Assembly (NCBI GenBank): GCA_019456305.1
Contig: VRUD01000023.1
Location: 1 to 50,668 of the forward strand
DNA length: 50,668 nt
Direction of reading: 5' to 3'
Source: Cytophagales bacterium
GTDB lineage: Bacteria; Bacteroidota; Bacteroidia; Cytophagales; VRUD01
Part shown: in pieces, positions 1 through 50,668 of the stretch
Layout of the letters: each line of letters opens with the position of its first letter
How positions within the stretch are numbered: position 1 is the first letter of the stretch
The notes under the pieces: generated by a model
What the model saw: only the letters and a program-made list of their open reading frames with translations
Databases searched by the model: none
What the model was told of the DNA's origin: nothing
Position numbers and translations under genes: made by a program

Positions 1-1236
1 TTTTAAATATTCTTCTAAAAATAAAATATATTTCTTTATTTGAGTTGGCAGATCATCATATTCTTTTAATTCACTCAATGTTTTACCCTTCACGTTCAAT
101 GACCATCCACTGAAACTTTTGTAAACCGGGCTTTTAATTTCATTTAACAAGTCAAACGGAACAGTGTCAATTACCGTACCATCTTTTAAATTGTACTGTG
201 TGCAAACTTTTACAGTTTCAAATCCACCCAGCACGTCTGCTTTCATCATCAATAGTTCGGTAACGCCATTGATCATGATGGCATATTTTAGCGAGGGAAT
301 ATCGAGCCATCCGCACCTTCTTGGCCTTCCTGTGGTAGCGCCAAACTCCTTGCCACACTCTCTAATGCGCTCGCCATCACTGTTGAATAATTCTGTTGGG
401 AAAGGGCCGCTGCCAACGCGGGTGCAGTAAGCTTTAAAAATTCCAAAAACTTTTTTGATCTTTTGAGGCGCGATACCCAGGCCCGTACATGCAGCAGCAA
501 CTATCGTATTTGACGAAGTTACATAAGGATAGGAGCCGAAATCAATATCAAGCATTGATCCTTGTGCACCTTCGGCTAAAACAGATAACCCTTCAGATAG
601 AGCATCGTTGATAAAATATTCGCTCTCAACGATATTGAGTTTTTTTAATTGTTGGATTGAATTGAAAAAATCATGCTCTGATTTTTCCAGGTCATTTTTA
701 AAATCCTTCAGTGCATATACCTTGAGTGTTCGTTTGTGTTTTGAAACAAGCTCATTATATTTAGCTTTAAAATCGCTTTTCAAAATATCTCCAACCCTGA
801 TGCCTGACCGGCCTGTTTTATCCTGGTAAGCAGGACTGATGCCTTTTAGTGTTGAACCGATCTTTTGTTTTCCTTTTGCTTTTTCATCAGTAACATCAAG
901 TAATCTGTGTGTAGGTAAAATGATCTGGGTTTTTTGGGAAATAAATAGATTTTTATGAACATCAACATTTAACTTATCCAGGGCCTCTATTTCTTCTTTT
1001 AATATTATAGGGTCAATTACAACGCCATTTCCGATCAAATTTTTGACATCAGGATGAAATATGCCGGAAGGTATTTGATGCAGCACATGTTTGGTAGCGC
1101 CATGGGTTAAAGTATGCCCTGCATTGGGCCCACCCTGGAACCTTGCAACAATATCATACCTGGGTGCAAGAAGATCTACGACCTTTCCTTTACCTTCGTC
1201 ACCCCATTGTAACCCTAATATTACATCTACTGGCAT
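1..1236 (-). CDS. purA: Adenylosuccinate synthetase, 3' end cut by window edge
   Basis: Joins IMP and aspartate using GTP, the first step from IMP to AMP, in the cytoplasm. From the ATG at 1236 an uninterrupted frame of 412 codons runs to base 1 with no stop, so only a short C-terminal piece is missing compared with the usual 420-430 residues. Visible motifs are GDEGKGK at residues 12-18 (Asp13 is the catalytic base in this family), GGPNAGHT at 35-42 (His41 is its partner), and the conserved GATTGRPRR segment near residues 299-307. The final visible residues (YILFLEEYLK) match the usual PurA C-terminal helix. I found no frameshift in the lines I translated. Very sure of the family. Confidence 0.96.
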   Translation of the reverse strand, partial: MPVDVILGLQWGDEGKGKVVDLLAPRYDIVARFQGGPNAGHTLTHGATKHVLHQIPSGIFHPDVKNLIGNGVVIDPIILKEEIEALDKLNVDVHKNLFISQKTQIILPTHRLLDVTDEKAKGKQKIGSTLKGISPAYQDKTGRSGIRVGDILKSDFKAKYNELVSKHKRTLKVYALKDFKNDLEKSEHDFFNSIQQLKKLNIVESEYFINDALSEGLSVLAEGAQGSMLDIDFGSYPYVTSSNTIVAAACTGLGIAPQKIKKVFGIFKAYCTRVGSGPFPTELFNSDGERIRECGKEFGATTGRPRRCGWLDIPSLKYAIMINGVTELLMMKADVLGGFETVKVCTQYNLKDGTVIDTVPFDLLNEIKSPVYKSFSGWSLNVKGKTLSELKEYDDLPTQIKKYILFLEEYLK

Positions 1237-1267
1237 TATTTATTTAATTTAAAATGAGTATCCGTTT

Positions 1268-1379
1268 GTTTATACCTAACTGTTTTACCCGCCTGCCTTG
1301 CTAATGTATTGCGGTTGGCGGGCAGGTTGACTGCATGCCACCCTAACGGCTGACCACCCGAAGGTGTGGCATCCATGCA
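1268..1379. repeat. Intergenic dyad repeats upstream of purA
   Basis: The gap between purA and the STAS gene holds two imperfect dyads. One is built of CCCGCCTGCC against GGCGGGCAGG (about 1278-1325). The other pairs TGCATGCCAC at 1332-1341 with GTGGCATCCATGCA at 1366-1379. Similar CCTGCC/GGCAGG-type dyads recur near 17165-17195 and inside the LRR gene near 40950-41000, so this looks like one member of a dispersed repeat family and not a dedicated regulatory site. There is no T-run after the stems, so a terminator is unlikely. Confidence 0.5.
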
Positions 1380-1400
1380 ATCATGAACCAATCTCCTATA

Positions 1401-1742
1401 TTATTTCTTCAGGATTTTAGCGGCCTCCTCTTTGTTATTGATTATATTAAAAATTGCATTAAGTTTTGTGATGATCAATAATTTTTTGATCTGCTCAGAG
1501 GGGTTGATCAGCACAACCTCACCTCCTTTGTTCCTGAATTTTGTCAGTATTGTAATTAATACGCCAATCCCGCTGCTATTCATATACCGGACCCCGGATA
1601 AGTCAATAGCACAAAGCAGGATAGATTCACTGATCTTATCATTAATAATATCCATCAGATCTATACCGATATTTTCACCCAGCAGATCACCGGATAAAGT
1701 GACGAAAAGAATATTGTCTTTAACATTAATTTTGTGTTCCAT
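1401..1742 (-). CDS. STAS-domain protein (anti-sigma factor antagonist type)
   Basis: A 113-residue stand-alone STAS domain, the fold of SpoIIAA/RsbV anti-anti-sigma factors, which control sigma factors or other partners by serine phosphorylation. The phosphorylation-loop signature reads MNSSGIGVL at residues 54-62; the usual Asp before the two serines is Asn here. The alternating strand-helix pattern (LFVTLSGDL, CAIDLSG, VVLINPS) fits the family. No kinase (RsbW/SpoIIAB type) lies next to it in this window, so the partner is unknown. It lies downstream of the four-helix-bundle gene on the same strand, separated by repeat DNA. Confidence 0.88.
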   Translation of the reverse strand: MEHKINVKDNILFVTLSGDLLGENIGIDLMDIINDKISESILLCAIDLSGVRYMNSSGIGVLITILTKFRNKGGEVVLINPSEQIKKLLIITKLNAIFNIINNKEEAAKILKK

Positions 1743-1753
1743 AATAAAAAGTG

Positions 1754-1789
1754 CCTAAATTTAAAATGCCTAAAATACTTAAAATACCT
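1754..1789. repeat. Left inverted repeat of four-helix-bundle module
   Basis: Built of short blocks such as AATGCCTAAAATACTTAAAA. Its reverse complement reappears, imperfectly, at 2212-2259 on the other side of the small gene at 1826-2206 (blocks TTTTAGGCATTTTAGGCAT). The pair frames the gene like terminal inverted repeats. Confidence 0.6.
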
Positions 1790-1825
1790 TAAATTTTAGT
1801 TCACTATTAGTATTAACTTCCTTAA

Positions 1826-2206
1826 TTATTTATTTCTGCTATTATTAGCAATTGTAGTAAAAATAGTAAGTAATTCACTGGACTCTTTATATTCTTCTTT
1901 AATTTCTTCACGGCTTAGCCATTTTAAATCAATGATAATTTCTAACCAATATTGAGTTTCACTTGCTTCAGTTTCACAGATTTTTATTTTATTCCAGAAA
2001 TCTGCATTGCTTCTGGTTCGATTTACCTCACGATAATTTGCACCTATACTTGTTCCTGCTTTTGTAAGTTGATTTCTTACAATTTTTCCTTCAGGAGTAT
2101 TGGGCAATCGTACAGATAAGCGGATAATTTGTACAGCAAACTTTTGAGTTCTTTTTTCAAGTTTTTTCGCAAATTCTTTTATGTCGTATTTATATTCTTT
2201 CATCAT
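1826..2206 (-). CDS. Four-helix bundle protein (23S rRNA-IVS / S23 type)
   Basis: A 126-residue, mostly helical protein of the four-helix bundle family first described in intervening sequences of 23S rRNA genes. Family hallmarks seen are the segment KAGTSIGANYREVNRTRS (residues about 49-66), then NKIKICETEASETQYWLEI, with small residues packing between helices. Such genes also occur far from rRNA, as here. Biochemical role is not settled; the family forms pentameric helical bundles. It is framed by inverted repeats at 1754-1789 and 2212-2259 and sits between the STAS gene and fur, which suggests insertion as a small mobile unit. Start is the ATG at 2206; a second ATG one codon later is equally possible. 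Confidence 0.9.
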   Translation of the reverse strand: MMKEYKYDIKEFAKKLEKRTQKFAVQIIRLSVRLPNTPEGKIVRNQLTKAGTSIGANYREVNRTRSNADFWNKIKICETEASETQYWLEIIIDLKWLSREEIKEEYKESSELLTIFTTIANNSRNK

Positions 2207-2211
2207 TTTAG

Positions 2212-2259
2212 ATATTTTAAATTTTAGGCATTTTAGGCATTTTTCATTTTAGGCATTTC
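2212..2259. repeat. Right inverted repeat of four-helix-bundle module
   Basis: TATTTTAAATTTTAGGCATT-type blocks, with the TTTTAGGCAT motif present three times. It is the imperfect inverse of 1754-1789. It overlaps the 3' end of fur (stop at 2244), so the last codons of fur may derive from it. Confidence 0.6.
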
Positions 2260-2711
2260 TTATTCCCACACTTCTCATCCATACATACCCCATATAAATT
2301 TAAAGAATGATCAATTACTTTAAAGTTTAGCAGCTCACCAATCATTGAACGGATGTTTTGTATTCTGGGATCACAAAATTCAACAACCTTTTGGCATTCA
2401 GTGCATATCAGGTGGTCATGCTGCTTGTAACCATAAGACTTTTCATACTGGGCCATATTTATGAATTGGTGTTTTGTCACCAGGTCACACGCTACCAGTA
2501 GATCTAAAGTGTTATACACGGTAGCCCTGCTGACCTGGTAATTTTTATTTTTCATACTGATATATAGCGAGTCAATATCAAAATGGTCATCTCTGGAATA
2601 TATCTCTTCCAGTATAGCGTATCTCTCACGAGTTTTTCTCTGCCTTTTTTTTTCTAAAGATTGAGTAAAAATTTCTTTTACTTTATTATATGTGTCATTA
2701 TTTAATACCAT
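2244..2711 (-). CDS. Fur-family transcriptional repressor
   Basis: A 155-residue metal-dependent repressor of the Fur/PerR/Zur family. N-terminal winged helix with the recognition helix segment [14 protein letters not shown] (about residues 58-71). The C-terminal metal and dimer domain has [15 protein letters not shown] (CxxC near 100-103) and a second Cys cluster [11 protein letters not shown] at the end, which together make the structural zinc site. Length is normal. The sequence alone does not tell iron, peroxide or zinc sensing apart. The last few codons lie in the repeat at 2212-2259. Confidence 0.9.
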
Positions 2712-2725
2712 TATACGAATAATAA

Positions 2726-2757
2726 AATGCTAATATACTAATTTATACTAATGATAC
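2726..2757. repeat. Left arm of perfect 32-bp inverted repeat
   Basis: This 32-bp block begins AATGCTAATATACTAATTTA and its exact reverse complement is at 3253-3284. The two arms frame the broken GxxExxY gene. A degenerate third copy lies at 5692-5723, in the direct orientation relative to 3253-3284. Confidence 0.85.
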
Positions 2758-2805
2758 GAATATTTTTATTCTGCTTCTTAGTATACATTTCTTTTCTACG
2801 TAGTA

Positions 2806-3204
2806 TCATAAAAACTTTTTCCTAATGTCAGTTTCAATGCGAACGATTCGTTTAGGTGCCAGGTAATGAGTATGGAAATTCACCATCAAACCAAGCTTTT
2901 TATCTAATGATTGAAGATAGCGCTGGATCTGATGATAGTCATCTTTTGTAATCATTCTTTGAGCTTTTATTTCGAGTATTATTTTATCCTCAATTAGAAA
3001 ATCAACCCTGTTACCTGAATCATTAAAAACATGTTCTCTGATATATGGAATTTTTAATTCAATCAATAATTTTTCGATCAAATCACAATATTGTTTCTCT
3101 CTTGCAAACCTACCAAGCTGATTATGAACTTAGTACAATATTCCTACTATTTTATAAGACAACTCAGGATATATTAACTTCTCTTTTTTATTAGATATTA
3201 GCAT
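2806..3204 (-). pseudogene. GxxExxY-family protein, nonsense-interrupted
   Basis: A gene of the GxxExxY family (small PD-(D/E)XK-like proteins of unknown role, common as repeated insertions in Bacteroidota and candidate phyla). Reading from the ATG at 3204 the frame gives a typical N-terminus (YPELSYKIVGILY), then a TAA at 3130-3132 (codon 25), then continues in the same frame as VHNQLGRFAREKQY through RVDFLIEDKIILEIKAQR (nuclease-like D...ExK) to the stop at 2806-2808. The position of the TAA is normally Glu, so one base change (GAA to TAA) explains it. A 91-residue product from an internal TTG at 3081 is possible but would lack the N-terminus. It is framed by a perfect 32-bp inverted repeat. 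Confidence 0.8.
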
Positions 3205-3209
3205 TTACA

Positions 3210-3284
3210 AGTATTTGCATTAATCTCTTCAAGGCCTCAGCGATGGGCATTAGTATCATTAGTATAAATTAGTATATTAGCATT
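3210..3284. repeat. Direct repeat, copy 1 (contains right 32-bp arm)
   Basis: About 75 bp starting AGTATTTGCATTAATCTCTTC-like sequence and ending in the arm 3253-3284. A second copy with about eight mismatches is at 5649-5723, so the two copies bracket the rsh gene. Confidence 0.75.
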
Positions 3285-3297
3285 ATAATTATTAGTA

Positions 3298-5511
3298 TTA
3301 ATTATCAAAACGAGTCACATCAAAAACAGAATTAACTTTTTTCAATTTTTTGATCAGTTTGTCCAGGTGTTTTGTGTCGTATACAAATAGCATGATCGTG
3401 CCATCAAATATGCCGTCATCACTATCAACCGTAATTGAACGCATATTAACCTTTAATTCATTTGAAATGACATCTGTTACATCTTTTATTAAGCCAACTC
3501 TATCAGTACCTTTAATTTTTAATCCTGCCAGAAAAGCCAATTCCTGTTGGGATGTCCATTTTGCTTTTACAATTCTATAGCCAAAATTGCTCATTAGTTT
3601 GATTGCATTCGGGCATGAAGCACGATGTATTTTGATTCCTTCACTAACGGTAATAAAGCCAAAAACATCATCGCCACGAATTGGATTACAGCATTTGGAA
3701 AGGGTATAGTCAATTTTTTCAAGCGAATCGCCTATCATCAGCATGTCAGATGAGACTCCACGGGTCTTTTTTATCTGCTGCTCAAAAGATTTCCCATCCA
3801 TGAGCTGCTTAGATCTTTTTCCTGCTTGCTTGCCCTTAAATTCCACTACTTTCTTGATCGTCTTCGGGTCAATAGTACCTTTGGCTACTCTATAAAAAAA
3901 GTCTACTGAATTTTCCAGATTAAAATGTTCTGATAGCAGGTTGGTTATTTGATCATTGAGTTGCTTGCCAACTTGCTTTAATTTACGTTTGACGATCTCT
4001 TTACCCAGCGAGGCTATATCTTTCTTATCTTTTTTCAGATCAGCCTTAATTTTAGTTCGTGCTTTTGAAGTGGTAACAAATTGCAGCCAGTCCTCATTAG
4101 GTCTTTGTTTTTTTGATGTAAGAATTTCGACCTGGTCTCCATTTTTGAGAGCATAGCTTAGCGGAACTAATTTCTGGTTTACTTTGGCCCCAAGGCAATG
4201 TGTCCCTATTTGAGTATGTATGTCAAAAGCAAAATCAAGTGTAGTGGCTCCCTGAGGTAAAATTCGTAATTCTCCCTGTGGTGTGAAAATAAAGACTTCC
4301 TCATTAAACAGGTTGGTTCTAAAGTCGTTGAGGAAGTCAAGAGCACTTGAATCAGTGTGCTCCAGCGTTTCTCTGACCTTGTTTAGCCACTGGTCTAAAC
4401 CAGATTCATTTGTAAGATTACCAGCAGCTTTGTATTTCCAGTGAGCCGCATATCCTTTTTCAGCAATATCGTCCATCCTTGAGGTACGTATCTGAACTTC
4501 AACCCATTGTCCTGTTTTACTCATCACAGTAGTGTGTAATGATTCATAACCGTTTGCTCTTGAAGTACTGATCCAGTCTCTCAATCTGTCAGGATTTGGT
4601 TTATAAAAATCTGATACTATAGAATAAACCTGCCAGCAAGCAGCTTTTTCATATTCATGATCAATATTATTTATAATTATTCTGATGGCAAACTTATCAA
4701 ATACTTCTTCAAAAGTAATATTTTGCCTGCTCATCTTACTGAAGATGGAATATATTGATTTGGGTCTTCCTTTAATTCTGACATCTAAATTCGCTTTTTT
4801 TATTTCTGTTTGAATCGGTGCAGTAAAATACCTGATAAATCTATCCCTTACATCTTTTGATTTCCTGATCTTTTCATCAATTTGTTTATAGATGTCGGGT
4901 TGAGTATGCTTAAGATGCAGATCTTCCAATTCTGACTTGATTGAATAAAGGCCAAGCCGGTGCGCAAGAGGTGCATAGATATATATCGTTTCAGAGGCTA
5001 TTTTTAATTGTTTATTCCGGGGCATACTAACTAAGGTACGCATATTATGCAGCCGGTCAGCAATTTTTACCAAGATCACCCGTACGTCATCAGAAAGAGT
5101 GAGCAGCATTTTTCTGAAATTCTCTGCTTGCTGCGAAGTGCCGTATTCAAAGACACCTGAAATTTTTGTCAGCCCGTCTATGATGCGCGCGACTTTCTTT
5201 CCAAACATTCTTTCAATGTCTTCTATTTCCAGGTCAGTGTCTTCAACAACGTCATGTAAGAGCGCTGAAACTATCGAAGTAGTGCCCAATCCAATCTCTT
5301 TAACAACGATTTCTGCAGTTGCCAAAGGATGGAAAATATAAGGTTCGCCCGACTTTCTGCGCATTTCTTTATGCGCCTCCATAGAAGTGTAAAAGGCTTT
5401 TTTGATGATCTTGACATCATCAGCTTTCAGGATTGGTTTGGCGTGCCGAAGCAGCGTCCTGTATCGCCTTAATATCTCTTTTTTCTCAAGCTCGGTATCA
5501 ATATTGAGCAT
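3298..5511 (-). CDS. Bifunctional (p)ppGpp synthetase/hydrolase (Rsh)
   Basis: Makes and degrades the stringent-response alarmone (p)ppGpp in the cytoplasm. 737 residues, normal for long RelA/SpoT homologues. The HD hydrolase domain is intact: His61 (FHPLATAEIV), His86-Asp87 and Glu90-Asp91 in ALLHDVVEDTD. The synthetase domain follows (FDKFAIRIII, NGYESLHTTV, EVQIRT, AEKGYAAHWKYK), then a TGS domain (VFIFTPQGELRILPQGATTLDFA, about residues 400-460), a conserved-Cys/zinc-finger region (KCCNPIRGDDVFGFIT) and a C-terminal ACT domain. Both activities should be present. It is framed by direct repeats (3210-3284, 5649-5723) and stands alone. Confidence 0.95.
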   Translation of the reverse strand: MLNIDTELEKKEILRRYRTLLRHAKPILKADDVKIIKKAFYTSMEAHKEMRRKSGEPYIFHPLATAEIVVKEIGLGTTSIVSALLHDVVEDTDLEIEDIERMFGKKVARIIDGLTKISGVFEYGTSQQAENFRKMLLTLSDDVRVILVKIADRLHNMRTLVSMPRNKQLKIASETIYIYAPLAHRLGLYSIKSELEDLHLKHTQPDIYKQIDEKIRKSKDVRDRFIRYFTAPIQTEIKKANLDVRIKGRPKSIYSIFSKMSRQNITFEEVFDKFAIRIIINNIDHEYEKAACWQVYSIVSDFYKPNPDRLRDWISTSRANGYESLHTTVMSKTGQWVEVQIRTSRMDDIAEKGYAAHWKYKAAGNLTNESGLDQWLNKVRETLEHTDSSALDFLNDFRTNLFNEEVFIFTPQGELRILPQGATTLDFAFDIHTQIGTHCLGAKVNQKLVPLSYALKNGDQVEILTSKKQRPNEDWLQFVTTSKARTKIKADLKKDKKDIASLGKEIVKRKLKQVGKQLNDQITNLLSEHFNLENSVDFFYRVAKGTIDPKTIKKVVEFKGKQAGKRSKQLMDGKSFEQQIKKTRGVSSDMLMIGDSLEKIDYTLSKCCNPIRGDDVFGFITVSEGIKIHRASCPNAIKLMSNFGYRIVKAKWTSQQELAFLAGLKIKGTDRVGLIKDVTDVISNELKVNMRSITVDSDDGIFDGTIMLFVYDTKHLDKLIKKLKKVNSVFDVTRFDN

Positions 5512-5648
5512 TTTTAATTTACGATTGAGTTTTGCAAAGCCTGCTACGAATTAATTCTTAAAAATAATAAAAAAATTAAAAACTAAGAAAATATTATTGA
5601 TTAAAGAATAAATTTTCAGATTTTTAGGTCAAATTTAAACTCTTAACT

Positions 5649-5723
5649 AGTATTTGCATTAATCTCTTCGAGGTTTCAGCGCTGGCCATTAGTATCATTA
5701 GTATTCATTCGTATATTAGCATT
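5649..5723. repeat. Direct repeat, copy 2
   Basis: Near copy of 3210-3284 in the same orientation. It lies between the divergent rsh and hemB genes, and its TAGTAT/TTAGCAT blocks continue up to the hemB start. The rest of the 240-bp gap (5512-5648) is AT-rich with nothing further I can name; it must hold both promoters. Confidence 0.75.
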
Positions 5724-5753
5724 TTTTTATTAGTATCATAAAATAGTATAAAA

Positions 5754-6722
5754 GTGCTCAGAAGACCACGAAGAAACCGGAAATCTGAAGTTATCAGATC
5801 GTTGGTTAAAGAAACTTCCCTTTCTGCAAACCTTATTTTTCCATTGTTTGTAATTGAAGGTAGCAATTGTGCCATTGAGGTAAATTCAATGCCTGGTATC
5901 TACCGGTATTCTACCGATAAACTTCCGGATGAAATAGATAGTTGTATAAATTTGGGCATAAAAGCTTTTGTAATATTTCCCTGTATAGATGAAAAGCTGA
6001 AAGATAAGCTTGCTTCTGAAAGTTATAATGAAGAGGGGCTTTACATTAAAGCGATTAAAAAAATAAGAGCTGATTTCCCTGACATTTGCATCGTCACTGA
6101 CGTTGCTATGGACCCTTATAGCGCTGACGGGCATGACGGGATCGTAAAAAACGGAGAAATACTGAACGATGAAACGCTTGAAATACTTTCCCGAATGGCA
6201 TTGGCGCAAGCCCGTGCCGGTGCTGATATTATCGGTCCGTCTGATATGATGGATGGAAGAGTGGGTTATTTAAGAAAAGAGCTTGACCGTGAAGGGTTTA
6301 CAAATGTTTCTATTATGTCGTACACTGCCAAATATGCCAGCGCCTTTTATGGGCCATTTAGAGATGCTTTAGGATCTGCTCCTAAGCAGGGTGATAAGAA
6401 AACATATCAAATGGACCCTGCCAATATCAGGGAGGCCATGGTAGAAGCCCAACTTGACTATGAAGAAGGCGCTGATATTTTAATGGTAAAGCCGGCATTA
6501 CCATATCTTGATGTTATAAAATTGCTCAATGAAAATTTTGATATACCCATTGCTGCGTATCAGGTAAGCGGTGAATACTCAATGATAAAAGCCGCTGCAC
6601 AAAAAGGCTGGATAGATGGAGAAAAAGCTATACTTGAATCACTGCTAAGCATTAAAAGGGCAGGAGCAAAGATCATACTGTCTTATTTTGCTAAGGAATT
6701 TGCTAAAATTATAAATTTATAA
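5754..6722 (+). CDS. hemB: Delta-aminolevulinic acid dehydratase (porphobilinogen synthase)
   Basis: Condenses two 5-aminolevulinate molecules to porphobilinogen in heme synthesis. 322 residues, normal length. The two Schiff-base lysines are Lys193 (SYTAKYASAFYGPFRDA) and Lys246 (DILMVKPALPYLD). The metal segment reads DVAMDPYSADGHDGIV (residues 116-131): the Cys ligands of zinc-type enzymes are replaced by Ala/Asp, so this is the magnesium-type active site. Start is a GTG at 5754, the only acceptable start in frame because a TAA lies a few codons upstream. The next gene follows after 3 bp. Confidence 0.96.
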   Translation: MLRRPRRNRKSEVIRSLVKETSLSANLIFPLFVIEGSNCAIEVNSMPGIYRYSTDKLPDEIDSCINLGIKAFVIFPCIDEKLKDKLASESYNEEGLYIKAIKKIRADFPDICIVTDVAMDPYSADGHDGIVKNGEILNDETLEILSRMALAQARAGADIIGPSDMMDGRVGYLRKELDREGFTNVSIMSYTAKYASAFYGPFRDALGSAPKQGDKKTYQMDPANIREAMVEAQLDYEEGADILMVKPALPYLDVIKLLNENFDIPIAAYQVSGEYSMIKAAAQKGWIDGEKAILESLLSIKRAGAKIILSYFAKEFAKIINL

Positions 6723-6725
6723 ACT

Positions 6726-7286
6726 ATGAAAACTTTTGCGACAATCTTCCTTTTGGTGTTATCTTTTTCAAACTTTCAGAACGAAAAGATTGAAAATTTC
6801 ACCCTCACCAATGCTTTTAACAATGCACGGGTTTCTTTATATGATTTTAGCAATGCTGAAGTAGTTGTTGTTATCTTTACCAGTAATTATTGTCCTTATT
6901 CCAAATTATATGAAAACAGGATCATCACTTTAGCAAAACAGTTTGAGAGTAGCAACGTACAATTCCTAATAATAAACTCAAATTCAGGCAGCAACGATTC
7001 TGTAGAAGAGATGAAAAAAAAATCTTACCCATTTCCTTATCTTTCGGACAAACAGCAAAAAGTTTGTAATCAATTTGGCGCTGCCAAAACTCCCGAAGCT
7101 TTTGTGCTGCGTAACAAAAACGGAAACTTTTACCTGGGCTACAAAGGAGCTATTGATGACAATCCCCAGGTAGAAAATGATGTCAACAACCATTATCTCA
7201 AAAATGCAATAGAAGCAATTATTAATGGGAGTCAACCAGCACTTAAAGAAAAAAGAGCTACCGGGTGTGTAATTAAGAAAAACTGA
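6726..7286 (+). CDS. Exported thioredoxin-like (redoxin) protein
   Basis: A 186-residue AhpC/TSA-like thioredoxin-fold protein with an N-terminal hydrophobic signal segment (residues 1-16), so it probably acts in the periplasm. The active-site position reads SNYCPYSK: Cys56 is present but the resolving position is Ser59, so it cannot be a classic dithiol reductase. Two other cysteines (about residue 90 and in the C-terminal ATGCVIKK, a tail typical of this subfamily) could pair with Cys56. Starts 3 bp after hemB and is probably cotranscribed. The substrate is unknown. Confidence 0.82.
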   Translation: MKTFATIFLLVLSFSNFQNEKIENFTLTNAFNNARVSLYDFSNAEVVVVIFTSNYCPYSKLYENRIITLAKQFESSNVQFLIINSNSGSNDSVEEMKKKSYPFPYLSDKQQKVCNQFGAAKTPEAFVLRNKNGNFYLGYKGAIDDNPQVENDVNNHYLKNAIEAIINGSQPALKEKRATGCVIKKN

Positions 7287-7366
7287 CAATAGACAAGTGA
7301 GTGGAAATCATCCAGAGTACCCGGGACTGGATAGTTTGTTTTTTAGGGTCATCAATGAATTGCAGC

Positions 7367-7418
7367 CTATTCATCGGATGACTGGAGGATACAAGGTGAG
7401 GGGTCATCCGATGAATAG
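7367..7418. repeat. 16-bp perfect dyad between redoxin gene and pepP
   Basis: CTATTCATCGGATGAC at 7367-7382 and its exact reverse complement at 7403-7418, loop 20 bases. No T-run follows. The 190-bp gap holds a short open frame (7297-7512), which I judge not to be a gene, and a few bases of the GACAATAGACA low-complexity repeat family at its left end. Confidence 0.7.
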
Positions 7419-7474
7419 TAAGGTAGTGACAATAACTATGACTATAATTGAATTTTTAATTTTCCATTTAATTT

Positions 7475-8770
7475 ATGAGATATACACCCATAGACAAAAA
7501 ACTTTTTATTGAAAACAGGAAAAAGTTCATTAAACAACTGAAGCCAAATTCATTAGCGGTTTTCAATGCCAACGATATCATGCCAACCAATGCCGATGGT
7601 ATCTTGCCTTTCAGACAAAACAACGACTTGTTTTATCTTTCGGGAATAGAGCAGGAAGAAAGTATCCTGTTGGTCTTTCCTGATGCAAAAGATAAGGATC
7701 GCCATGAATTATTATTTTTAAAAGAAACCAGCGAAAAAATTGCTATATGGGAAGGGCAAAAGTTAACCAAAAAAGAAGCTGCTAAAATTTCAGGCATTGA
7801 AAATGTGCTTTGGCTATCAGAATTCCACAATACATTTGTTGCCCTGATGAGTGAATGTGAAAGGATATATCTGAATACCAACGAACATGTCCGGGCAGTG
7901 GTGATCGTAGAAACACGGGATGCACGATTCATTAAATGGTGTAAAGAAAAATACCCCCTGCACCAATATGAAAGAAGCGCCCCGGTCATGCACCGGGTCA
8001 GGGCAATTAAATCAAAAAAAGAGATTGAGCTGATAAAACAAGCATGCAGCATCACAGAAAAAGCGTTCCTGAGAATATTAAAATTTGTAAAACCTGGCGT
8101 ATATGAATATGAAATTGAGGCTGAACTATATCATGAATTTCTTAGAAACAGGTCAAGAGGGCCTGCTTATCAACCAATAATTGCTTCGGGCGCCAATGCC
8201 TGTGCCTTACATTATGTTGATAATGACCAGCAATGCAAAGACGGAGAGGTCATATTGATGGATATCGGGGCAGAATTTGCAGGCTATTGTTCTGACCTTA
8301 CAAGGTGCGTTCCTGTAAATGGCAAATATTCAAAAAGACAGAAACAGGTCTATAACGCTGTGCTTAAAGGTTTGAAAGAAGCAAAAAAAATGCTGACAGT
8401 TGGCAATAACCTTGAAGACTATCACAAAGAAGTTGGTAAAATAATGGAAAAAGAGCTCATTGGTTTGGGTTTACTTGATGCTAAAGATGTTAAAAAACAG
8501 GACAAAAAAAAACCACTCTATAAAAAATACTTCATGCACGGCACCTCCCATCTCCTGGGCCTTGATGTACATGATGTTGGCAGTAAATACAGGCCTTTTG
8601 AAGAAGGAATGGTATTTACCTGTGAACCGGGTATCTATATCAAAGATGAAAAGCTAGGCATCAGGCTTGAAAATGATTTTCTTATCACAAAAAACGGCCC
8701 TGTTGACCTGATGGAGCATATACCTATTGAGGCGGAGGAGATTGAGGGGTTGATGAATGAGAAAAGTTGA
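7475..8770 (+). CDS. pepP: Xaa-Pro aminopeptidase (M24B)
   Basis: Cytoplasmic metallopeptidase that removes an N-terminal residue preceding proline. 431 residues with the N-terminal creatinase-like domain (residues 1-170) and the C-terminal pita-bread domain. Metal ligands can be placed: Asp in VILMDIGAEFAGYCSDLTR (two Asp), His in HGTSHLLGLDVHDVG, Glu in FTCEPGIYI and Glu in IRLENDFLI. The order and spacing are those of AMPP enzymes. Start is ATG 7475. It stands alone between repeat-rich gaps. Confidence 0.94.
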   Translation: MRYTPIDKKLFIENRKKFIKQLKPNSLAVFNANDIMPTNADGILPFRQNNDLFYLSGIEQEESILLVFPDAKDKDRHELLFLKETSEKIAIWEGQKLTKKEAAKISGIENVLWLSEFHNTFVALMSECERIYLNTNEHVRAVVIVETRDARFIKWCKEKYPLHQYERSAPVMHRVRAIKSKKEIELIKQACSITEKAFLRILKFVKPGVYEYEIEAELYHEFLRNRSRGPAYQPIIASGANACALHYVDNDQQCKDGEVILMDIGAEFAGYCSDLTRCVPVNGKYSKRQKQVYNAVLKGLKEAKKMLTVGNNLEDYHKEVGKIMEKELIGLGLLDAKDVKKQDKKKPLYKKYFMHGTSHLLGLDVHDVGSKYRPFEEGMVFTCEPGIYIKDEKLGIRLENDFLITKNGPVDLMEHIPIEAEEIEGLMNEKS

Positions 8771-8800
8771 CAATTGACAGTTGACAATATTGCCAACTGC
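8768..8800. repeat. GTTGACAATTGACAG low-complexity repeat after pepP
   Basis: The stop of pepP is followed by GTTGACAATTGACAGTTGAC, one of several (T)TGACAG/TAGACAG runs found after genes here (also 27901-27970 and 30785-30830). The rest of the gap to 8895 contains nothing I can assign. Confidence 0.55.
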
Positions 8801-8895
8801 CTACTTTTTCAATATTCCATCAATTGCTTGCAATAAACCCTCTCACCGGCAGTCTTCTTAGATAAATCTCGGATGCTGCCGTGCGTTTCTGCCAT

Positions 8896-9093
8896 TTAAA
8901 GCAACTGAACTAATGCAGCAACTATTGCAATACCAGCGACCATCATCCCGCCAAGCCGAAGGGTGAGACGCATTTCCAACTCACGTAATCGTATGTCAAG
9001 GTATTGTCTTGAAACAACCTGTTCATCAATAATTTCAGCCAGCGCTTCAGCTTGTGTCTCTGCCTGCTGTTGAGTAAAACCTGCTGCAATCAT
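8896..9093 (-). CDS. Small coiled-coil membrane protein (DUF1640-like)
   Basis: 65 residues: a helical start (AGFTQQQAETQAEALAEII) that resembles DUF1640 proteins, a charged helix (RQYLDIRLRELEMRLTLRLG) and one C-terminal membrane segment (MMVAGIAIVAALVQLL). It begins 10 bp after the ParE-like toxin on the same strand and may be cotranscribed with it. Small proteins of this kind often lie beside toxin-antitoxin modules; the function is unknown. Confidence 0.6.
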   Translation of the reverse strand: MIAAGFTQQQAETQAEALAEIIDEQVVSRQYLDIRLRELEMRLTLRLGGMMVAGIAIVAALVQLL

Positions 9094-9103
9094 TTTTTAA
9101 CAT

Positions 9104-9412
9104 TTAATATTCTAACGGTTCTTGTTTGGTATGCCTGATCCTTATTATTCGTATTTCTTTCTCAGTATATTTATAGGTTACACGGTAGTTATATTTTTCA
9201 AAGGATCTGTAATTTCCAGGATTGTTTTTTTTATACTTGTCCAGACTATGTCTTTCTGGGTTTTCAGGTAATTTATCAATCATGTCTGAGATTGCAGTTT
9301 TTACTTTTTCTGCATTAGCTCGTGATCGTTCACTGATGTATTCATATGCTTTTTGCAAACTATTTTCAGCACTGGGTGCCCAGTTTATTTTAACTAGATT
9401 GTTTCTTACCAT
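9104..9412 (-). CDS. ParE/RelE-superfamily toxin
   Basis: 102 residues of the ParE type: helical hairpin (WAPSAENSLQKAYEYISERSR) then the beta-sheet half (NYRSFEKYNYRVTYKYTEKEIRIIRIRHTKQEP). Members poison gyrase (ParE) or cleave mRNA on ribosomes (RelE); this sequence does not settle which. The start overlaps the end of the upstream antitoxin gene by 7 bp, the usual layout. The ending RHTKQEPLEY corresponds to the common HxRR/P ending of the family. Confidence 0.85.
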   Translation of the reverse strand: MVRNNLVKINWAPSAENSLQKAYEYISERSRANAEKVKTAISDMIDKLPENPERHSLDKYKKNNPGNYRSFEKYNYRVTYKYTEKEIRIIRIRHTKQEPLEY

Positions 9413-9645
9413 TCTTTCATATGTCGTTTTACATCCTCATGAGAAATAGATTTTCCAGCATCCATTTCTGCTTCTGCTTCATCCAACTCCTTATTATACT
9501 GTTCTATACTTATGCTGCCTTCCTGGTTGCTTTGTTGGTTATTTAACCCATAATCCAATAGACTTTTGATGGCTTGAATTAATGAGGCGTCATTAATTTG
9601 CTTGAAGCGCTCTATTATAGATAATTTTTCTGTCTGTATATTCAT
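9406..9645 (-). CDS. Antitoxin partner of the ParE-like toxin
   Basis: 79 residues, helix-rich. The C-terminal half is acidic (EQYNKELDEAEAEMDAGKSISHEDVKRHMKEW), matching the Bacteroidota antitoxin type with a SISHEDVKRHMKEW ending that precedes ParE-like toxins. It overlaps the toxin gene by 7 bp. It should bind the toxin and repress the shared promoter. Upstream it borders the orphan T9SS tail on the other strand. Confidence 0.82.
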   Translation of the reverse strand: MNIQTEKLSIIERFKQINDASLIQAIKSLLDYGLNNQQSNQEGSISIEQYNKELDEAEAEMDAGKSISHEDVKRHMKEW

Positions 9646-9699
9646 AATTTCTTTTTTTACAAATATAACGTTTTTTTTACAGTTATTGTTTCATTTAGC

Positions 9700-10126
9700 A
9701 GGCGTTGGTTATGATATTCACTCGTTATTAACAGGGAGCAAGGCGAAAAAAGGCCTGAGAGTAGAAACGCCAAGAGCGCCACGTTCCATACGCCCTGCGT
9801 TCCGTAAATCCAACATATTCTACTCTGACATTCCAAACCTGCAAGGTTTACAAAACCTTACAGGTTTAAAGATATATCCCAATCCCAATACAGGTGAATT
9901 TATTATAGAGATCAAAAACCTACGAGGTTTTGAAAACCTCGTGGGTTTGGGAACAGAAATTAAATTGCTAAACACAATTGGCCAGGTAATATACGTAGAA
10001 AAACTTGATAAAATAAAAGGAGCTTATCAAACGAAAATTGATATGAGCGCCTATCCAAAAGGCATTTATACTTTGAGAATTATCAGCAATGAAGGAGTAA
10101 TAAATAAAAAGATAGTAGTTGAATAG
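9700..10126 (+). pseudogene. Orphan T9SS C-terminal sorting domain fragment
   Basis: The tail of a secreted protein: LKIYPNPNTGEFIIEIK, IKLLNTIGQVIY, YPKGIYTLRIIS and a final NKKIVVE are the classic T9SS type-A sorting domain (about 9865-10126). The sequence before it (LRVETPRAPRSIRPAF) has no recognisable domain, there is no signal peptide, and the open frame collides with the antitoxin gene, so the passenger part is missing. Two palindromes are embedded in frame: NLQGLQNLTGL at about 9833-9866 and NLRGFENLVGL at about 9917-9950. I treat it as a remnant. Confidence 0.75.
9833..9950. repeat. Two in-frame AACCT...AGGTT palindromes
   Basis: AACCTGCAAGGTTTACAAAA followed by CCTTACAGGTT, and AAACCTACGAGGTTTTGAAA followed by ACCTCGTGGGTTT. 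Each is a dyad of the AACCTNNNAGGTT kind, which is abundant between genes in Bacteroidota. Here both are translated within the T9SS fragment. Confidence 0.75.
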
Positions 10127-10200
10127 TTACAGGTATACTAATTACGGGTTTGAAAGAAAAATTAAGCAATCACAAATAGTCTTTATTTATTTTCATTGTT

Positions 10201-10268
10201 AACCACGAATTACACTAATTTATTGAATTAAAACAAAAAAATTAGTGTAATTCGTGTAATTAGTGGTT
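10201..10268. repeat. Long dyad upstream of trmH-like gene
   Basis: ACGAATTACACTAATTT at 10205-10221 pairs perfectly with AAATTAGTGTAATTCGT at 10239-10255. An outer AACCAC at 10201 pairs with GTGGTT at 10263-10268. This is the same class of large intergenic dyad as at 30900-30990 and 35878-35972. It lies about 20 bp before the start codon at 10289. Confidence 0.8.
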
Positions 10269-10288
10269 TCTTTTTATTCTTTCAAGCT

Positions 10289-10822
10289 ATGCGAAAACTC
10301 AAGACCCATGAACTAAAACGGCTATCCGTAGAACAGTACAAAGATACAAAAAAAAATCCTGTTGTAATTGTTTTAGATAATGTCAGGAGCCTGAATAATG
10401 TTGGTTCTGCGTTCAGATCATCCGATGCATTTTTGGCAGAGAAAATATATTTGTGCGGCATTACCGGCAAGCCCCCTCACAGGGAGATCAATAAAACGGC
10501 TCTGGGCGCTGCCGAATCTGTTGAATGGGAATATGTTAAAAACACCATTGATATCATAAAAAAATTAAAAAAAGAGGGTTATACTATTATTGCATTGGAG
10601 CAAACTGACGAAAGCCAGCAGTTACAGAATTTTCAGCCTCAACGAAACAAAAAATATTGTTTTGTATTTGGCAATGAAGTGTTCGGTATAAGTGATGAGG
10701 TGGTCAATAACGCTGATCTGTGCCTGGAAATCCCCCAATTTGGTACCAAGCATTCTATCAATATCGCAGTGAGTATAGGGATTGTGTTGTGGGATTATAT
10801 TTCTAAAATAGAACATAACTAA
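10289..10822 (+). CDS. TrmH/SpoU-family RNA 2'-O-methyltransferase
   Basis: A 177-residue SPOUT methyltransferase that uses S-adenosylmethionine to methylate a ribose in tRNA or rRNA. Three family motifs are seen: VVIVLDNVRSLNNVGSAFRSSDAF (motif 1, Asn and Arg), YCFVFGNEVFGISDEVV (motif 2), and LEIPQFGTKHSINIAVSIGIVLW (motif 3, SLNVAVA-type). It lacks an N-terminal extension, so it is the minimal form. Which nucleotide it modifies cannot be told. The ATG at 10289 follows a long dyad repeat. Confidence 0.9.
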   Translation: MRKLKTHELKRLSVEQYKDTKKNPVVIVLDNVRSLNNVGSAFRSSDAFLAEKIYLCGITGKPPHREINKTALGAAESVEWEYVKNTIDIIKKLKKEGYTIIALEQTDESQQLQNFQPQRNKKYCFVFGNEVFGISDEVVNNADLCLEIPQFGTKHSINIAVSIGIVLWDYISKIEHN

Positions 10823-10863
10823 GTAATTTAATCAAAACTTTTCAACCTTCTAACTTTCCAACT

Positions 10864-11997
10864 TTATAACCTTCTGTTTAATTTCTTTACCATTTCATTC
10901 TTCCATTCATAAAAATCACCACTGATTATTCTCTGCCTCGCTTCATTGACCAGCCACGTGTAAAATGACAAATTGTGGATGCTTGCGATCTGGGCGCCAA
11001 GAATTTCATTACTATCAATTAAATGCCTCAGATAAGCTTTAGAGTAAGATTGGCTTACATAGCTATCGTCTAAAGCTTCATCAACAGGCTGAAAATTATT
11101 TTTCCATTTTTTATTTCTGATGTTAATAATACCTTCAGAGGTATACAGCCAGCCGTTTCGTGCATTGCGGGTAGGGATCACACAATCAAACATATCTACG
11201 CCCAGCGCAATACATTCCAGGATGTTTTCTGGCTTTCCCACACCCATCAGGTATCTTGGCTTATCTTCAGGCAGGATATTACATACCACTTCTGTCATTT
11301 CATACATTGTTTCAGAGGGCTCACCCACAGACAAACCGCCTATGGCATTGCCCTCACAATTGAAAGAGGCTATCGTTTTGGCAGAGATCTTCCGCAAGTC
11401 TTTATACACGCTTCCTTGTACAATTGGCAGCAGCGTCTGACTATAATTAAATGGACATGGGGTATCTTCAACTCTTTCACAGCATCGTTTCAACCAGCGA
11501 TGGGTCATTTCCATTGATCTCTTTGCGTAAACATGATCACAAGGGAAGGGGGTACATTCATCAAATGCCATGATAATATCTGCCCCGATACTTCTCTGAA
11601 TATCCACTACATTTTCTGGCGTAAATGTATGTTTCGATCCGTCAATATGAGATTGAAATGTCACACCCTCTTCATTGATCTTCCTGATCTTTGACAGCGA
11701 ATAGACCTGGTATCCACCGCTATCGGTTAAAACCGGTTTATTCCAGCCGATGAACTTATGGATCCCCCCAGCCTTTTTTATTATATCAATACCTGGCTTT
11801 AAATATAAGTGATAGGTATTGGAAAGGATTATCTCTGCCTTGATGTCATGCTCAAGCTCTCTTTGATGCACAGCTTTTACAGATCCTGATGTTCCAACAG
11901 GCATAAAGGCAGGTGTTATGACCCTGCCGTGATCGGTGATCATCTCGCCTGCTCTGGCTTTGGAGTTTTTATCTTTTGATATTAGGTTGAATTTCAT
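10864..11997 (-). CDS. tgt: tRNA-guanine (queuine) transglycosylase
   Basis: Exchanges guanine 34 of GUN-anticodon tRNAs for preQ1 on the path to queuosine. 377 residues. The first catalytic Asp lies in LTDSGGYQVYSL and the nucleophile in VDMFDCVIPTRNARNG; the preQ1 pocket motifs GGLSVGEP and YLMGVGKP are present. The zinc motif is changed: where CxCxxC normally precedes YSRAYLRHL, this protein has DDSYVSQSYSKAYLRHL with no cysteine, which I believe is usual for Bacteroidota Tgt. Divergent from pbpC with 35 bp between starts. Confidence 0.95.
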   Translation of the reverse strand: MKFNLISKDKNSKARAGEMITDHGRVITPAFMPVGTSGSVKAVHQRELEHDIKAEIILSNTYHLYLKPGIDIIKKAGGIHKFIGWNKPVLTDSGGYQVYSLSKIRKINEEGVTFQSHIDGSKHTFTPENVVDIQRSIGADIIMAFDECTPFPCDHVYAKRSMEMTHRWLKRCCERVEDTPCPFNYSQTLLPIVQGSVYKDLRKISAKTIASFNCEGNAIGGLSVGEPSETMYEMTEVVCNILPEDKPRYLMGVGKPENILECIALGVDMFDCVIPTRNARNGWLYTSEGIINIRNKKWKNNFQPVDEALDDSYVSQSYSKAYLRHLIDSNEILGAQIASIHNLSFYTWLVNEARQRIISGDFYEWKNEMVKKLNRRL

Positions 11998-12032
11998 TTA
12001 CTTGGCAAATAAAATAATTAATTTCCATAATT

Positions 12033-14450
12033 TTGAAGTATTTCCATTGTAATAACGGGAAAAAACCCAAACTCAAAATTGATTTTGTGATTCCTAATAT
12101 ATTCAAAAGCAATATCATAAGGATCCCGATTCTTACCACAGTTGGGATCCTGATCATTTTTTTTCTCCTCAACCAGCTTTTCCCGCTTAAAGTCAACATT
12201 GAATACTCCCAGATCATCACTTCTTCAAAAGGTAAGGTTCTACACGCTTTTTTAACCAGCGATGAGAAGTGGCGTATGAAAACAGAGCTGAATGAAATTA
12301 TTCCGGAGCTTAAAAAAGCAATAATTTACAAAGAAGATAAATATTTCTATTACCATTTCGGGATCAATCCTGTCTCCATAATACGGGCGCTCTATAATAA
12401 TACCCTTCAAAACAAAAAGACTTCTGGCGCCTCTACCATTACCATGCAAGTGGCAAGGCTGCTTGAACCAAAAGAAAGAACCTACGTCAACAAGTCAATA
12501 GAGACGTTTCGGGCCATACAGCTTGAATTTTATTACAGCAAAGATGAAATACTTCAGCTTTACCTGAATCTGGTTCCTTATGGCGGCAACATAGAAGCTG
12601 TAAAATCTGCATCACTGCTCTACTTTCAGCGCAACCCCGATCATTTGAGCCTGGCACAGATCGTTACCCTAACGATCATACCCAACCGGCCTAATTCATT
12701 GACACCAGGGCAAAATAACGATCTTATCGAAAAAGAACGGAACCGGTGGCTTAAGAAATTTAAAGCAGATCATATTTTTCCTGAAAATATGATTGAAGAT
12801 GCACTCAACGAACCCCTGAAAGCACAAAGACATCAAGCCCCTAAATTTGCTCCGCATTTTTCTTACCGGCTAAAATCGAAATACCCGGGCAAAGCAATCA
12901 TCAAGACTCATCTTGATGGAAATATTCAAAATAAGGTTGAGTTGATAACCTATAATTATATTCAGCGATTAAAACATTTTAATATTCATAATGCAGCCGT
13001 TATTGTTATTAAAAACAAATCTGTAGTGGACGGGCATGTTGAGCGACAGCGAAATCCCGATTCTGTCGGGGCTCGTCCTGTTGTAATAGCCTATTTAGGA
13101 AATGCTGATTTTTCCGATACAGAAAATGCAGGGCAGGTGGACGGAATAAAAGCAGTACGCTCTCCAGGCAGCACGCTCAAACCTTTCGTATATGCCTTAG
13201 CGATTGACAAAGGCATCGTCACCCCAAAAAATACGATCACAGATGTGCCCGTTAATTTTGGCGGATACAGTCCTGAAAATTTCGATAAAAAATTTCATGG
13301 AAAGGTTACGATTGAACAAGCTCTTGCCTATTCATTAAACGTGCCAGCTGTAAAGTTGCTGGATGAGGTCGGAGTTCCTGCATTTATAGATATTTTTAAT
13401 AAAGCAGGCTTCACGCAGATAAGCAGAGATGAGAACAAATTAGGGCTGTCAGTAATACTGGGTGGATGCGGGGTAACATTAGAAAAGTTAGCAACACTCT
13501 ATGCAGCAATGGCAAATGATGGAAAATATTGTGAATTGAAATGGGTGAAAGCCCGATCACTACAAAACAAAAAAAGTCAACTAATTTCCAGTGCCTCCAC
13601 ATATATGATCACAGAAATACTTACCAAGCTCACGAGACCCGATCTGCCCAACAATTACCAGAGCAGTTACCATGTACCTAAGATTGCCTGGAAAACGGGT
13701 ACTTCATATGGCAGACGGGATGCCTGGAGCATCGGATTCAATAAGAATTATACCATTGGAGTATGGGTGGGCAATTTTTCAGGAGAGGGGTCTTATGAAC
13801 TGACAGGCGCCCGGATCGCTACTCCGCTCTTATTTGAGATATTCAATACTATAGAATATAATTCGCAAGCTGACTGGTTCTTACCTCCTCAAGAGATCAA
13901 GTTCAGGTTAGTGTGTGAAGAAAGTGGTTTTGTACCCAATACTTTTTGCAAAAACCAGATAGTTGATTATTTTATTCCTACGATCTCGTCCAACAAAAAA
14001 TGTGAGCATTTAAAGCAGGTCTGGGTTTCCGCTAAAGAGACATTTTCATATTGTACCAGTTGTTTGCCTGAATATGGATACAAGAAAAAATTATACCCAA
14101 ACCTGCCGCCTGAATTAATAACCTGGTACGAAGCAGAAAATATTGCTTATTCAAAGATCCCTGAACATAATATAAATTGTACACGGGTATTTAAACAGCA
14201 CGCGCCTGCCATAACTTCACCCATAGATGGAAAAGAATATATTGTAGATAACCAAACCGAGCTAATGCTCACATGCCAGGCAGACAATGAAGTAAATAAA
14301 GTGTATTGGTATATTAATGATAAGTATTATAAAGCTGCTCATGCAGGCGATAAAGTTTTCTTTATTCCTGAAAGCGGGGCAATAAAAATATCATGTAGTG
14401 ATGATAAAGGCAGGAATTCGGATATTTGGATAAGGGTTTTTAGGCAATAA
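12033..14450 (+). CDS. pbpC: Penicillin-binding protein 1C (glycosyltransferase/transpeptidase)
   Basis: Bifunctional peptidoglycan synthase anchored in the inner membrane. 805 residues: membrane helix at about 28-48, GT51 domain with EDKYFYYHFGINPVS and SGASTITMQVARLL, transpeptidase domain with the SxxK serine in SPGSTLKPF (about residue 380), SLN in AYSLNVPAV and KTGTS (about 553-557), and a C-terminal Ig-like PBP1C domain (from about residue 725, SPIDGKEYIVDN). A repeat-coded insert of about 20 residues (DGHVERQRNPDSVGARPV) sits between VIVIKNK and IAYLGNADF near residue 335. The start is a TTG; an in-frame TAA lies six codons upstream and no ATG fits. Confidence 0.93.
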   Translation: MKYFHCNNGKKPKLKIDFVIPNIFKSNIIRIPILTTVGILIIFFLLNQLFPLKVNIEYSQIITSSKGKVLHAFLTSDEKWRMKTELNEIIPELKKAIIYKEDKYFYYHFGINPVSIIRALYNNTLQNKKTSGASTITMQVARLLEPKERTYVNKSIETFRAIQLEFYYSKDEILQLYLNLVPYGGNIEAVKSASLLYFQRNPDHLSLAQIVTLTIIPNRPNSLTPGQNNDLIEKERNRWLKKFKADHIFPENMIEDALNEPLKAQRHQAPKFAPHFSYRLKSKYPGKAIIKTHLDGNIQNKVELITYNYIQRLKHFNIHNAAVIVIKNKSVVDGHVERQRNPDSVGARPVVIAYLGNADFSDTENAGQVDGIKAVRSPGSTLKPFVYALAIDKGIVTPKNTITDVPVNFGGYSPENFDKKFHGKVTIEQALAYSLNVPAVKLLDEVGVPAFIDIFNKAGFTQISRDENKLGLSVILGGCGVTLEKLATLYAAMANDGKYCELKWVKARSLQNKKSQLISSASTYMITEILTKLTRPDLPNNYQSSYHVPKIAWKTGTSYGRRDAWSIGFNKNYTIGVWVGNFSGEGSYELTGARIATPLLFEIFNTIEYNSQADWFLPPQEIKFRLVCEESGFVPNTFCKNQIVDYFIPTISSNKKCEHLKQVWVSAKETFSYCTSCLPEYGYKKKLYPNLPPELITWYEAENIAYSKIPEHNINCTRVFKQHAPAITSPIDGKEYIVDNQTELMLTCQADNEVNKVYWYINDKYYKAAHAGDKVFFIPESGAIKISCSDDKGRNSDIWIRVFRQ

Positions 14451-14482
14451 TTCAATAATTATTATTCAATTTTAAATATTCT

Positions 14483-14517
14483 TTTGTATTTATTTGAAAC
14501 TAATTGCATTATATTTG
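14483..14517 (+). promoter_or_regulatory. Probable Bacteroidota-type promoter of the Fic antitoxin gene
   Basis: TTTG at 14483-14486 and a perfect TAnnTTTG box (TATATTTG) at 14510-14517, 23 bases apart. Transcription would begin near 14524, downstream of the first in-frame ATG (14504). This supports the start at 14552. Confidence 0.5.
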
Positions 14518-14551
14518 CGTAAATTTGTTACATTTTATAACCTGTATCGTA

Positions 14552-14722
14552 ATGACAATTAGAGAAAAATATAAGCAATTAAGAAACCAATCATTTGTTA
14601 AAAAAATGATTATTGATTCTGTTTATGCCACTATGAAATTGGAAGGACAAGGTATTACGAAAAATAAGTTATTACAATTATACAATATGGTTATTAAAGA
14701 AAAAACTATTCAAGCGGGATAA
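14552..14722 (+). CDS. Fic-inhibitory antitoxin candidate
   Basis: A 56-residue helical protein. It contains DSVYATMKLEGQG; the stretch TMKLEG fits the class I Fic antitoxin motif (S/T)xxxE(G/N), in which the Glu blocks ATP binding in the Fic active site. It is convergent with the Fic gene and the two 3' ends overlap by 17 bp (14706-14722), an unusual layout because known class I antitoxins lie directly upstream on the same strand. The ATG at 14552 was chosen over 14504 because a promoter-like box lies at 14510-14517. The assignment rests on motif plus neighbourhood. Confidence 0.65.
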   Translation: MTIREKYKQLRNQSFVKKMIIDSVYATMKLEGQGITKNKLLQLYNMVIKEKTIQAG

Positions 14723-15281
14723 TCTGCTCTCTAATCTTTTTTTCGAGCAAAGAATAATCATACTGGTCTGCTTTTCTAATAGCCTGTAAATATTCCTCTC
14801 TTTTTTCTCCTTCTCTGTGATAAAGTTTAATATTCTGATAGCCCTGTTGTTTTGCAATTAAATCGGTGATTAGTCTTGCTGTCCGTCCATTGCCATTGTT
14901 GAATGGGTGAATAAAAACCATCCTGTGATGGGTATAAGCTAAACATTTTATCAAATCTTCCTGCCCTCTAATCCTGCTAATCCTATAATTTAATTCATCT
15001 GTATATTGGTACATTAGATTCGGTACTTTGGAATAATGAGGAGGTTGATGCTGTCCTACAACTATATTTATTATTCTTAACTTTCCTGCCCAATCATATA
15101 AATGACTAAAAGCTGTTTGATGAACTTTTAGTATAATTGAAACTGACGTCTTAATATCTGCATCTAAATCAAGGATATATTGTTCTGCCCGGATAATGCC
15201 TTTAGCTTCTTCTTCATTGAGTTTTGCTTTATCAAAAATTCCGAGCAAATTGTCTTCAACCGTAGGAGTATAATCGCTCAT
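14706..15281 (-). CDS. Fic/DOC-family AMP-transferase (toxin)
   Basis: Fic domain enzymes transfer AMP or related groups from nucleotides to target proteins. 191 residues from the ATG at 15281 (MSDYTPTVEDN); the frame is open for 30 more codons to 15371 but those have no Fic character. The catalytic loop is HPFNNGNGRTAR at about 14885-14920, matching HxFx(D/E)GNGRxxR except for Asn where Asp or Glu normally binds magnesium. Other Fic features are seen: HQTAFSHLYDWAGKLR and the flap region before it. The partner is the convergent antitoxin at 14552-14722. Confidence 0.88.
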   Translation of the reverse strand: MSDYTPTVEDNLLGIFDKAKLNEEEAKGIIRAEQYILDLDADIKTSVSIILKVHQTAFSHLYDWAGKLRIINIVVGQHQPPHYSKVPNLMYQYTDELNYRISRIRGQEDLIKCLAYTHHRMVFIHPFNNGNGRTARLITDLIAKQQGYQNIKLYHREGEKREEYLQAIRKADQYDYSLLEKKIREQIIPLE

Positions 15282-15376
15282 AACTAAAAAAACACAATAC
15301 ACCCCATTAAATAAAAGAGCTTTAACAGGGCAGGCAGATTTTAAAAGATTACATAGATTACAAATGAGCACTGTTT

Positions 15377-17071
15377 CTACCCACTCATAGAAACCAAAAA
15401 CTCCTCATTTCCTTTAGTCCCTTTCATTTTTCCGAGCAAAAATTCAATCGCTTCATTTGAGTTCATGTCAGACATGAGTTTCCGTAAGATCCAGATACGG
15501 GAAAGCTCTTCCTTATCTATCAATAATTCTTCCCGCCTTGTACCTGAAGCCGGAACGTCAATTGCAGGGAATATACGTTTGTTTGCCAGCTTTCGGTCCA
15601 ATTGTAATTCCATATTACCGGTACCTTTGAATTCCTCAAAGATCACTTCATCCATTTTGGAACCTGTTTCTATCAATGCAGTTGATACAATTGTTAGCGA
15701 TCCACCGTTTTCGACATTTCTTGCAGCGCCAAAAAACTTCTTGGGCTTGTGCAAAGCATTGGCATCAACGCCACCTGACAAGATCTTTCCGGAAGAAGGC
15801 GTCACCGTATTATGCGCTCTGGCAAGCCTGGTAATAGAATCAAGCAGTATAACAACATCATGCCCACATTCTACCATTCTTTTTGCTTTCTCCAGCACAA
15901 TATCGGCAATTTTCACATGTTTTTCAGCGTGTTCATCAAATGTAGAAGCAATTACTTCAGCTTTAACACTCCGTGCCATATCAGTAACTTCCTCCGGGCG
16001 CTCATCAATTAGCAATACTATTAAGTACACTTCAGGATGATTTGTAGCAATTGCATTGGCGATATCTTTTAGTAAAACCGTTTTACCGGTTCTGGGCTGT
16101 GACACGATCATGCCTCTTTGCCCTTTACCAATAGGTGAGAACATATCTACAATTCTTGTTGTGTAAAGTGATGGAGAAGTAGAGAGATTTAACCGTTCAT
16201 CCGGGAACAATGGTGTCAGGTGTTCAAAAGGAATACGATCACGGATATCATCAACAGTCTTTCCATTTATGTATTCAACCCTTAGCAGCGCAAAATATTT
16301 TTCGCCCTCTTTTGGTGGTCTGATCTTACCTCTTACGGTATCTCCGGTCCTTAATCCAAAAAGCTTTATTTGAGAGGGTGAAACATAAATATCATCAGGA
16401 CTTGCGAGGTAGTTGTAGTCAGCAGATCTCAGAAAACCATAGCCATCCTGCATGATCTCCAATACCCCATCATTTTCAACCATACCGTCAAAATTCCTGA
16501 TGTTATTTGCATAGCCGGATTTTTTGCTGACAGATTTATTTTCTTTTTCTTCCTTAGTTTCTTCGCTATGCTCAGGACGGGCTTTTGTAATATCTTTAGT
16601 TTCAGCTATATCCTCAGATTCACCGGCCTTCGTGTCCTGACCAGCTTTGTCCACGCTATCTGGGGATGTATCGAAAGAAATAATACTCTTATCTACCCCT
16701 ATTTCAAAAGAGCCTGATGGTGAATCATCACTTTTGTCAGGTTGAATATCAACCTGGTCAGATTCTTTCTGGGAAGGCATTTTCTCTGATCCGCTTATAC
16801 CTTCCTGCTTTCCATCAAGGCTTGATTGGCCTGTCCCGCCTGCCTCGATGCTATTGGGGACAGGGTCGGAATCGGTTTTTTTCTTCGTTTCCATGTTTTC
16901 GTTGAGTTGCCCACCTGCCACTTCGGGCTGGGGAGAAATTGCTTGTTGATCCAATATTTTAAAAACCAGATCATTTTTTGAAAGCTTCTTATACTTTTCT
17001 ACGCCTATTTTTTTGGCTATGTCAAAAAGCTCCGATTCAAGCTTGACATTAAGTTGTTCAATCGTGTACAT
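15377..17071 (-). CDS. rho: Transcription termination factor Rho
   Basis: Hexameric RNA helicase that ends transcription. 564 residues. An N-terminal SAP-like helix bundle (residues 1-45) is followed by a long acidic, low-complexity insert (about 50-185) typical of Bacteroidota Rho. Then comes the cold-shock RNA-binding domain ([23 protein letters not shown]), Walker A SQPRTGKT, Walker [17 protein letters not shown], the Q/R-loop segments ([20 protein letters not shown]) and the RRIFPAID-type C-terminus. Part of the insert is coded by a dyad repeat (16830-16864). The gene is preceded by about 800 bp of repeats and gene debris. Confidence 0.96.
16830..16864. repeat. Dyad repeat inside the rho insert region
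   Basis: CCTGTCCC at 16830-16837 pairs with GGGACAGG at 16857-16864. It codes for [13 protein letters not shown] in the acidic insert of Rho. Its CCTGCC/GGCAGG character matches the intergenic dyads at 1278-1325 and 17165-17195. Confidence 0.6.
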
Positions 17072-17164
17072 ATAATAATTTTTAGTTGGGTGTTTTTGTG
17101 TAACGCGACATACTTCTCGCAGTATATATTAATTGTATCTTATAAGACTTCAAAATCCTTCTTA

Positions 17165-17222
17165 CGCCTGCCTGGTAGCAGACAGGGCAGGCAAACACCT
17201 GACCCCGCCAAAGGCGGGGTCA
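17165..17222. repeat. Two GC-rich dyads upstream of rho
   Basis: An imperfect dyad GCCTGCC...GGGCAGGC (about 17166-17192) is followed by TGACCCCGCCAAAGGCGGGG continuing to TCA, a 23-bp palindrome with a 3-base loop at 17200-17222. They lie in an otherwise AT-rich gap (17072-17517) that has no gene I can support. Confidence 0.75.
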
Positions 17223-17517
17223 AAATCCCAAACAAATCCCAATTACAAAATTCCTACCGAATATTCTGGATTGAAGCTTGACTTTGAAAAAAACAGTATA
17301 TTTTATTGGAAATTATCAATTACATACTGCGCGGACCTCAAATATTAAATAAATGATTTATAAAGTGATATTCCCTTAAACCGGGGCGTGAATTACTTGT
17401 TACAGAGATATGATATATATAATTATCAGCTCAAATGAAGTTTAAAAATGCAATGATATGGCTTTATATTTTAATTTGCAATTAATTCCCTATTAATTTT
17501 AAAAAAAAATTAATAGC

Positions 17518-17747
17518 TCATTCAATAATAAGTTTATCAGTTGCAAATAATTTACCATTAATATAGACTTTATAAAAATATAAACCTTTAGGGCATCTCT
17601 AAAAACTACACCATACATTCCCCTCTATCAAGAGGGGCAAGGGGTGTGTTTTAAAAAATATGTAGTTTTTAGAGATGCCCTAAAGTCAAGATTGGTTTTT
17701 GACTGTCCTTCAGTGAGGAATGATTTATACAAATTTTGTCCTGCAAT
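17518..17747 (-). pseudogene. T9SS sorting-domain remnant, interrupted by a 90-bp element
   Basis: Read on the - strand from 17747, skipping the element at 17591-17680 plus one copy of its TA, the sequence gives GQNLYKSFLTEGQ, TNLDFKGLYFYKVYINGK, LFATDKLIIE and a TGA at 17518-17520. This is a perfect T9SS C-terminal tail (GLYFYKVY..GK). Only about 45 residues remain. The right end stops exactly where the repeat array starts (17748), so the array or a deletion removed the rest. Confidence 0.8.
17591..17680. mobile_element. 90-bp miniature inverted-repeat element with TA duplication
   Basis: Ends are GGGCATCTCTAAAAACTACA (17591-17610) and its exact reverse complement (17661-17680). It is flanked by TA at 17589-17590 and 17681-17682. 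Removing the element and one TA restores the reading frame of the T9SS tail around it, which proves the insertion. A TA target is typical of IS630/Tc1-mariner elements and of the IS427 group of IS5, so a transposase of one of these in the same genome probably moved it. The interior has a small CCCCTC...GAGGGG hairpin and no gene. Confidence 0.88.
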
Positions 17748-17884
17748 ATAAAAAAATAATGTGAACCTATAAATTATTTCGTTTGGTTCTTATTCCTTTT
17801 TTATATAATTTCGTGTAGTTATTAAAAATAGTTATATTCGTATCTGAAAATAAATATTAATGTATGACTTAACGAAATAAAAAT
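17748..17884 (+). repeat. Promoter-bearing repeat, first (partial) copy of the array
   Basis: Contains AATGTGAACCTATAAATTAT, TTTCGTTTGGTTCTTATTCC and a promoter-like pair (TTTCG near 17810, TATATTCG at 17833-17840). It is shared with copies at about 19436-19546, 22195-22380 and 22450-22520. It ends directly at the first cassette gene. Confidence 0.85.
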
Positions 17885-18166
17885 ATGCATAAAATGTTAA
17901 ATATAAAACCAGATTCACAGCAATATATTGAGGATCTCCATTATGATGGAGAAGGTGATGAATTTTATCATAAATATGAAAATCAATGGATTGCGATTGT
18001 AAACAAGCACGTGGTAGCTTTTGGGAATGATCCCTTAAAAGTTAAAAAAAAGCTGCACAAAAAACCGGAAAATCTAATTATGAAATCCCAATCAAATTTA
18101 TTGAAAGTGCAGGAGCAATATTATAATGTAAAAATTATTATATTTGTCTCTGAAAAAAAATATTAA
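17885..18166 (+). CDS. DUF5678-like small protein, C-terminus altered
   Basis: 93 residues. The middle (YENQWIAIVNKHVVAFGNDPLKVKKKLHKKP, about residues 30-60) fits DUF5678, a small domain often found in toxin-antitoxin-like pairs. The end (YYNVKIIIFVSEKKY) is coded by the array repeat (compare ATTTGTATCTGAAAAAAAAT in other copies), so the original C-terminus has been lost or replaced. Start ATG 17885 follows the promoter-bearing repeat; another ATG lies three codons later. First gene of the same-strand array. Confidence 0.6.
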   Translation: MHKMLNIKPDSQQYIEDLHYDGEGDEFYHKYENQWIAIVNKHVVAFGNDPLKVKKKLHKKPENLIMKSQSNLLKVQEQYYNVKIIIFVSEKKY

Positions 18167-18234
18167 AGTATAACAAATAAGAAAAAATTCTATTTTCATT
18201 TAATTATACACTTATTTTGTATTAATTCTGTAAT

Positions 18235-18598
18235 AAAATAATAATAGGATTATGTCTAGTATAAGACTTTCTGCAAAAGCCAAATCAGTGATAAACAAAC
18301 TGGTTTCTTCCAAAGATTCAGATAATAAAGGATATATTGCAGCTTTAGATTCTGCCAATGGCGAATATTTTTTAGGTAAAACGATTGTTGATGCTTCCAA
18401 AAAGGGCCGAATAGCAAGAAATAATCCCAAAGCAATTTTTCATTTTATTAGAATTGGATATCCATCAGTAGATGTACTCAAAAATGTCAGACTACAAGGT
18501 AAAATAATTGAACATTATTTACCGAAAATTTATGCAAATAATATTTGATTTTGAACATGATAAAATACTATTTCATAATTAATCACTGAATTAAACAA
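18235..18598 (+). repeat. 364-bp exact duplication, copy A
   Basis: Identical by eye to 21070-21433 (offset 2835). The block contains one complete small gene (18252-18548) with about 17 bp before it and 50 bp after it. Outside the block the sequences differ at once. Confidence 0.9.
18252..18548 (+). CDS. 98-residue conserved small protein, array copy A
   Basis: The segment KGYIAALDSANGEYFLGKTIVDASKKGRIARNNPKAIFHFIRIGYPSV resembles the DUF5678-like GY(I/V)A..D..TGEYF.G.....A fold, seen in small proteins next to PIN or aspartyl-protease-like partners. No partner gene follows. It is identical in DNA and protein to the copy at 21087-21383. Function unknown; possibly an orphan antitoxin-like protein. 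A conserved frame with start, stop and no mutation in either copy suggests recent duplication or selection. Confidence 0.7.
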   Translation: MSSIRLSAKAKSVINKLVSSKDSDNKGYIAALDSANGEYFLGKTIVDASKKGRIARNNPKAIFHFIRIGYPSVDVLKNVRLQGKIIEHYLPKIYANNI

Positions 18599-18618
18599 CA
18601 AAAATATAGCGTTGAGCT

Positions 18619-18816
18619 GTAATTCTTAAAGCAGAAAACTATATAATCATCAACACAACTAAGGATAAATACACTGTTCACATGACGATGAAAGCCCTTG
18701 AAAATAAACTTCCTGCCGAAGAATTCATACGGGTTCATCGTTCTTATATTGTCAGAAAGGAAATGATTTTATTGGATACCGATATTATTATTGAAGGGCA
18801 TTGCTTATCTTTGTGA
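18619..18816 (+). pseudogene. LytTR DNA-binding domain fragment
   Basis: The open frame without a proper start reads AENYIIINTTKDKYTVHMTM, KALENKLPAEEFIRVHRSYIVRK and then DTDIIIEGHCLSL before a TGA at 18814-18816. FIRVHRSYIV is the LytTR signature found in LytR/AgrA response regulators. The receiver domain and the last strand of the LytTR domain are missing. It lies between cassettes, so it is debris trapped in the array. Confidence 0.8.
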
Positions 18817-18843
18817 GAATAACAAATATAATTCTTTATACAG

Positions 18844-19044
18844 ATGAAAACAATCGTAATACAATCTGCAAATGATGAAGATTCCAGCTTCCTGTTAAAG
18901 TTTGCCAGAAAAATGAAAATGAAAGCCCGGTTCATTGATGAGGAAGAACTGGAAGACCGCTGGCTTGCAAAATTAATTGACGAAGGGATGAAAGAGGAAG
19001 GAGAAATTCCAGTCGAAAAAGTTCTTGACAAGCTGCGCAAGTAA
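18844..19044 (+). CDS. Antitoxin of RelE-type pair
   Basis: 66 residues. A short N-terminal part (MKTIVIQSANDEDSSFLLKFARKM) resembles the small Bacteroidota antitoxins that begin with a strand and then a helix; an acidic helix follows (FIDEEELEDRWLAKLIDEGMKEEGEIP). The stop overlaps the toxin start (TAATG at 19042-19046). It should neutralise the downstream toxin. Same strand as all array genes. Confidence 0.78.
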   Translation: MKTIVIQSANDEDSSFLLKFARKMKMKARFIDEEELEDRWLAKLIDEGMKEEGEIPVEKVLDKLRK

Positions 19045-19319
19045 TGGAAATAATAATTAAACCGAGCTTTAACAGGGATATAACCATTCGGGATAAAGCG
19101 CTTAAGAAAACCCTTGAGTCGAAAATTTTGCAGATAATACGTGCAAAAGACATTTCACATATCACTGGGCTTAAATTGCTGAAAGGGTATTCACGTCATT
19201 ACAGAATAAAAGTTTCAACGAAAAAGAAAGAGTATCGGGTTGGCGCTGTTATACGGGACAAAAAAATTTGGCTTGTCCGGTTTTTACACCGCAGAAAAAT
19301 ATACAAGAAGTTTCCTTAA
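19044..19319 (+). CDS. RelE/ParE-superfamily toxin
   Basis: 91 basic residues with the RelE fold pattern: helix (RDKALKKTLESKILQIIRAKDI), then the strands GLKLLKGYSRHYRIKVSTKKKEYRVGAVIRDKKIWLVRFLHRRKIYKKFP. The ending RFLHRRKIYK matches the conserved HRRxIY motif, where catalytic and RNA-binding residues lie. Probably an mRNA interferase. It overlaps the antitoxin by one base and is followed by the array repeat. Confidence 0.85.
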   Translation: MEIIIKPSFNRDITIRDKALKKTLESKILQIIRAKDISHITGLKLLKGYSRHYRIKVSTKKKEYRVGAVIRDKKIWLVRFLHRRKIYKKFP

Positions 19320-19371
19320 AAACTATGGGATATGAAAAAAACAAAATGATTTTTTTTGAAACAAATACATA

Positions 19372-19546
19372 TAAACCATGACTTAACAAACTAAAACATA
19401 ACAAAAAAGTTGCGTTGCTGACGTTTCTCTAACAATAACTACAAGAAAATATATAAAAAAATAATGTGAACCTATAAATTATTTCGTTTGGTTCTTATTT
19501 CTTTTTTATATAATTTCGTGAAGTTATTAAAAATAGTTATATTTGT
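19372..19546 (+). repeat. Array repeat, copy after the RelE-type pair
   Basis: Starts ACCATGACTTAACAAACTAA, then the AACATAACAAAAAAGTTGCG and GTTGCTGACGTTTCTCTAAC blocks, AATGTGAACC, and ends at the promoter-like TATATTTG (19538-19545). The same start block recurs at 22115. This is the fullest copy together with that at 22115-22380. Confidence 0.88.
19514..19545 (+). promoter_or_regulatory. Promoter-like sequence carried by the array repeat
   Basis: TTTCG at 19514-19518 and TATATTTG at 19538-19545, 19 bases apart. It fits the Bacteroidota pattern of TTTG at -33 and TAnnTTTG at -7 except for one base in the first box. It points toward the TumE-type pair. Equivalent sequence occurs in the other repeat copies, each pointing into the next cassette. 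Confidence 0.5.
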
Positions 19547-19547
19547 A

Positions 19548-19632
19548 CTGAACTAAACCCCCACACCAAATCAAAGCTGTACAATAGCATATAAATAAAA
19601 CTTAATAATTTGGTGTAGGGGGAAACAAGAAA
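19548..19632 (+). repeat. CCACACCAAAT dyad repeat, copy 1
   Basis: An imperfect dyad: CCCCCACACCAAAT at its left and ATTTGGTGTAGGGGG at its right, enclosing AGCTGTACAATAGCATATAA. Copy 2 is at 20385-20460. Both copies sit right before AACAAGAAAAATATA and between cassettes. Confidence 0.8.
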
Positions 19633-19662
19633 AATATATAGAAAAAAAATTAGGGATTAATA

Positions 19663-19971
19663 ATGTTAAAATTAAATATAAAATTACAACCCGAAACAGA
19701 AGAAAAAATAAGGCTAATGTTAGCTCAACATTCAGATAAGGAAATTTTTTTTCAAGGTATTATCAAACACAAAATCAATGAATTAAAAAATGGAATTGTC
19801 AATATTAAAATTGATTTACAACAATTTGAAGAAAAATACAATCTCTCTACTGAAGATTTTTATAACAAATTTATTAACGGTGAATTGGGTGATGAAGAAG
19901 ATTTTTTGATCTGGTCAGGCATTTACGAAATGCAATTAAGAAATGAGAAAGAATTAAAAAAATTTGAATGA
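19663..19971 (+). CDS. Antitoxin-like partner of TumE-family toxin
   Basis: 102 residues, helical and acidic. The end LSTEDFYNKFINGELGDEEDFLIWSGIYEMQL is a recognisable family pattern (ELGDxxDFxxWxxLYEM) in small proteins that precede TumE-like genes. The stop overlaps the next start by 4 bp (19968-19971), so the two are translated together. A promoter-bearing repeat lies upstream. Confidence 0.75.
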   Translation: MLKLNIKLQPETEEKIRLMLAQHSDKEIFFQGIIKHKINELKNGIVNIKIDLQQFEEKYNLSTEDFYNKFINGELGDEEDFLIWSGIYEMQLRNEKELKKFE

Positions 19972-20345
19972 TTGAAGTATATTTTGACAAAATAGAAAAC
20001 ACAATTTTATTTTTCAAAGTTAAAATAAAATTTTATTCAATAACCAAAAAAGCCTATAATGAAAAGCAGGGATTTATAAAAGGAGAAATTCATTTTATCA
20101 ATGATAGTCGGTTTTATTTTATTGAAGTGAAAGATGTTGAGTTAAGGACAAAAGATAAATACAGTTATCATTATGTAGATAAAGACAATACTTTGATTTT
20201 TCGATATGACAATGCGGATCATCATAAAGAAATCACTACATTTCCACATCATAAACATTTGCCTAATAATAAATTAATTGAAAGTGTAGAGCCCGAATTA
20301 TTCGATGTATTAATTGAAACACAAAAAAAATCGCGTGGTAAATAA
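19968..20345 (+). CDS. TumE-family toxin (DUF6516)
   Basis: 125 residues. Family marks: an N-terminal strand-helix (IEVYFDKIENTILFFKVKIKF), a central GEIHFINDSRFYFIEVKDVEL and the signature YSYHYVDKDNTLIFRYDNADHHKEITTFPHHKH (about residues 66-98), rich in His and Asp, which is the presumed active region. TumE proteins are toxins of the TumE/TumA type; mode of action is not clear from sequence. Complete, with the usual length. Confidence 0.8.
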   Translation: MIEVYFDKIENTILFFKVKIKFYSITKKAYNEKQGFIKGEIHFINDSRFYFIEVKDVELRTKDKYSYHYVDKDNTLIFRYDNADHHKEITTFPHHKHLPNNKLIESVEPELFDVLIETQKKSRGK

Positions 20346-20384
20346 AGGTTTTTTTGTTACTAAAAAAAATAATTATATTCACAT

Positions 20385-20460
20385 TGAACTAAACCTCCAC
20401 ACCAAATCAAAGCTGTACAATAGCATATAAATAAAACTTAATAATTTGGAGTGGGAGTAA
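20385..20460 (+). repeat. CCACACCAAAT dyad repeat, copy 2
   Basis: Near-identical to 19548-19632 across AAATCAAAGCTGTACAATAG and the following CATATAAATAAAACTTAATA. The right arm differs (TTTGGAGTGGGAG). It directly follows the TumE-type pair. Confidence 0.8.
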
Positions 20461-20489
20461 ACAAGAAAAATATAGTGTAAAAAAGAAAA

Positions 20490-20556
20490 AAACATAACAA
20501 AAAAGTTGCGTTGCCCCGCACATAAATTATGTGCGGGGCGTTGCTGACGTTTCTCT
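20490..20556 (+). repeat. Array repeat fragment with 25-bp palindrome insertion
   Basis: The AACATAACAAAAAAGTTGCG and TTGCTGACGTTTCTCT blocks of the array repeat, split by CCCCGCACATAAATTATGTG followed by CGGGG (20514-20538). CGTTG is duplicated on both sides (20509-20513 and 20539-20543). Other copies read GTTGCGTTGCTGACG without interruption. Confidence 0.85.
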
Positions 20557-20560
20557 GGAA

Positions 20561-20722
20561 ATGCCAAAATTATATGAATATTTAGGAATTGTAGTTCGAT
20601 TCTTTTCAGAAGAGCATGAACCAGTTCATATTCATGCTTTTTATGGTGAATATCAACTTAAAGTTGAATTGATTATTAAGAGTGGAAAAATTGTAACTAT
20701 CAAATATAAAAATGTTATATGA
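20561..20722 (+). CDS. DUF4160 protein, C-terminally short
   Basis: 53 residues from the ATG at 20561 (MPKLYEYLGIVVRFFSEEHEPVHIHAFYGEY), an exact match to the DUF4160 start pattern (LGIVIxMFxxEHxPPHFHAxYGEY). Family members usually run to about 80-110 residues with a further helix; this one stops after KSGKIVTIKYKNVI, so it is probably shortened. It overlaps the DUF2442 start by 4 bp. DUF4160/DUF2442 neighbours form a recognised toxin-antitoxin-like pair. I discard the earlier start at 20531 because that stretch is repeat DNA. Confidence 0.75.
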   Translation: MPKLYEYLGIVVRFFSEEHEPVHIHAFYGEYQLKVELIIKSGKIVTIKYKNVI

Positions 20723-20949
20723 AAGTAACAAAAGTTAAATATTTGTCAGGTTACAAGCTTGAAATTAAGTTTAATGATGGAAAAGTAAATGTAGTTGATT
20801 TTGAGAATTTTTTTAATAAATCTCAAAATCCAATGATTTCTAAATACAAGAATATTAATAAATTTAAAAAAGTAGAAATTGACACTGGCTTTCTTTCATG
20901 GAATAATGGTGAAATGGAAATTTCATCTCAAACTCTTTATTATAATTAG
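20719..20949 (+). CDS. DUF2442 protein
   Basis: 76 residues: VTKVKYLSGYKLEIKFNDGKVNVVDFENFF, then KFKKVEIDTGFLSWNNGEMEISSQTLYYN. This fits DUF2442, whose members have YxLxxxFxDGxxxxVDF and a late WPNGxDxxPDxLY. Translation is coupled to the DUF4160 gene. The pair is thought to act as a toxin-antitoxin-like unit; which is the toxin is unknown. Confidence 0.78.
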   Translation: MKVTKVKYLSGYKLEIKFNDGKVNVVDFENFFNKSQNPMISKYKNINKFKKVEIDTGFLSWNNGEMEISSQTLYYN

Positions 20950-20956
20950 AAAATTT

Positions 20957-21075
20957 ATTATATTTACTTCTTAGAATAAATATTAAAGTATGACATAACG
21001 AAATAAAACATAACAAAAAAATTGCGTTGCTGACGTTTCTCTGACAATAACTACAAGAAAATATATAAAAAAATA
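20957..21075 (+). repeat. Array repeat, copy before the duplicated gene
   Basis: TTATATTTACTTCTTAGAAT, then ATTAAAGTATGACATAACGA, AACATAACAAAAAAATTGCG, TGCTGACGTTTCTCTGACAA, and the AAGAAAATATATAAAAAAAT block. It runs straight into the 364-bp duplicated block at 21070. Confidence 0.85.
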
Positions 21076-21433
21076 ATAATAGGATTATGTCTAGTATAAG
21101 ACTTTCTGCAAAAGCCAAATCAGTGATAAACAAACTGGTTTCTTCCAAAGATTCAGATAATAAAGGATATATTGCAGCTTTAGATTCTGCCAATGGCGAA
21201 TATTTTTTAGGTAAAACGATTGTTGATGCTTCCAAAAAGGGCCGAATAGCAAGAAATAATCCCAAAGCAATTTTTCATTTTATTAGAATTGGATATCCAT
21301 CAGTAGATGTACTCAAAAATGTCAGACTACAAGGTAAAATAATTGAACATTATTTACCGAAAATTTATGCAAATAATATTTGATTTTGAACATGATAAAA
21401 TACTATTTCATAATTAATCACTGAATTAAACAA
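21070..21433 (+). repeat. 364-bp exact duplication, copy B
   Basis: Second copy of 18235-18598. Here the left neighbour is the array repeat and the right neighbour is AAGAAAAATATAGTGTAAAA, which also occurs at 20463 and 22530. In copy A the right neighbour differs (CAAAAATATAGCG). Confidence 0.9.
21087..21383 (+). CDS. 98-residue conserved small protein, array copy B
   Basis: Identical to the protein at 18252-18548 across all 98 residues. It resembles DUF5678-type small domains (GYIAALDSANGEYFLGKT). Start ATG after an AGGATT sequence in both copies. No partner frame follows before the VapBC-type pair. Its meaning in the array is discussed under findings. Confidence 0.7.
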   Translation: MSSIRLSAKAKSVINKLVSSKDSDNKGYIAALDSANGEYFLGKTIVDASKKGRIARNNPKAIFHFIRIGYPSVDVLKNVRLQGKIIEHYLPKIYANNI

Positions 21434-21497
21434 GAAAAATATAGTGTAAAAAAGAAAAAAACAACAAGAAAATTGATAAACTAAAAACAACCGAAAC

Positions 21498-21731
21498 ATG
21501 AGGAATTTAACATTAAACATCAAAAACGCAAGCGACTATCAGCTTCTTTTGCAACTGGCAAAGCGGCTTGGGTTAGATATTTCAGTTACCGCTGAAAAAA
21601 AAGAAAAAGTACAAACAAAGCAAATGCGAAATCTTTACAAGTTACTCGATTCAGTGAAGAAAAACGAATTATTCAAAGAAATCAAGGATCCTGTAAAATG
21701 GCAAAAAGAATTACGAGATGAATGGAGATAA
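21498..21731 (+). CDS. Antitoxin of PIN-domain pair
   Basis: 77 residues of the Bacteroidota VapB-like type: TLNIKNASDYQLLLQLAKRLGLDISV, then a charged C-terminal tail ending KDPVKWQKELRDEWR, which should wrap the toxin. It overlaps the toxin frame by 14 bp. The start follows a short AACAAGAAAATTGATAAAC spacer. Confidence 0.82.
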   Translation: MRNLTLNIKNASDYQLLLQLAKRLGLDISVTAEKKEKVQTKQMRNLYKLLDSVKKNELFKEIKDPVKWQKELRDEWR

Positions 21732-22107
21732 ACTTCTTTTTGATAGCAACATCATCATATATTTATCCAAAGGGCTTCTGGATGCAAAAGAATTTACAAA
21801 TGCGGAAGATGTACCTCATATTTCAGTTATTACATATATGGAAGTAATGGGCTACCGTTTTAAACGGGTAAAGGAGAAGAGATTTATAGAAAAATTTTGT
21901 GCAGATGCTTACATCCTTTCATTGGATGATGAAATCGTTAACAAAGTTATTGCGTTACGAAAAGAAAAAAATATCAAACTTCCTGATGCAATCATCACAG
22001 CAACAGCTTTAAAAAATAAAATGCAATTAATAACACGCAACACAGTAGATTTCAAAAACATTAAAGGACTTAATCTTTTTAATCCATTTGATAATAATAA
22101 AGAATAA
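21718..22107 (+). CDS. PIN-domain toxin (VapC-like RNase)
   Basis: 129 residues with all four acidic PIN positions: Asp in LLFDSNIIIYLSKG, Glu in SVITYMEVMGY, Asp in KLPDAIITATAL and Asn/Asp in ITRNTVDFKNI. Such enzymes cleave tRNA or rRNA. It appears intact and is paired with the antitoxin upstream. The 3' side runs into the array repeat ACCATGACTTAACAAACTAA. Confidence 0.9.
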   Translation: MNGDKLLFDSNIIIYLSKGLLDAKEFTNAEDVPHISVITYMEVMGYRFKRVKEKRFIEKFCADAYILSLDDEIVNKVIALRKEKNIKLPDAIITATALKNKMQLITRNTVDFKNIKGLNLFNPFDNNKE

Positions 22108-22114
22108 ATTTTTA

Positions 22115-22380
22115 AACCATGACTTAACAAACTAAAACATAACAAAAAAATTGCGTTGCTGACGTTTCTCTAACAATAACTACAAGAAAATATATAAAAA
22201 AATAATGTTCACCCCGTTAGATAATTTTTATTGAAAATATAGCTTATATCAAGGTCTTTATCTAACGGGGTGAACCTATAAATTATTTCGTTTGGTTCTT
22301 ATTTCTTTTTTATATAATTTCGTGTAGTTATTAAAAATAGTTATATTTGTATCTGAAAAAAAATATTAAAGTATGACATA
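22115..22380 (+). repeat. Array repeat, fullest copy, with a 63-bp insertion
   Basis: Contains every block of the repeat in order, interrupted once at 22208-22270. Without the insertion it is about 200 bp. A second copy follows head to tail (22380-22520), so two units are in tandem here with no gene between them. Confidence 0.88.
22208..22270. mobile_element. 63-bp palindromic insertion in an array repeat
   Basis: Compared with the other copies (AATGTGAACC), 63 extra bases are present. The insert begins TTCACCCCGTTAGATAA (22208-22224), and the exact reverse complement ends at 22274 with TGAA supplied by the target. No clear target duplication. The interior (TTTTATTGAAAATATAGCTT) has no gene. 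It could be a hairpin-type element moved in trans. Confidence 0.75.
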
Positions 22381-22600
22381 ACGAAATAAAACATAACAAA
22401 AAAGTTGCGTTGCTAACGTTTCTCTAACAATAACTACAAGAAAATATATAAAAAAATAATGTGAACCTATAAATTATTTCGTTTGGTTCTTATTCCTTTT
22501 TTATATAATTTCGTGTAGTTTTAACTAAACAAGAAAAATATAGTGTAAAAAAGAAAAAGACATAATAAAAAAGTTGCGTTGCTAACATTTCTTTTATAGA
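22380..22600 (+). repeat. Array repeats, last copies
   Basis: A second complete unit (22380-22520), the AACAAGAAAAATATAGTGTA block (22526-22550) and a truncated GTTGCGTTGCTAACATTTCT block (22572-22592). The array ends here. There is no cassette gene within this stretch. Confidence 0.85.
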
Positions 22601-22603
22601 AAT

Positions 22604-22746
22604 CGACCAAAATCTTAGAACAGAAAGAAATGGCTTAGGAAACGCATCCTTCGGGGTGTGTTCTTTCTTGCTATTTTCAGTTCTGTTCGGGTGCTTGGTC
22701 GTACCTCTATATGCTGGGAATTAAGCAGAGGTTCACGCCCTTTTTT
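22604..22746 (+). ncRNA. Candidate structured RNA
   Basis: A folded unit is suggested by nested perfect stems: CGACCAA (22604-22610) with TTGGTCG (22695-22701), GAACAGAA (22618-22625) with TTCTGTTC (22681-22688), and a terminal CGCATCC-TTCG-GGGTGTG hairpin with a UUCG tetraloop. A second hairpin, ACCTCT...AGAGGT (22703-22732), is followed by CCCTTTTTT, like a terminator. The shape, a long hairpin with a central bulge, is reminiscent of 6S RNA (for example the 6S-Flavo type), but I do not recognise the sequence. It could also be a leader of the gene at 22815. Confidence 0.4.
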
Positions 22747-22814
22747 GTTGCCTAACTTTTAAATCAATTATCTATTTTGTCTTTAGAACTTCAAAGACAA
22801 CAAAAATTACAATC

Positions 22815-25800
22815 ATGAAAAAATTATTAGTTTTATTAAGCAGTGTTTTACTTTTAAGTAATTCATTTGCGCAAAATTACCAATGGGCGAAAGGAATCGA
22901 AGGTACAGGTAAAAGCAGAGCTATCGCAGCGGATGGCACAGGGAATGTATATATTAAAGGAACGTTCGTTGGCACCTGCGACTTTGACCCGAGCCCCACA
23001 ACGGTCAATATTACAGCAGTTACAAGTGCTGACATTTACATTGCCAAATACAATTCATCTGGCAACTATTTATGGGCTATAAGCATTGGAGCTACTATCG
23101 ATGATAATACTGATAATGTAGGCAGACACTATATCGCTGTGGATGACTCGGGAAATGTATACATCACCGGGCATTTCAGGGGCACTGCCGATTTTGACCC
23201 GGACACGGCAACGGCTAATCTCACATCAGTTGGTTTTGCTGACATTTTCTTTGCCAAATATGATGCGAATGGCAATTACATCTGGGCAAAAAGCATCGGC
23301 AGCATTAATCCAGACAATGGCCTTGCAATTTTTGTTGATGACACAGGAAATGTTTATATTGGAGGATCTTTTTCCGGTACAGCCGATTTTGACCCCGGTC
23401 CCGATACGGCTAATATAATTCCGGTAGGCAATAACCCCTTATTCTTTGCCAAATACGATGCAAACGGTAATTACCTTTGGGCTAAACAGGTGGGAAGCCA
23501 GGACAACAATTCGGTCATGAGCTTATCTGTTGACCCAAGCGGCAACATCCATATTACGGGGTTCTTTACTTACACAGCCGACTTTGACCCGGGTCCTGAT
23601 ACGGCTAATTTAACAGCTGCCAATATGAATGTGTCTGTTTTTGTTGCTAAATATGATAATAACGGGAATTACCTTTGGGCTAACAAAATCGGAGGCGGAG
23701 CTGCATGTCAGGGTCAAAGCATTGCGCTGGATGCATCGGGTAACATATTTGTAACCGGATATTTCACTTTTACAGATGACTATGATCCTGGACCTGATAC
23801 CGCTAACCTCACACCTGTGGGTGGTAATGATATTTTCTTTGCCAAATACGATACGAGTGGTAATTATATTTGGGCAAAAAGTATCGGGAGTATTAATAAT
23901 GACGGAAGTAATGATATTGTAGTGGATGGAACAGGAAGTATATATATCGAGGGGAATTTTATGGGAACAGTCGACTTCGACCCTGATACTGGAACAGCCA
24001 ATTTAACTTCTGCTTCTGCCGGACAGTGGGACTTCTATTTTGCAAAATATGATACGAATGGCAATTACATCTGGGCTAAAAGCATCGGAGGCATAAGCAA
24101 TGATATTGTCTTGAACATGGCGTTGGATATCCAGGCAAACATTTATATTACTGGGTACTTCGACACCGATACGCTTGATTTTGACCCGGGTCTCGGTACT
24201 GCCAATCTCTTCGGAGTAGGTGGTGATAACATCTTTTTTGCCAAATACAGCCAGCCCTGCACGCCTTATATCCCGACCTACACCGACACCATCGCCCTCA
24301 TCCTCCACGATGGTATAAACTGCATTGACTACCCCATCGTAAAAATCGGCAGCCAATGGTGGATGGCAGAAAATGTGAACGCTACACTTTATGCAGATAG
24401 TACATCCTTAGTTGACGGCACCGGAGCAGGTGATATTACAGGCAACTATACTACCAAGTACTATTTTAATTATGCTGATAACCCAGTTAACGGTGATATT
24501 TATGGCAAACTCTACACCTGGCAAGCTGCTATGAACGGAGCCGCAAGCAGCGATTCCATTCCAAGCGGTGTGCAAGGCGTTTGCCCCTCCGGCTGGCATT
24601 TACCAAGTGATGCTGAATGGTGTACTATGGAAAACACAGTAGAAGCAGGCACTGACCCGGGCTGTAGTATAACAGGTTGGAGAGGAACCAATACAGGCGG
24701 TGACCTTAAAGAAACTGGCACAACTCATTGGTTAACTCCCAACACTGGTGCTACCAACGCCAGCGGTTTCACGGCCCTTCCGGGCGGTCAGCGCTCTGCA
24801 GGTGGTTCGTTCTTCTCCGATGTTAGCAATGACGGCCTCTGGTTGACAGCTACGGAAATTAGTGCTACCACTGCCTGGTGTCGCTCCCTGCACTATAGTT
24901 TTGTTCAGGTGGAACGCCGTAGCGTCACCACTAAGGACTTCGGCATTAGCGTACGTTGCGTAAAGGACATTGACAATTTGATTAATCTGACTATTTCAAT
25001 TACTGATTCTACAAATGTCACTTGCTACGCGCTTGCCAATGGCTCTGCAACGGCTACTGCCACAGGTGGAACAACGCCCTACACCTATTCGTGGAACACT
25101 CTGCCCGTACAAACTGATTCCGTTGCGACCGGGCTTGCCGCGGGAACTTATACGGTTACAGTAACAGATTCAAGTAGCAATACCGCAACCGATTCCGTTA
25201 CTATCACCGAACCATCCATAATTCAATCTTCAGCATCGGATACCATCTGCCAGGGCGACAGCGTACAGTTACCGAACGGGGCGTGGGCAACAGCAGCAGG
25301 CACATATTACGATACCCTGTCGGCTTTGAACGGCTGCGACAGTGTAATTGTTACTGCTTTAACAGTCAATCCAAAGCCTGTGATCAATACATTTACCGTA
25401 ACCTCAATAGGCTGCACTCCGCTTAATAATACTATTTGTGGTACAGCAACTGGTGCAACTATTTACATCTGGGATTATGATGATGGGGGTTTACCAATTA
25501 ATGGAACAAGCGATTCTTGTTTAACCTATGTCTATCTTAACACGATAGGCACCCCGGTTTTTTATGATCCAACACTAATTGTTGAAAACAGTGATGGATG
25601 CAGCGATACAGCTACAGCAACAGTTACGGTTTTACCATCGGTCGCTGCTGCATTTACTGCTTCGCCAGATACGGCCGGCTGTCATCCCTTTACGGTTGAT
25701 TTTATAAATTCCTCAACAGGTGCGAGTAATGGTTACCTGTGGGATTTTGGAGATGGAAGCCCGGCAGTTAATGATACAAATCCTACCCATATATTTACCA

Positions 25801-27893
25801 ATACAGCAAGCTTGGTTGATAGTATTTATACCGTTAGATTGATCGCTACCGGTTTTCCGATCTGTAAAGATACTGCTGTACAACAAATATTAGTACATCC
25901 AACACCAACAGCAAGTATTACAGGCACAGATCTAAGCTGTACCGCAGCTAATGATGGGGCTGCTGACCTGACAGCTTCCGGTGGCGCTCCGCTTTCATAC
26001 AACTGGTCTAACGGAGATACTACTGAGGATATCATGGGCTTGTCTGTTGGTACCTACACGGTGATCGTTACCGATACGAATGGCTGTACTGATACAGCCA
26101 CTGCAATAGTTGGGTCACTCCCTGAAATGACCCTGGCCATCACCCCAACAGATGCCACTTGCGGCAATCCGGATGGCAGCGCATCGGTTACTGTTACCAA
26201 TGGCGGCACCCCTCCTTATTCTTATTCCTGGTCAAGCGGTGATACACTGCCCGATGCAGACAGCCTGGCCTCAGGTATTTATATTGTAACAGTTACAGAT
26301 ACCAATGGATGCTCCAGCTTTGCCCTTGCTACGATCAGTGATGCAAACGGGCCTGTGATCAATATCATTACAACTACAAATATAACCTGTAATGGCGGTT
26401 CAGATGGCGTAATAGGCGTGAATGTAACCGGGGGTACAACACCTTATACTTTACAATGGTCAAATGGCAGCACATCAAATATTATTTTCAACCTGGTTGC
26501 CGGGCCCTATGAACTGACGGTTACAGATTTTGCCGGTTGCATTGCCAATAAAAGCGTTACGCTTATCCAACCTGACGCACTGAGCTTATTAATAACCACT
26601 ACCGATGCCAATTGCAGCAGCAACGATGGAAGCGCAACGGTGAATGTAAGTGGTGGAAACGGTGGCTATACTTACTCATGGTCTAATGGCGGCACAGCTT
26701 CAACTGATACCGGGCTGGCAGCAGATGTTTATACTGTAACCGTTACAGATGTTAGTGGCTGTAAAGATTCAGCCAGCGCTGCTGTAAGCAATATTGGCGG
26801 GCCTGCTATCACCATAGATTCTATCATAGACGGGGGCTGCGGAGCTGATCTGGGTTCAATATACATCAGCGTAACAGGCGGTTCGGGAGACTATACTTAC
26901 CTGTGGTCAAACAGCTCTGCTGCACAGGACCTTGTTGGCGTATCGTCAGGAACTTATAGTGTGACAGTAACCGATACTACGAACAGTTGTATCGCAACTG
27001 TAAGCGCTCATATAGCCGGTGTGCCTGCAACAGATGCTTCAATATGCCTTGTTACGGTTGATAGCGCAACGGGCAGCAACCTTGTAGTATGGGAGAAGCT
27101 GCAGACACAGGGCGTTCAATCCTACAATATTTACAGGGAGAGTTCACAAGCCGGCATCTATTATTTGATAGGAAACGTTCCTGTTGACAGTGTAAGCGTA
27201 TTTACAGACACATTATCAAACCCGCTTCAGCAGGCGTACAGGTATAGGATATCAGTAGTAGATTCCTGTGGTAATGAGTCAGAAAAAAGTCTGTTACACA
27301 AAACCATGCACCTCACCATCAATGAAGGATTAGGCGGGGTTATTAATTTGATATGGGATCATTATGATGGTTTTGGGTTTCTCACCTATTATATTCACAG
27401 GTATACAACGTCAACCGGCTGGGTGGAGATAGATTCGCTTGCAAGTACGCTGACCTCACGTACAGACTTTTCACCACCCCCTGCAAACCTCTCTTACCGT
27501 ATTGTGGTAAAGCGTCCTGCGGGCTGTGATCCAAATCTGAGTAAGGTACTAATCTACAATTCTGCCAGGTCAAATGTATCAAACCGGCTTTGGCCAACCG
27601 GCATTCTACCCCAAGTACCCGCGGCTGGAAACCTCACAGGTTTCAACGTATACCCTAATCCATATACAGGTACAACTGTAATTACTTATACATTAAATGA
27701 TGAAACCGATATATCATTAGAGGTACTTAATGTATTGGGCAAAAAGATACAGGTATTGGTTAACGGGGAACAAGACATCGGGAAATACCGGTATAGCTTC
27801 AGTGCAAAAGATCTGGGTTATTCTTCGGGGGTTTATATTTTGAAGTTGATTGTGGGCGATGGAGTGTACACTAAGCAGTTGGTAGAGTTTTAA
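22815..27893 (+). CDS. Large T9SS-secreted protein with SBBP, FISUMP, PKD and SprB-like repeats
   Basis: 1692 residues. Signal peptide MKKLLVLLSSVLLLSNSFAQ. Residues about 20-485 hold some seven beta-propeller repeats of the pattern FDPGPDTANL...FFAKYD..GNYIWAKSIG (SBBP-like). Residues about 500-718 are a FISUMP domain (IVKIGSQWWMAENVNA, CPSGWHLPSDAEW, SVRCVKD). There follow several SprB-like repeats (GGTTPYTYSWN...LAAGTYTVTVTDSSSN), a PKD-like domain (YLWDFGDGSP, about 980), fibronectin-like segments, and the C-terminal sorting domain (FNVYPNPYTG, LEVLNVLGKKI, SSGVYILKLIVGDGVYTKQLVEF). It should be exported by T9SS and kept at the cell surface or released; probably an adhesin or matrix protein. 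Confidence 0.9.
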   Translation: MKKLLVLLSSVLLLSNSFAQNYQWAKGIEGTGKSRAIAADGTGNVYIKGTFVGTCDFDPSPTTVNITAVTSADIYIAKYNSSGNYLWAISIGATIDDNTDNVGRHYIAVDDSGNVYITGHFRGTADFDPDTATANLTSVGFADIFFAKYDANGNYIWAKSIGSINPDNGLAIFVDDTGNVYIGGSFSGTADFDPGPDTANIIPVGNNPLFFAKYDANGNYLWAKQVGSQDNNSVMSLSVDPSGNIHITGFFTYTADFDPGPDTANLTAANMNVSVFVAKYDNNGNYLWANKIGGGAACQGQSIALDASGNIFVTGYFTFTDDYDPGPDTANLTPVGGNDIFFAKYDTSGNYIWAKSIGSINNDGSNDIVVDGTGSIYIEGNFMGTVDFDPDTGTANLTSASAGQWDFYFAKYDTNGNYIWAKSIGGISNDIVLNMALDIQANIYITGYFDTDTLDFDPGLGTANLFGVGGDNIFFAKYSQPCTPYIPTYTDTIALILHDGINCIDYPIVKIGSQWWMAENVNATLYADSTSLVDGTGAGDITGNYTTKYYFNYADNPVNGDIYGKLYTWQAAMNGAASSDSIPSGVQGVCPSGWHLPSDAEWCTMENTVEAGTDPGCSITGWRGTNTGGDLKETGTTHWLTPNTGATNASGFTALPGGQRSAGGSFFSDVSNDGLWLTATEISATTAWCRSLHYSFVQVERRSVTTKDFGISVRCVKDIDNLINLTISITDSTNVTCYALANGSATATATGGTTPYTYSWNTLPVQTDSVATGLAAGTYTVTVTDSSSNTATDSVTITEPSIIQSSASDTICQGDSVQLPNGAWATAAGTYYDTLSALNGCDSVIVTALTVNPKPVINTFTVTSIGCTPLNNTICGTATGATIYIWDYDDGGLPINGTSDSCLTYVYLNTIGTPVFYDPTLIVENSDGCSDTATATVTVLPSVAAAFTASPDTAGCHPFTVDFINSSTGASNGYLWDFGDGSPAVNDTNPTHIFTNTASLVDSIYTVRLIATGFPICKDTAVQQILVHPTPTASITGTDLSCTAANDGAADLTASGGAPLSYNWSNGDTTEDIMGLSVGTYTVIVTDTNGCTDTATAIVGSLPEMTLAITPTDATCGNPDGSASVTVTNGGTPPYSYSWSSGDTLPDADSLASGIYIVTVTDTNGCSSFALATISDANGPVINIITTTNITCNGGSDGVIGVNVTGGTTPYTLQWSNGSTSNIIFNLVAGPYELTVTDFAGCIANKSVTLIQPDALSLLITTTDANCSSNDGSATVNVSGGNGGYTYSWSNGGTASTDTGLAADVYTVTVTDVSGCKDSASAAVSNIGGPAITIDSIIDGGCGADLGSIYISVTGGSGDYTYLWSNSSAAQDLVGVSSGTYSVTVTDTTNSCIATVSAHIAGVPATDASICLVTVDSATGSNLVVWEKLQTQGVQSYNIYRESSQAGIYYLIGNVPVDSVSVFTDTLSNPLQQAYRYRISVVDSCGNESEKSLLHKTMHLTINEGLGGVINLIWDHYDGFGFLTYYIHRYTTSTGWVEIDSLASTLTSRTDFSPPPANLSYRIVVKRPAGCDPNLSKVLIYNSARSNVSNRLWPTGILPQVPAAGNLTGFNVYPNPYTGTTVITYTLNDETDISLEVLNVLGKKIQVLVNGEQDIGKYRYSFSAKDLGYSSGVYILKLIVGDGVYTKQLVEF

Positions 27894-27898
27894 AAAAA

Positions 27899-27970
<72 letters not shown>

Positions 27971-28000
27971 TAGGGAGACAGGTTTCCGAAAGTTAGAGTT

Positions 28001-28044
28001 GGCAGCGGCAGCAGCAGGAGGCAGGACTGCCAACTGCCGCTGCC
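28001..28044. repeat. GC-rich 11-bp dyad
   Basis: GGCAGCGGCAG (28001-28011) and its reverse complement CTGCCGCTGCC (28034-28044). It has the composition of the CAGTCAGCAGTCGGCAG repeats that are coded inside mnmG and pyc. No T-run follows. Confidence 0.7.
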
Positions 28045-28175
28045 TACTGCTGCTTGTTTGTTTTGGGTTATAAAATGGATAAACAGCATTTTAAAAAATA
28101 GAACACAGATAATGATTTTAGAATGTCCCACCTGCATTACACGCGAGCGGTAAGCATAATTATTAACATATAATT

Positions 28176-28191
28176 TGTTCCACGTGAAACA
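28176..28191. promoter_or_regulatory. parS site 1
   Basis: TGTTCCACGTGAAACA, identical to the well-known Bacillus parS consensus. Binding site for the chromosome-partition protein ParB. Confidence 0.92.
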
Positions 28192-28245
28192 TTAATTTAA
28201 ATTAAATTACTACATTTGCAATATTAGTCCAATTGCCAAACAATA

Positions 28246-28261
28246 TGTTTCACGTGAAACA
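28246..28261. promoter_or_regulatory. parS site 2
   Basis: TGTTTCACGTGAAACA, the fully palindromic form of parS. It lies 70 bp from site 1, just before the start of the MNT gene. Confidence 0.93.
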
Positions 28262-28267
28262 CTACAA

Positions 28268-28582
28268 ATGAAAGCCGACAAAAAGATATTAGAAAAGGTA
28301 AAAAACAGGTTGGTTAAAGCCTATAATCCATTGGCCATTTATCTGTTTGGCTCTCATGCATGGGGAGAGCCAGATAAAGACAGTGATCTGGATTTATTGG
28401 TCGTAGTAGCTAATGAAACCGAATTAGAAAGCCCAAAAGGGCTTAAAGGTCAATATGCCTTAGCAGATCTCGGAATTGCAAAAGACTTAATCATTACAAA
28501 ATTAGACAGGTTTAATCAACAGGCAAATCATCCTGCTACACTGTATTTTAAAATCAAAAATGAAGGGATCAAAATATACTGA
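28268..28582 (+). CDS. Minimal nucleotidyltransferase (MNT antitoxin type)
   Basis: 104 residues of the DNA polymerase beta-like nucleotidyltransferase superfamily. The signature LFGSHAWGEPDKDSDLDLLVVV (about residues 25-46) has GSxxxG and the DxD metal pair. In HEPN/MNT pairs the MNT protein AMPylates and silences the HEPN RNase. Here the HEPN gene that follows (from 28560, overlapping by 23 bp) is truncated, so the pair is no longer functional as such. Sits between parS sites 2 and 3. Confidence 0.88.
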   Translation: MKADKKILEKVKNRLVKAYNPLAIYLFGSHAWGEPDKDSDLDLLVVVANETELESPKGLKGQYALADLGIAKDLIITKLDRFNQQANHPATLYFKIKNEGIKIY

Positions 28583-28709
28583 ACCCTATGAAGATTGGCT
28601 TTTAAAAGCAAATAATGATTTGCTTTCATCTAAACATCTTTTTGAAAAACAAAATTTTAAAAAAATAAAAACGTTTCACGTGAAACATCTAACCAGTAAA
28701 ATAATCTGA
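28560..28709 (+). pseudogene. Truncated HEPN-domain gene
   Basis: 49 codons: MKGSKYTEPYEDWLLKANND and LLSSKHLFEKQNF are the typical first helix of HEPN proteins (DWLxKAxxDLxxAxxL). After residue about 33 the frame runs into the parS site (coding TFHVKHL) and soon stops. The catalytic RxxxxH helix of HEPN RNases is absent, so it is dead as an RNase. Confidence 0.75.
28672..28687. promoter_or_regulatory. parS site 3
   Basis: CGTTTCACGTGAAACA, one base off the full 16-bp palindrome. It lies inside the truncated HEPN frame, 46 bp before the mnmG start. Confidence 0.9.
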
Positions 28710-28732
28710 ATCCATAAATCTTAAATTCAACA

Positions 28733-30781
28733 GTGTTCCCCAAATACGACATCATAATAGTAGGTGCCGGCCATGCCGGCTGCGAAGCTGCTCATGCCGC
28801 TGCAACAATGGGCTCCAAAGTCCTCTTGGTGACGATGGACATGACCCGTATTGCGCAGATGTCGTGCAATCCTGCAATGGGTGGTGTGGCAAAAGGTCAG
28901 ATCGTCAGGGAAATAGACGCCCTGGGCGGCATGTCAGGAATTGTATCAGACTGCACGATGATACAATTCCGTATGCTGAACAAGTCAAAAGGGGCTGCCA
29001 TGTGGAGCCCGAGATCGCAAAACGACCGGATGAGGTTTTCTGAAGAATGGCGGTTGATTCTGGAAAAGAATAAAAACATAGACTTCTGGCAGGAAATGGT
29101 GCGGGAGATAATAGTACACAAAAGTATGTCGGGTGGAAACACCCGACAACACGTGGCTGGCGTGAAAACCGGCATGGGGATCAATATCTATTCAAAAGCG
29201 GTAATACTCACTAACGGTACATTCTTAAACGGCATCATCCATATCGGTGAAAAAAAGTTTGGCGGGGGCAGGATCGGGGAAAAGACAGCCACAGGAATTA
29301 CCGAACAATTAGTTTCCCTCGGCTTTGAATCAGGCAGGATGAAAACCGGCACCCCCCCAAGAGTGGACGGCAGGTCGCTGGACTTTTCAAAGATGGAAGA
29401 ACAAAAAGGGGATGCAAATCCTGGTAAATTCTCTTTTACGCAAAAACCTGAATTGACTGAACAAAAAAGCTGCTTTATCACCTATACAAGCCCCGAAGTA
29501 CACGATATTCTTAAAACCGGCTTTAAAAGATCACCTATGTTCACCGGGCGTATCAAAGGCATCGGCCCGCGTTACTGTCCCTCCATAGAAGACAAAATAG
29601 ACAGGTTCGCTGATAGAGAACGGCACCAGTTGTTCGTGGAACCGGAAGGATGGGATACCATTGAGATCTATGTAAACGGCTTTTCTACCTCTCTTCCTGA
29701 AGATGTGCAATATAAAGCGCTTACCAGGATACCCGGTTTTGAAAATGTAAAAATGTTTCGTCCCGGCTATGCCATCGAATACGATTATTTTCCTCCTACT
29801 CAATTAAACTTAACCCTGGAAACAAAGCCGGTCGAAAACCTCTATTTTGCAGGACAGATCAATGGCACTACCGGCTACGAAGAAGCTGCATGCCAGGGCC
29901 TGATGGCTGGAATTAACGCCCACACCAAAATAAAGAATAAAGAAAATTTTACCCTCAAAAGGTCAGAAGCCTACATGGGTGTGCTGATAGATGACCTGAT
30001 CAACAAAGGGACAGATGAACCTTACAGGATGTTCACATCAAGAGCAGAACACCGGATCCTGTTAAGACAGGATAATGCGGATATCAGGCTGACAAAAAAA
30101 GGCTATGGCCTGGGATTGATAAAAGAAGAAAGAATGACCGGATTAAAAAACAAGATCGATCAAATTTCAAGCTTGACGAAGGAATTAAAGAAAAAAAAAT
30201 ATACCCCGGAAGAAATAAATCCAACATTGATCAAATTAAACTCCGCCCCGGTCAAAGAAAAAACCAATGTCTATTCCCTGTTAAAAAGACCCAATATTGA
30301 TCTTGAAACATTATGTAATAATCATAAGAAATTTAAAAGTTTTATTGATCAAATTTTACCCTCATTGTTAGAAGAAGAGGAAATAAGGGAAATAAAGGGA
30401 ATAGGGGAAGTCGGCAGTCTTCAGTCGGCAGTCAGCAAAATGACCAATGACGCGGGAGGGAGTTCCCCCTTCAGGGGGTTAGGGGGTAGCGAGGAAATAG
30501 TCAGAACAAATAACGCTATGCGCTCAGAAGTGCTGGAACAGGTTTCAATCTTGATCAAATATGAAGATTATATCAATAAAGAACACCAATTGGTAGAAAA
30601 AATGAGCCGGTTGGATGATCTTAAAATTCAGTATTTGAATTATGATAAAATAGCTGCACTTTCCAATGAAGCAAGAGAAAAATTAAGCAAGATCAAACCC
30701 CAAACTATCGGCCAGGCATCAAGGATCAGCGGGGTGTCTCCGGCTGATGTTTCGGTGTTGATGGTTTATATGGGGAGGTAA
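28733..30781 (+). CDS. mnmG: tRNA uridine-5-carboxymethylaminomethyl modification enzyme MnmG
   Basis: FAD enzyme that with MnmE builds the cmnm5 group on U34 of several tRNAs. 682 residues, longer than the usual 620-630. The FAD fingerprint IIIVGAGHAGCEAA is at residues 6-19, MSCNPAMGGVAKGQI follows, and later NGTTGYEEAACQGL and the C-terminal HQLVEKMSRLDDLKI, ASRISGVSPADVSVLMVY. The extra length is an insert at about residues 557-597 coded by low-complexity and dyad repeats. Start is GTG 28733. mnmG is often near oriC, and here it lies beside three parS sites. Confidence 0.95.
   Translation: MFPKYDIIIVGAGHAGCEAAHAAATMGSKVLLVTMDMTRIAQMSCNPAMGGVAKGQIVREIDALGGMSGIVSDCTMIQFRMLNKSKGAAMWSPRSQNDRMRFSEEWRLILEKNKNIDFWQEMVREIIVHKSMSGGNTRQHVAGVKTGMGINIYSKAVILTNGTFLNGIIHIGEKKFGGGRIGEKTATGITEQLVSLGFESGRMKTGTPPRVDGRSLDFSKMEEQKGDANPGKFSFTQKPELTEQKSCFITYTSPEVHDILKTGFKRSPMFTGRIKGIGPRYCPSIEDKIDRFADRERHQLFVEPEGWDTIEIYVNGFSTSLPEDVQYKALTRIPGFENVKMFRPGYAIEYDYFPPTQLNLTLETKPVENLYFAGQINGTTGYEEAACQGLMAGINAHTKIKNKENFTLKRSEAYMGVLIDDLINKGTDEPYRMFTSRAEHRILLRQDNADIRLTKKGYGLGLIKEERMTGLKNKIDQISSLTKELKKKKYTPEEINPTLIKLNSAPVKEKTNVYSLLKRPNIDLETLCNNHKKFKSFIDQILPSLLEEEEIREIKGIGEVGSLQSAVSKMTNDAGGSSPFRGLGGSEEIVRTNNAMRSEVLEQVSILIKYEDYINKEHQLVEKMSRLDDLKIQYLNYDKIAALSNEAREKLSKIKPQTIGQASRISGVSPADVSVLMVYMGR
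30390..30525 (+). repeat. Repeat-derived insert coded inside mnmG
   Basis: Contains AAAGGGAATAGGGGAAG, CGGCAGTCTTCAGTCGGCAG and AGTTCCCCCTTCAGGGGGTT. These are intergenic-type repeats. They are translated as KGIGEVGSLQSAVSK...GGSSPFRGLGGSEE in the MnmG C-terminal domain. The first two blocks also occur inside pyc. Confidence 0.85.
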
Positions 30782-30782
30782 A

Positions 30783-30828
30783 CCAGTTGACAGTTGCTCC
30801 CGAGTACTCGGGAGCAGTAGACAACTGG
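30783..30828. repeat. Palindrome after mnmG
   Basis: GCTCCCGAGTACTCGGGAGC at 30796-30815 is a perfect 20-bp palindrome. Outer arms CCAGTTG (30783-30789) and CAACTGG (30822-30828) also pair. It starts directly after the mnmG stop and could serve as a terminator, though no T-run follows. Confidence 0.7.
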
Positions 30829-30858
30829 CAATAGAGAGTAACTTTATTAATACAACAA

Positions 30859-31011
30859 TGAGTCCACTCTAAAAAGTCCAAAAAATAAAAATGCCACTAA
30901 ATCACCAAAGCACTAAATCCCACAAAACCCTGAAAATCAATTAGTTAATTTTTAGTGGGATTTAGTGTTTTTGTGCTTTTGTGGCAAAAATGACTTATTA
31001 GAGTGGACTCA
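30859..31011. mobile_element. MITE-like element, GAGTCCACTC ends, copy 1
   Basis: Ends TGAGTCCACTCTAAAAAGT (30859-30877) and, inverted with one mismatch, 30993-31011. A second large dyad fills the inside (CACTAAATCCCAC... against GTGGGATTTAGTG). No target duplication that I can define. 153 bp, no gene. Confidence 0.75.
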
Positions 31012-31074
31012 AGTTTGTAAAGTTATACAGTGACGACTTAAGCAGAGGTCTATTAAGGATGGTTCTTCCCACAA

Positions 31075-33670
31075 TTACTCCACCACCACCTTTTGCACAG
31101 AAGTTCCACCACCGGTGATAACCTGTATGTAATACACGCCTCCCTTGTTCCCCGACAAATCAATTTGTTTGCTGATGTTGCCGGAGGTTCTGCCGAAGTC
31201 AGTATGTGTAACAAGCCGCCCCAATATGTCAGTTACCTTTAATTGCACGCTCTCTGTTTTTGACAAGCCGATATCTATGGTGAACTCATTAGAAGTGGGG
31301 TTAGGATAAATACTGATGCTTATTGAATTGCCAGATTGGTCTGAAATTCCTGTAAAAATTGCATTGAAAGCATTTGATGTTGCTTTGCATCCGTTGCTGT
31401 CTGTGACTGCTACTGTGTAATTTCCACTTTGGGTGATGATGTATGTTTGATTCGTGGCGCCAATGATTAAAAAAATACTATCCAGGTACCACTGATAACC
31501 GGCTGCGGCAGGTAAGCATATGAGCGTGTTGCCACTTTGCGTGATAGTTGGTTGAGTGGGTATTGGATTGACTGAAAGAACTGTTGAATGAACGCTATCG
31601 CAACCATTAATTGTTGTTAAACTGTCGTAATAGGTTGCCGGCTACGGTTTTATACGTACCATAAATTAACGCACTGTCTCCGTTGCAAATGGCAAGAGGT
31701 GAATCACTAATGCTGTAAGTTGGATTGACTGAAAGATTTGTTGAATGAACGCTATCGCAACCGTTAATTGTTGTTAAGCTGTCATAATAGGTTGCCGCTA
31801 CGGTTTTATACGTACCATAAATTAACGCACTGTCTCCGTTGCAAATGGCAAGAGGTGAATCACTAATGTCGTAAGTCGGATTGACTGAAAGATTTGTTGA
31901 ATGAACGCTATCGCAACCGTTAATTGTTGTTAAGCTGTCGTAATAGGTTGCTGCTACGGTTTTATACGTTCCGTAAATTAACGCACTGTCTCCGTTGCAA
32001 ATGGCAAGAGGTGAATCACTAATGCCGTAAGTCGGATTGACTGAAAGCGTGGTCGCAACCACACTATCGCAGCCGTTTACCGCTGTGAGCGTATCAGAAT
32101 AAGTTCCTGCCGCACTTCTGTATGTTCCATTGATCAAAATGCTGTCTCCCGGACAAATTGCTGCGGATGCAGGAGTGTTTGTAACAATGCAGACGGTATA
32201 AACCCATGCTGCTCCTGCCCAGCTATTATCATCAGTTCCTCCCACGATAGCCGTATTCCCATCGGATGATATGGAAACAGAGAAGCCTTGTTGTGCAGCG
32301 CCCACAGCCCCTGTGCCTACCAATTTACTTCCTTGCTGTGTCCATACTCCGCTGAAGCGGGTATAAACCCATACTGCTCCCACACCGGTATTATCATTAT
32401 ATCCTCCCACGATAGCCGTATTCCCATCGGATGATATGGAAACAGAGAAGCCTTGCCATGCTGCACCCACAGCCCCTGTACCCACCAATTTGCTTCCTTG
32501 CTGTGTCCATACTACGCCGGTGCGGGTATAAACCCAGGCTGCTCCTGCACTGGAATTATCAGCATAGCCACCCACGATAGCCGTATTCCCATCGGATGAA
32601 ATGGAAACAGAGTAGCCGTGCCGTGCAATACCCAGAGTGGCGTCTAATTTACCTCCTTGCTGTGTCCACACTCCGCCGGAGCGGGTATAAACCCAGGCTG
32701 CTCCTGCACTGAAATTATCCTCAGGTCCTCCCACGATAGCCGTATTCCCATCGGATGAAATGGAAACAGAGAAGCCTTGATAAACGGTTGCGCTCAGAGA
32801 CCCTGAACCAACCAATTTACTTCCCTGCTGTGTCCATACACTGCCGGAGCGGGTATAAACCCAGGCTGCTCCTGTAATGCTACTATCATAATGTCCTCCC
32901 ACGATAGCCGTATTCCCATCGGATGAAATGGAAACAGAACGGCCTTGCTGTGCTGCACCCACAGCCCCTGTGCCGACCAATTTACTTCCCTGCTGTGCCC
33001 AAACACCGCCGGAGCGGGTATAAACCCAGGCTGCTCCTGCACCGGTACTATCATTATATCCTCCCACGATAGCCGTATTCCCATCGGATGAAATGGAAAC
33101 AGAGTAGCCCTGTCGTGCTGCACCAACAGCCCCTGTGCCGAACAATTTACTGCCCTGCTGTGCCCACACTCCGCCGGTGCGGGTATAAACCCATGCTGCT
33201 CCTGCAGTGGAATTATCAGCATAGCCACCCACGATTGCCGTATTCCCATCGGATGAAATGGAAACAGAGAGGCCTTGAGATGCAACGCCCACAGCCCCTG
33301 TGCCGACCAATTTACTTCCTTGCTGGCTGCCAGGGTAAGGTGTTGGTGTAACCGTAAAATCAGTGACACTTATTGCTGTGCCTCCTGCTGTGGTAACAGA
33401 TACAGCGCCGGTAACAGAGCCGGGCATTACCAGGCCCACTAACGTGTCTGCGGTAGAAGACACTACAATTCCAGTATCGCCACCAATGGTAAAAGCGGTG
33501 GGGCTGCTTAGATTAGTGCCGGTAATTGTTACCAATGTGCCAACTGCACCGGTTGAAGGGGTGAAGGAGGAGATGGTGGGGGGTTGTGCAAAGCAGTTGA
33601 AGGTTTGTAAAGTTAGAAAGCTGAAAGTTGCAATGGCAACTACTGCGTGGAAGAGATTTAATTTTTTCAT
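31075..33670 (-). pseudogene. T9SS-secreted beta-propeller protein, frameshifted
   Basis: Reads from ATG 33670: signal peptide (MKKLNLFHAVVAIATFSFLTLQTF..FAQ), an IPT/TIG domain (ISSFTPSTGAVGTLVTITGTNL), about eight FG-GAP-like repeats (SVSISSDGNTAIVGG..D...GAAWVYTR..GVWTQQGSKL), then three or four copies of a CDSV/YKTVAATYYDSLTTING repeat. An extra G at 31640-31641 (GTTGCCGGCTACGG against GTTGCCGCTACGG in the next copy) shifts the frame and gives a stop at 31607. In the other frame the protein continues through YPNPTSNEFTIDIG and a complete T9SS tail to the stop at 31075. One base restores about 865 residues. Confidence 0.85.
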
Positions 33671-33836
33671 GATTTTAGGGTTTAATAGTTTTTAGTTTTA
33701 AATTTTTTTAAATTCATTTTTAGATTAAACCACGAAATTAAACAAAAAATCGTTAATCACTATTCTTATATGCAAATATTTTATAGTTATTTATAAAACT
33801 TTTGTAATTTTGTAAAAAAAGTAAATAAATGTTATT

Positions 33837-34112
33837 ATGAAACAAGCATATATAGCGCTTGATACCGATGTTTCCAATGCCTATTTGGGCGCGCCACGGA
33901 ACCAGCAAAAAAAACTGGATTATATTGTAAACAGTTGGCTCAAAAATATTTTTTACAGAAAAAAAGACCCGAAACAAAAACTTTTTGATACAATGGAAGA
34001 AACGGGCAGGGAAGCGCAGGCAAATGGACTTACTCCTGAAATTCTTGAACAAATTCTTCGGGAAATAAAGCAGGAAATGAAGAATGAAAATAACTTTATC
34101 AAGGGATCCTGA
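33837..34112 (+). CDS. Antitoxin-like protein of a PIN-type pair
   Basis: 91 residues: IVNSWLKNIFYRKKDPKQKLFDTMEETGREAQANGLTPEILEQILREIKQEMK. The NGLTPEILEQIL segment is typical of antitoxins that precede PIN toxins of the COG1569 type. The last nine residues (NENNFIKGS) overlap the start of the truncated PIN frame, so the original C-terminus may have been altered by the deletion. Without a working toxin it may be an orphan. Confidence 0.65.
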   Translation: MKQAYIALDTDVSNAYLGAPRNQQKKLDYIVNSWLKNIFYRKKDPKQKLFDTMEETGREAQANGLTPEILEQILREIKQEMKNENNFIKGS

Positions 34113-34248
34113 TGACAATAAATTTCTCTCATTAGCAAAATCCGCTAAAGCCGCTTGTATCGTTACAGGTGATAATGACCTCCTTGTTTTACATTCTTTT
34201 GGTTCCATTGCTATTCTCAAGCCATCAGAGTTTTTGAAAAAATATTGA
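34084..34248 (+). pseudogene. C-terminal fragment of a PIN-domain toxin
   Basis: The 54-codon frame LSRDPDDNKFLSLAKSAKAACIVTGDNDLLVLHSFGSIAILKPSEFLKKY matches the C-terminal half of COG1569 PIN proteins (RDPKDNKFLALA..ADYIVTGDKDLL). The first 80-90 residues, including the first catalytic Asp and Glu, are missing. The deletion lies at the junction with the antitoxin gene. Confidence 0.8.
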
Positions 34249-34503
34249 ATTACGCAAATATAATGGATTAATTATTAATTTTAACAATACAGTTGTGGAT
34301 TTCAGATTTTTGTAAATTTTGGTCTTTATTCTTTTAAAAAAGTATTCCTGTAGTTCTTTATTGCGAATGATCTCATCATGGAAACGGGGTTGCCATGCAA
34401 AAGAACGGTACGTTGAGACGCCCAAATTGGGCGTCTTTACGTCCCGGATGGTAATCGTACAAATCCGTTTAAATTGATTGATAATTACACCCAATTTGTG
34501 CAA
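34225..34503 (-). pseudogene. REP-associated tyrosine transposase (RAYT) remnant
   Basis: The frame LGVIINQFKRICTITIRD, then FAWQPRFHDEIIRNKELQEYFFKRIKT is the C-terminal part of Y1/IS200-like RAYT proteins (..QYKR..TI....FAWQxRFHDHIIRN). The N-terminus with the HUH motif is missing and the C-terminus is degraded. In the middle 13 residues (VKTPNLGVSTYRS) are coded by a palindrome GAGACGCCCAAATTGGGCGT at 34415-34436, which itself looks like a REP sequence. Confidence 0.8.
34415..34436. repeat. REP-like palindrome inside the RAYT remnant
   Basis: AGACGCCCAA, one base, TTGGGCGTCT. The same core forms the centre of the 41-bp palindrome at 39752-39792. Confidence 0.8.
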
Positions 34504-34540
34504 AATATCATCAATGCAACTAAAAACTGCAATATACGTA

Positions 34541-34562
34541 TCCTGTACATAAATGTACAGGA
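34541..34562. promoter_or_regulatory. Inverted repeat at the AbiE operon start
   Basis: TCCTGTACAT, AA, ATGTACAGGA: a perfect 22-bp palindrome ending at the AbiEi start codon region. AbiEi antitoxins of known systems bind inverted repeats in their own promoter, so this is a natural operator candidate; it may also hide the start codon in the mRNA. Confidence 0.55.
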
Positions 34563-35101
34563 TGAAGAAGCCAGATAAAATTTCACGCTTACTAAAGCTA
34601 AAGCAAGTTACCTTTCACACCAACGATCTCGCCATCATCTGGGGTATTTCTAACAAGAATACTTTATATACAACCATAAAACGTTACGTAAAAAACGGGG
34701 TGATGATCCGGCTTTATAAAGGTTTTTATTCTACCTTGCCACCCGGAGAGTTAGACCCTGTTGTACTTGGCATAAATTCATTGCATGCTTATGCCTATCT
34801 CAGCACTGAAACCATATTAGCACAACAAGGGGTGATCGCTCAATCTGTAAATTATATAACGCTGGTTTCAGGCATTTCAGCAAGATTCCATGTTGGTAAT
34901 AATGCATATATTTCAAGGCAATTAAAAGCCGAATATTTATACAACAACACAGGCATTACCACGGTCAACGAAATAAATACGGCCAGCCTTGAAAGGGCGA
35001 CTGCTGATATTCTATATTTTAACCCCACCTATTATTTTGATGCTCATAATGTAATAGATTGGGCAAAAGTAAAAAATATTCAAAAAGAAATTGGTTATTG
35101 A
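34553..35101 (+). CDS. abiEi: AbiEi-family antitoxin
   Basis: 182 residues from ATG 34553, or 179 from ATG 34562 (MKKPDKISRLLKL); I prefer the second because the first lies within the palindrome at 34541-34562. N-terminal winged helix (QVTFHTNDLAIIWGISNKNTLYTTIKRYVKNGVMIRLYKGFYS) followed by the AbiEi C-terminal domain (LNSLH..AYLSTETILAQQGVI). The antitoxin represses the operon and opposes the nucleotidyltransferase toxin. Its TGA overlaps the next ATG by one base. Confidence 0.85.
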   Translation: MYRMKKPDKISRLLKLKQVTFHTNDLAIIWGISNKNTLYTTIKRYVKNGVMIRLYKGFYSTLPPGELDPVVLGINSLHAYAYLSTETILAQQGVIAQSVNYITLVSGISARFHVGNNAYISRQLKAEYLYNNTGITTVNEINTASLERATADILYFNPTYYFDAHNVIDWAKVKNIQKEIGY

Positions 35102-35847
35102 TGTTTTTCTCAGCCAGACAAAATGCTCTGCATAAAGCTCAGTTATACAGGCTATTAACAACAATTATTGATGAGCCCGGTATAGCGCTGAATGTTTATT
35201 TTAAAGGGGGTACCTGCGCTGCAATGTTAGGCTATCTGAACAGATTTTCTGTTGACCTTGACTTTGACCTGAAAAAAGACGCAAATAAAAATGAATTAAG
35301 AAAAAAATTACTTCCTATATTTAAAATATTAGACTTAAAGGTAAAAGATCAAAGCAAAGAAGCGCTCCAATTTTTCCTGAAATATGAAGCGCTCCCAGGG
35401 CAAAGAAATACCATTAAACTTGAATTACTTGATAAATATATTGAGCCCAATCAATACAAACCACAATACTTAAAAGACATTGACAGAACTATGATTTGCC
35501 AGACTATTGAAACAATGTTTGCAAATAAATTGGTTGCAATCATTGACAGATATGAACAAAATGGCACTATTACAGGACGGGATATTTATGATACACATTA
35601 TTTCTTTAACAAAGGATATGCCTTCAATCATGAAATAATTGAATACAGAAGAAAAACCGATACGCTATCTTATTTGAGAGAACTGAGGAGCTTTATTGAT
35701 GACAAAATCAACCAAACGGTTATTGATCAGGGACTTAATCCTCTACTGGATTATAAAAGATTAACTCAAATAAGGAAAACCTTAAAAAATGAAGTATTAA
35801 TGTTTATTCAGGATGTAATAGAGAACATAGTTTCACAAATTGATTAA
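35101..35847 (+). CDS. abiEii: AbiEii-family nucleotidyltransferase toxin
   Basis: 248 residues from the ATG at 35101 that overlaps the AbiEi stop (TGATG). Nucleotidyltransferase motifs: FKGGTCAAML and SVDLDFDL (metal-binding DxD), then KLELLDKYIEP and the later IIDRYEQNGTITGRDIYDTHYF with the conserved RDIYD. AbiEii toxins attach nucleotides to tRNA ends and cause abortive infection in phage-infected cells. The pair looks complete. Confidence 0.88.
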   Translation: MFFSARQNALHKAQLYRLLTTIIDEPGIALNVYFKGGTCAAMLGYLNRFSVDLDFDLKKDANKNELRKKLLPIFKILDLKVKDQSKEALQFFLKYEALPGQRNTIKLELLDKYIEPNQYKPQYLKDIDRTMICQTIETMFANKLVAIIDRYEQNGTITGRDIYDTHYFFNKGYAFNHEIIEYRRKTDTLSYLRELRSFIDDKINQTVIDQGLNPLLDYKRLTQIRKTLKNEVLMFIQDVIENIVSQID

Positions 35848-35999
35848 AGAGTCCCCTCTAAAAAGTAAAAAATTGAAAAGAAATCGTTTCTCGCAAAGAC
35901 GCAAAGTTCGCAAAGGATTGAATATCAATTAGTTAAGTATATAACTTTGCGCTCTTTGCGCCTTTGCGAGAACCAAAAACACTTTTTAGAGTGGACTCA
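35848..35999. mobile_element. MITE-like element, GAGTCCACTC ends, copy 2
   Basis: Ends AGAGTCCCCTCTAAAAAGT (35848-35866) and ACTTTTTAGAGTGGACTCA (35981-35999), one mismatch in the paired part. Flanked by ATTAAA on both sides (35843-35848 and 35999-36004), a possible 6-bp target duplication. The inside is a second dyad (CTCGCAAAGACGCAAAG against CTTTGCGCCTTTGCGAG), unrelated to the inside of copy 1. Confidence 0.78.
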
Positions 36000-36040
36000 T
36001 TAAAAAAATCTTAATTTTCAGATTTCATTTGCAATTAATT

Positions 36041-36319
36041 ATGTATTTTATATTTCTAAAAAAAATAGCTTTAACCCCCTTATTAATTATAATGTTGTCA
36101 AATAACAGCATCGCACAAAGCGACTCCCTTGATCTGAAAAAAAATAGTAAAATTGTTTTAGCAGAAAAAAAAGTTGATCATGAAAAAAAACCTGTGTCAG
36201 CCGATAGCCGGGAAACGAAAAACAAAAAGAAGGAAAAGAAACAAAATATATTAATAGTCGTTATCATATTTTTTATCACTATCTCAACGTATCTGTTATA
36301 TAATGTCAGGTCAAAGTAA
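36041..36319 (+). CDS. Small exported Lys-rich protein with C-terminal membrane helix
   Basis: About 92 residues from ATG 36041 (MYFIFLKKIAL); an earlier ATG in frame lies at 36029. Signal-like helix (LTPLLIIMLSNNSIAQ), a Lys-rich stretch (KKPVSADSRETKNKKKEKKQ) and a membrane helix (ILIVVIIFFITISTYLLY). No family recognised. It may be a genuine small envelope protein in front of the lipoprotein gene, 62 bp downstream. Confidence 0.45.
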   Translation: MYFIFLKKIALTPLLIIMLSNNSIAQSDSLDLKKNSKIVLAEKKVDHEKKPVSADSRETKNKKKEKKQNILIVVIIFFITISTYLLYNVRSK

Positions 36320-36381
36320 TGATGAAATAATTTATTGGGAATGAATTGTGTAAAAATTGAGGAAGCATATCCTAGCCAAAA

Positions 36382-38073
36382 ATGATCAGAAGAATATTTC
36401 AACTTATTAATTGTACAATCTTAATTAAGTGCTGCCTGTTACCTGTTTTCTACTGGATCACTTGCTCCTGTGCCAACATAACACCCCCAACCGGAGGTGA
36501 AATGGACACGGAAGCTCCCGCTTTGATCTCCAGCATTCCGCCTGATAAAAGCATCAATTTTCACAATAATAGCATCGAATTGGTATTTGATGAATGGATA
36601 AAGCAAAATGATCTAAAACAGCAGCTCATCATCACACCCTATACCGAAAATGAGTATAAGATCAGCATAAAGAAAAACAAGCTGCTGTTAGAATTCAAAG
36701 AGCCATTTGACAGCAATACAACCTATACTTTCTATTTCAGAGGGGGGATAAAAGACATCACTGAAGCAAACCTGTCAAACAACCTGACACTTGCCTTTAG
36801 CACCGGTTCTTATATAGATTCCGCATCCATAGAGGGAAAAGTGACCGATCTTATGACCAATATACCGGTAAATGACGTGATCGTTGCATTGTATGACGCA
36901 AAAGATACGACACATATCAAAACAGGCAAACCGCTTTATTTCACCAAGACAAATGAAGAAGGCGTCTATAAACTTGAGAATCTTAAAAAAATGAGTTATG
37001 AAATGTACGCCCTCTCAGATAAAAACAGCAACCTGATCTATGATCAGAGAATAGAAAAAGTTGGGTACTTAATAAACGAAATAGCTGACTCGGCTTTATC
37101 TGGGTCTTTCGATACTTCACATCAATTTAAACAAGATATCCAAATCTTTCAGTTAGACGATGAGCCTCCGATCTTTGTCCGTAAGCATTCAGAAAACGGG
37201 AACTATAAAATTGAATTTAACGAGGGGATAAAAACACTTAAACTGGCATTAAAGGAACCGGGCATAAAACCAGCCTTGATACATGATCTGTCAGAAGATG
37301 GTAAATTTCTAAATATTTACAATACCTTAAATTTTACCGACAGTGTAAGCATAAAGATTACCGCAACCGATTCCTCAGAAAATACATTGGCCATAGAAAA
37401 AAAAATATTGTTTAATGCACCTCAGACGGACACAATAAAAAAATTAATTATGAAAGTTTTACCAAAAGAAAATTCAAAAATAAACCCTGATTTAGTAGCA
37501 ACCATTACGTTTAATAAGCCGGTAAAAGACTTTAAGACAGACGCAATTGAAATACTTGAAGATTCAGCCAATAAAATCCAATTAACATATCCCGCTGACC
37601 TGGAATGGAATAATTATAAAACCGTATTGTATTTGAAAAAGAGGTTAAACGCACAGGACAGTATTAAACTGATAATAAAAAAACACACTTTCTTAAGCAT
37701 CCAAAACGATACCAATCAATACCAGGAGTTGAATTACAAAATTAAAAAAGAAACCAATTACGGATTGATAAGCGGAAATTTCAAAACGGATGAAACGCAT
37801 TATACCATCCAGCTTCTTGATCAAAAATTCAAAGTGATAGATACAATTCAAAATAAACCGTCATTTCAATTTTCTTACATAAAACCCGGATCATACCAAA
37901 TCAGGGTTTTAATAGATGATAATAATAACGGAAAATGGGATAAGGGCAATTATGAAAACAGAGCCCTGCCCGAACCTGTAATCTTTTATGATGAAACAAT
38001 AATGCTGAGAGCGAATTGGGAAATACTGGATATCAATTTTGAATATATTGATAATGTGTTTATAAAACCTTGA
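36382..38073 (+). CDS. Lipoprotein with Ig-like (Big_5) domains
   Basis: 563 residues. The N-terminus has a hydrophobic stretch ending TCSCANITPPTGGEMDTEAP, a lipoprotein signal with the Cys of SCAN, and the CAxxxPPTGGxxDxxAP start typical of a Bacteroidota envelope protein family. Big_5-like domains follow (LISSIPPDKSINFHNNSIELVFDEWI, NTTYTFYFRGGIKDITEANLSNN) and a carboxypeptidase-like region (IEGKVTDLMTNIPVNDVIVALYD). Probably outer-membrane anchored; the role is not known. Confidence 0.8.
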   Translation: MIRRIFQLINCTILIKCCLLPVFYWITCSCANITPPTGGEMDTEAPALISSIPPDKSINFHNNSIELVFDEWIKQNDLKQQLIITPYTENEYKISIKKNKLLLEFKEPFDSNTTYTFYFRGGIKDITEANLSNNLTLAFSTGSYIDSASIEGKVTDLMTNIPVNDVIVALYDAKDTTHIKTGKPLYFTKTNEEGVYKLENLKKMSYEMYALSDKNSNLIYDQRIEKVGYLINEIADSALSGSFDTSHQFKQDIQIFQLDDEPPIFVRKHSENGNYKIEFNEGIKTLKLALKEPGIKPALIHDLSEDGKFLNIYNTLNFTDSVSIKITATDSSENTLAIEKKILFNAPQTDTIKKLIMKVLPKENSKINPDLVATITFNKPVKDFKTDAIEILEDSANKIQLTYPADLEWNNYKTVLYLKKRLNAQDSIKLIIKKHTFLSIQNDTNQYQELNYKIKKETNYGLISGNFKTDETHYTIQLLDQKFKVIDTIQNKPSFQFSYIKPGSYQIRVLIDDNNNGKWDKGNYENRALPEPVIFYDETIMLRANWEILDINFEYIDNVFIKP

Positions 38074-38089
38074 TAAAATTGTTAGTAAA

Positions 38090-38410
38090 TCTACCTGATT
38101 TTAGTACAGTGATTTTGTGTGGATAATGTAAAGTTTTAACACTAATTATCAAAAGCTTACCAACATTATTCTAAATACATTGGTGTTAACAAAAAAAGGG
38201 AAAGTTGTCAATAAATATTTAACTAATTGATTTTCAGTTATTTACAAGTTAATAATTTGTGGATAAAATATTAATAAGTGCTTTTTTATAAACATTTTAA
38301 AAATACAAGAAAAAAATAAAAAAGTTTTCCACATATCCACATTGTATAATAATAATAAATAGTATGTATATATAAAAAAATTAATATATTTAATTGTTAA
38401 TAACTAAAAA
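38090..38410. other. Candidate chromosomal replication origin (oriC)
   Basis: A very AT-rich gap without genes, containing two perfect DnaA boxes TGTGGATAA at 38118-38126 and 38258-38266 and two one-mismatch boxes TTTTCCACA (38325-38333) and ATATCCACA (38333-38341), in the opposite orientation and sharing one base. An almost pure A/T stretch follows (38342-38410), suited to unwinding. Three parS sites lie 10 kb away beside mnmG. The remainder of the 38074-38500 gap shows nothing else. Confidence 0.72.
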
Positions 38411-38500
38411 AACAGAGAACGCATTCGGGTTTCCAGGATTTGAATATGGAAAATCAACACAATTTATATTGACTATCCGAGCAAGTAAATACATAAACAA

Positions 38501-39646
38501 ATGAAGACAATATATAGCAAACTCCCCCATGTAGGCACTACCATTTTTGCCATCATGTCAAAACTTGCAAATGATCATAAGGCAATCAATCTTTCACAGG
38601 GGTTTCCTGACTTTAACTGTCCGGATAAACTTATCGGGCTTGTAAATCATTATATGAAAAAGGGGTATAACCAATATGCTCCCATGCAAGGGGTGATTGC
38701 ATTAAGAGAGCGGATAAGTGAAAAAATAGAACAGCTTTACGGTGTAAGCTATCATCCTGAAACAGAAATTACAATTACATCAGGTGCTACCGAAGCAATT
38801 TACGATGTGATCACTGCTGTAGTGAAACAAAATGATGAAGTGATCATTTTTGAGCCGGCTTACGATTGCTATGTGCCTTCTATTGAACTTAATGGCGGCA
38901 AACCTGTTTTTGTCCAATTACATGCTCCTGACTATCATATTGAATGGGATGAGGTTGAAAAAGCCATCAGTGACAAGACGGTCTTAATGGTCATCAATAC
39001 ACCACAGAATCCTACAGGGGCTGTGTTATCGGATGAAGATATTAACAGGCTCAGCGCTATTGTTGCCGGCACCAATATATTGATCTTGAGCGATGAGGTG
39101 TATGAGCATATCATATTTGACCAGCTTAAACACCAGAGTATGATGATCAACCCTATCCTGAAAGAAAGAAGCTTCGTTGTTTTTTCATTTGGCAAAACAT
39201 ACCATAGTACAGGCTGGAAAATGGGTTATTGCGTAGCGCCTGAATATTTGACCAAAGAATTCAGAAAAATACACCAGTTTGTAACGTTTACTTCAAACAC
39301 GCCTGTTCAATATGCATTGGCAGATTTTATGGAAGACACAGATCATTATTTTGCCCTTCCGGATTTTTATCAACAGAAAAGAGACAAGTTTTGTAATTTA
39401 TTAGCCGGTTCTGGATTTGAGCTTTTACCATGCAAGGGCACCTATTTTCAATTGGCCTCCTATAAAAATATAAACGATGAACAAGATACTGTTTTTGCAG
39501 AAACTTTGACAAAGCAAATTGGCGTTGCTTCCATTCCCATATCTGTTTTTTATAATGACAAAACAGACAATCAGGTTTTGAGATTTTGTTTTGCTAAAGA
39601 AGAAGAAACGCTTAAAAGAGCGGCAGAGAAATTGTGTAATATCTAA
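38501..39646 (+). CDS. PLP-dependent aminotransferase (methionine/aromatic, YbdL/KAT type)
   Basis: 381 residues of class I/II aminotransferases. NLSQGFPDF near the start, GATEAIYDVITA, then NTPQNPTGAVL and the Schiff-base lysine in SFGKTYHSTGWKMGY (about residue 231), plus LRFCFAKEEETL at the end. The closest characterised types in memory are YbdL methionine aminotransferase and kynurenine aminotransferase-like enzymes. The substrate is not certain. Stands alone, downstream of the origin candidate. Confidence 0.9.
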   Translation: MKTIYSKLPHVGTTIFAIMSKLANDHKAINLSQGFPDFNCPDKLIGLVNHYMKKGYNQYAPMQGVIALRERISEKIEQLYGVSYHPETEITITSGATEAIYDVITAVVKQNDEVIIFEPAYDCYVPSIELNGGKPVFVQLHAPDYHIEWDEVEKAISDKTVLMVINTPQNPTGAVLSDEDINRLSAIVAGTNILILSDEVYEHIIFDQLKHQSMMINPILKERSFVVFSFGKTYHSTGWKMGYCVAPEYLTKEFRKIHQFVTFTSNTPVQYALADFMEDTDHYFALPDFYQQKRDKFCNLLAGSGFELLPCKGTYFQLASYKNINDEQDTVFAETLTKQIGVASIPISVFYNDKTDNQVLRFCFAKEEETLKRAAEKLCNI

Positions 39647-39714
39647 TTAGTGTAGCAACAATTTAGTTTTGCAACATTAATTTGTAATAAATAGATTCTT
39701 TCGTTATTAATCAA

Positions 39715-39862
39715 CAAATGGTTATATGGCTATATGGTTAAATGGTTTGTGATGAGATTAGAGACGCCCAATTTGGGCGTCTCTAATCTCATGGGTTTAA
39801 ACTCGCTGCTTAATTGCTGGCAATTTAGTTGCCATAAAGCCATATAACCATATAACCATCTT
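39715..39862. repeat. Nested palindromes between aminotransferase gene and kdsC
   Basis: Outer: TGGTTATATGGCTATATGG near 39719-39737 against CCATATAACCATATAACCA at about 39841-39859. Centre: a perfect 41-bp palindrome (39752-39792) with one central base, of which the core is GAGACGCCCAA-T-TTGGGCGTCTC. The core is the same REP-like word as in the RAYT remnant at 34415-34436. Confidence 0.88.
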
Positions 39863-39867
39863 AACAC

Positions 39868-40392
39868 ATGAATATAAAACACGCCTCGCTCAAAAAAATA
39901 ACCACTTTCATATTTGATGTGGACGGTGTGCTTAGCGATGGCACTGTATTGGCGCTTGATAGCGGGGAGCAGGCCAGAACATTTAATATCAAAGACGGCT
40001 ATGCAGTGCAGCTTGCTGTAAAGTTAGGTTACAACGTAGCCATAATTTCAACGGGAACCCGGATTGGCGTTCGGGAACGGCTGGAATTTCTTGCTATTAA
40101 AGATATTTTTATGGGAATTGAAGATAAGATCAAAGTTTTTGAAAATTACCTGGAAACAAAAAATATAACAGAAGATACCGTCCTGTATATGGGTGATGAC
40201 CTTCCTGATTATGCAATTCTAAAAAGAGTTGGCCTGGCTACTTGTCCTGCTGACGCTGCTGATGACATAAAAACTATCTGCCATTACATTTCATCTTTTC
40301 CAGGCGGGAAAGGAGCCGTACGTGATGTGATCGAGAAGGTGATGAAAATGCAGGGGAAATGGATGTTAGATCACGAATTAAAAAAACCATGA
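39868..40392 (+). CDS. kdsC: 3-deoxy-D-manno-octulosonate 8-phosphate phosphatase (KdsC-like HAD)
   Basis: Removes phosphate from KDO-8-P for lipopolysaccharide synthesis. 174 residues, single HAD domain without cap. Nucleophile motif FIFDVDGVLSDGT (Asp18), motif II IISTGTR, and motif IV YMGDDLPDYAILKRVGLATCPADA. The family also contains similar low-cap C0 phosphatases for other sugars. The last 4 bp overlap the start of the LRR gene (ATGA), so translation is coupled. Confidence 0.92.
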   Translation: MNIKHASLKKITTFIFDVDGVLSDGTVLALDSGEQARTFNIKDGYAVQLAVKLGYNVAIISTGTRIGVRERLEFLAIKDIFMGIEDKIKVFENYLETKNITEDTVLYMGDDLPDYAILKRVGLATCPADAADDIKTICHYISSFPGGKGAVRDVIEKVMKMQGKWMLDHELKKP

Positions 40393-42200
40393 ACTGCCGA
40401 TATATAGGAACACCATTATCGCTTATATGCTTGATCGTATACGTTTCATCTTTCGCCCAGAAAGCTGATGAAATTGCTAAAAGTGAAGTGATAAAGATAC
40501 TACAGAATTATGAAAATGCTTTAAATGCATTGGGCGATACCGCTATGAGCAACGAAGAAAGGAAACCAACTTTGAAAAAGTTTAGGAAAGATTTTGAAGC
40601 GAAGGATATTTTTGTTTTCAATGACCTTCCCGAAGACACAACTGTTGGCAAAGATAGTACCTCAATAGGTGATAAATTGCCCGGTTTTAGTCAGGCGAGG
40701 AGAGACTCTGCTGAAGAATATCTTACCATATATCAATATTTTAAGGACCTGCCTGTTTTGTATCCGAATGGGTTTAAAATTATGCTGGATAGGAAAAAGG
40801 TCAGGATAGGACCAATTAAAAAAAATAAAAAACGAAATACCTACATGATCGTTGCAAATGTTATAAAAAGGATTGAGATTACTGATGTGATTTTAGATAC
40901 TGGAAGGCATACATTCAGTAGGGCCTCTGATACGCTCGTTCCTCCCTACCTGCCCGCCAAAGGCAAAGCCCAAACATGGCAGGTGGGCGGTTCAGGCATT
41001 TCTTCCCGTCTTGTTGAAGATACAATGCGAATCGATACTTCCGCGACAGACACACTTGCAAAAGAAAAAAGATCCGATATGCTTACATCTACAATATATG
41101 ATACAATAGCATTTGATTCAGTGAGATATGATACTGTAACAAATAGAAAGTCTTACCATTTAACTTTCTTCATTAAGCTGGATATTAAGGAACAAATACC
41201 CCAAAACTTCAAAGTTTATGCGATCAGTAAGACAGGTGATGAACCGCGGCTCAAGCCGTTGCCCGAAATTGTTTCGTGGTGGGTATCTATGGATGATCCG
41301 TGGAAAAAAGTATTTTCAGAAAAATTGACATTTCCGGAATTCCCCGGCGTTAAAGAGCTAAATCATGTTTATTCTTTGAGGGAATTGACTTGCTCCGGTG
41401 AGGACATTACTACCCTGGAGCCAATTCGCAACTTAAAACAGCTTCGAATATTGAAATGTTCAGGCACATCTGTTAGTTCCCTTGAGCCTGTTGCTGAACT
41501 TGAAAATCTGGTATGGCTCAAAATAAACAAGAATAAGCTCACCAGCCTGGAACTGATTAAGAACCTTGTCAATCTTCAAAAGCTTGAATGCAGCGGGCAG
41601 GATATCTCCTCCCTGGCGCCTTTAAAAAACCTGGTGAATTTGATAGAGCTTGACTGCTCTGACAATGAGCTGGAAGATATTGAGCCGCTCAGATATCTTG
41701 ACAGCCTGGAAAGAGTTGACTTTTCACTCAATACAGATATAAGCAATATTGAACCGGTACGAAAGCTGACTAAATTAGTAGAGCTGCGTTTTGGTAAAAT
41801 AGACATCAAATCGCTTGAACCTGTAAAGAATTTGACCAACCTGATAGAGCTGGATTGTTTTAATACTGAAATTTCATCCCTCGAGCCATTAAAGGGGCTC
41901 CGCAAGCTTGCCTTGCTCAATTGCAGCTATACAAAGATAACAACCCTTGACCCGATAAGCAAGCACCGGTATATTGCCTGGCTTTATATTTCAGGAAACA
42001 CCATTGATGATATTGGCTTTTTAAAAAATTTTACTTTTCTCAAAGAGTTGGATATATCAAAAACTTCTGTGAGCAGCCTTGATGCTATCCAAAAACTTGA
42101 GTTTATTGAAATGCTAAAGTGCTTTTATACCAAAATTTCCAAAGAGGAGGTGCAGCGTTTTAAGAAGAAGCATCCGAGATGTGCGATCACTTATTATTAA
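40389..42200 (+). CDS. Exported leucine-rich repeat protein
   Basis: 603 residues from the ATG at 40389 (MNCRYIGTPLSLICLIVYVSSFAQ, a clear signal peptide). An N-terminal region of no known family (about 25-325) is followed by about eleven 22-residue SDS22-like repeats (SLEPIKNLVNLQKLECSGQDIS pattern) to the end. LRRs of this type bind proteins. Coupled to kdsC by a 4-bp overlap, yet no clear functional link. A dyad-coded insert (PPYLPAKGKAQTWQVGGSG) lies near residues 185-203. The end overlaps the convergent toxin gene by 14 bp. Confidence 0.82.
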   Translation: MNCRYIGTPLSLICLIVYVSSFAQKADEIAKSEVIKILQNYENALNALGDTAMSNEERKPTLKKFRKDFEAKDIFVFNDLPEDTTVGKDSTSIGDKLPGFSQARRDSAEEYLTIYQYFKDLPVLYPNGFKIMLDRKKVRIGPIKKNKKRNTYMIVANVIKRIEITDVILDTGRHTFSRASDTLVPPYLPAKGKAQTWQVGGSGISSRLVEDTMRIDTSATDTLAKEKRSDMLTSTIYDTIAFDSVRYDTVTNRKSYHLTFFIKLDIKEQIPQNFKVYAISKTGDEPRLKPLPEIVSWWVSMDDPWKKVFSEKLTFPEFPGVKELNHVYSLRELTCSGEDITTLEPIRNLKQLRILKCSGTSVSSLEPVAELENLVWLKINKNKLTSLELIKNLVNLQKLECSGQDISSLAPLKNLVNLIELDCSDNELEDIEPLRYLDSLERVDFSLNTDISNIEPVRKLTKLVELRFGKIDIKSLEPVKNLTNLIELDCFNTEISSLEPLKGLRKLALLNCSYTKITTLDPISKHRYIAWLYISGNTIDDIGFLKNFTFLKELDISKTSVSSLDAIQKLEFIEMLKCFYTKISKEEVQRFKKKHPRCAITYY

Positions 42201-42516
42201 ATTTTAGCAGTTTCTGAATTTCTTTTTTAGAAATGCTGTCTTTCTCTCCTTTATCGTAAATAGTAAGCAAGTAAATTTCTTTATCAATCGTAACAACAAA
42301 AATAATCACTCTTGCACCGCCACTTTTACCTTTTCCTTTACTGGCAATAGCTAAGCGATTTTTATAAACATTATTTCCCAAATGGATTCCTGATGTTGGA
42401 TTTTTTAAGAGTTGTTTTTTAAACTCCTTGACATCTTCTTTTAAAGAATGGTATTTTTTAGCAAGTTTTTTGAGTTGTTTGCTAAATTCAGGAGAGTAAA
42501 TAATATTAAAGCTCAT
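42187..42516 (-). CDS. RelE-type toxin
   Basis: 109 residues: MSFNIIYSPEFSKQLKKLAKKYHSLKEDVKEFKKQLLKNPTSGIHLG, then GKSGGARVIIFVVTIDKEIYLLTIYDKGEKDSISKKEI. The GGARVI...IYLLTIYDKGE pattern is typical of a Bacteroidota RelE-like (HigB-like) mRNA interferase family. It overlaps the antitoxin frame by 11 bp. Convergent with the LRR gene. Confidence 0.85.
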   Translation of the reverse strand: MSFNIIYSPEFSKQLKKLAKKYHSLKEDVKEFKKQLLKNPTSGIHLGNNVYKNRLAIASKGKGKSGGARVIIFVVTIDKEIYLLTIYDKGEKDSISKKEIQKLLKFNNK

Positions 42517-42718
42517 CTAAAAGTTGGTCAAGAGAGTTTTTTTTAATTTTTCCTTGTTGCATTAGCTTAACCTCTTTTAATCCCTGTTCAATACTTGCAA
42601 GAATTTCTTCTTTAGTAGGTTCATCCTCTTGCTGAACCTTAACAAAATTAAAACTCTTAACAAGTTCCATAAAGAAAGGAAATTTGTTATCCGGAATATG
42701 TAAAGTAAGTTGTTTCAT
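42506..42718 (-). CDS. Antitoxin of the RelE-type pair
   Basis: 70 residues beginning MKQLTLHIPDNKFPFFMELVKSFNFVKV, the characteristic start of this antitoxin family, and ending in an acidic helix EEILASIEQGLKEVKLMQQGKIKKNSLDQLLDEL. It overlaps the toxin gene by 11 bp. Confidence 0.85.
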   Translation of the reverse strand: MKQLTLHIPDNKFPFFMELVKSFNFVKVQQEDEPTKEEILASIEQGLKEVKLMQQGKIKKNSLDQLLDEL

Positions 42719-42736
42719 TTTAGATTGTACTTTAAA

Positions 42737-42922
42737 TTAAGCGTACGTCTGTCTGGCTTTAGCATCTCTAAGAACAGCATCAAGATTAAACAGCACATAC
42801 TTTTTATCTTCTTCTGCGAGTTTGTTAATGTCATTTAATCGCTCCAACATATTCGGGTCTTTAAGTATATTTATATCTTCCGTTGAACCTTTATTTATAA
42901 GGTTTATGCAAATATACGACAC
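42737..42922 (-). pseudogene. C-terminal fragment of an XRE-type regulator
   Basis: 61 codons; the end DINKLAEEDKKYVLFNLDAVLRDAKARQTYA is the usual C-terminus of Bacteroidota XRE-family repressors (..SEEDKKNILYNIDALLRDAKTRQAY). The DNA-binding half is missing and the start MSYICINLINKGSTED is not family-like. It lies between the TA pair and pyc as debris. Confidence 0.65.
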
Positions 42923-42969
42923 TTAAACGGTAAAAAAAAATTTAAAAAGTTTTGTTGGTTGAGATACTT

Positions 42970-45900
42970 TCACTCCAAACTAACCACCAGGTCATCCGCA
43001 TTTACCATGGCGCCTTCTTTTAAGTTCACAGCTTTGATTTTAATGCTGCCGGGGGCAGTGATGATTGTTTCCATTTTCATCGCTTCAATGATGAACAACG
43101 GTTCATTCTTTTTCACTTTCTGACCATTTTTTACAAATATTTTAGACAGCATACCCTGAAGCGGAGTTCCGATCTGCCTTGGATCACCCGGTTCAATTTT
43201 CAGATTTTCAACCTTTTCAACTTCAAGAGACCGGTCATGAACTTCAATGTTTCTTGTCTGTCCGTTTACCTTAAAGAAGACGGTGCGGTTTCCTTCTTCA
43301 TTGGGAGGCCCGACAGAAAGCAGCTTTACAACAATGGCTTTACCCTCGGCTATTTCAATGATGGTCTCTTCATTTGGCTGCATCCCGAAAAAGAAATTGG
43401 TGGTGGGTATCTTTGAAATATCACCAAATTCCATGTGCTTCTTCAATGATGCTTCATATACTTTCGGGTATAATTTATGGGAGAGGAAATCAGTAAATAC
43501 AAGCTCCCGGTCAAAATCCGGCTGGAACTTTTTCAAAAATTCGGCAAATTCCTTTTTAATGTCAACCGGCTGAAGGTGGGCATTGGGGCGGTTTTTATAG
43601 GGCTTTTTGTCCTTCAGCACTAACTTCTGTAGTTTTTTTGGAAATCCATTGACAGGCTGTCCGATATCTCCCATGAAAAACGATTGCACCGATTCCGGGA
43701 ATGAAATGCTTTCACCTTTTTGCAGGATATCTTCTTTGGTGAGGCCATTGGAAACCATATAAAGCGCCATGTCACCCACCACTTTGGAACTGGGGGTTAC
43801 TTTGATCACGTTTCCAAACAACTCATTCACCTCTGCATAAGCTTCTTTTATGCGTCCAAATTTATCGCCCAGGCCAAGTGCAGTTGCTTGCGGCTTTAAA
43901 TTAGAATATTGGCCACCGGGTATTTCGTGAATGAAGACTTCTGCCGTACTTGCTTTTAATCCCGATTCAAAAGGATAGTAATACTCCCGCACGGTTTCCC
44001 AGTAATTGGAGAATTTATTCAATGATGTGATGTCAAATTTATTTTCCCTTTTATGGAATTGCATCATTTCAACTATAGAATTAAAATTGGGCTGTGAGGT
44101 TAAGCCAGATAAGCCTCCCAATGCCACATCAACCACATCCACTCCTGCTTCAATGGCTTTAAGATAAGTGGCAGCCTGGAGGGAAGAAGTATCGTGTGTA
44201 TGCAAGTGTATCGGGATCTTCACCGTTTCTTTTAAAGCCGTTACCAGTTCAGTAGCAGCATAAGGTTTTAACAAACCACTCATATCCTTGATCGCCAGAA
44301 TATGTGCCCCGGCATCCTCCATCTCTTTTGCTACCTGCAGGTAATACTTTAAAGAATATTTTGTTTTATTAACATCAAGAATATCGCCTGTATAACATAT
44401 TGCCCCTTCGGCTATGCCCCCGGTTCGTTTCCTGACGTACCGGATACAAGGTGCAATATTTTCCATCCAGTTCATAGAATCAAATATTCTGAAAATATCA
44501 ACACCCGTTTCCCACGATTTTTCAACAAAGCTTTCAATGAGGTTGTCGGGATAGGCAGAATATCCCACCCCGTTTGAGCCCCTTATCAGCATTTGTAAAA
44601 GTATGTTGGGAATGGCTTTGCGAAGGTCAGCCAAACGCTTCCAGGGATTTTCATATAAAAACCTTAAGCACACATCAAAGGTTGCTCCGCCCCATACTTC
44701 TAAGCTAAATGTTTGCGGATGATTTTTGGCAAAGCTTTCTGCTACCTTCAGCATATCATAAGTGCGCATGCGGGTTGCCAAAAGAGATTGGTGTGCGTCT
44801 CTGAAAGTTGTATCCGTATAATGGATCTTTTTCTCATCCTTCAGCCATTTTGAAAATTTATCCGCTCCTAATTTGGTTAAAAGGTCTTTTGTCCCTTTTG
44901 GGTATTGCTGGTAATGTTTGTAGGGTGGAACTTCGGGAGCATGAAACTGTTTATTCTTATCAATATATTTAACATCAGGGTTGTTGTTTACGATTATATC
45001 TCCGAGATATTTCACGATCTTCGTTGCCCTGTCAAGCCGTTTATCCCATTTAAAAAGTTCCTTATTTTCATTGATGAAATTAACGGTTGCCTTTCCTTCA
45101 CGGAATATCTTATGATTAACAATATTTTCCAGGAACTGGATATTAAGCTTAACCCCCCTGATCCTGAACTCCTGCAAAGCCCTGTTCATTCTTCTGCAGG
45201 CGCCATCCAAAGTCCTTGAGTGTGCTGATACTTTTACCAGCAATGAATCAAAAAACGGGCTGATCTTTACGCCCTGGTAGATGCTGCCAACATCTAGCCT
45301 GATGCCAAAGCCCGCAGCGCTTCTGTAAGTTATGATGGTTCCATAGTCGGGTTTAAAGTCATTTTCAGGGTCTTCCGTAGTGATCCTGCATTGAATAGCG
45401 TAGCCATTGGTGGTGACAGATCCCTGGTTTGGTATTTTGATCTGTTTGTCCTGTAGTTTGTATCCCCCGGCAATAAATATCTGTGTTTTGATCAGGTCAA
45501 TACCCGTCACCATTTCAGTTACAGTATGCTCAACCTGTATCCTGGGGTTTACTTCTATAAAATAAATATTAGAAGCTGATTGTTCCTTGCCAACTGCCGA
45601 CTGCTGACTACTGACTGCTGACTGCCGGCTGCTACTCCATTCTTCCCCTATTCCCTTATTTCCTCTATTTCCTTTATTTACAAGAAATTCTACCGTACCC
45701 GCATTATTATAATTAACAGCCCGGGCAATTTTCAGGGCATACTCATACAATTCGTCCTTAATATTTTGTTCCAGGCCAAAGGATGGGGCAAACTCTGTTA
45801 CTTTCTGAAACCTCCTTTGTACAGAGCAATCTCTTTCAAACAGGTGAACAATATTTCCATAATTGTCCCCGACAATCTGGACTTCAATATGCTTGGGATT

Positions 45901-46527
45901 TTCTATAAATTTTTCAATGAGCAGTGTGCCGTCTCCGAATGCGTTAAGCGCCTCACGTTGTGCTTCATAAAATGCGTTCTCCATTTCTTCCTTGTTCCTG
46001 ACCACACGCATTCCCCTTCCTCCACCGCCTGCAGTGGCTTTGAGCATTACGGGGAAACCGATTCTTTGGGCTTCTTTCAAGGCAGCAGCGGCATCCTTTA
46101 AATCTCCGGCATTACCTTCTATGACCGGGATGTTGTTTTGTTTTGCGATCTTGCGGGCAGAGATCTTGTCGCCTAATGCTGAGATTACTTCAGGCCTTGG
46201 CCCGATGAAGATTATCCCGTTTTCTTCACACTTGCTGGCAAACCGGCTGTTCTCCGATAAAAATCCATAGCCCGGATGAATTGCATCCACATTTTTTTCC
46301 CTGGCAATGTTGATGATCTCGTCAATATCAAGGTAGGGTTTCAGAGGTTCGTTATCTTTGCCAACCTGGTAAGATTCGTCCGCTTTATACCTGTGCTGCG
46401 AATAGCGGTCTTCATAAGTATAAATAGCCACAGTCTTTAAGCCGATCTCTACACAAGCCCTGAATATCCGAATAGCAATCTCACCCCTGTTTGCAACCAA
46501 TATTTTTTTGATTTTCATCCTGTACAT
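42970..46527 (-). CDS. pyc: Pyruvate carboxylase
   Basis: Biotin enzyme making oxaloacetate from pyruvate and bicarbonate. 1185 residues: biotin carboxylase domain (KATAGGGGRGMRVV; FIEVNPRIQVEHTVTE), carboxyltransferase domain (YTDTTFRDAHQSLLATRMRTYDM; HLHTHDTSS), tetramerisation region and BCCP with the biotin lysine in EAMKMET near the C-terminus. An insert of about 40 residues lies at about 283-320 between GTVEFLV and IYFIEVNP, coded by a repeat shared with mnmG. Probable true start is the ATG at 46518 (MKIKKILVANRGEIA); the first ATG sits on the same ATGTACAGGATGAA word as AbiEi. Confidence 0.96.
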   Translation of the reverse strand: MYRMKIKKILVANRGEIAIRIFRACVEIGLKTVAIYTYEDRYSQHRYKADESYQVGKDNEPLKPYLDIDEIINIAREKNVDAIHPGYGFLSENSRFASKCEENGIIFIGPRPEVISALGDKISARKIAKQNNIPVIEGNAGDLKDAAAALKEAQRIGFPVMLKATAGGGGRGMRVVRNKEEMENAFYEAQREALNAFGDGTLLIEKFIENPKHIEVQIVGDNYGNIVHLFERDCSVQRRFQKVTEFAPSFGLEQNIKDELYEYALKIARAVNYNNAGTVEFLVNKGNRGNKGIGEEWSSSRQSAVSSQQSAVGKEQSASNIYFIEVNPRIQVEHTVTEMVTGIDLIKTQIFIAGGYKLQDKQIKIPNQGSVTTNGYAIQCRITTEDPENDFKPDYGTIITYRSAAGFGIRLDVGSIYQGVKISPFFDSLLVKVSAHSRTLDGACRRMNRALQEFRIRGVKLNIQFLENIVNHKIFREGKATVNFINENKELFKWDKRLDRATKIVKYLGDIIVNNNPDVKYIDKNKQFHAPEVPPYKHYQQYPKGTKDLLTKLGADKFSKWLKDEKKIHYTDTTFRDAHQSLLATRMRTYDMLKVAESFAKNHPQTFSLEVWGGATFDVCLRFLYENPWKRLADLRKAIPNILLQMLIRGSNGVGYSAYPDNLIESFVEKSWETGVDIFRIFDSMNWMENIAPCIRYVRKRTGGIAEGAICYTGDILDVNKTKYSLKYYLQVAKEMEDAGAHILAIKDMSGLLKPYAATELVTALKETVKIPIHLHTHDTSSLQAATYLKAIEAGVDVVDVALGGLSGLTSQPNFNSIVEMMQFHKRENKFDITSLNKFSNYWETVREYYYPFESGLKASTAEVFIHEIPGGQYSNLKPQATALGLGDKFGRIKEAYAEVNELFGNVIKVTPSSKVVGDMALYMVSNGLTKEDILQKGESISFPESVQSFFMGDIGQPVNGFPKKLQKLVLKDKKPYKNRPNAHLQPVDIKKEFAEFLKKFQPDFDRELVFTDFLSHKLYPKVYEASLKKHMEFGDISKIPTTNFFFGMQPNEETIIEIAEGKAIVVKLLSVGPPNEEGNRTVFFKVNGQTRNIEVHDRSLEVEKVENLKIEPGDPRQIGTPLQGMLSKIFVKNGQKVKKNEPLFIIEAMKMETIITAPGSIKIKAVNLKEGAMVNADDLVVSLE
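45575..45690. repeat. Repeat-derived insert coded inside pyc
   Basis: On the coding strand: GGAAATAAGGGAATAGGGGA, then AGCAGCCGGCAGTCAGCAGT and further CAGT/CAGC words to about 45577. Encodes NKGNRGNKGIGEEW...RQSAVSSQQSAVGKEQSAS. The words match those in mnmG at 30390-30440 in the same codon phase. Confidence 0.88.
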
Positions 46528-46797
46528 AATTTAAGCAGCTATAAAATTATGTATTTTTTTTTAAAACAGGTAGTAAAAATTTTTAAAATTAAAAAAGTAG
46601 GGCTATATTTGTATATCAAACAAAAAATTATACTTAAATAAGCAAGCTTAACAAGACGATCCGGTCCTGCCATCTTTATCATAGTTGTACAGTAACATAC
46701 AAAATAGCGAGGCTAAATACAGCAAAATAGATAATTTGTCAAAGTAAATTGAATAAAAAACAGGTGTCTTTTTCTGCTACTGCACGCCAAGCACATT

Positions 46798-46845
46798 CAA
46801 ATTTTGCTTTGAGATTATTGATTTTTAAAGGTAAAGCAAAATTTG
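46798..46845. repeat. 13-bp dyad upstream of the RM locus
   Basis: CAAATTTTGCTTT (46798-46810) and its exact complement AAAGCAAAATTTG (46833-46845). It lies in the 435-bp gap 46528-46962, which also has a promoter-like TATATTTG (near 46606) reading toward the right. An AGTTGTACAGTAACATACAA-like stretch (46684) vaguely resembles the array dyad repeat. No gene there. Confidence 0.6.
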
Positions 46846-46925
46846 TAAGAGCTTGCCTTTTTCATCCTGAAAAAAATGTTGAAAACTTTTTAATAAAATT
46901 ACTCTCGAAAGAGAAATAATATATG

Positions 46926-46962
46926 TACATTTGCCAAAATTTGTCAATAATAATTATGTCAA
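46926..46962 (+). promoter_or_regulatory. Probable promoter/operator of the RM operon
   Basis: TAnnTTTG box (TACATTTG) at 46926-46933, and two TGTCAA words 16 bp apart (46943 and 46958) between it and the ATG at 46963. There is no ribosome-binding sequence and the start of transcription would lie near 46940, so the message has a very short leader. The repeated TGTCAA is a candidate binding site for the XRE protein. Confidence 0.4.
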
Positions 46963-47280
46963 ATGAAGACCTTCGGTGAAATCATTAGAGCAGAAAGGGT
47001 AAAAAGAGGACTGTACCTTCGACAGGTGGCTGCAGGAACAGACATTGACCAAACTATCATCAGCAAATTTGAAACAGGAGAACGAAAACCAAACAGAGAA
47101 CAAGTATTAAGAATTGTAAAATTTTATGGATTTAAAGAAGATGACTTACTAATTGCTTGGCTCAGCGACAAAGTCACCTATGATCTACAGAATGAGAAAC
47201 TTGCCGATAAAGTTTTAAAGGTAGCAGAAAAAAAAATAGCTTATAAAACCAAAAAAAAACAAAATAAACACATCAGGTAA
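46963..47280 (+). CDS. XRE-family regulator (RM controller candidate)
   Basis: 105 residues: a complete HTH domain MKTFGEIIRAERVKRGLYLRQVAAGTDIDQTIISKFETGERKPNREQVLRIVKFYGF, then a basic tail (KKIAYKTKKKQNKHIR). Ends 3 bp before the large RM gene, so they form one operon. By position it probably controls expression of the restriction enzyme in the manner of C proteins, although C proteins are usually shorter. Confidence 0.85.
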   Translation: MKTFGEIIRAERVKRGLYLRQVAAGTDIDQTIISKFETGERKPNREQVLRIVKFYGFKEDDLLIAWLSDKVTYDLQNEKLADKVLKVAEKKIAYKTKKKQNKHIR

Positions 47281-47283
47281 ACA

Positions 47284-50200
47284 ATGAATGAAAATCAAAT
47301 ACTTAATCTGATTACAACCCTCGGTTTTGAAATAAAAGAGGATAATCTATACTCCAAAAAATATGGTCAGGACGACTATACGATAGTAGTTGATTTTGGC
47401 AAAAAGAAAATAAGCTATGGAGACAAAATAAAAAGAGGAGATGAAACAACTTCTAACCTTTTTCATGCCGAAAACCTTGTTGTTTTAGAGTGTATCAACA
47501 GGCTTCTGGAGAAAGGCTATGAACCTGAGGACTTACATCTTGAAAAGAAATGGAAATTAGGACGATCTGGAAAGAGCGGTAAAGCTGATATTTCAGTAAA
47601 AGGCAAAGACGGAAAAAGTCTGATCATTATTGAATGTAAGACATTTGGCAATGAATATATAAAGGAACTTAAACGGATGGGTTCTAACGGTGGTCAGCTT
47701 TTCTCTTACTTTCAGCAAGATAAAAACACACGTTATCTGTGCCTTTATGCTTCCGAACTAAGTGGGAACAATAAAATAGAGACACAACAAACCATCATAA
47801 AAGTTGATGATTCTACTGCTGAAAAAGTTGAGCAGCAGGAAAAACCCAATGAAATCTTAATCTTTGAACAGGCTAAGACAGTGAAGGAACTTGTTGAGGT
47901 TTGGAAGAAAAAAGACAAGAAAAAAAAGGACAAGATAACTACTACCACAGGTATTTTTGAAGAAGGTATTGAGCCATACAATCCCGGTTATAAACCGATT
48001 CGAATAAAACAACTAAAAGAGTTTGAAAAAGGTGATACCGGAAAAACATTCAATGTTTTTGAGGAAATCCTTCGACATAATAATATTTCAGACCGTTCAA
48101 ATGCCTTTAACCGCATTATTTCACTGATTCTTGCCAAAATTGTTGACGAAACTAAAGGAGCTGATGAAATTGCCGGATTTCAGGTAAAAACCGGTATTGA
48201 TGATGCTGAAGCATTACAAGAACGTTTGCAAAGGCTTTACTCTAAGGCCATGAAAGATTTCCTTCATGAAACGGTTATAGATTATACAATGAATGACATT
48301 AAAGAACTTGTTCAGAATTTCCCCCGTCAAACTACACAGGAAAATCTAATGCAAATTTACCGGGAATTGAAATTTTACCACAATAATGAATTTGCCTTTA
48401 AGGAAGTTTACAATAAAGAACTATTTGAAGCAAATGCGGCAGTGCTGGAAGAAGTTGTAAAACTGTTTCAGCCATTCAAGTTTAAATACAACCGCAAAGC
48501 TCAGTTTTTAGGCGACCTCTTTGAAAATTTGTTAGAAAGCGGATTTAAGCAAACAGAAGGGCAGTTCTTTACTCCTACTCCCATAGCTAAATTCATCATT
48601 TCTTCTTTACCGCTCAAGGAATTGATTATTGAAAAACTTGAAAACGAAGATAAGCGAATCCTTCCACAAGTAATTGACTTTGCATGCGGAAGCGGCCATT
48701 TTTTAACGGAAACCATTGAAGATATTCAAAGTATCATAAAGAACATTGATTCGGATAATCCTCAGCTCAAAGAATACAGGGAAAATACATTATGGGCAGC
48801 AGATTTTATTTTCGGTATTGAAAAAGATTACCGTTTGGCCCGGACCAGCCAGGTTGCCTGTTATATGCACGGAGACGGAGAAGCCAATATTATTTTTGGT
48901 GATGGGTTGGAATTACATGAACGAATTCCTAAAAATGACACTTTTGACGTTCTCGTAGCCAATCCACCTTACGCCATTAGATATTTCAAAAATCATTTGA
49001 GAAGGGATGCTTTACCCAAATATGCGTTACTTGACGAGCTTAGTGATGATGCAAAGGAAATTGAAGTAATGTTTATAGAACGCATGAAGCAATTGCTACG
49101 CCCCGGAGGTGTAGCCGGTATTTTCCTGCCAAGTACAATATTATCTAATCCTGGCATTTATGCTAAAGCAAGGGAAATTATCCTGAAATACTTCGAAATT
49201 AAAGCAATAGTTGAATTTGGCAGTGTAACATTTAGTGCCACAAGTGCTATAACAGTTGCTTTATTTCTAAAACGGAGGGATGATGATTTTGTTAAGAATT
49301 GCGAATATATTGCAGAGGACTTTATTCTTAACAACAAAGAGCGGAAAAACGATTTTGTCGAAAGCGAACAACTATTTAAAGAATATGTTGAATTATTTGA
49401 ACTGAACTTTGAGGATTTCAAATCTCTTATTTCTCGTCAACCCAATGAAAACATACAAAAGACTGAATTCTACAAAAACTACAGGACATGGTTTGTGAAC
49501 CTAACTAATGTTAAAAACCAAAAGGAAAAGTATGACAAGGCATTATCAAGAGAAGAAAATGAATTAAAACAACTAAAAGACAAGGAGAAAATTGAACAGC
49601 AGAAACAATTAATTCAAACGTTAAAAGAGGAACATAATAAAGAATTGGAAAGTTTATTCTATGATAAAGTTTTACAATTGGAAAAAGAGAAGTTTCTTTA
49701 TTTTTTGCTTACACATCGTTTAGAAATAAAATCAACCGATGATGAAAAAATTGAGAAGACAGTAATACCACAAAAAATACTCCTAATTAAATCCGGGCGT
49801 AGCAATGTTGAGCAAAAAAACTTTTTGGGTTATTCTTTCAGTGACCGTAGAGGGTATAAAGGTATGGACTTTAAAGGCGATACAAAACTCTATGATTCTG
49901 AAAATCTCTTTAATCCTTCTAAAGTAAATGGATATATTTATAAATCATTCGAAACTGATAAGATCAAAATAAATCAAACAATTAGTGAGCATATTTCTCA
50001 ATTAAACCTTTTAGACTGTTTGAATTTTACGAACATTAAATTTGCTAATACCGTTAATTTTAAAGCCGAATATAAAGTCGAGTTTCAGAGTAAATATGTA
50101 TTAAAACAGCTTGACACAGTTTGTGAGTTTCAAAGTGGTTTATGGAAAGGGAAACAGGAACCTTACCAGACAATAAAGGTACTTAGAAATACTGATTTTA

Positions 50201-50655
50201 TTTCGAATGGATATTTAAGTTATGAATCACCGGCTGTAATTGAAGTTGAAGAAAGACAATTAACATCACGACAGTTAGAATATGGTGATATTATCCTTGA
50301 AAGGTCAGGAGGTAGTGAAACGCAAAATATCGGCAGAGTTGCATATTTTGATTATAAAGGTGCTGAGATCTATTCATTTGGTAACTTTACGAGTAGAATA
50401 AGGCCATTAACCGATAAAGAATTATTGCCTAAATTCTTATGGATAATATTAAATGAATTTTATAATCAGGGCGGAACCCTATATCATCAATCGGGAATTC
50501 GTATTAAAAATCTCAATACAACAGGTTACAAATCAGTAAAAATTCCAATTCCACCAGTAGAAATACAGAGACAAATAATTAGAGAAGTTGAAAAAGCACA
50601 AAAGAAGGGAAAGGAAAATGAGATAAGCACCATATTGTCAAGTTATTTGGAGTAA
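47284..50655 (+). CDS. Single-chain restriction-modification enzyme (nuclease-methylase-specificity fusion)
   Basis: 1123 residues. N-terminal nuclease-like domain with ADISVK...SLIIIECKTFG (about residues 98-120, a PD-(D/E)XK pattern). A helical middle follows. An N6-adenine methylase domain has motif I VIDFACGSGHFLTETI (about 463) and motif IV VANPPYAIRYF (about 558). There is a coiled-coil stretch (about 735-790), and a C-terminal type I-like specificity domain (LDTVCEFQSGLWKGK, ILERSGGSETQNIG, IPIPPVEIQRQIIREVE). All three activities in one chain is the type IIG-like / fused type I layout. The recognition site is unknown. Complete; the stop is 13 bp from the window end. Confidence 0.9.
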   Translation: MNENQILNLITTLGFEIKEDNLYSKKYGQDDYTIVVDFGKKKISYGDKIKRGDETTSNLFHAENLVVLECINRLLEKGYEPEDLHLEKKWKLGRSGKSGKADISVKGKDGKSLIIIECKTFGNEYIKELKRMGSNGGQLFSYFQQDKNTRYLCLYASELSGNNKIETQQTIIKVDDSTAEKVEQQEKPNEILIFEQAKTVKELVEVWKKKDKKKKDKITTTTGIFEEGIEPYNPGYKPIRIKQLKEFEKGDTGKTFNVFEEILRHNNISDRSNAFNRIISLILAKIVDETKGADEIAGFQVKTGIDDAEALQERLQRLYSKAMKDFLHETVIDYTMNDIKELVQNFPRQTTQENLMQIYRELKFYHNNEFAFKEVYNKELFEANAAVLEEVVKLFQPFKFKYNRKAQFLGDLFENLLESGFKQTEGQFFTPTPIAKFIISSLPLKELIIEKLENEDKRILPQVIDFACGSGHFLTETIEDIQSIIKNIDSDNPQLKEYRENTLWAADFIFGIEKDYRLARTSQVACYMHGDGEANIIFGDGLELHERIPKNDTFDVLVANPPYAIRYFKNHLRRDALPKYALLDELSDDAKEIEVMFIERMKQLLRPGGVAGIFLPSTILSNPGIYAKAREIILKYFEIKAIVEFGSVTFSATSAITVALFLKRRDDDFVKNCEYIAEDFILNNKERKNDFVESEQLFKEYVELFELNFEDFKSLISRQPNENIQKTEFYKNYRTWFVNLTNVKNQKEKYDKALSREENELKQLKDKEKIEQQKQLIQTLKEEHNKELESLFYDKVLQLEKEKFLYFLLTHRLEIKSTDDEKIEKTVIPQKILLIKSGRSNVEQKNFLGYSFSDRRGYKGMDFKGDTKLYDSENLFNPSKVNGYIYKSFETDKIKINQTISEHISQLNLLDCLNFTNIKFANTVNFKAEYKVEFQSKYVLKQLDTVCEFQSGLWKGKQEPYQTIKVLRNTDFISNGYLSYESPAVIEVEERQLTSRQLEYGDIILERSGGSETQNIGRVAYFDYKGAEIYSFGNFTSRIRPLTDKELLPKFLWIILNEFYNQGGTLYHQSGIRIKNLNTTGYKSVKIPIPPVEIQRQIIREVEKAQKKGKENEISTILSSYLE

Positions 50656-50668
50656 TTCTTTAACAATT

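Follow-up and report, generated by a model that had tools for sequence, protein, structure and literature searches.

Where does replication of the chromosome begin in bacteria of the order Cytophagales, and does a short AT-rich gap next to a lipoprotein gene mark the place in one of them? A literature search found no description of a Cytophagales oriC, and a paper on C. hutchinsonii names oriC only in its plasmid table. The window, meaning the whole stretch of DNA that was analyzed (50,668 nucleotides), is the complete contig C23 of a 4.25-Mb draft genome in 159 contigs, and T9SS sorting domains and SprB repeats identify this genome as a member of the Bacteroidota. The presence of mnmG, rho, tgt, and pyruvate carboxylase genes shows that the contig is chromosomal. 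A sequence-only reading had proposed a probable oriC that ended at position 38410; this end proved well chosen, within a gap that runs as a whole from 38074 to 38500. Evidence from relatives, which was new to that reading, supports its proposal and strengthens the verdict: the gap is very probably the chromosomal origin, and one of an ordinary kind. This identification is supported by the position of a box cluster, by the GC-skew minima of relatives, by a module of boxes, spacer, and triplets, and by a nearby mnmG-parS cluster. The features concerned are as follows.

28176-28191: parS site, one mismatch (motif scan)
28246-28261: parS site, exact (motif scan)
28672-28687: parS site, one mismatch (motif scan)
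28733-30781, + strand: mnmG (gidA; PF01134); most relatives read likewise have it left of the Ig-like gene
36382-38073, + strand: Big_5 Ig-like lipoprotein gene (PF13205), conserved left neighbor of oriC, found in 59 of 59 genomes of the relatives search, its own included
38074-38500: intergenic gap taken as oriC, 427 bp, 22% GC, no gene, four DnaA boxes
38118-38126, + strand: DnaA box, exact TGTGGATAA (motif scan)
38258-38266, + strand: DnaA box, exact TGTGGATAA (motif scan)
38325-38333, − strand: DnaA box, one mismatch, TGTGGAAAA (TTTTCCACA on the + strand), first of a tandem pair; same tandem arrangement in relatives
38333-38341, − strand: DnaA box, one mismatch, TGTGGATAT (ATATCCACA on the + strand), second of the tandem pair; same tandem arrangement in relatives
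38341-38410: probable DNA unwinding element, 93% AT (92.9%), the most AT-rich 70 bp of the window
38342-38345: spacer TTGT, separating the tandem boxes from the triplets; most relatives have a GC-rich one
38346-38357, − strand: four ATA triplets on the + strand (3'-TAT-5' on the − strand), putatively DnaA-trio-like by the trio rule of PMC8287927
38501-39646, + strand: methionine aminotransferase (NF006569), right neighbor but not the conserved one

DnaA boxes and the AT-rich tract

The four DnaA boxes of the gap span 224 bp, within the 225 bp originally suggested, and their arrangement is as it had been described. Two are perfect, lie on the + strand, and are 140 bp apart; two near-perfect boxes in the opposite orientation form a tandem pair that has base 38333 in common and adjoins the nearly pure A/T tract. 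The whole window shows no enrichment of boxes with at most one mismatch (14 found, 17.2 expected), and 4 of these 14 fall inside the gap, including the only two exact ones of the window. Of 5000 dinucleotide shuffles of the gap, 0.04% had at least four boxes and none had two exact ones. Across the genome the exact box occurs at chance frequency (46 sites, compared with 44 for a reversed control pattern), and the sole further pair within 150 bp is on contig C76. The number of boxes counts against an origin, there being only four, two of them imperfect, whereas many relatives have 12-20 sites that are exact or have one mismatch.

Conservation of the position in relatives

Many families of the order keep oriC at this position, which is distant from dnaA. 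Boxes were counted within 1.5 kb of the Ig-like gene at 30 loci (29 relatives and the window), giving 51 exact boxes downstream of the gene, 3 upstream, and 5 inside it. At least one exact box lies just 3' of the gene in 11 of the 29 relatives, and at least three in 9 of 29; the 18 relatives with no exact box there count against the identification. Most of 11 relatives read further have the gene order mnmG, in some cases a methyltransferase, Ig-like gene, gap, and a gene for a TPR-repeat protein. According to the search tables, the Ig-like and TPR genes are neighbors on one contig in 29 genomes, and in four genomes where the two are apart (G013, G024, G055, and G028) the boxes are found with the TPR gene. 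In the genome studied here, the TPR homologue is located on contig C35 and not at the gap, which also counts against an origin. Since the right neighbor differs, and no boxes were found upstream of the homologue on C35, a rearrangement has probably separated the TPR gene, with the boxes staying with the Ig-like gene.

Several lineages vary in the placement or the sequence of their boxes. In G036, 12 exact boxes lie within 0.7 kb (locus L206, C1:2058889-2059576); neither the Ig-like gene (1.85 Mb) nor the TPR gene (3.22 Mb) is nearby, and the origin of this lineage has probably been relocated. To the left of these boxes, at a distance of a few kb, is a long masked stretch (runs of N). In G038, exact boxes are absent from the 1.5 kb upstream of the TPR gene (locus L230), which has 15 boxes with one mismatch. 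The boxes within the 260 bp inspected read TTATTCACA/TGTGAATAA, and this lineage seems to have undergone a change in the box sequence itself. Locus L098 of G007 has seven further exact boxes spread over the Ig-like gene itself and its upstream side, unlike any other of the 30 loci.

GC skew in single-contig relatives

The corresponding locus falls within the interval estimated for the GC-skew minimum in four relatives assembled as single contigs. Skew was sampled in 20-kb stretches with correction for the coding strand, and a simple two-step model was fitted to few samples, so that the 95% profile intervals are approximate. Three of these relatives come from three families. The interval in G003 is 3.34-3.74 Mb of 8.98 (5% of the chromosome) and contains the locus at 3.67; in G045 it is 1.78-2.74 Mb of 5.09 (19%), with the locus at 2.01; and in G008 it is 1.29-2.20 Mb of 3.33 (28%), with the locus at 1.75. 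The best skew point in G003 is ∼0.3 Mb from the locus, which stands near the edge of the interval and to that extent counts against an origin. In the fourth relative, G028, the gene order is broken, with 2.3 Mb between the Ig-like gene and the box cluster. Here, the box cluster (6.624) falls inside the interval (6.33-6.64 Mb), and the log-likelihood statistic is 0.0 at the cluster compared with 32.6 at the Ig-like gene, which is rejected.

Chromosomal context

The parS cluster that had been cited in favor of this location is borne out: its sites comprise the only three full ones in the genome, all at 28176-28687 beside mnmG and 9.4 kb from the gap. The dnaA gene is not adjacent, again as had been stated, and is located on contig C14. 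An origin beside gidA/mnmG is known from Escherichia coli and Yersinia pestis, where oriC lies in the gidA-mioC region (PMC10225481). The window and most relatives read agree with these species in the side on which mnmG lies; the window differs in having ∼7.3 kb between mnmG and the gap, and in having the Ig-like gene as the direct neighbor.

The region between mnmG and the Ig-like gene contains an AbiEi/AbiEii type IV toxin-antitoxin pair (34553-35847); in most relatives read this interval holds a methyltransferase gene at most. Further to the right, a RelE-family toxin gene (42187-42516, − strand) overlaps the end of an open reading frame for a leucine-rich-repeat protein (40359-42200).

A module of tandem boxes, spacer, and triplets

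Many relatives have a short spacer, mostly GC-rich, and then (C)TAATAATA-like triplets after the box or tandem pair that comes last before the TPR gene. Judged from its sequence, this right-end module (usually tandem boxes, a short GC-rich spacer, and TAA-type triplets) resembles the basal unwinding system (BUS). The window has the module at 38325-38357, as TTTTCCACATATCCACA, then TTGT, then four ATA. A published rule for BUS searches takes a box, a spacer of up to 16 nt, and at least three triplets 3'-NAN-5' (PMC8287927), and the window conforms to it with the box at 38333-38341, a 4-nt spacer, and four triplets. A stricter triplet pattern, 5'-[CT]T[AT]-3', gave no run of at least three at the window boxes and was dropped in favor of this looser rule. 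Statistical support for the triplets is moderate: for 17 last-box flanks, the triplet runs were reached in 0 of 500 base shuffles, and comparison with other boxes of the same regions gave a Fisher p of 0.06. Another list, of 21 flanks picked by eye, serves as illustration only.

The window shares with BUS origins such as that of Bacillus subtilis the tandem boxes, the 4-nt spacer, and the AT-rich tract adjoining the triplets, and it has at least three triplets with a middle T on the box strand (3'-NAN-5' on the other). It differs in that its triplets are 3'-TAT-5', whereas the common form is 3'-GAT-5', and in that the origin is not beside dnaA. The triplets of many relatives start with CTA, which is 3'-GAT-5' as in the common BUS form.

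These features suggest how the origin may work. DnaA would bind the two exact boxes and the tandem pair, and a DnaA-ATP oligomer would then grow rightwards from the tandem pair (38325-38341) over the spacer and the TAA-type triplets, opening the AT tract. Helicase would be loaded at the opened tract, from which two forks would leave for bidirectional replication. The duplicated origins would probably be segregated by ParB acting on the parS cluster.

Alternative explanations

The boxes might instead form a DnaA-regulated promoter for the methionine aminotransferase gene, directly upstream of which the gap lies; DnaA boxes do occur in promoters of other bacteria. However, among 77 homologues of this gene with upstream sequence, just 2 have an exact box within 1 kb, each time singly and ∼640 bp away; what the boxes do go with is the skew minimum and the Ig-like or TPR genes. 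We consider this explanation very unlikely. The aminotransferase was also rejected as an anchor for the locus, its homologues having no upstream box clusters. There is similarly little to be said for an integrated plasmid or phage whose origin the gap would be, as the AbiE pair might suggest. The contig has the housekeeping genes listed above, other families keep the position in their chromosomes, and none of the window proteins scanned was identified as a replication initiator; such an origin is extremely improbable.

The origin could also have moved elsewhere, for example to the C76 box pair, to dnaA, or into an unassembled gap, leaving 38074-38500 as a relic. Origins have shifted relative to their flanking genes in this order, as illustrated by the 12 exact boxes of G036, and C76 carries two exact boxes 117 bp apart. 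Yet one would hardly expect tandem boxes, spacer, triplets, and AT tract all to survive side by side in a relic, and no box cluster was found at dnaA on C14. The C76 pair (C76:18329-18454) is in an AT-rich intergenic region before a CLC channel gene, with a gene for a T9SS-type secreted protein on the other flank; it was set aside as an origin given this divergent-gene setting, without tandem boxes. A move of this kind is very unlikely.

Implications for the order

As a chromosomal origin, the gap at 38074-38500 has what is looked for in a bacterial oriC, namely a box cluster beyond chance, an adjoining AT-rich tract, and a genomic position that is conserved. A broader proposal is offered tentatively, as a possibility that we hold to be rather doubtful: that a standard origin particular to the order exists, arranged as mnmG, Ig-like lipoprotein, oriC, and TPR protein; that its one-sided opening module consists of boxes, GC-rich spacer, and (C)TAATAATA; and that this module is retained even as the boxes around it, and in G038 the box sequence too (TTATTCACA), undergo change. 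The triplets would then be a DnaA-trio variant read mainly as 3'-TAT-5'.

The dnaA gene is no guide to oriC in this order; the gene-context rule and the sequence module are useful for its draft genomes, in which they make oriC locatable. Along with this, lineages with a changed origin place or box sequence (G036 and G038) are now marked, so that co-evolution of DnaA and its box becomes testable.

Follow-up and report, generated by a model that had tools for sequence, protein, structure and literature searches.

The STRR heptamers of cyanobacteria are seven-base tandem repeats that lie between genes. The Rickettsia palindromic elements (RPEs; Ogata et al., 2000; reviewed in PMC10969869) are dispersed repeats that occur in frame in unrelated protein genes, and several families occur per genome, with the elements proposed to be structurally compatible with the host protein. 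GTAG/CGTC REPs lie within coding regions of several species, including repair and replication genes, and their tolerance as loops has already been proposed (PMC3733652). TAACTGA and other heptamer direct repeats are known from Beggiatoaceae, cyanobacteria and a few Bacteroidetes, where they are mostly intergenic and have a patchy phylogenetic distribution; in the BOGUAY genome a few repeats fall in assigned proteins, mostly at protein ends (PMC4679880).

We analysed a 50,668-nucleotide stretch of a Cytophagales (Bacteroidota) genome, hereafter the window, in which an open reading frame with the domains of pyruvate carboxylase (Pyc) carries an in-frame insert (Table 1). Between GTVEFLV (residues 277–283) and IYFIEVNP (residues 321–328) there are 37 residues in Pyc and 4–6 in its relatives, a net insert of ∼32 residues (96 nt) within a tight turn; the original prediction had rightly placed extra residues here, but had put their number at about 40. 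The insert was absent from all 95 relatives compared, as was also seen in a 27-sequence alignment, the nearest relatives being from the same order only. In the closest solved structure (PDB 3bg5) the flanks are contiguous, with query residues 284|318 corresponding to chain residues 305|306. When the biotin carboxylase region was modelled with AlphaFold2, strands 276–284 and 320–327 were confident and residues 287–317 had a pLDDT of ∼25–42; the underlying alignment held 27 sequences, and a second segment (391–428) was likewise of low confidence. In the model the insert forms a disordered loop that lengthens a hairpin. Its site lies between the strands that we take to bear the two metal-binding glutamates of biotin carboxylase.

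Table 1. Positions of the repeats and of the genes that carry them; those given without a prefix refer to the window.
Feature	Position	Strand	Description
pyc (pyruvate carboxylase) ORF	42970–46527	−	1185 aa, frame intact
In-frame Pyc insert	∼45577–45672	−	∼96 nt; residues ∼286–317, hairpin turn, biotin carboxylase ATP-grasp domain
9-mer block of pyc insert	45642–45672	−	GGAAATAGAGGAAATAAGGGAATAGGGGAAG
Heptad array of pyc insert	45585–45632	−	CAGTCAG/CAGTCGG/CAGTTGG type; encodes SRQSAVSSQQSAVG
mnmG (gidA)	28733–30781	+	682 aa; carries a related insert
MnmG insert	30350–30526	+	Residues ∼540–598; 9-mers, heptads, ATGACCAATGA, GGGAGTTCCCCCTTCAGGGGGTTAGGGGG
mnmG 9-mer block and heptads	30378–30441	+	Match pyc and the C70 phosphatase gene
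Intergenic heptad array	27899–27975	+	AGTAGAC type; forward strand has stops
AroB (3-dehydroquinate synthase)	L144:8479–9822	−	Extra residues nearly all heptads and a CAAATCACC repeat
MITE-like element	L165:12328–12525; L183:15932–16122; L192:12974–13171		∼190 bp at these loci (∼140–197 bp overall); inverted ends AATTAGTGTCTGTCTATAA flank two heptad arrays of opposite orientation
Signal-peptide-like N-termini	L189:9223–10239; L198:8446–9498; L176:8115–9362; L184:6917–10702		Second half is reverse-strand heptads (IAYCLLPTANC and similar)
Predicted repeat-coded peptides, examples			GNKGIGEEWSSSR, QSAVSSQQSAVGK

Read in the sense of the gene, the insert consists of a 9-mer-like block (GGAAATAAG-like), a spacer and then CAGTCGG-like heptads. 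It had been predicted to be a dispersed repeat, and a BLAST-type search of the genome bore this out, with 78 other matches at E ≤ 0.001 (best E = 6.4e-13), many of them intergenic. The claim that its DNA is common to pyc and mnmG in the same phase was also upheld: GGGAATAGGGGAAG occurs exactly in both genes, in identical codon phase (KGIGE). In MnmG, as compared with PDB 3cp8, residues ∼540–598 replace ∼6, with the break at 539|599. On contig C70, an ORF assigned by eye to a SpoIIE-like phosphatase has 129 nt in common with mnmG at 84%, and this composite takes in two further, non-tandem segments. The 9-mers are followed by heptads in pyc, mnmG and the C70 phosphatase gene, and the same order is found in non-coding DNA at L142:6377, L165:12810, L177:19357 and C38:37283. 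Upstream of mnmG, at 28172–28687 of the window, there are also three GTTTCACGTGAAAC-like sites, which we take to resemble parS sites.

Across the insert block only one of the six frames is open, in pyc, mnmG and the C70 gene alike, and it is always the coding frame. The common KGIGE phase can be ascribed to survivorship, since in each of these three genes all five remaining frames are interrupted by stops. The original prediction saw one repeat in two enzymes; the block is indeed shared, but two unrelated families make it up, and further families are present in other core genes. It could be argued that a short seed in the pyc turn grew in place by slippage into tandem 9-mers and heptads, with no copy from outside. 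The two pyc blocks are each tandem, the number of copies differs among heptad arrays, and slippage has been proposed as the origin of bacterial heptanucleotide repeats, a view cited in PMC4679880. Independent slippage would not, however, be expected to set two unrelated units in one order at several places, some of them non-coding, or to generate the 129-nt composite of mnmG and C70 with its non-tandem segments, and we regard growth in place as quite unlikely.

Repeat abundance was measured in a sample of 60 stretches and the window (1.24 Mb, 29% of the genome), in which ORFs were called by a simple longest-ORF method and densities are slightly inflated because about six stretches were picked for their matches. 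The sample contained 162 heptad arrays and an order-3 Markov surrogate built from it contained 4, so the arrays do not arise by chance. One exact heptad pattern had 145 matches genome-wide, against 0 for a reversed control pattern; 290 other genomes from the order had 0–9 apiece. ORFs of at least 150 aa make up 81% of the sample and held 35 of 155 heptad arrays, the other 120 lying outside. As tandem 7-nt units that lie mostly between genes, the arrays are like the STRR heptamers in description. Most in-gene copies appear to have been purged, and purifying selection may be surmised from depletion and stop content. A clustering of arrays at flanks was discarded, as inverted partner arrays and low-complexity DNA confounded it. 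The window also has a cluster of many AT-rich repeats of 50–300 nt at 17469–22582, where there are few long ORFs. At L172:11244–11327 a heptad pair lies within the loop of another palindrome (TAGTGGGATTT...), which suggests that repeats are nested in one another's hairpins.

To find repeats inside genes, long ORFs were compared with a library made of the sample's intergenic DNA, and many of them proved to contain repeats. With solved structures as the reference, at least eight core enzymes carry in-frame repeats, namely Pyc, MnmG, AroB, AroA, MenD, MurE, GcvP and PriA, and the insertions are, as with RPEs, in unrelated protein genes. Relative to solved homologues, the breaks fall at 242|341 in AroB, 374|418 in AroA, 406|436 in MenD, 147|184 in MurE and 452|505 in GcvP; in AroB two conserved motifs, GHTIGHALES and HGEAIAIG, are set apart by ∼90 additional residues, and PriA has two palindromes in the linker that follows its N-terminal domain. 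DapF and ArgS show a length excess, but repeat and gap were not cleanly matched and both were excluded from the count; PurD, AsnB, HflX, RluD and ribosomal protein L3 exceed their models in length or bear repeats, and stand outside the eight. The L3 ORF (L196:15111–16058, − strand) encodes 315 aa, the model having 202 positions, and a GTAGAGACGTTGCATG repeat lies past the model end. Pyc and MnmG had been described as two essential enzymes; neither is universally essential, although AroA, MurE and other repeat carriers are core enzymes. Core enzymes seem to tolerate their in-gene repeats as flexible loops at the surface.

The families found in genes are the heptads, the 9-mers, a GTAG-type palindrome (GTAGAGACGCCCAATTTGGGCGTCTCTAC), CCCGAGTACTCGGG and CTGCCCGCCAAAGGC; the GTAGAGACGCCCAATTTGG family, present in PriA, GcvP and others, is by eye a GTAG-tagged palindrome. 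Because several unrelated families occur in genes, a single mobile repeat was rejected as the source. Between them, different genes use each of the three reading frames of the GTAG palindrome. Within the sample, certain long families, such as GGGCATCTCTAAAAAC with its 43 copies, were absent from gene interiors. Also, a CTGCCCGCCAAAGGC-type repeat lies at 40948–40987 of the window, in the ORF of a leucine-rich-repeat-like protein (40359–42200). With in-frame dispersed repeats in unrelated genes and several families in one genome, the situation is reminiscent of RPEs as described. However, RPEs are ∼150 bp palindromes in Rickettsia, and the pyc block consists of tandem 9-mers and heptads in Bacteroidota; no inverted-repeat arms that would make a palindrome of ∼100–150 bp were seen within the pyc insert. 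Similarly, GTAGAGACGCCCAATTTGGGCGTCTCTAC is of GTAG type by sequence and is carried by PriA, as are intragenic REPs by repair and replication genes, but the block of pyc and mnmG is not a GTAG-tagged short palindrome, and REPs are one among several in-gene families here.

The original prediction took the shared repeat to be active, and we considered whether a currently active mobile element, for instance one driven by a RAYT transposase, moves the repeats. The genome encodes five full-length Y1 transposases, GTAG-type palindromes lie within genes, and in the literature GTAG REPs are modelled as mobilized by RAYT (PMC3733652); moreover, a MITE-like element carries heptads (Table 1). Nevertheless, of 155 heptad arrays just 6 fall between MITE-like end pairs (terminal inverted repeats), for which reason this element was rejected as a general heptad carrier. 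No terminal inverted repeats were seen bounding the pyc insert, and heptads have neither a palindrome nor a GTAG tag. Neither the Y1 transposases nor the MITE-like element accounts for heptads generally, and an active element as the mover of the repeats is unlikely. A Y1 transposase-like ORF (L166:6281–7105, − strand) itself has several in-frame TCATCCGATGA repeats.

Since 7 cannot be divided by 3, a tandem heptad encodes an identical cyclic heptapeptide in all three frames of one strand, and each strand has one such cycle. A test of frame bias is therefore uninformative for heptads: pure heptads have no phase to keep, and the restriction falls on orientation. The proposal that copies survive only where they keep the frame thus applies to the composite, whose sole open frame is the coding one in three genes, but not to pure heptads. 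The forward strand encodes hydrophilic, SRQSAVG-like peptides and the reverse strand hydrophobic, LPTANC/LLPTAYC-like ones. Arrays inside proteins were 12 forward to 2 reverse, and those within the first 70 residues 20 reverse to 1 forward (interior versus N-terminal, Fisher P = 1.3e-6), although some of the start codons behind the N-terminal calls may be wrong. Repeat-coded peptides were likewise more hydrophobic at N-termini than in the interior (P = 1e-4). The insertion step seems unbiased, since intergenic arrays ≤ 150 nt upstream of a start were 23 reverse and 21 forward. A stop triplet occurs somewhere in the forward strand of 20 of the 21 N-terminal arrays, so orientation is partly forced. 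The arrays share with TAACTGA-type repeats that they are heptanucleotide direct repeats, mostly intergenic and patchily distributed in phylogeny; however, the unit is CAGTNNN, with the mixed upstream orientation just described, and not a TAACTGA unit directly upstream of starts, and repeats lie inside conserved domains, compared with protein ends in BOGUAY.

The N-terminal cases resemble secretion signals (e.g. MKKLIIILLSIAYCLLPTANCLSQ); they include two PorP/SprF outer-membrane proteins, in which the domain starts right after, one FadL-like protein and one with a T9SS sorting tail. Judged from sequence, the reverse-read heptad appears to supply part of these predicted secretion signals. We tentatively suggest, as a serious possibility that falls short of our favoured reading, that heptads may be frame-free coding modules and recurrent strand-encoded protein parts, the SRQSAVG/QSAVSSQ strand giving cytosolic linkers and the LLPTAYC/LPTANC strand the second half of secretion signals. 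Given intact frames, and the non-random orientation at signal-peptide-like N-termini, where reverse heptads prevail, some copies may be used. By the same evidence the enzyme loops could be selected functional features, serving regulation or binding, with the shared DNA secondary. But the host enzymes are functionally unrelated and the repeats are several and unrelated, and the Pyc insert is predicted to be disordered and has no counterpart in homologues; we find this explanation improbable.

The genome is fragmented (159 contigs) and probably metagenome-derived, and runs of N adjoin some heptad arrays, as might be the case if the inserts were artefacts of assembly or binning. Misassembly would, however, break most of the long frames that are preserved in at least eight core enzymes, all the more as only one in six frames is open per composite, and such an origin is hardly credible.

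From what was observed directly, namely the repeats, their copies, their absence from homologues, the open frames, the depletion from genes and the orientation bias, we conclude that the Pyc insert, in which a heptad array is joined to a 9-mer block, was probably copied from repeat DNA between genes and retained for its open frame and its surface-turn site, and that it exemplifies a process at work throughout the genome. The joined blocks would have entered pyc from intergenic repeat DNA and been kept where length and orientation left the frame open, at a surface hairpin turn; the insert is probably translated into a hydrophilic unstructured loop, which we infer to be harmless. Across the lineage, several unrelated intergenic families would enter core genes, most in-gene copies being purged. 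As the likeliest copying step, ready-made blocks would have been inserted by duplication, through template switching or some other single-strand-based route, after which slippage would have altered the number of heptads; the GTAG palindromes may be moved by RAYT transposases.

In the open-access literature we found no description of tandem heptads in conserved domains of core enzymes, of many repeat families together in one genome, of the strand rule or of repeat-coded signal peptides. The results extend in-frame repeat insertion, best known from Rickettsia and some REPs, to Bacteroidota, to many families, to non-palindromic tandem heptads and to core enzymes. The inserts are natural experiments on which enzyme sites tolerate long loops, and they warn annotators that odd repeat-coded stretches can be genuine protein. 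The strand rule offers a simple route whereby non-coding repeats could turn into protein parts, including secretion signals.
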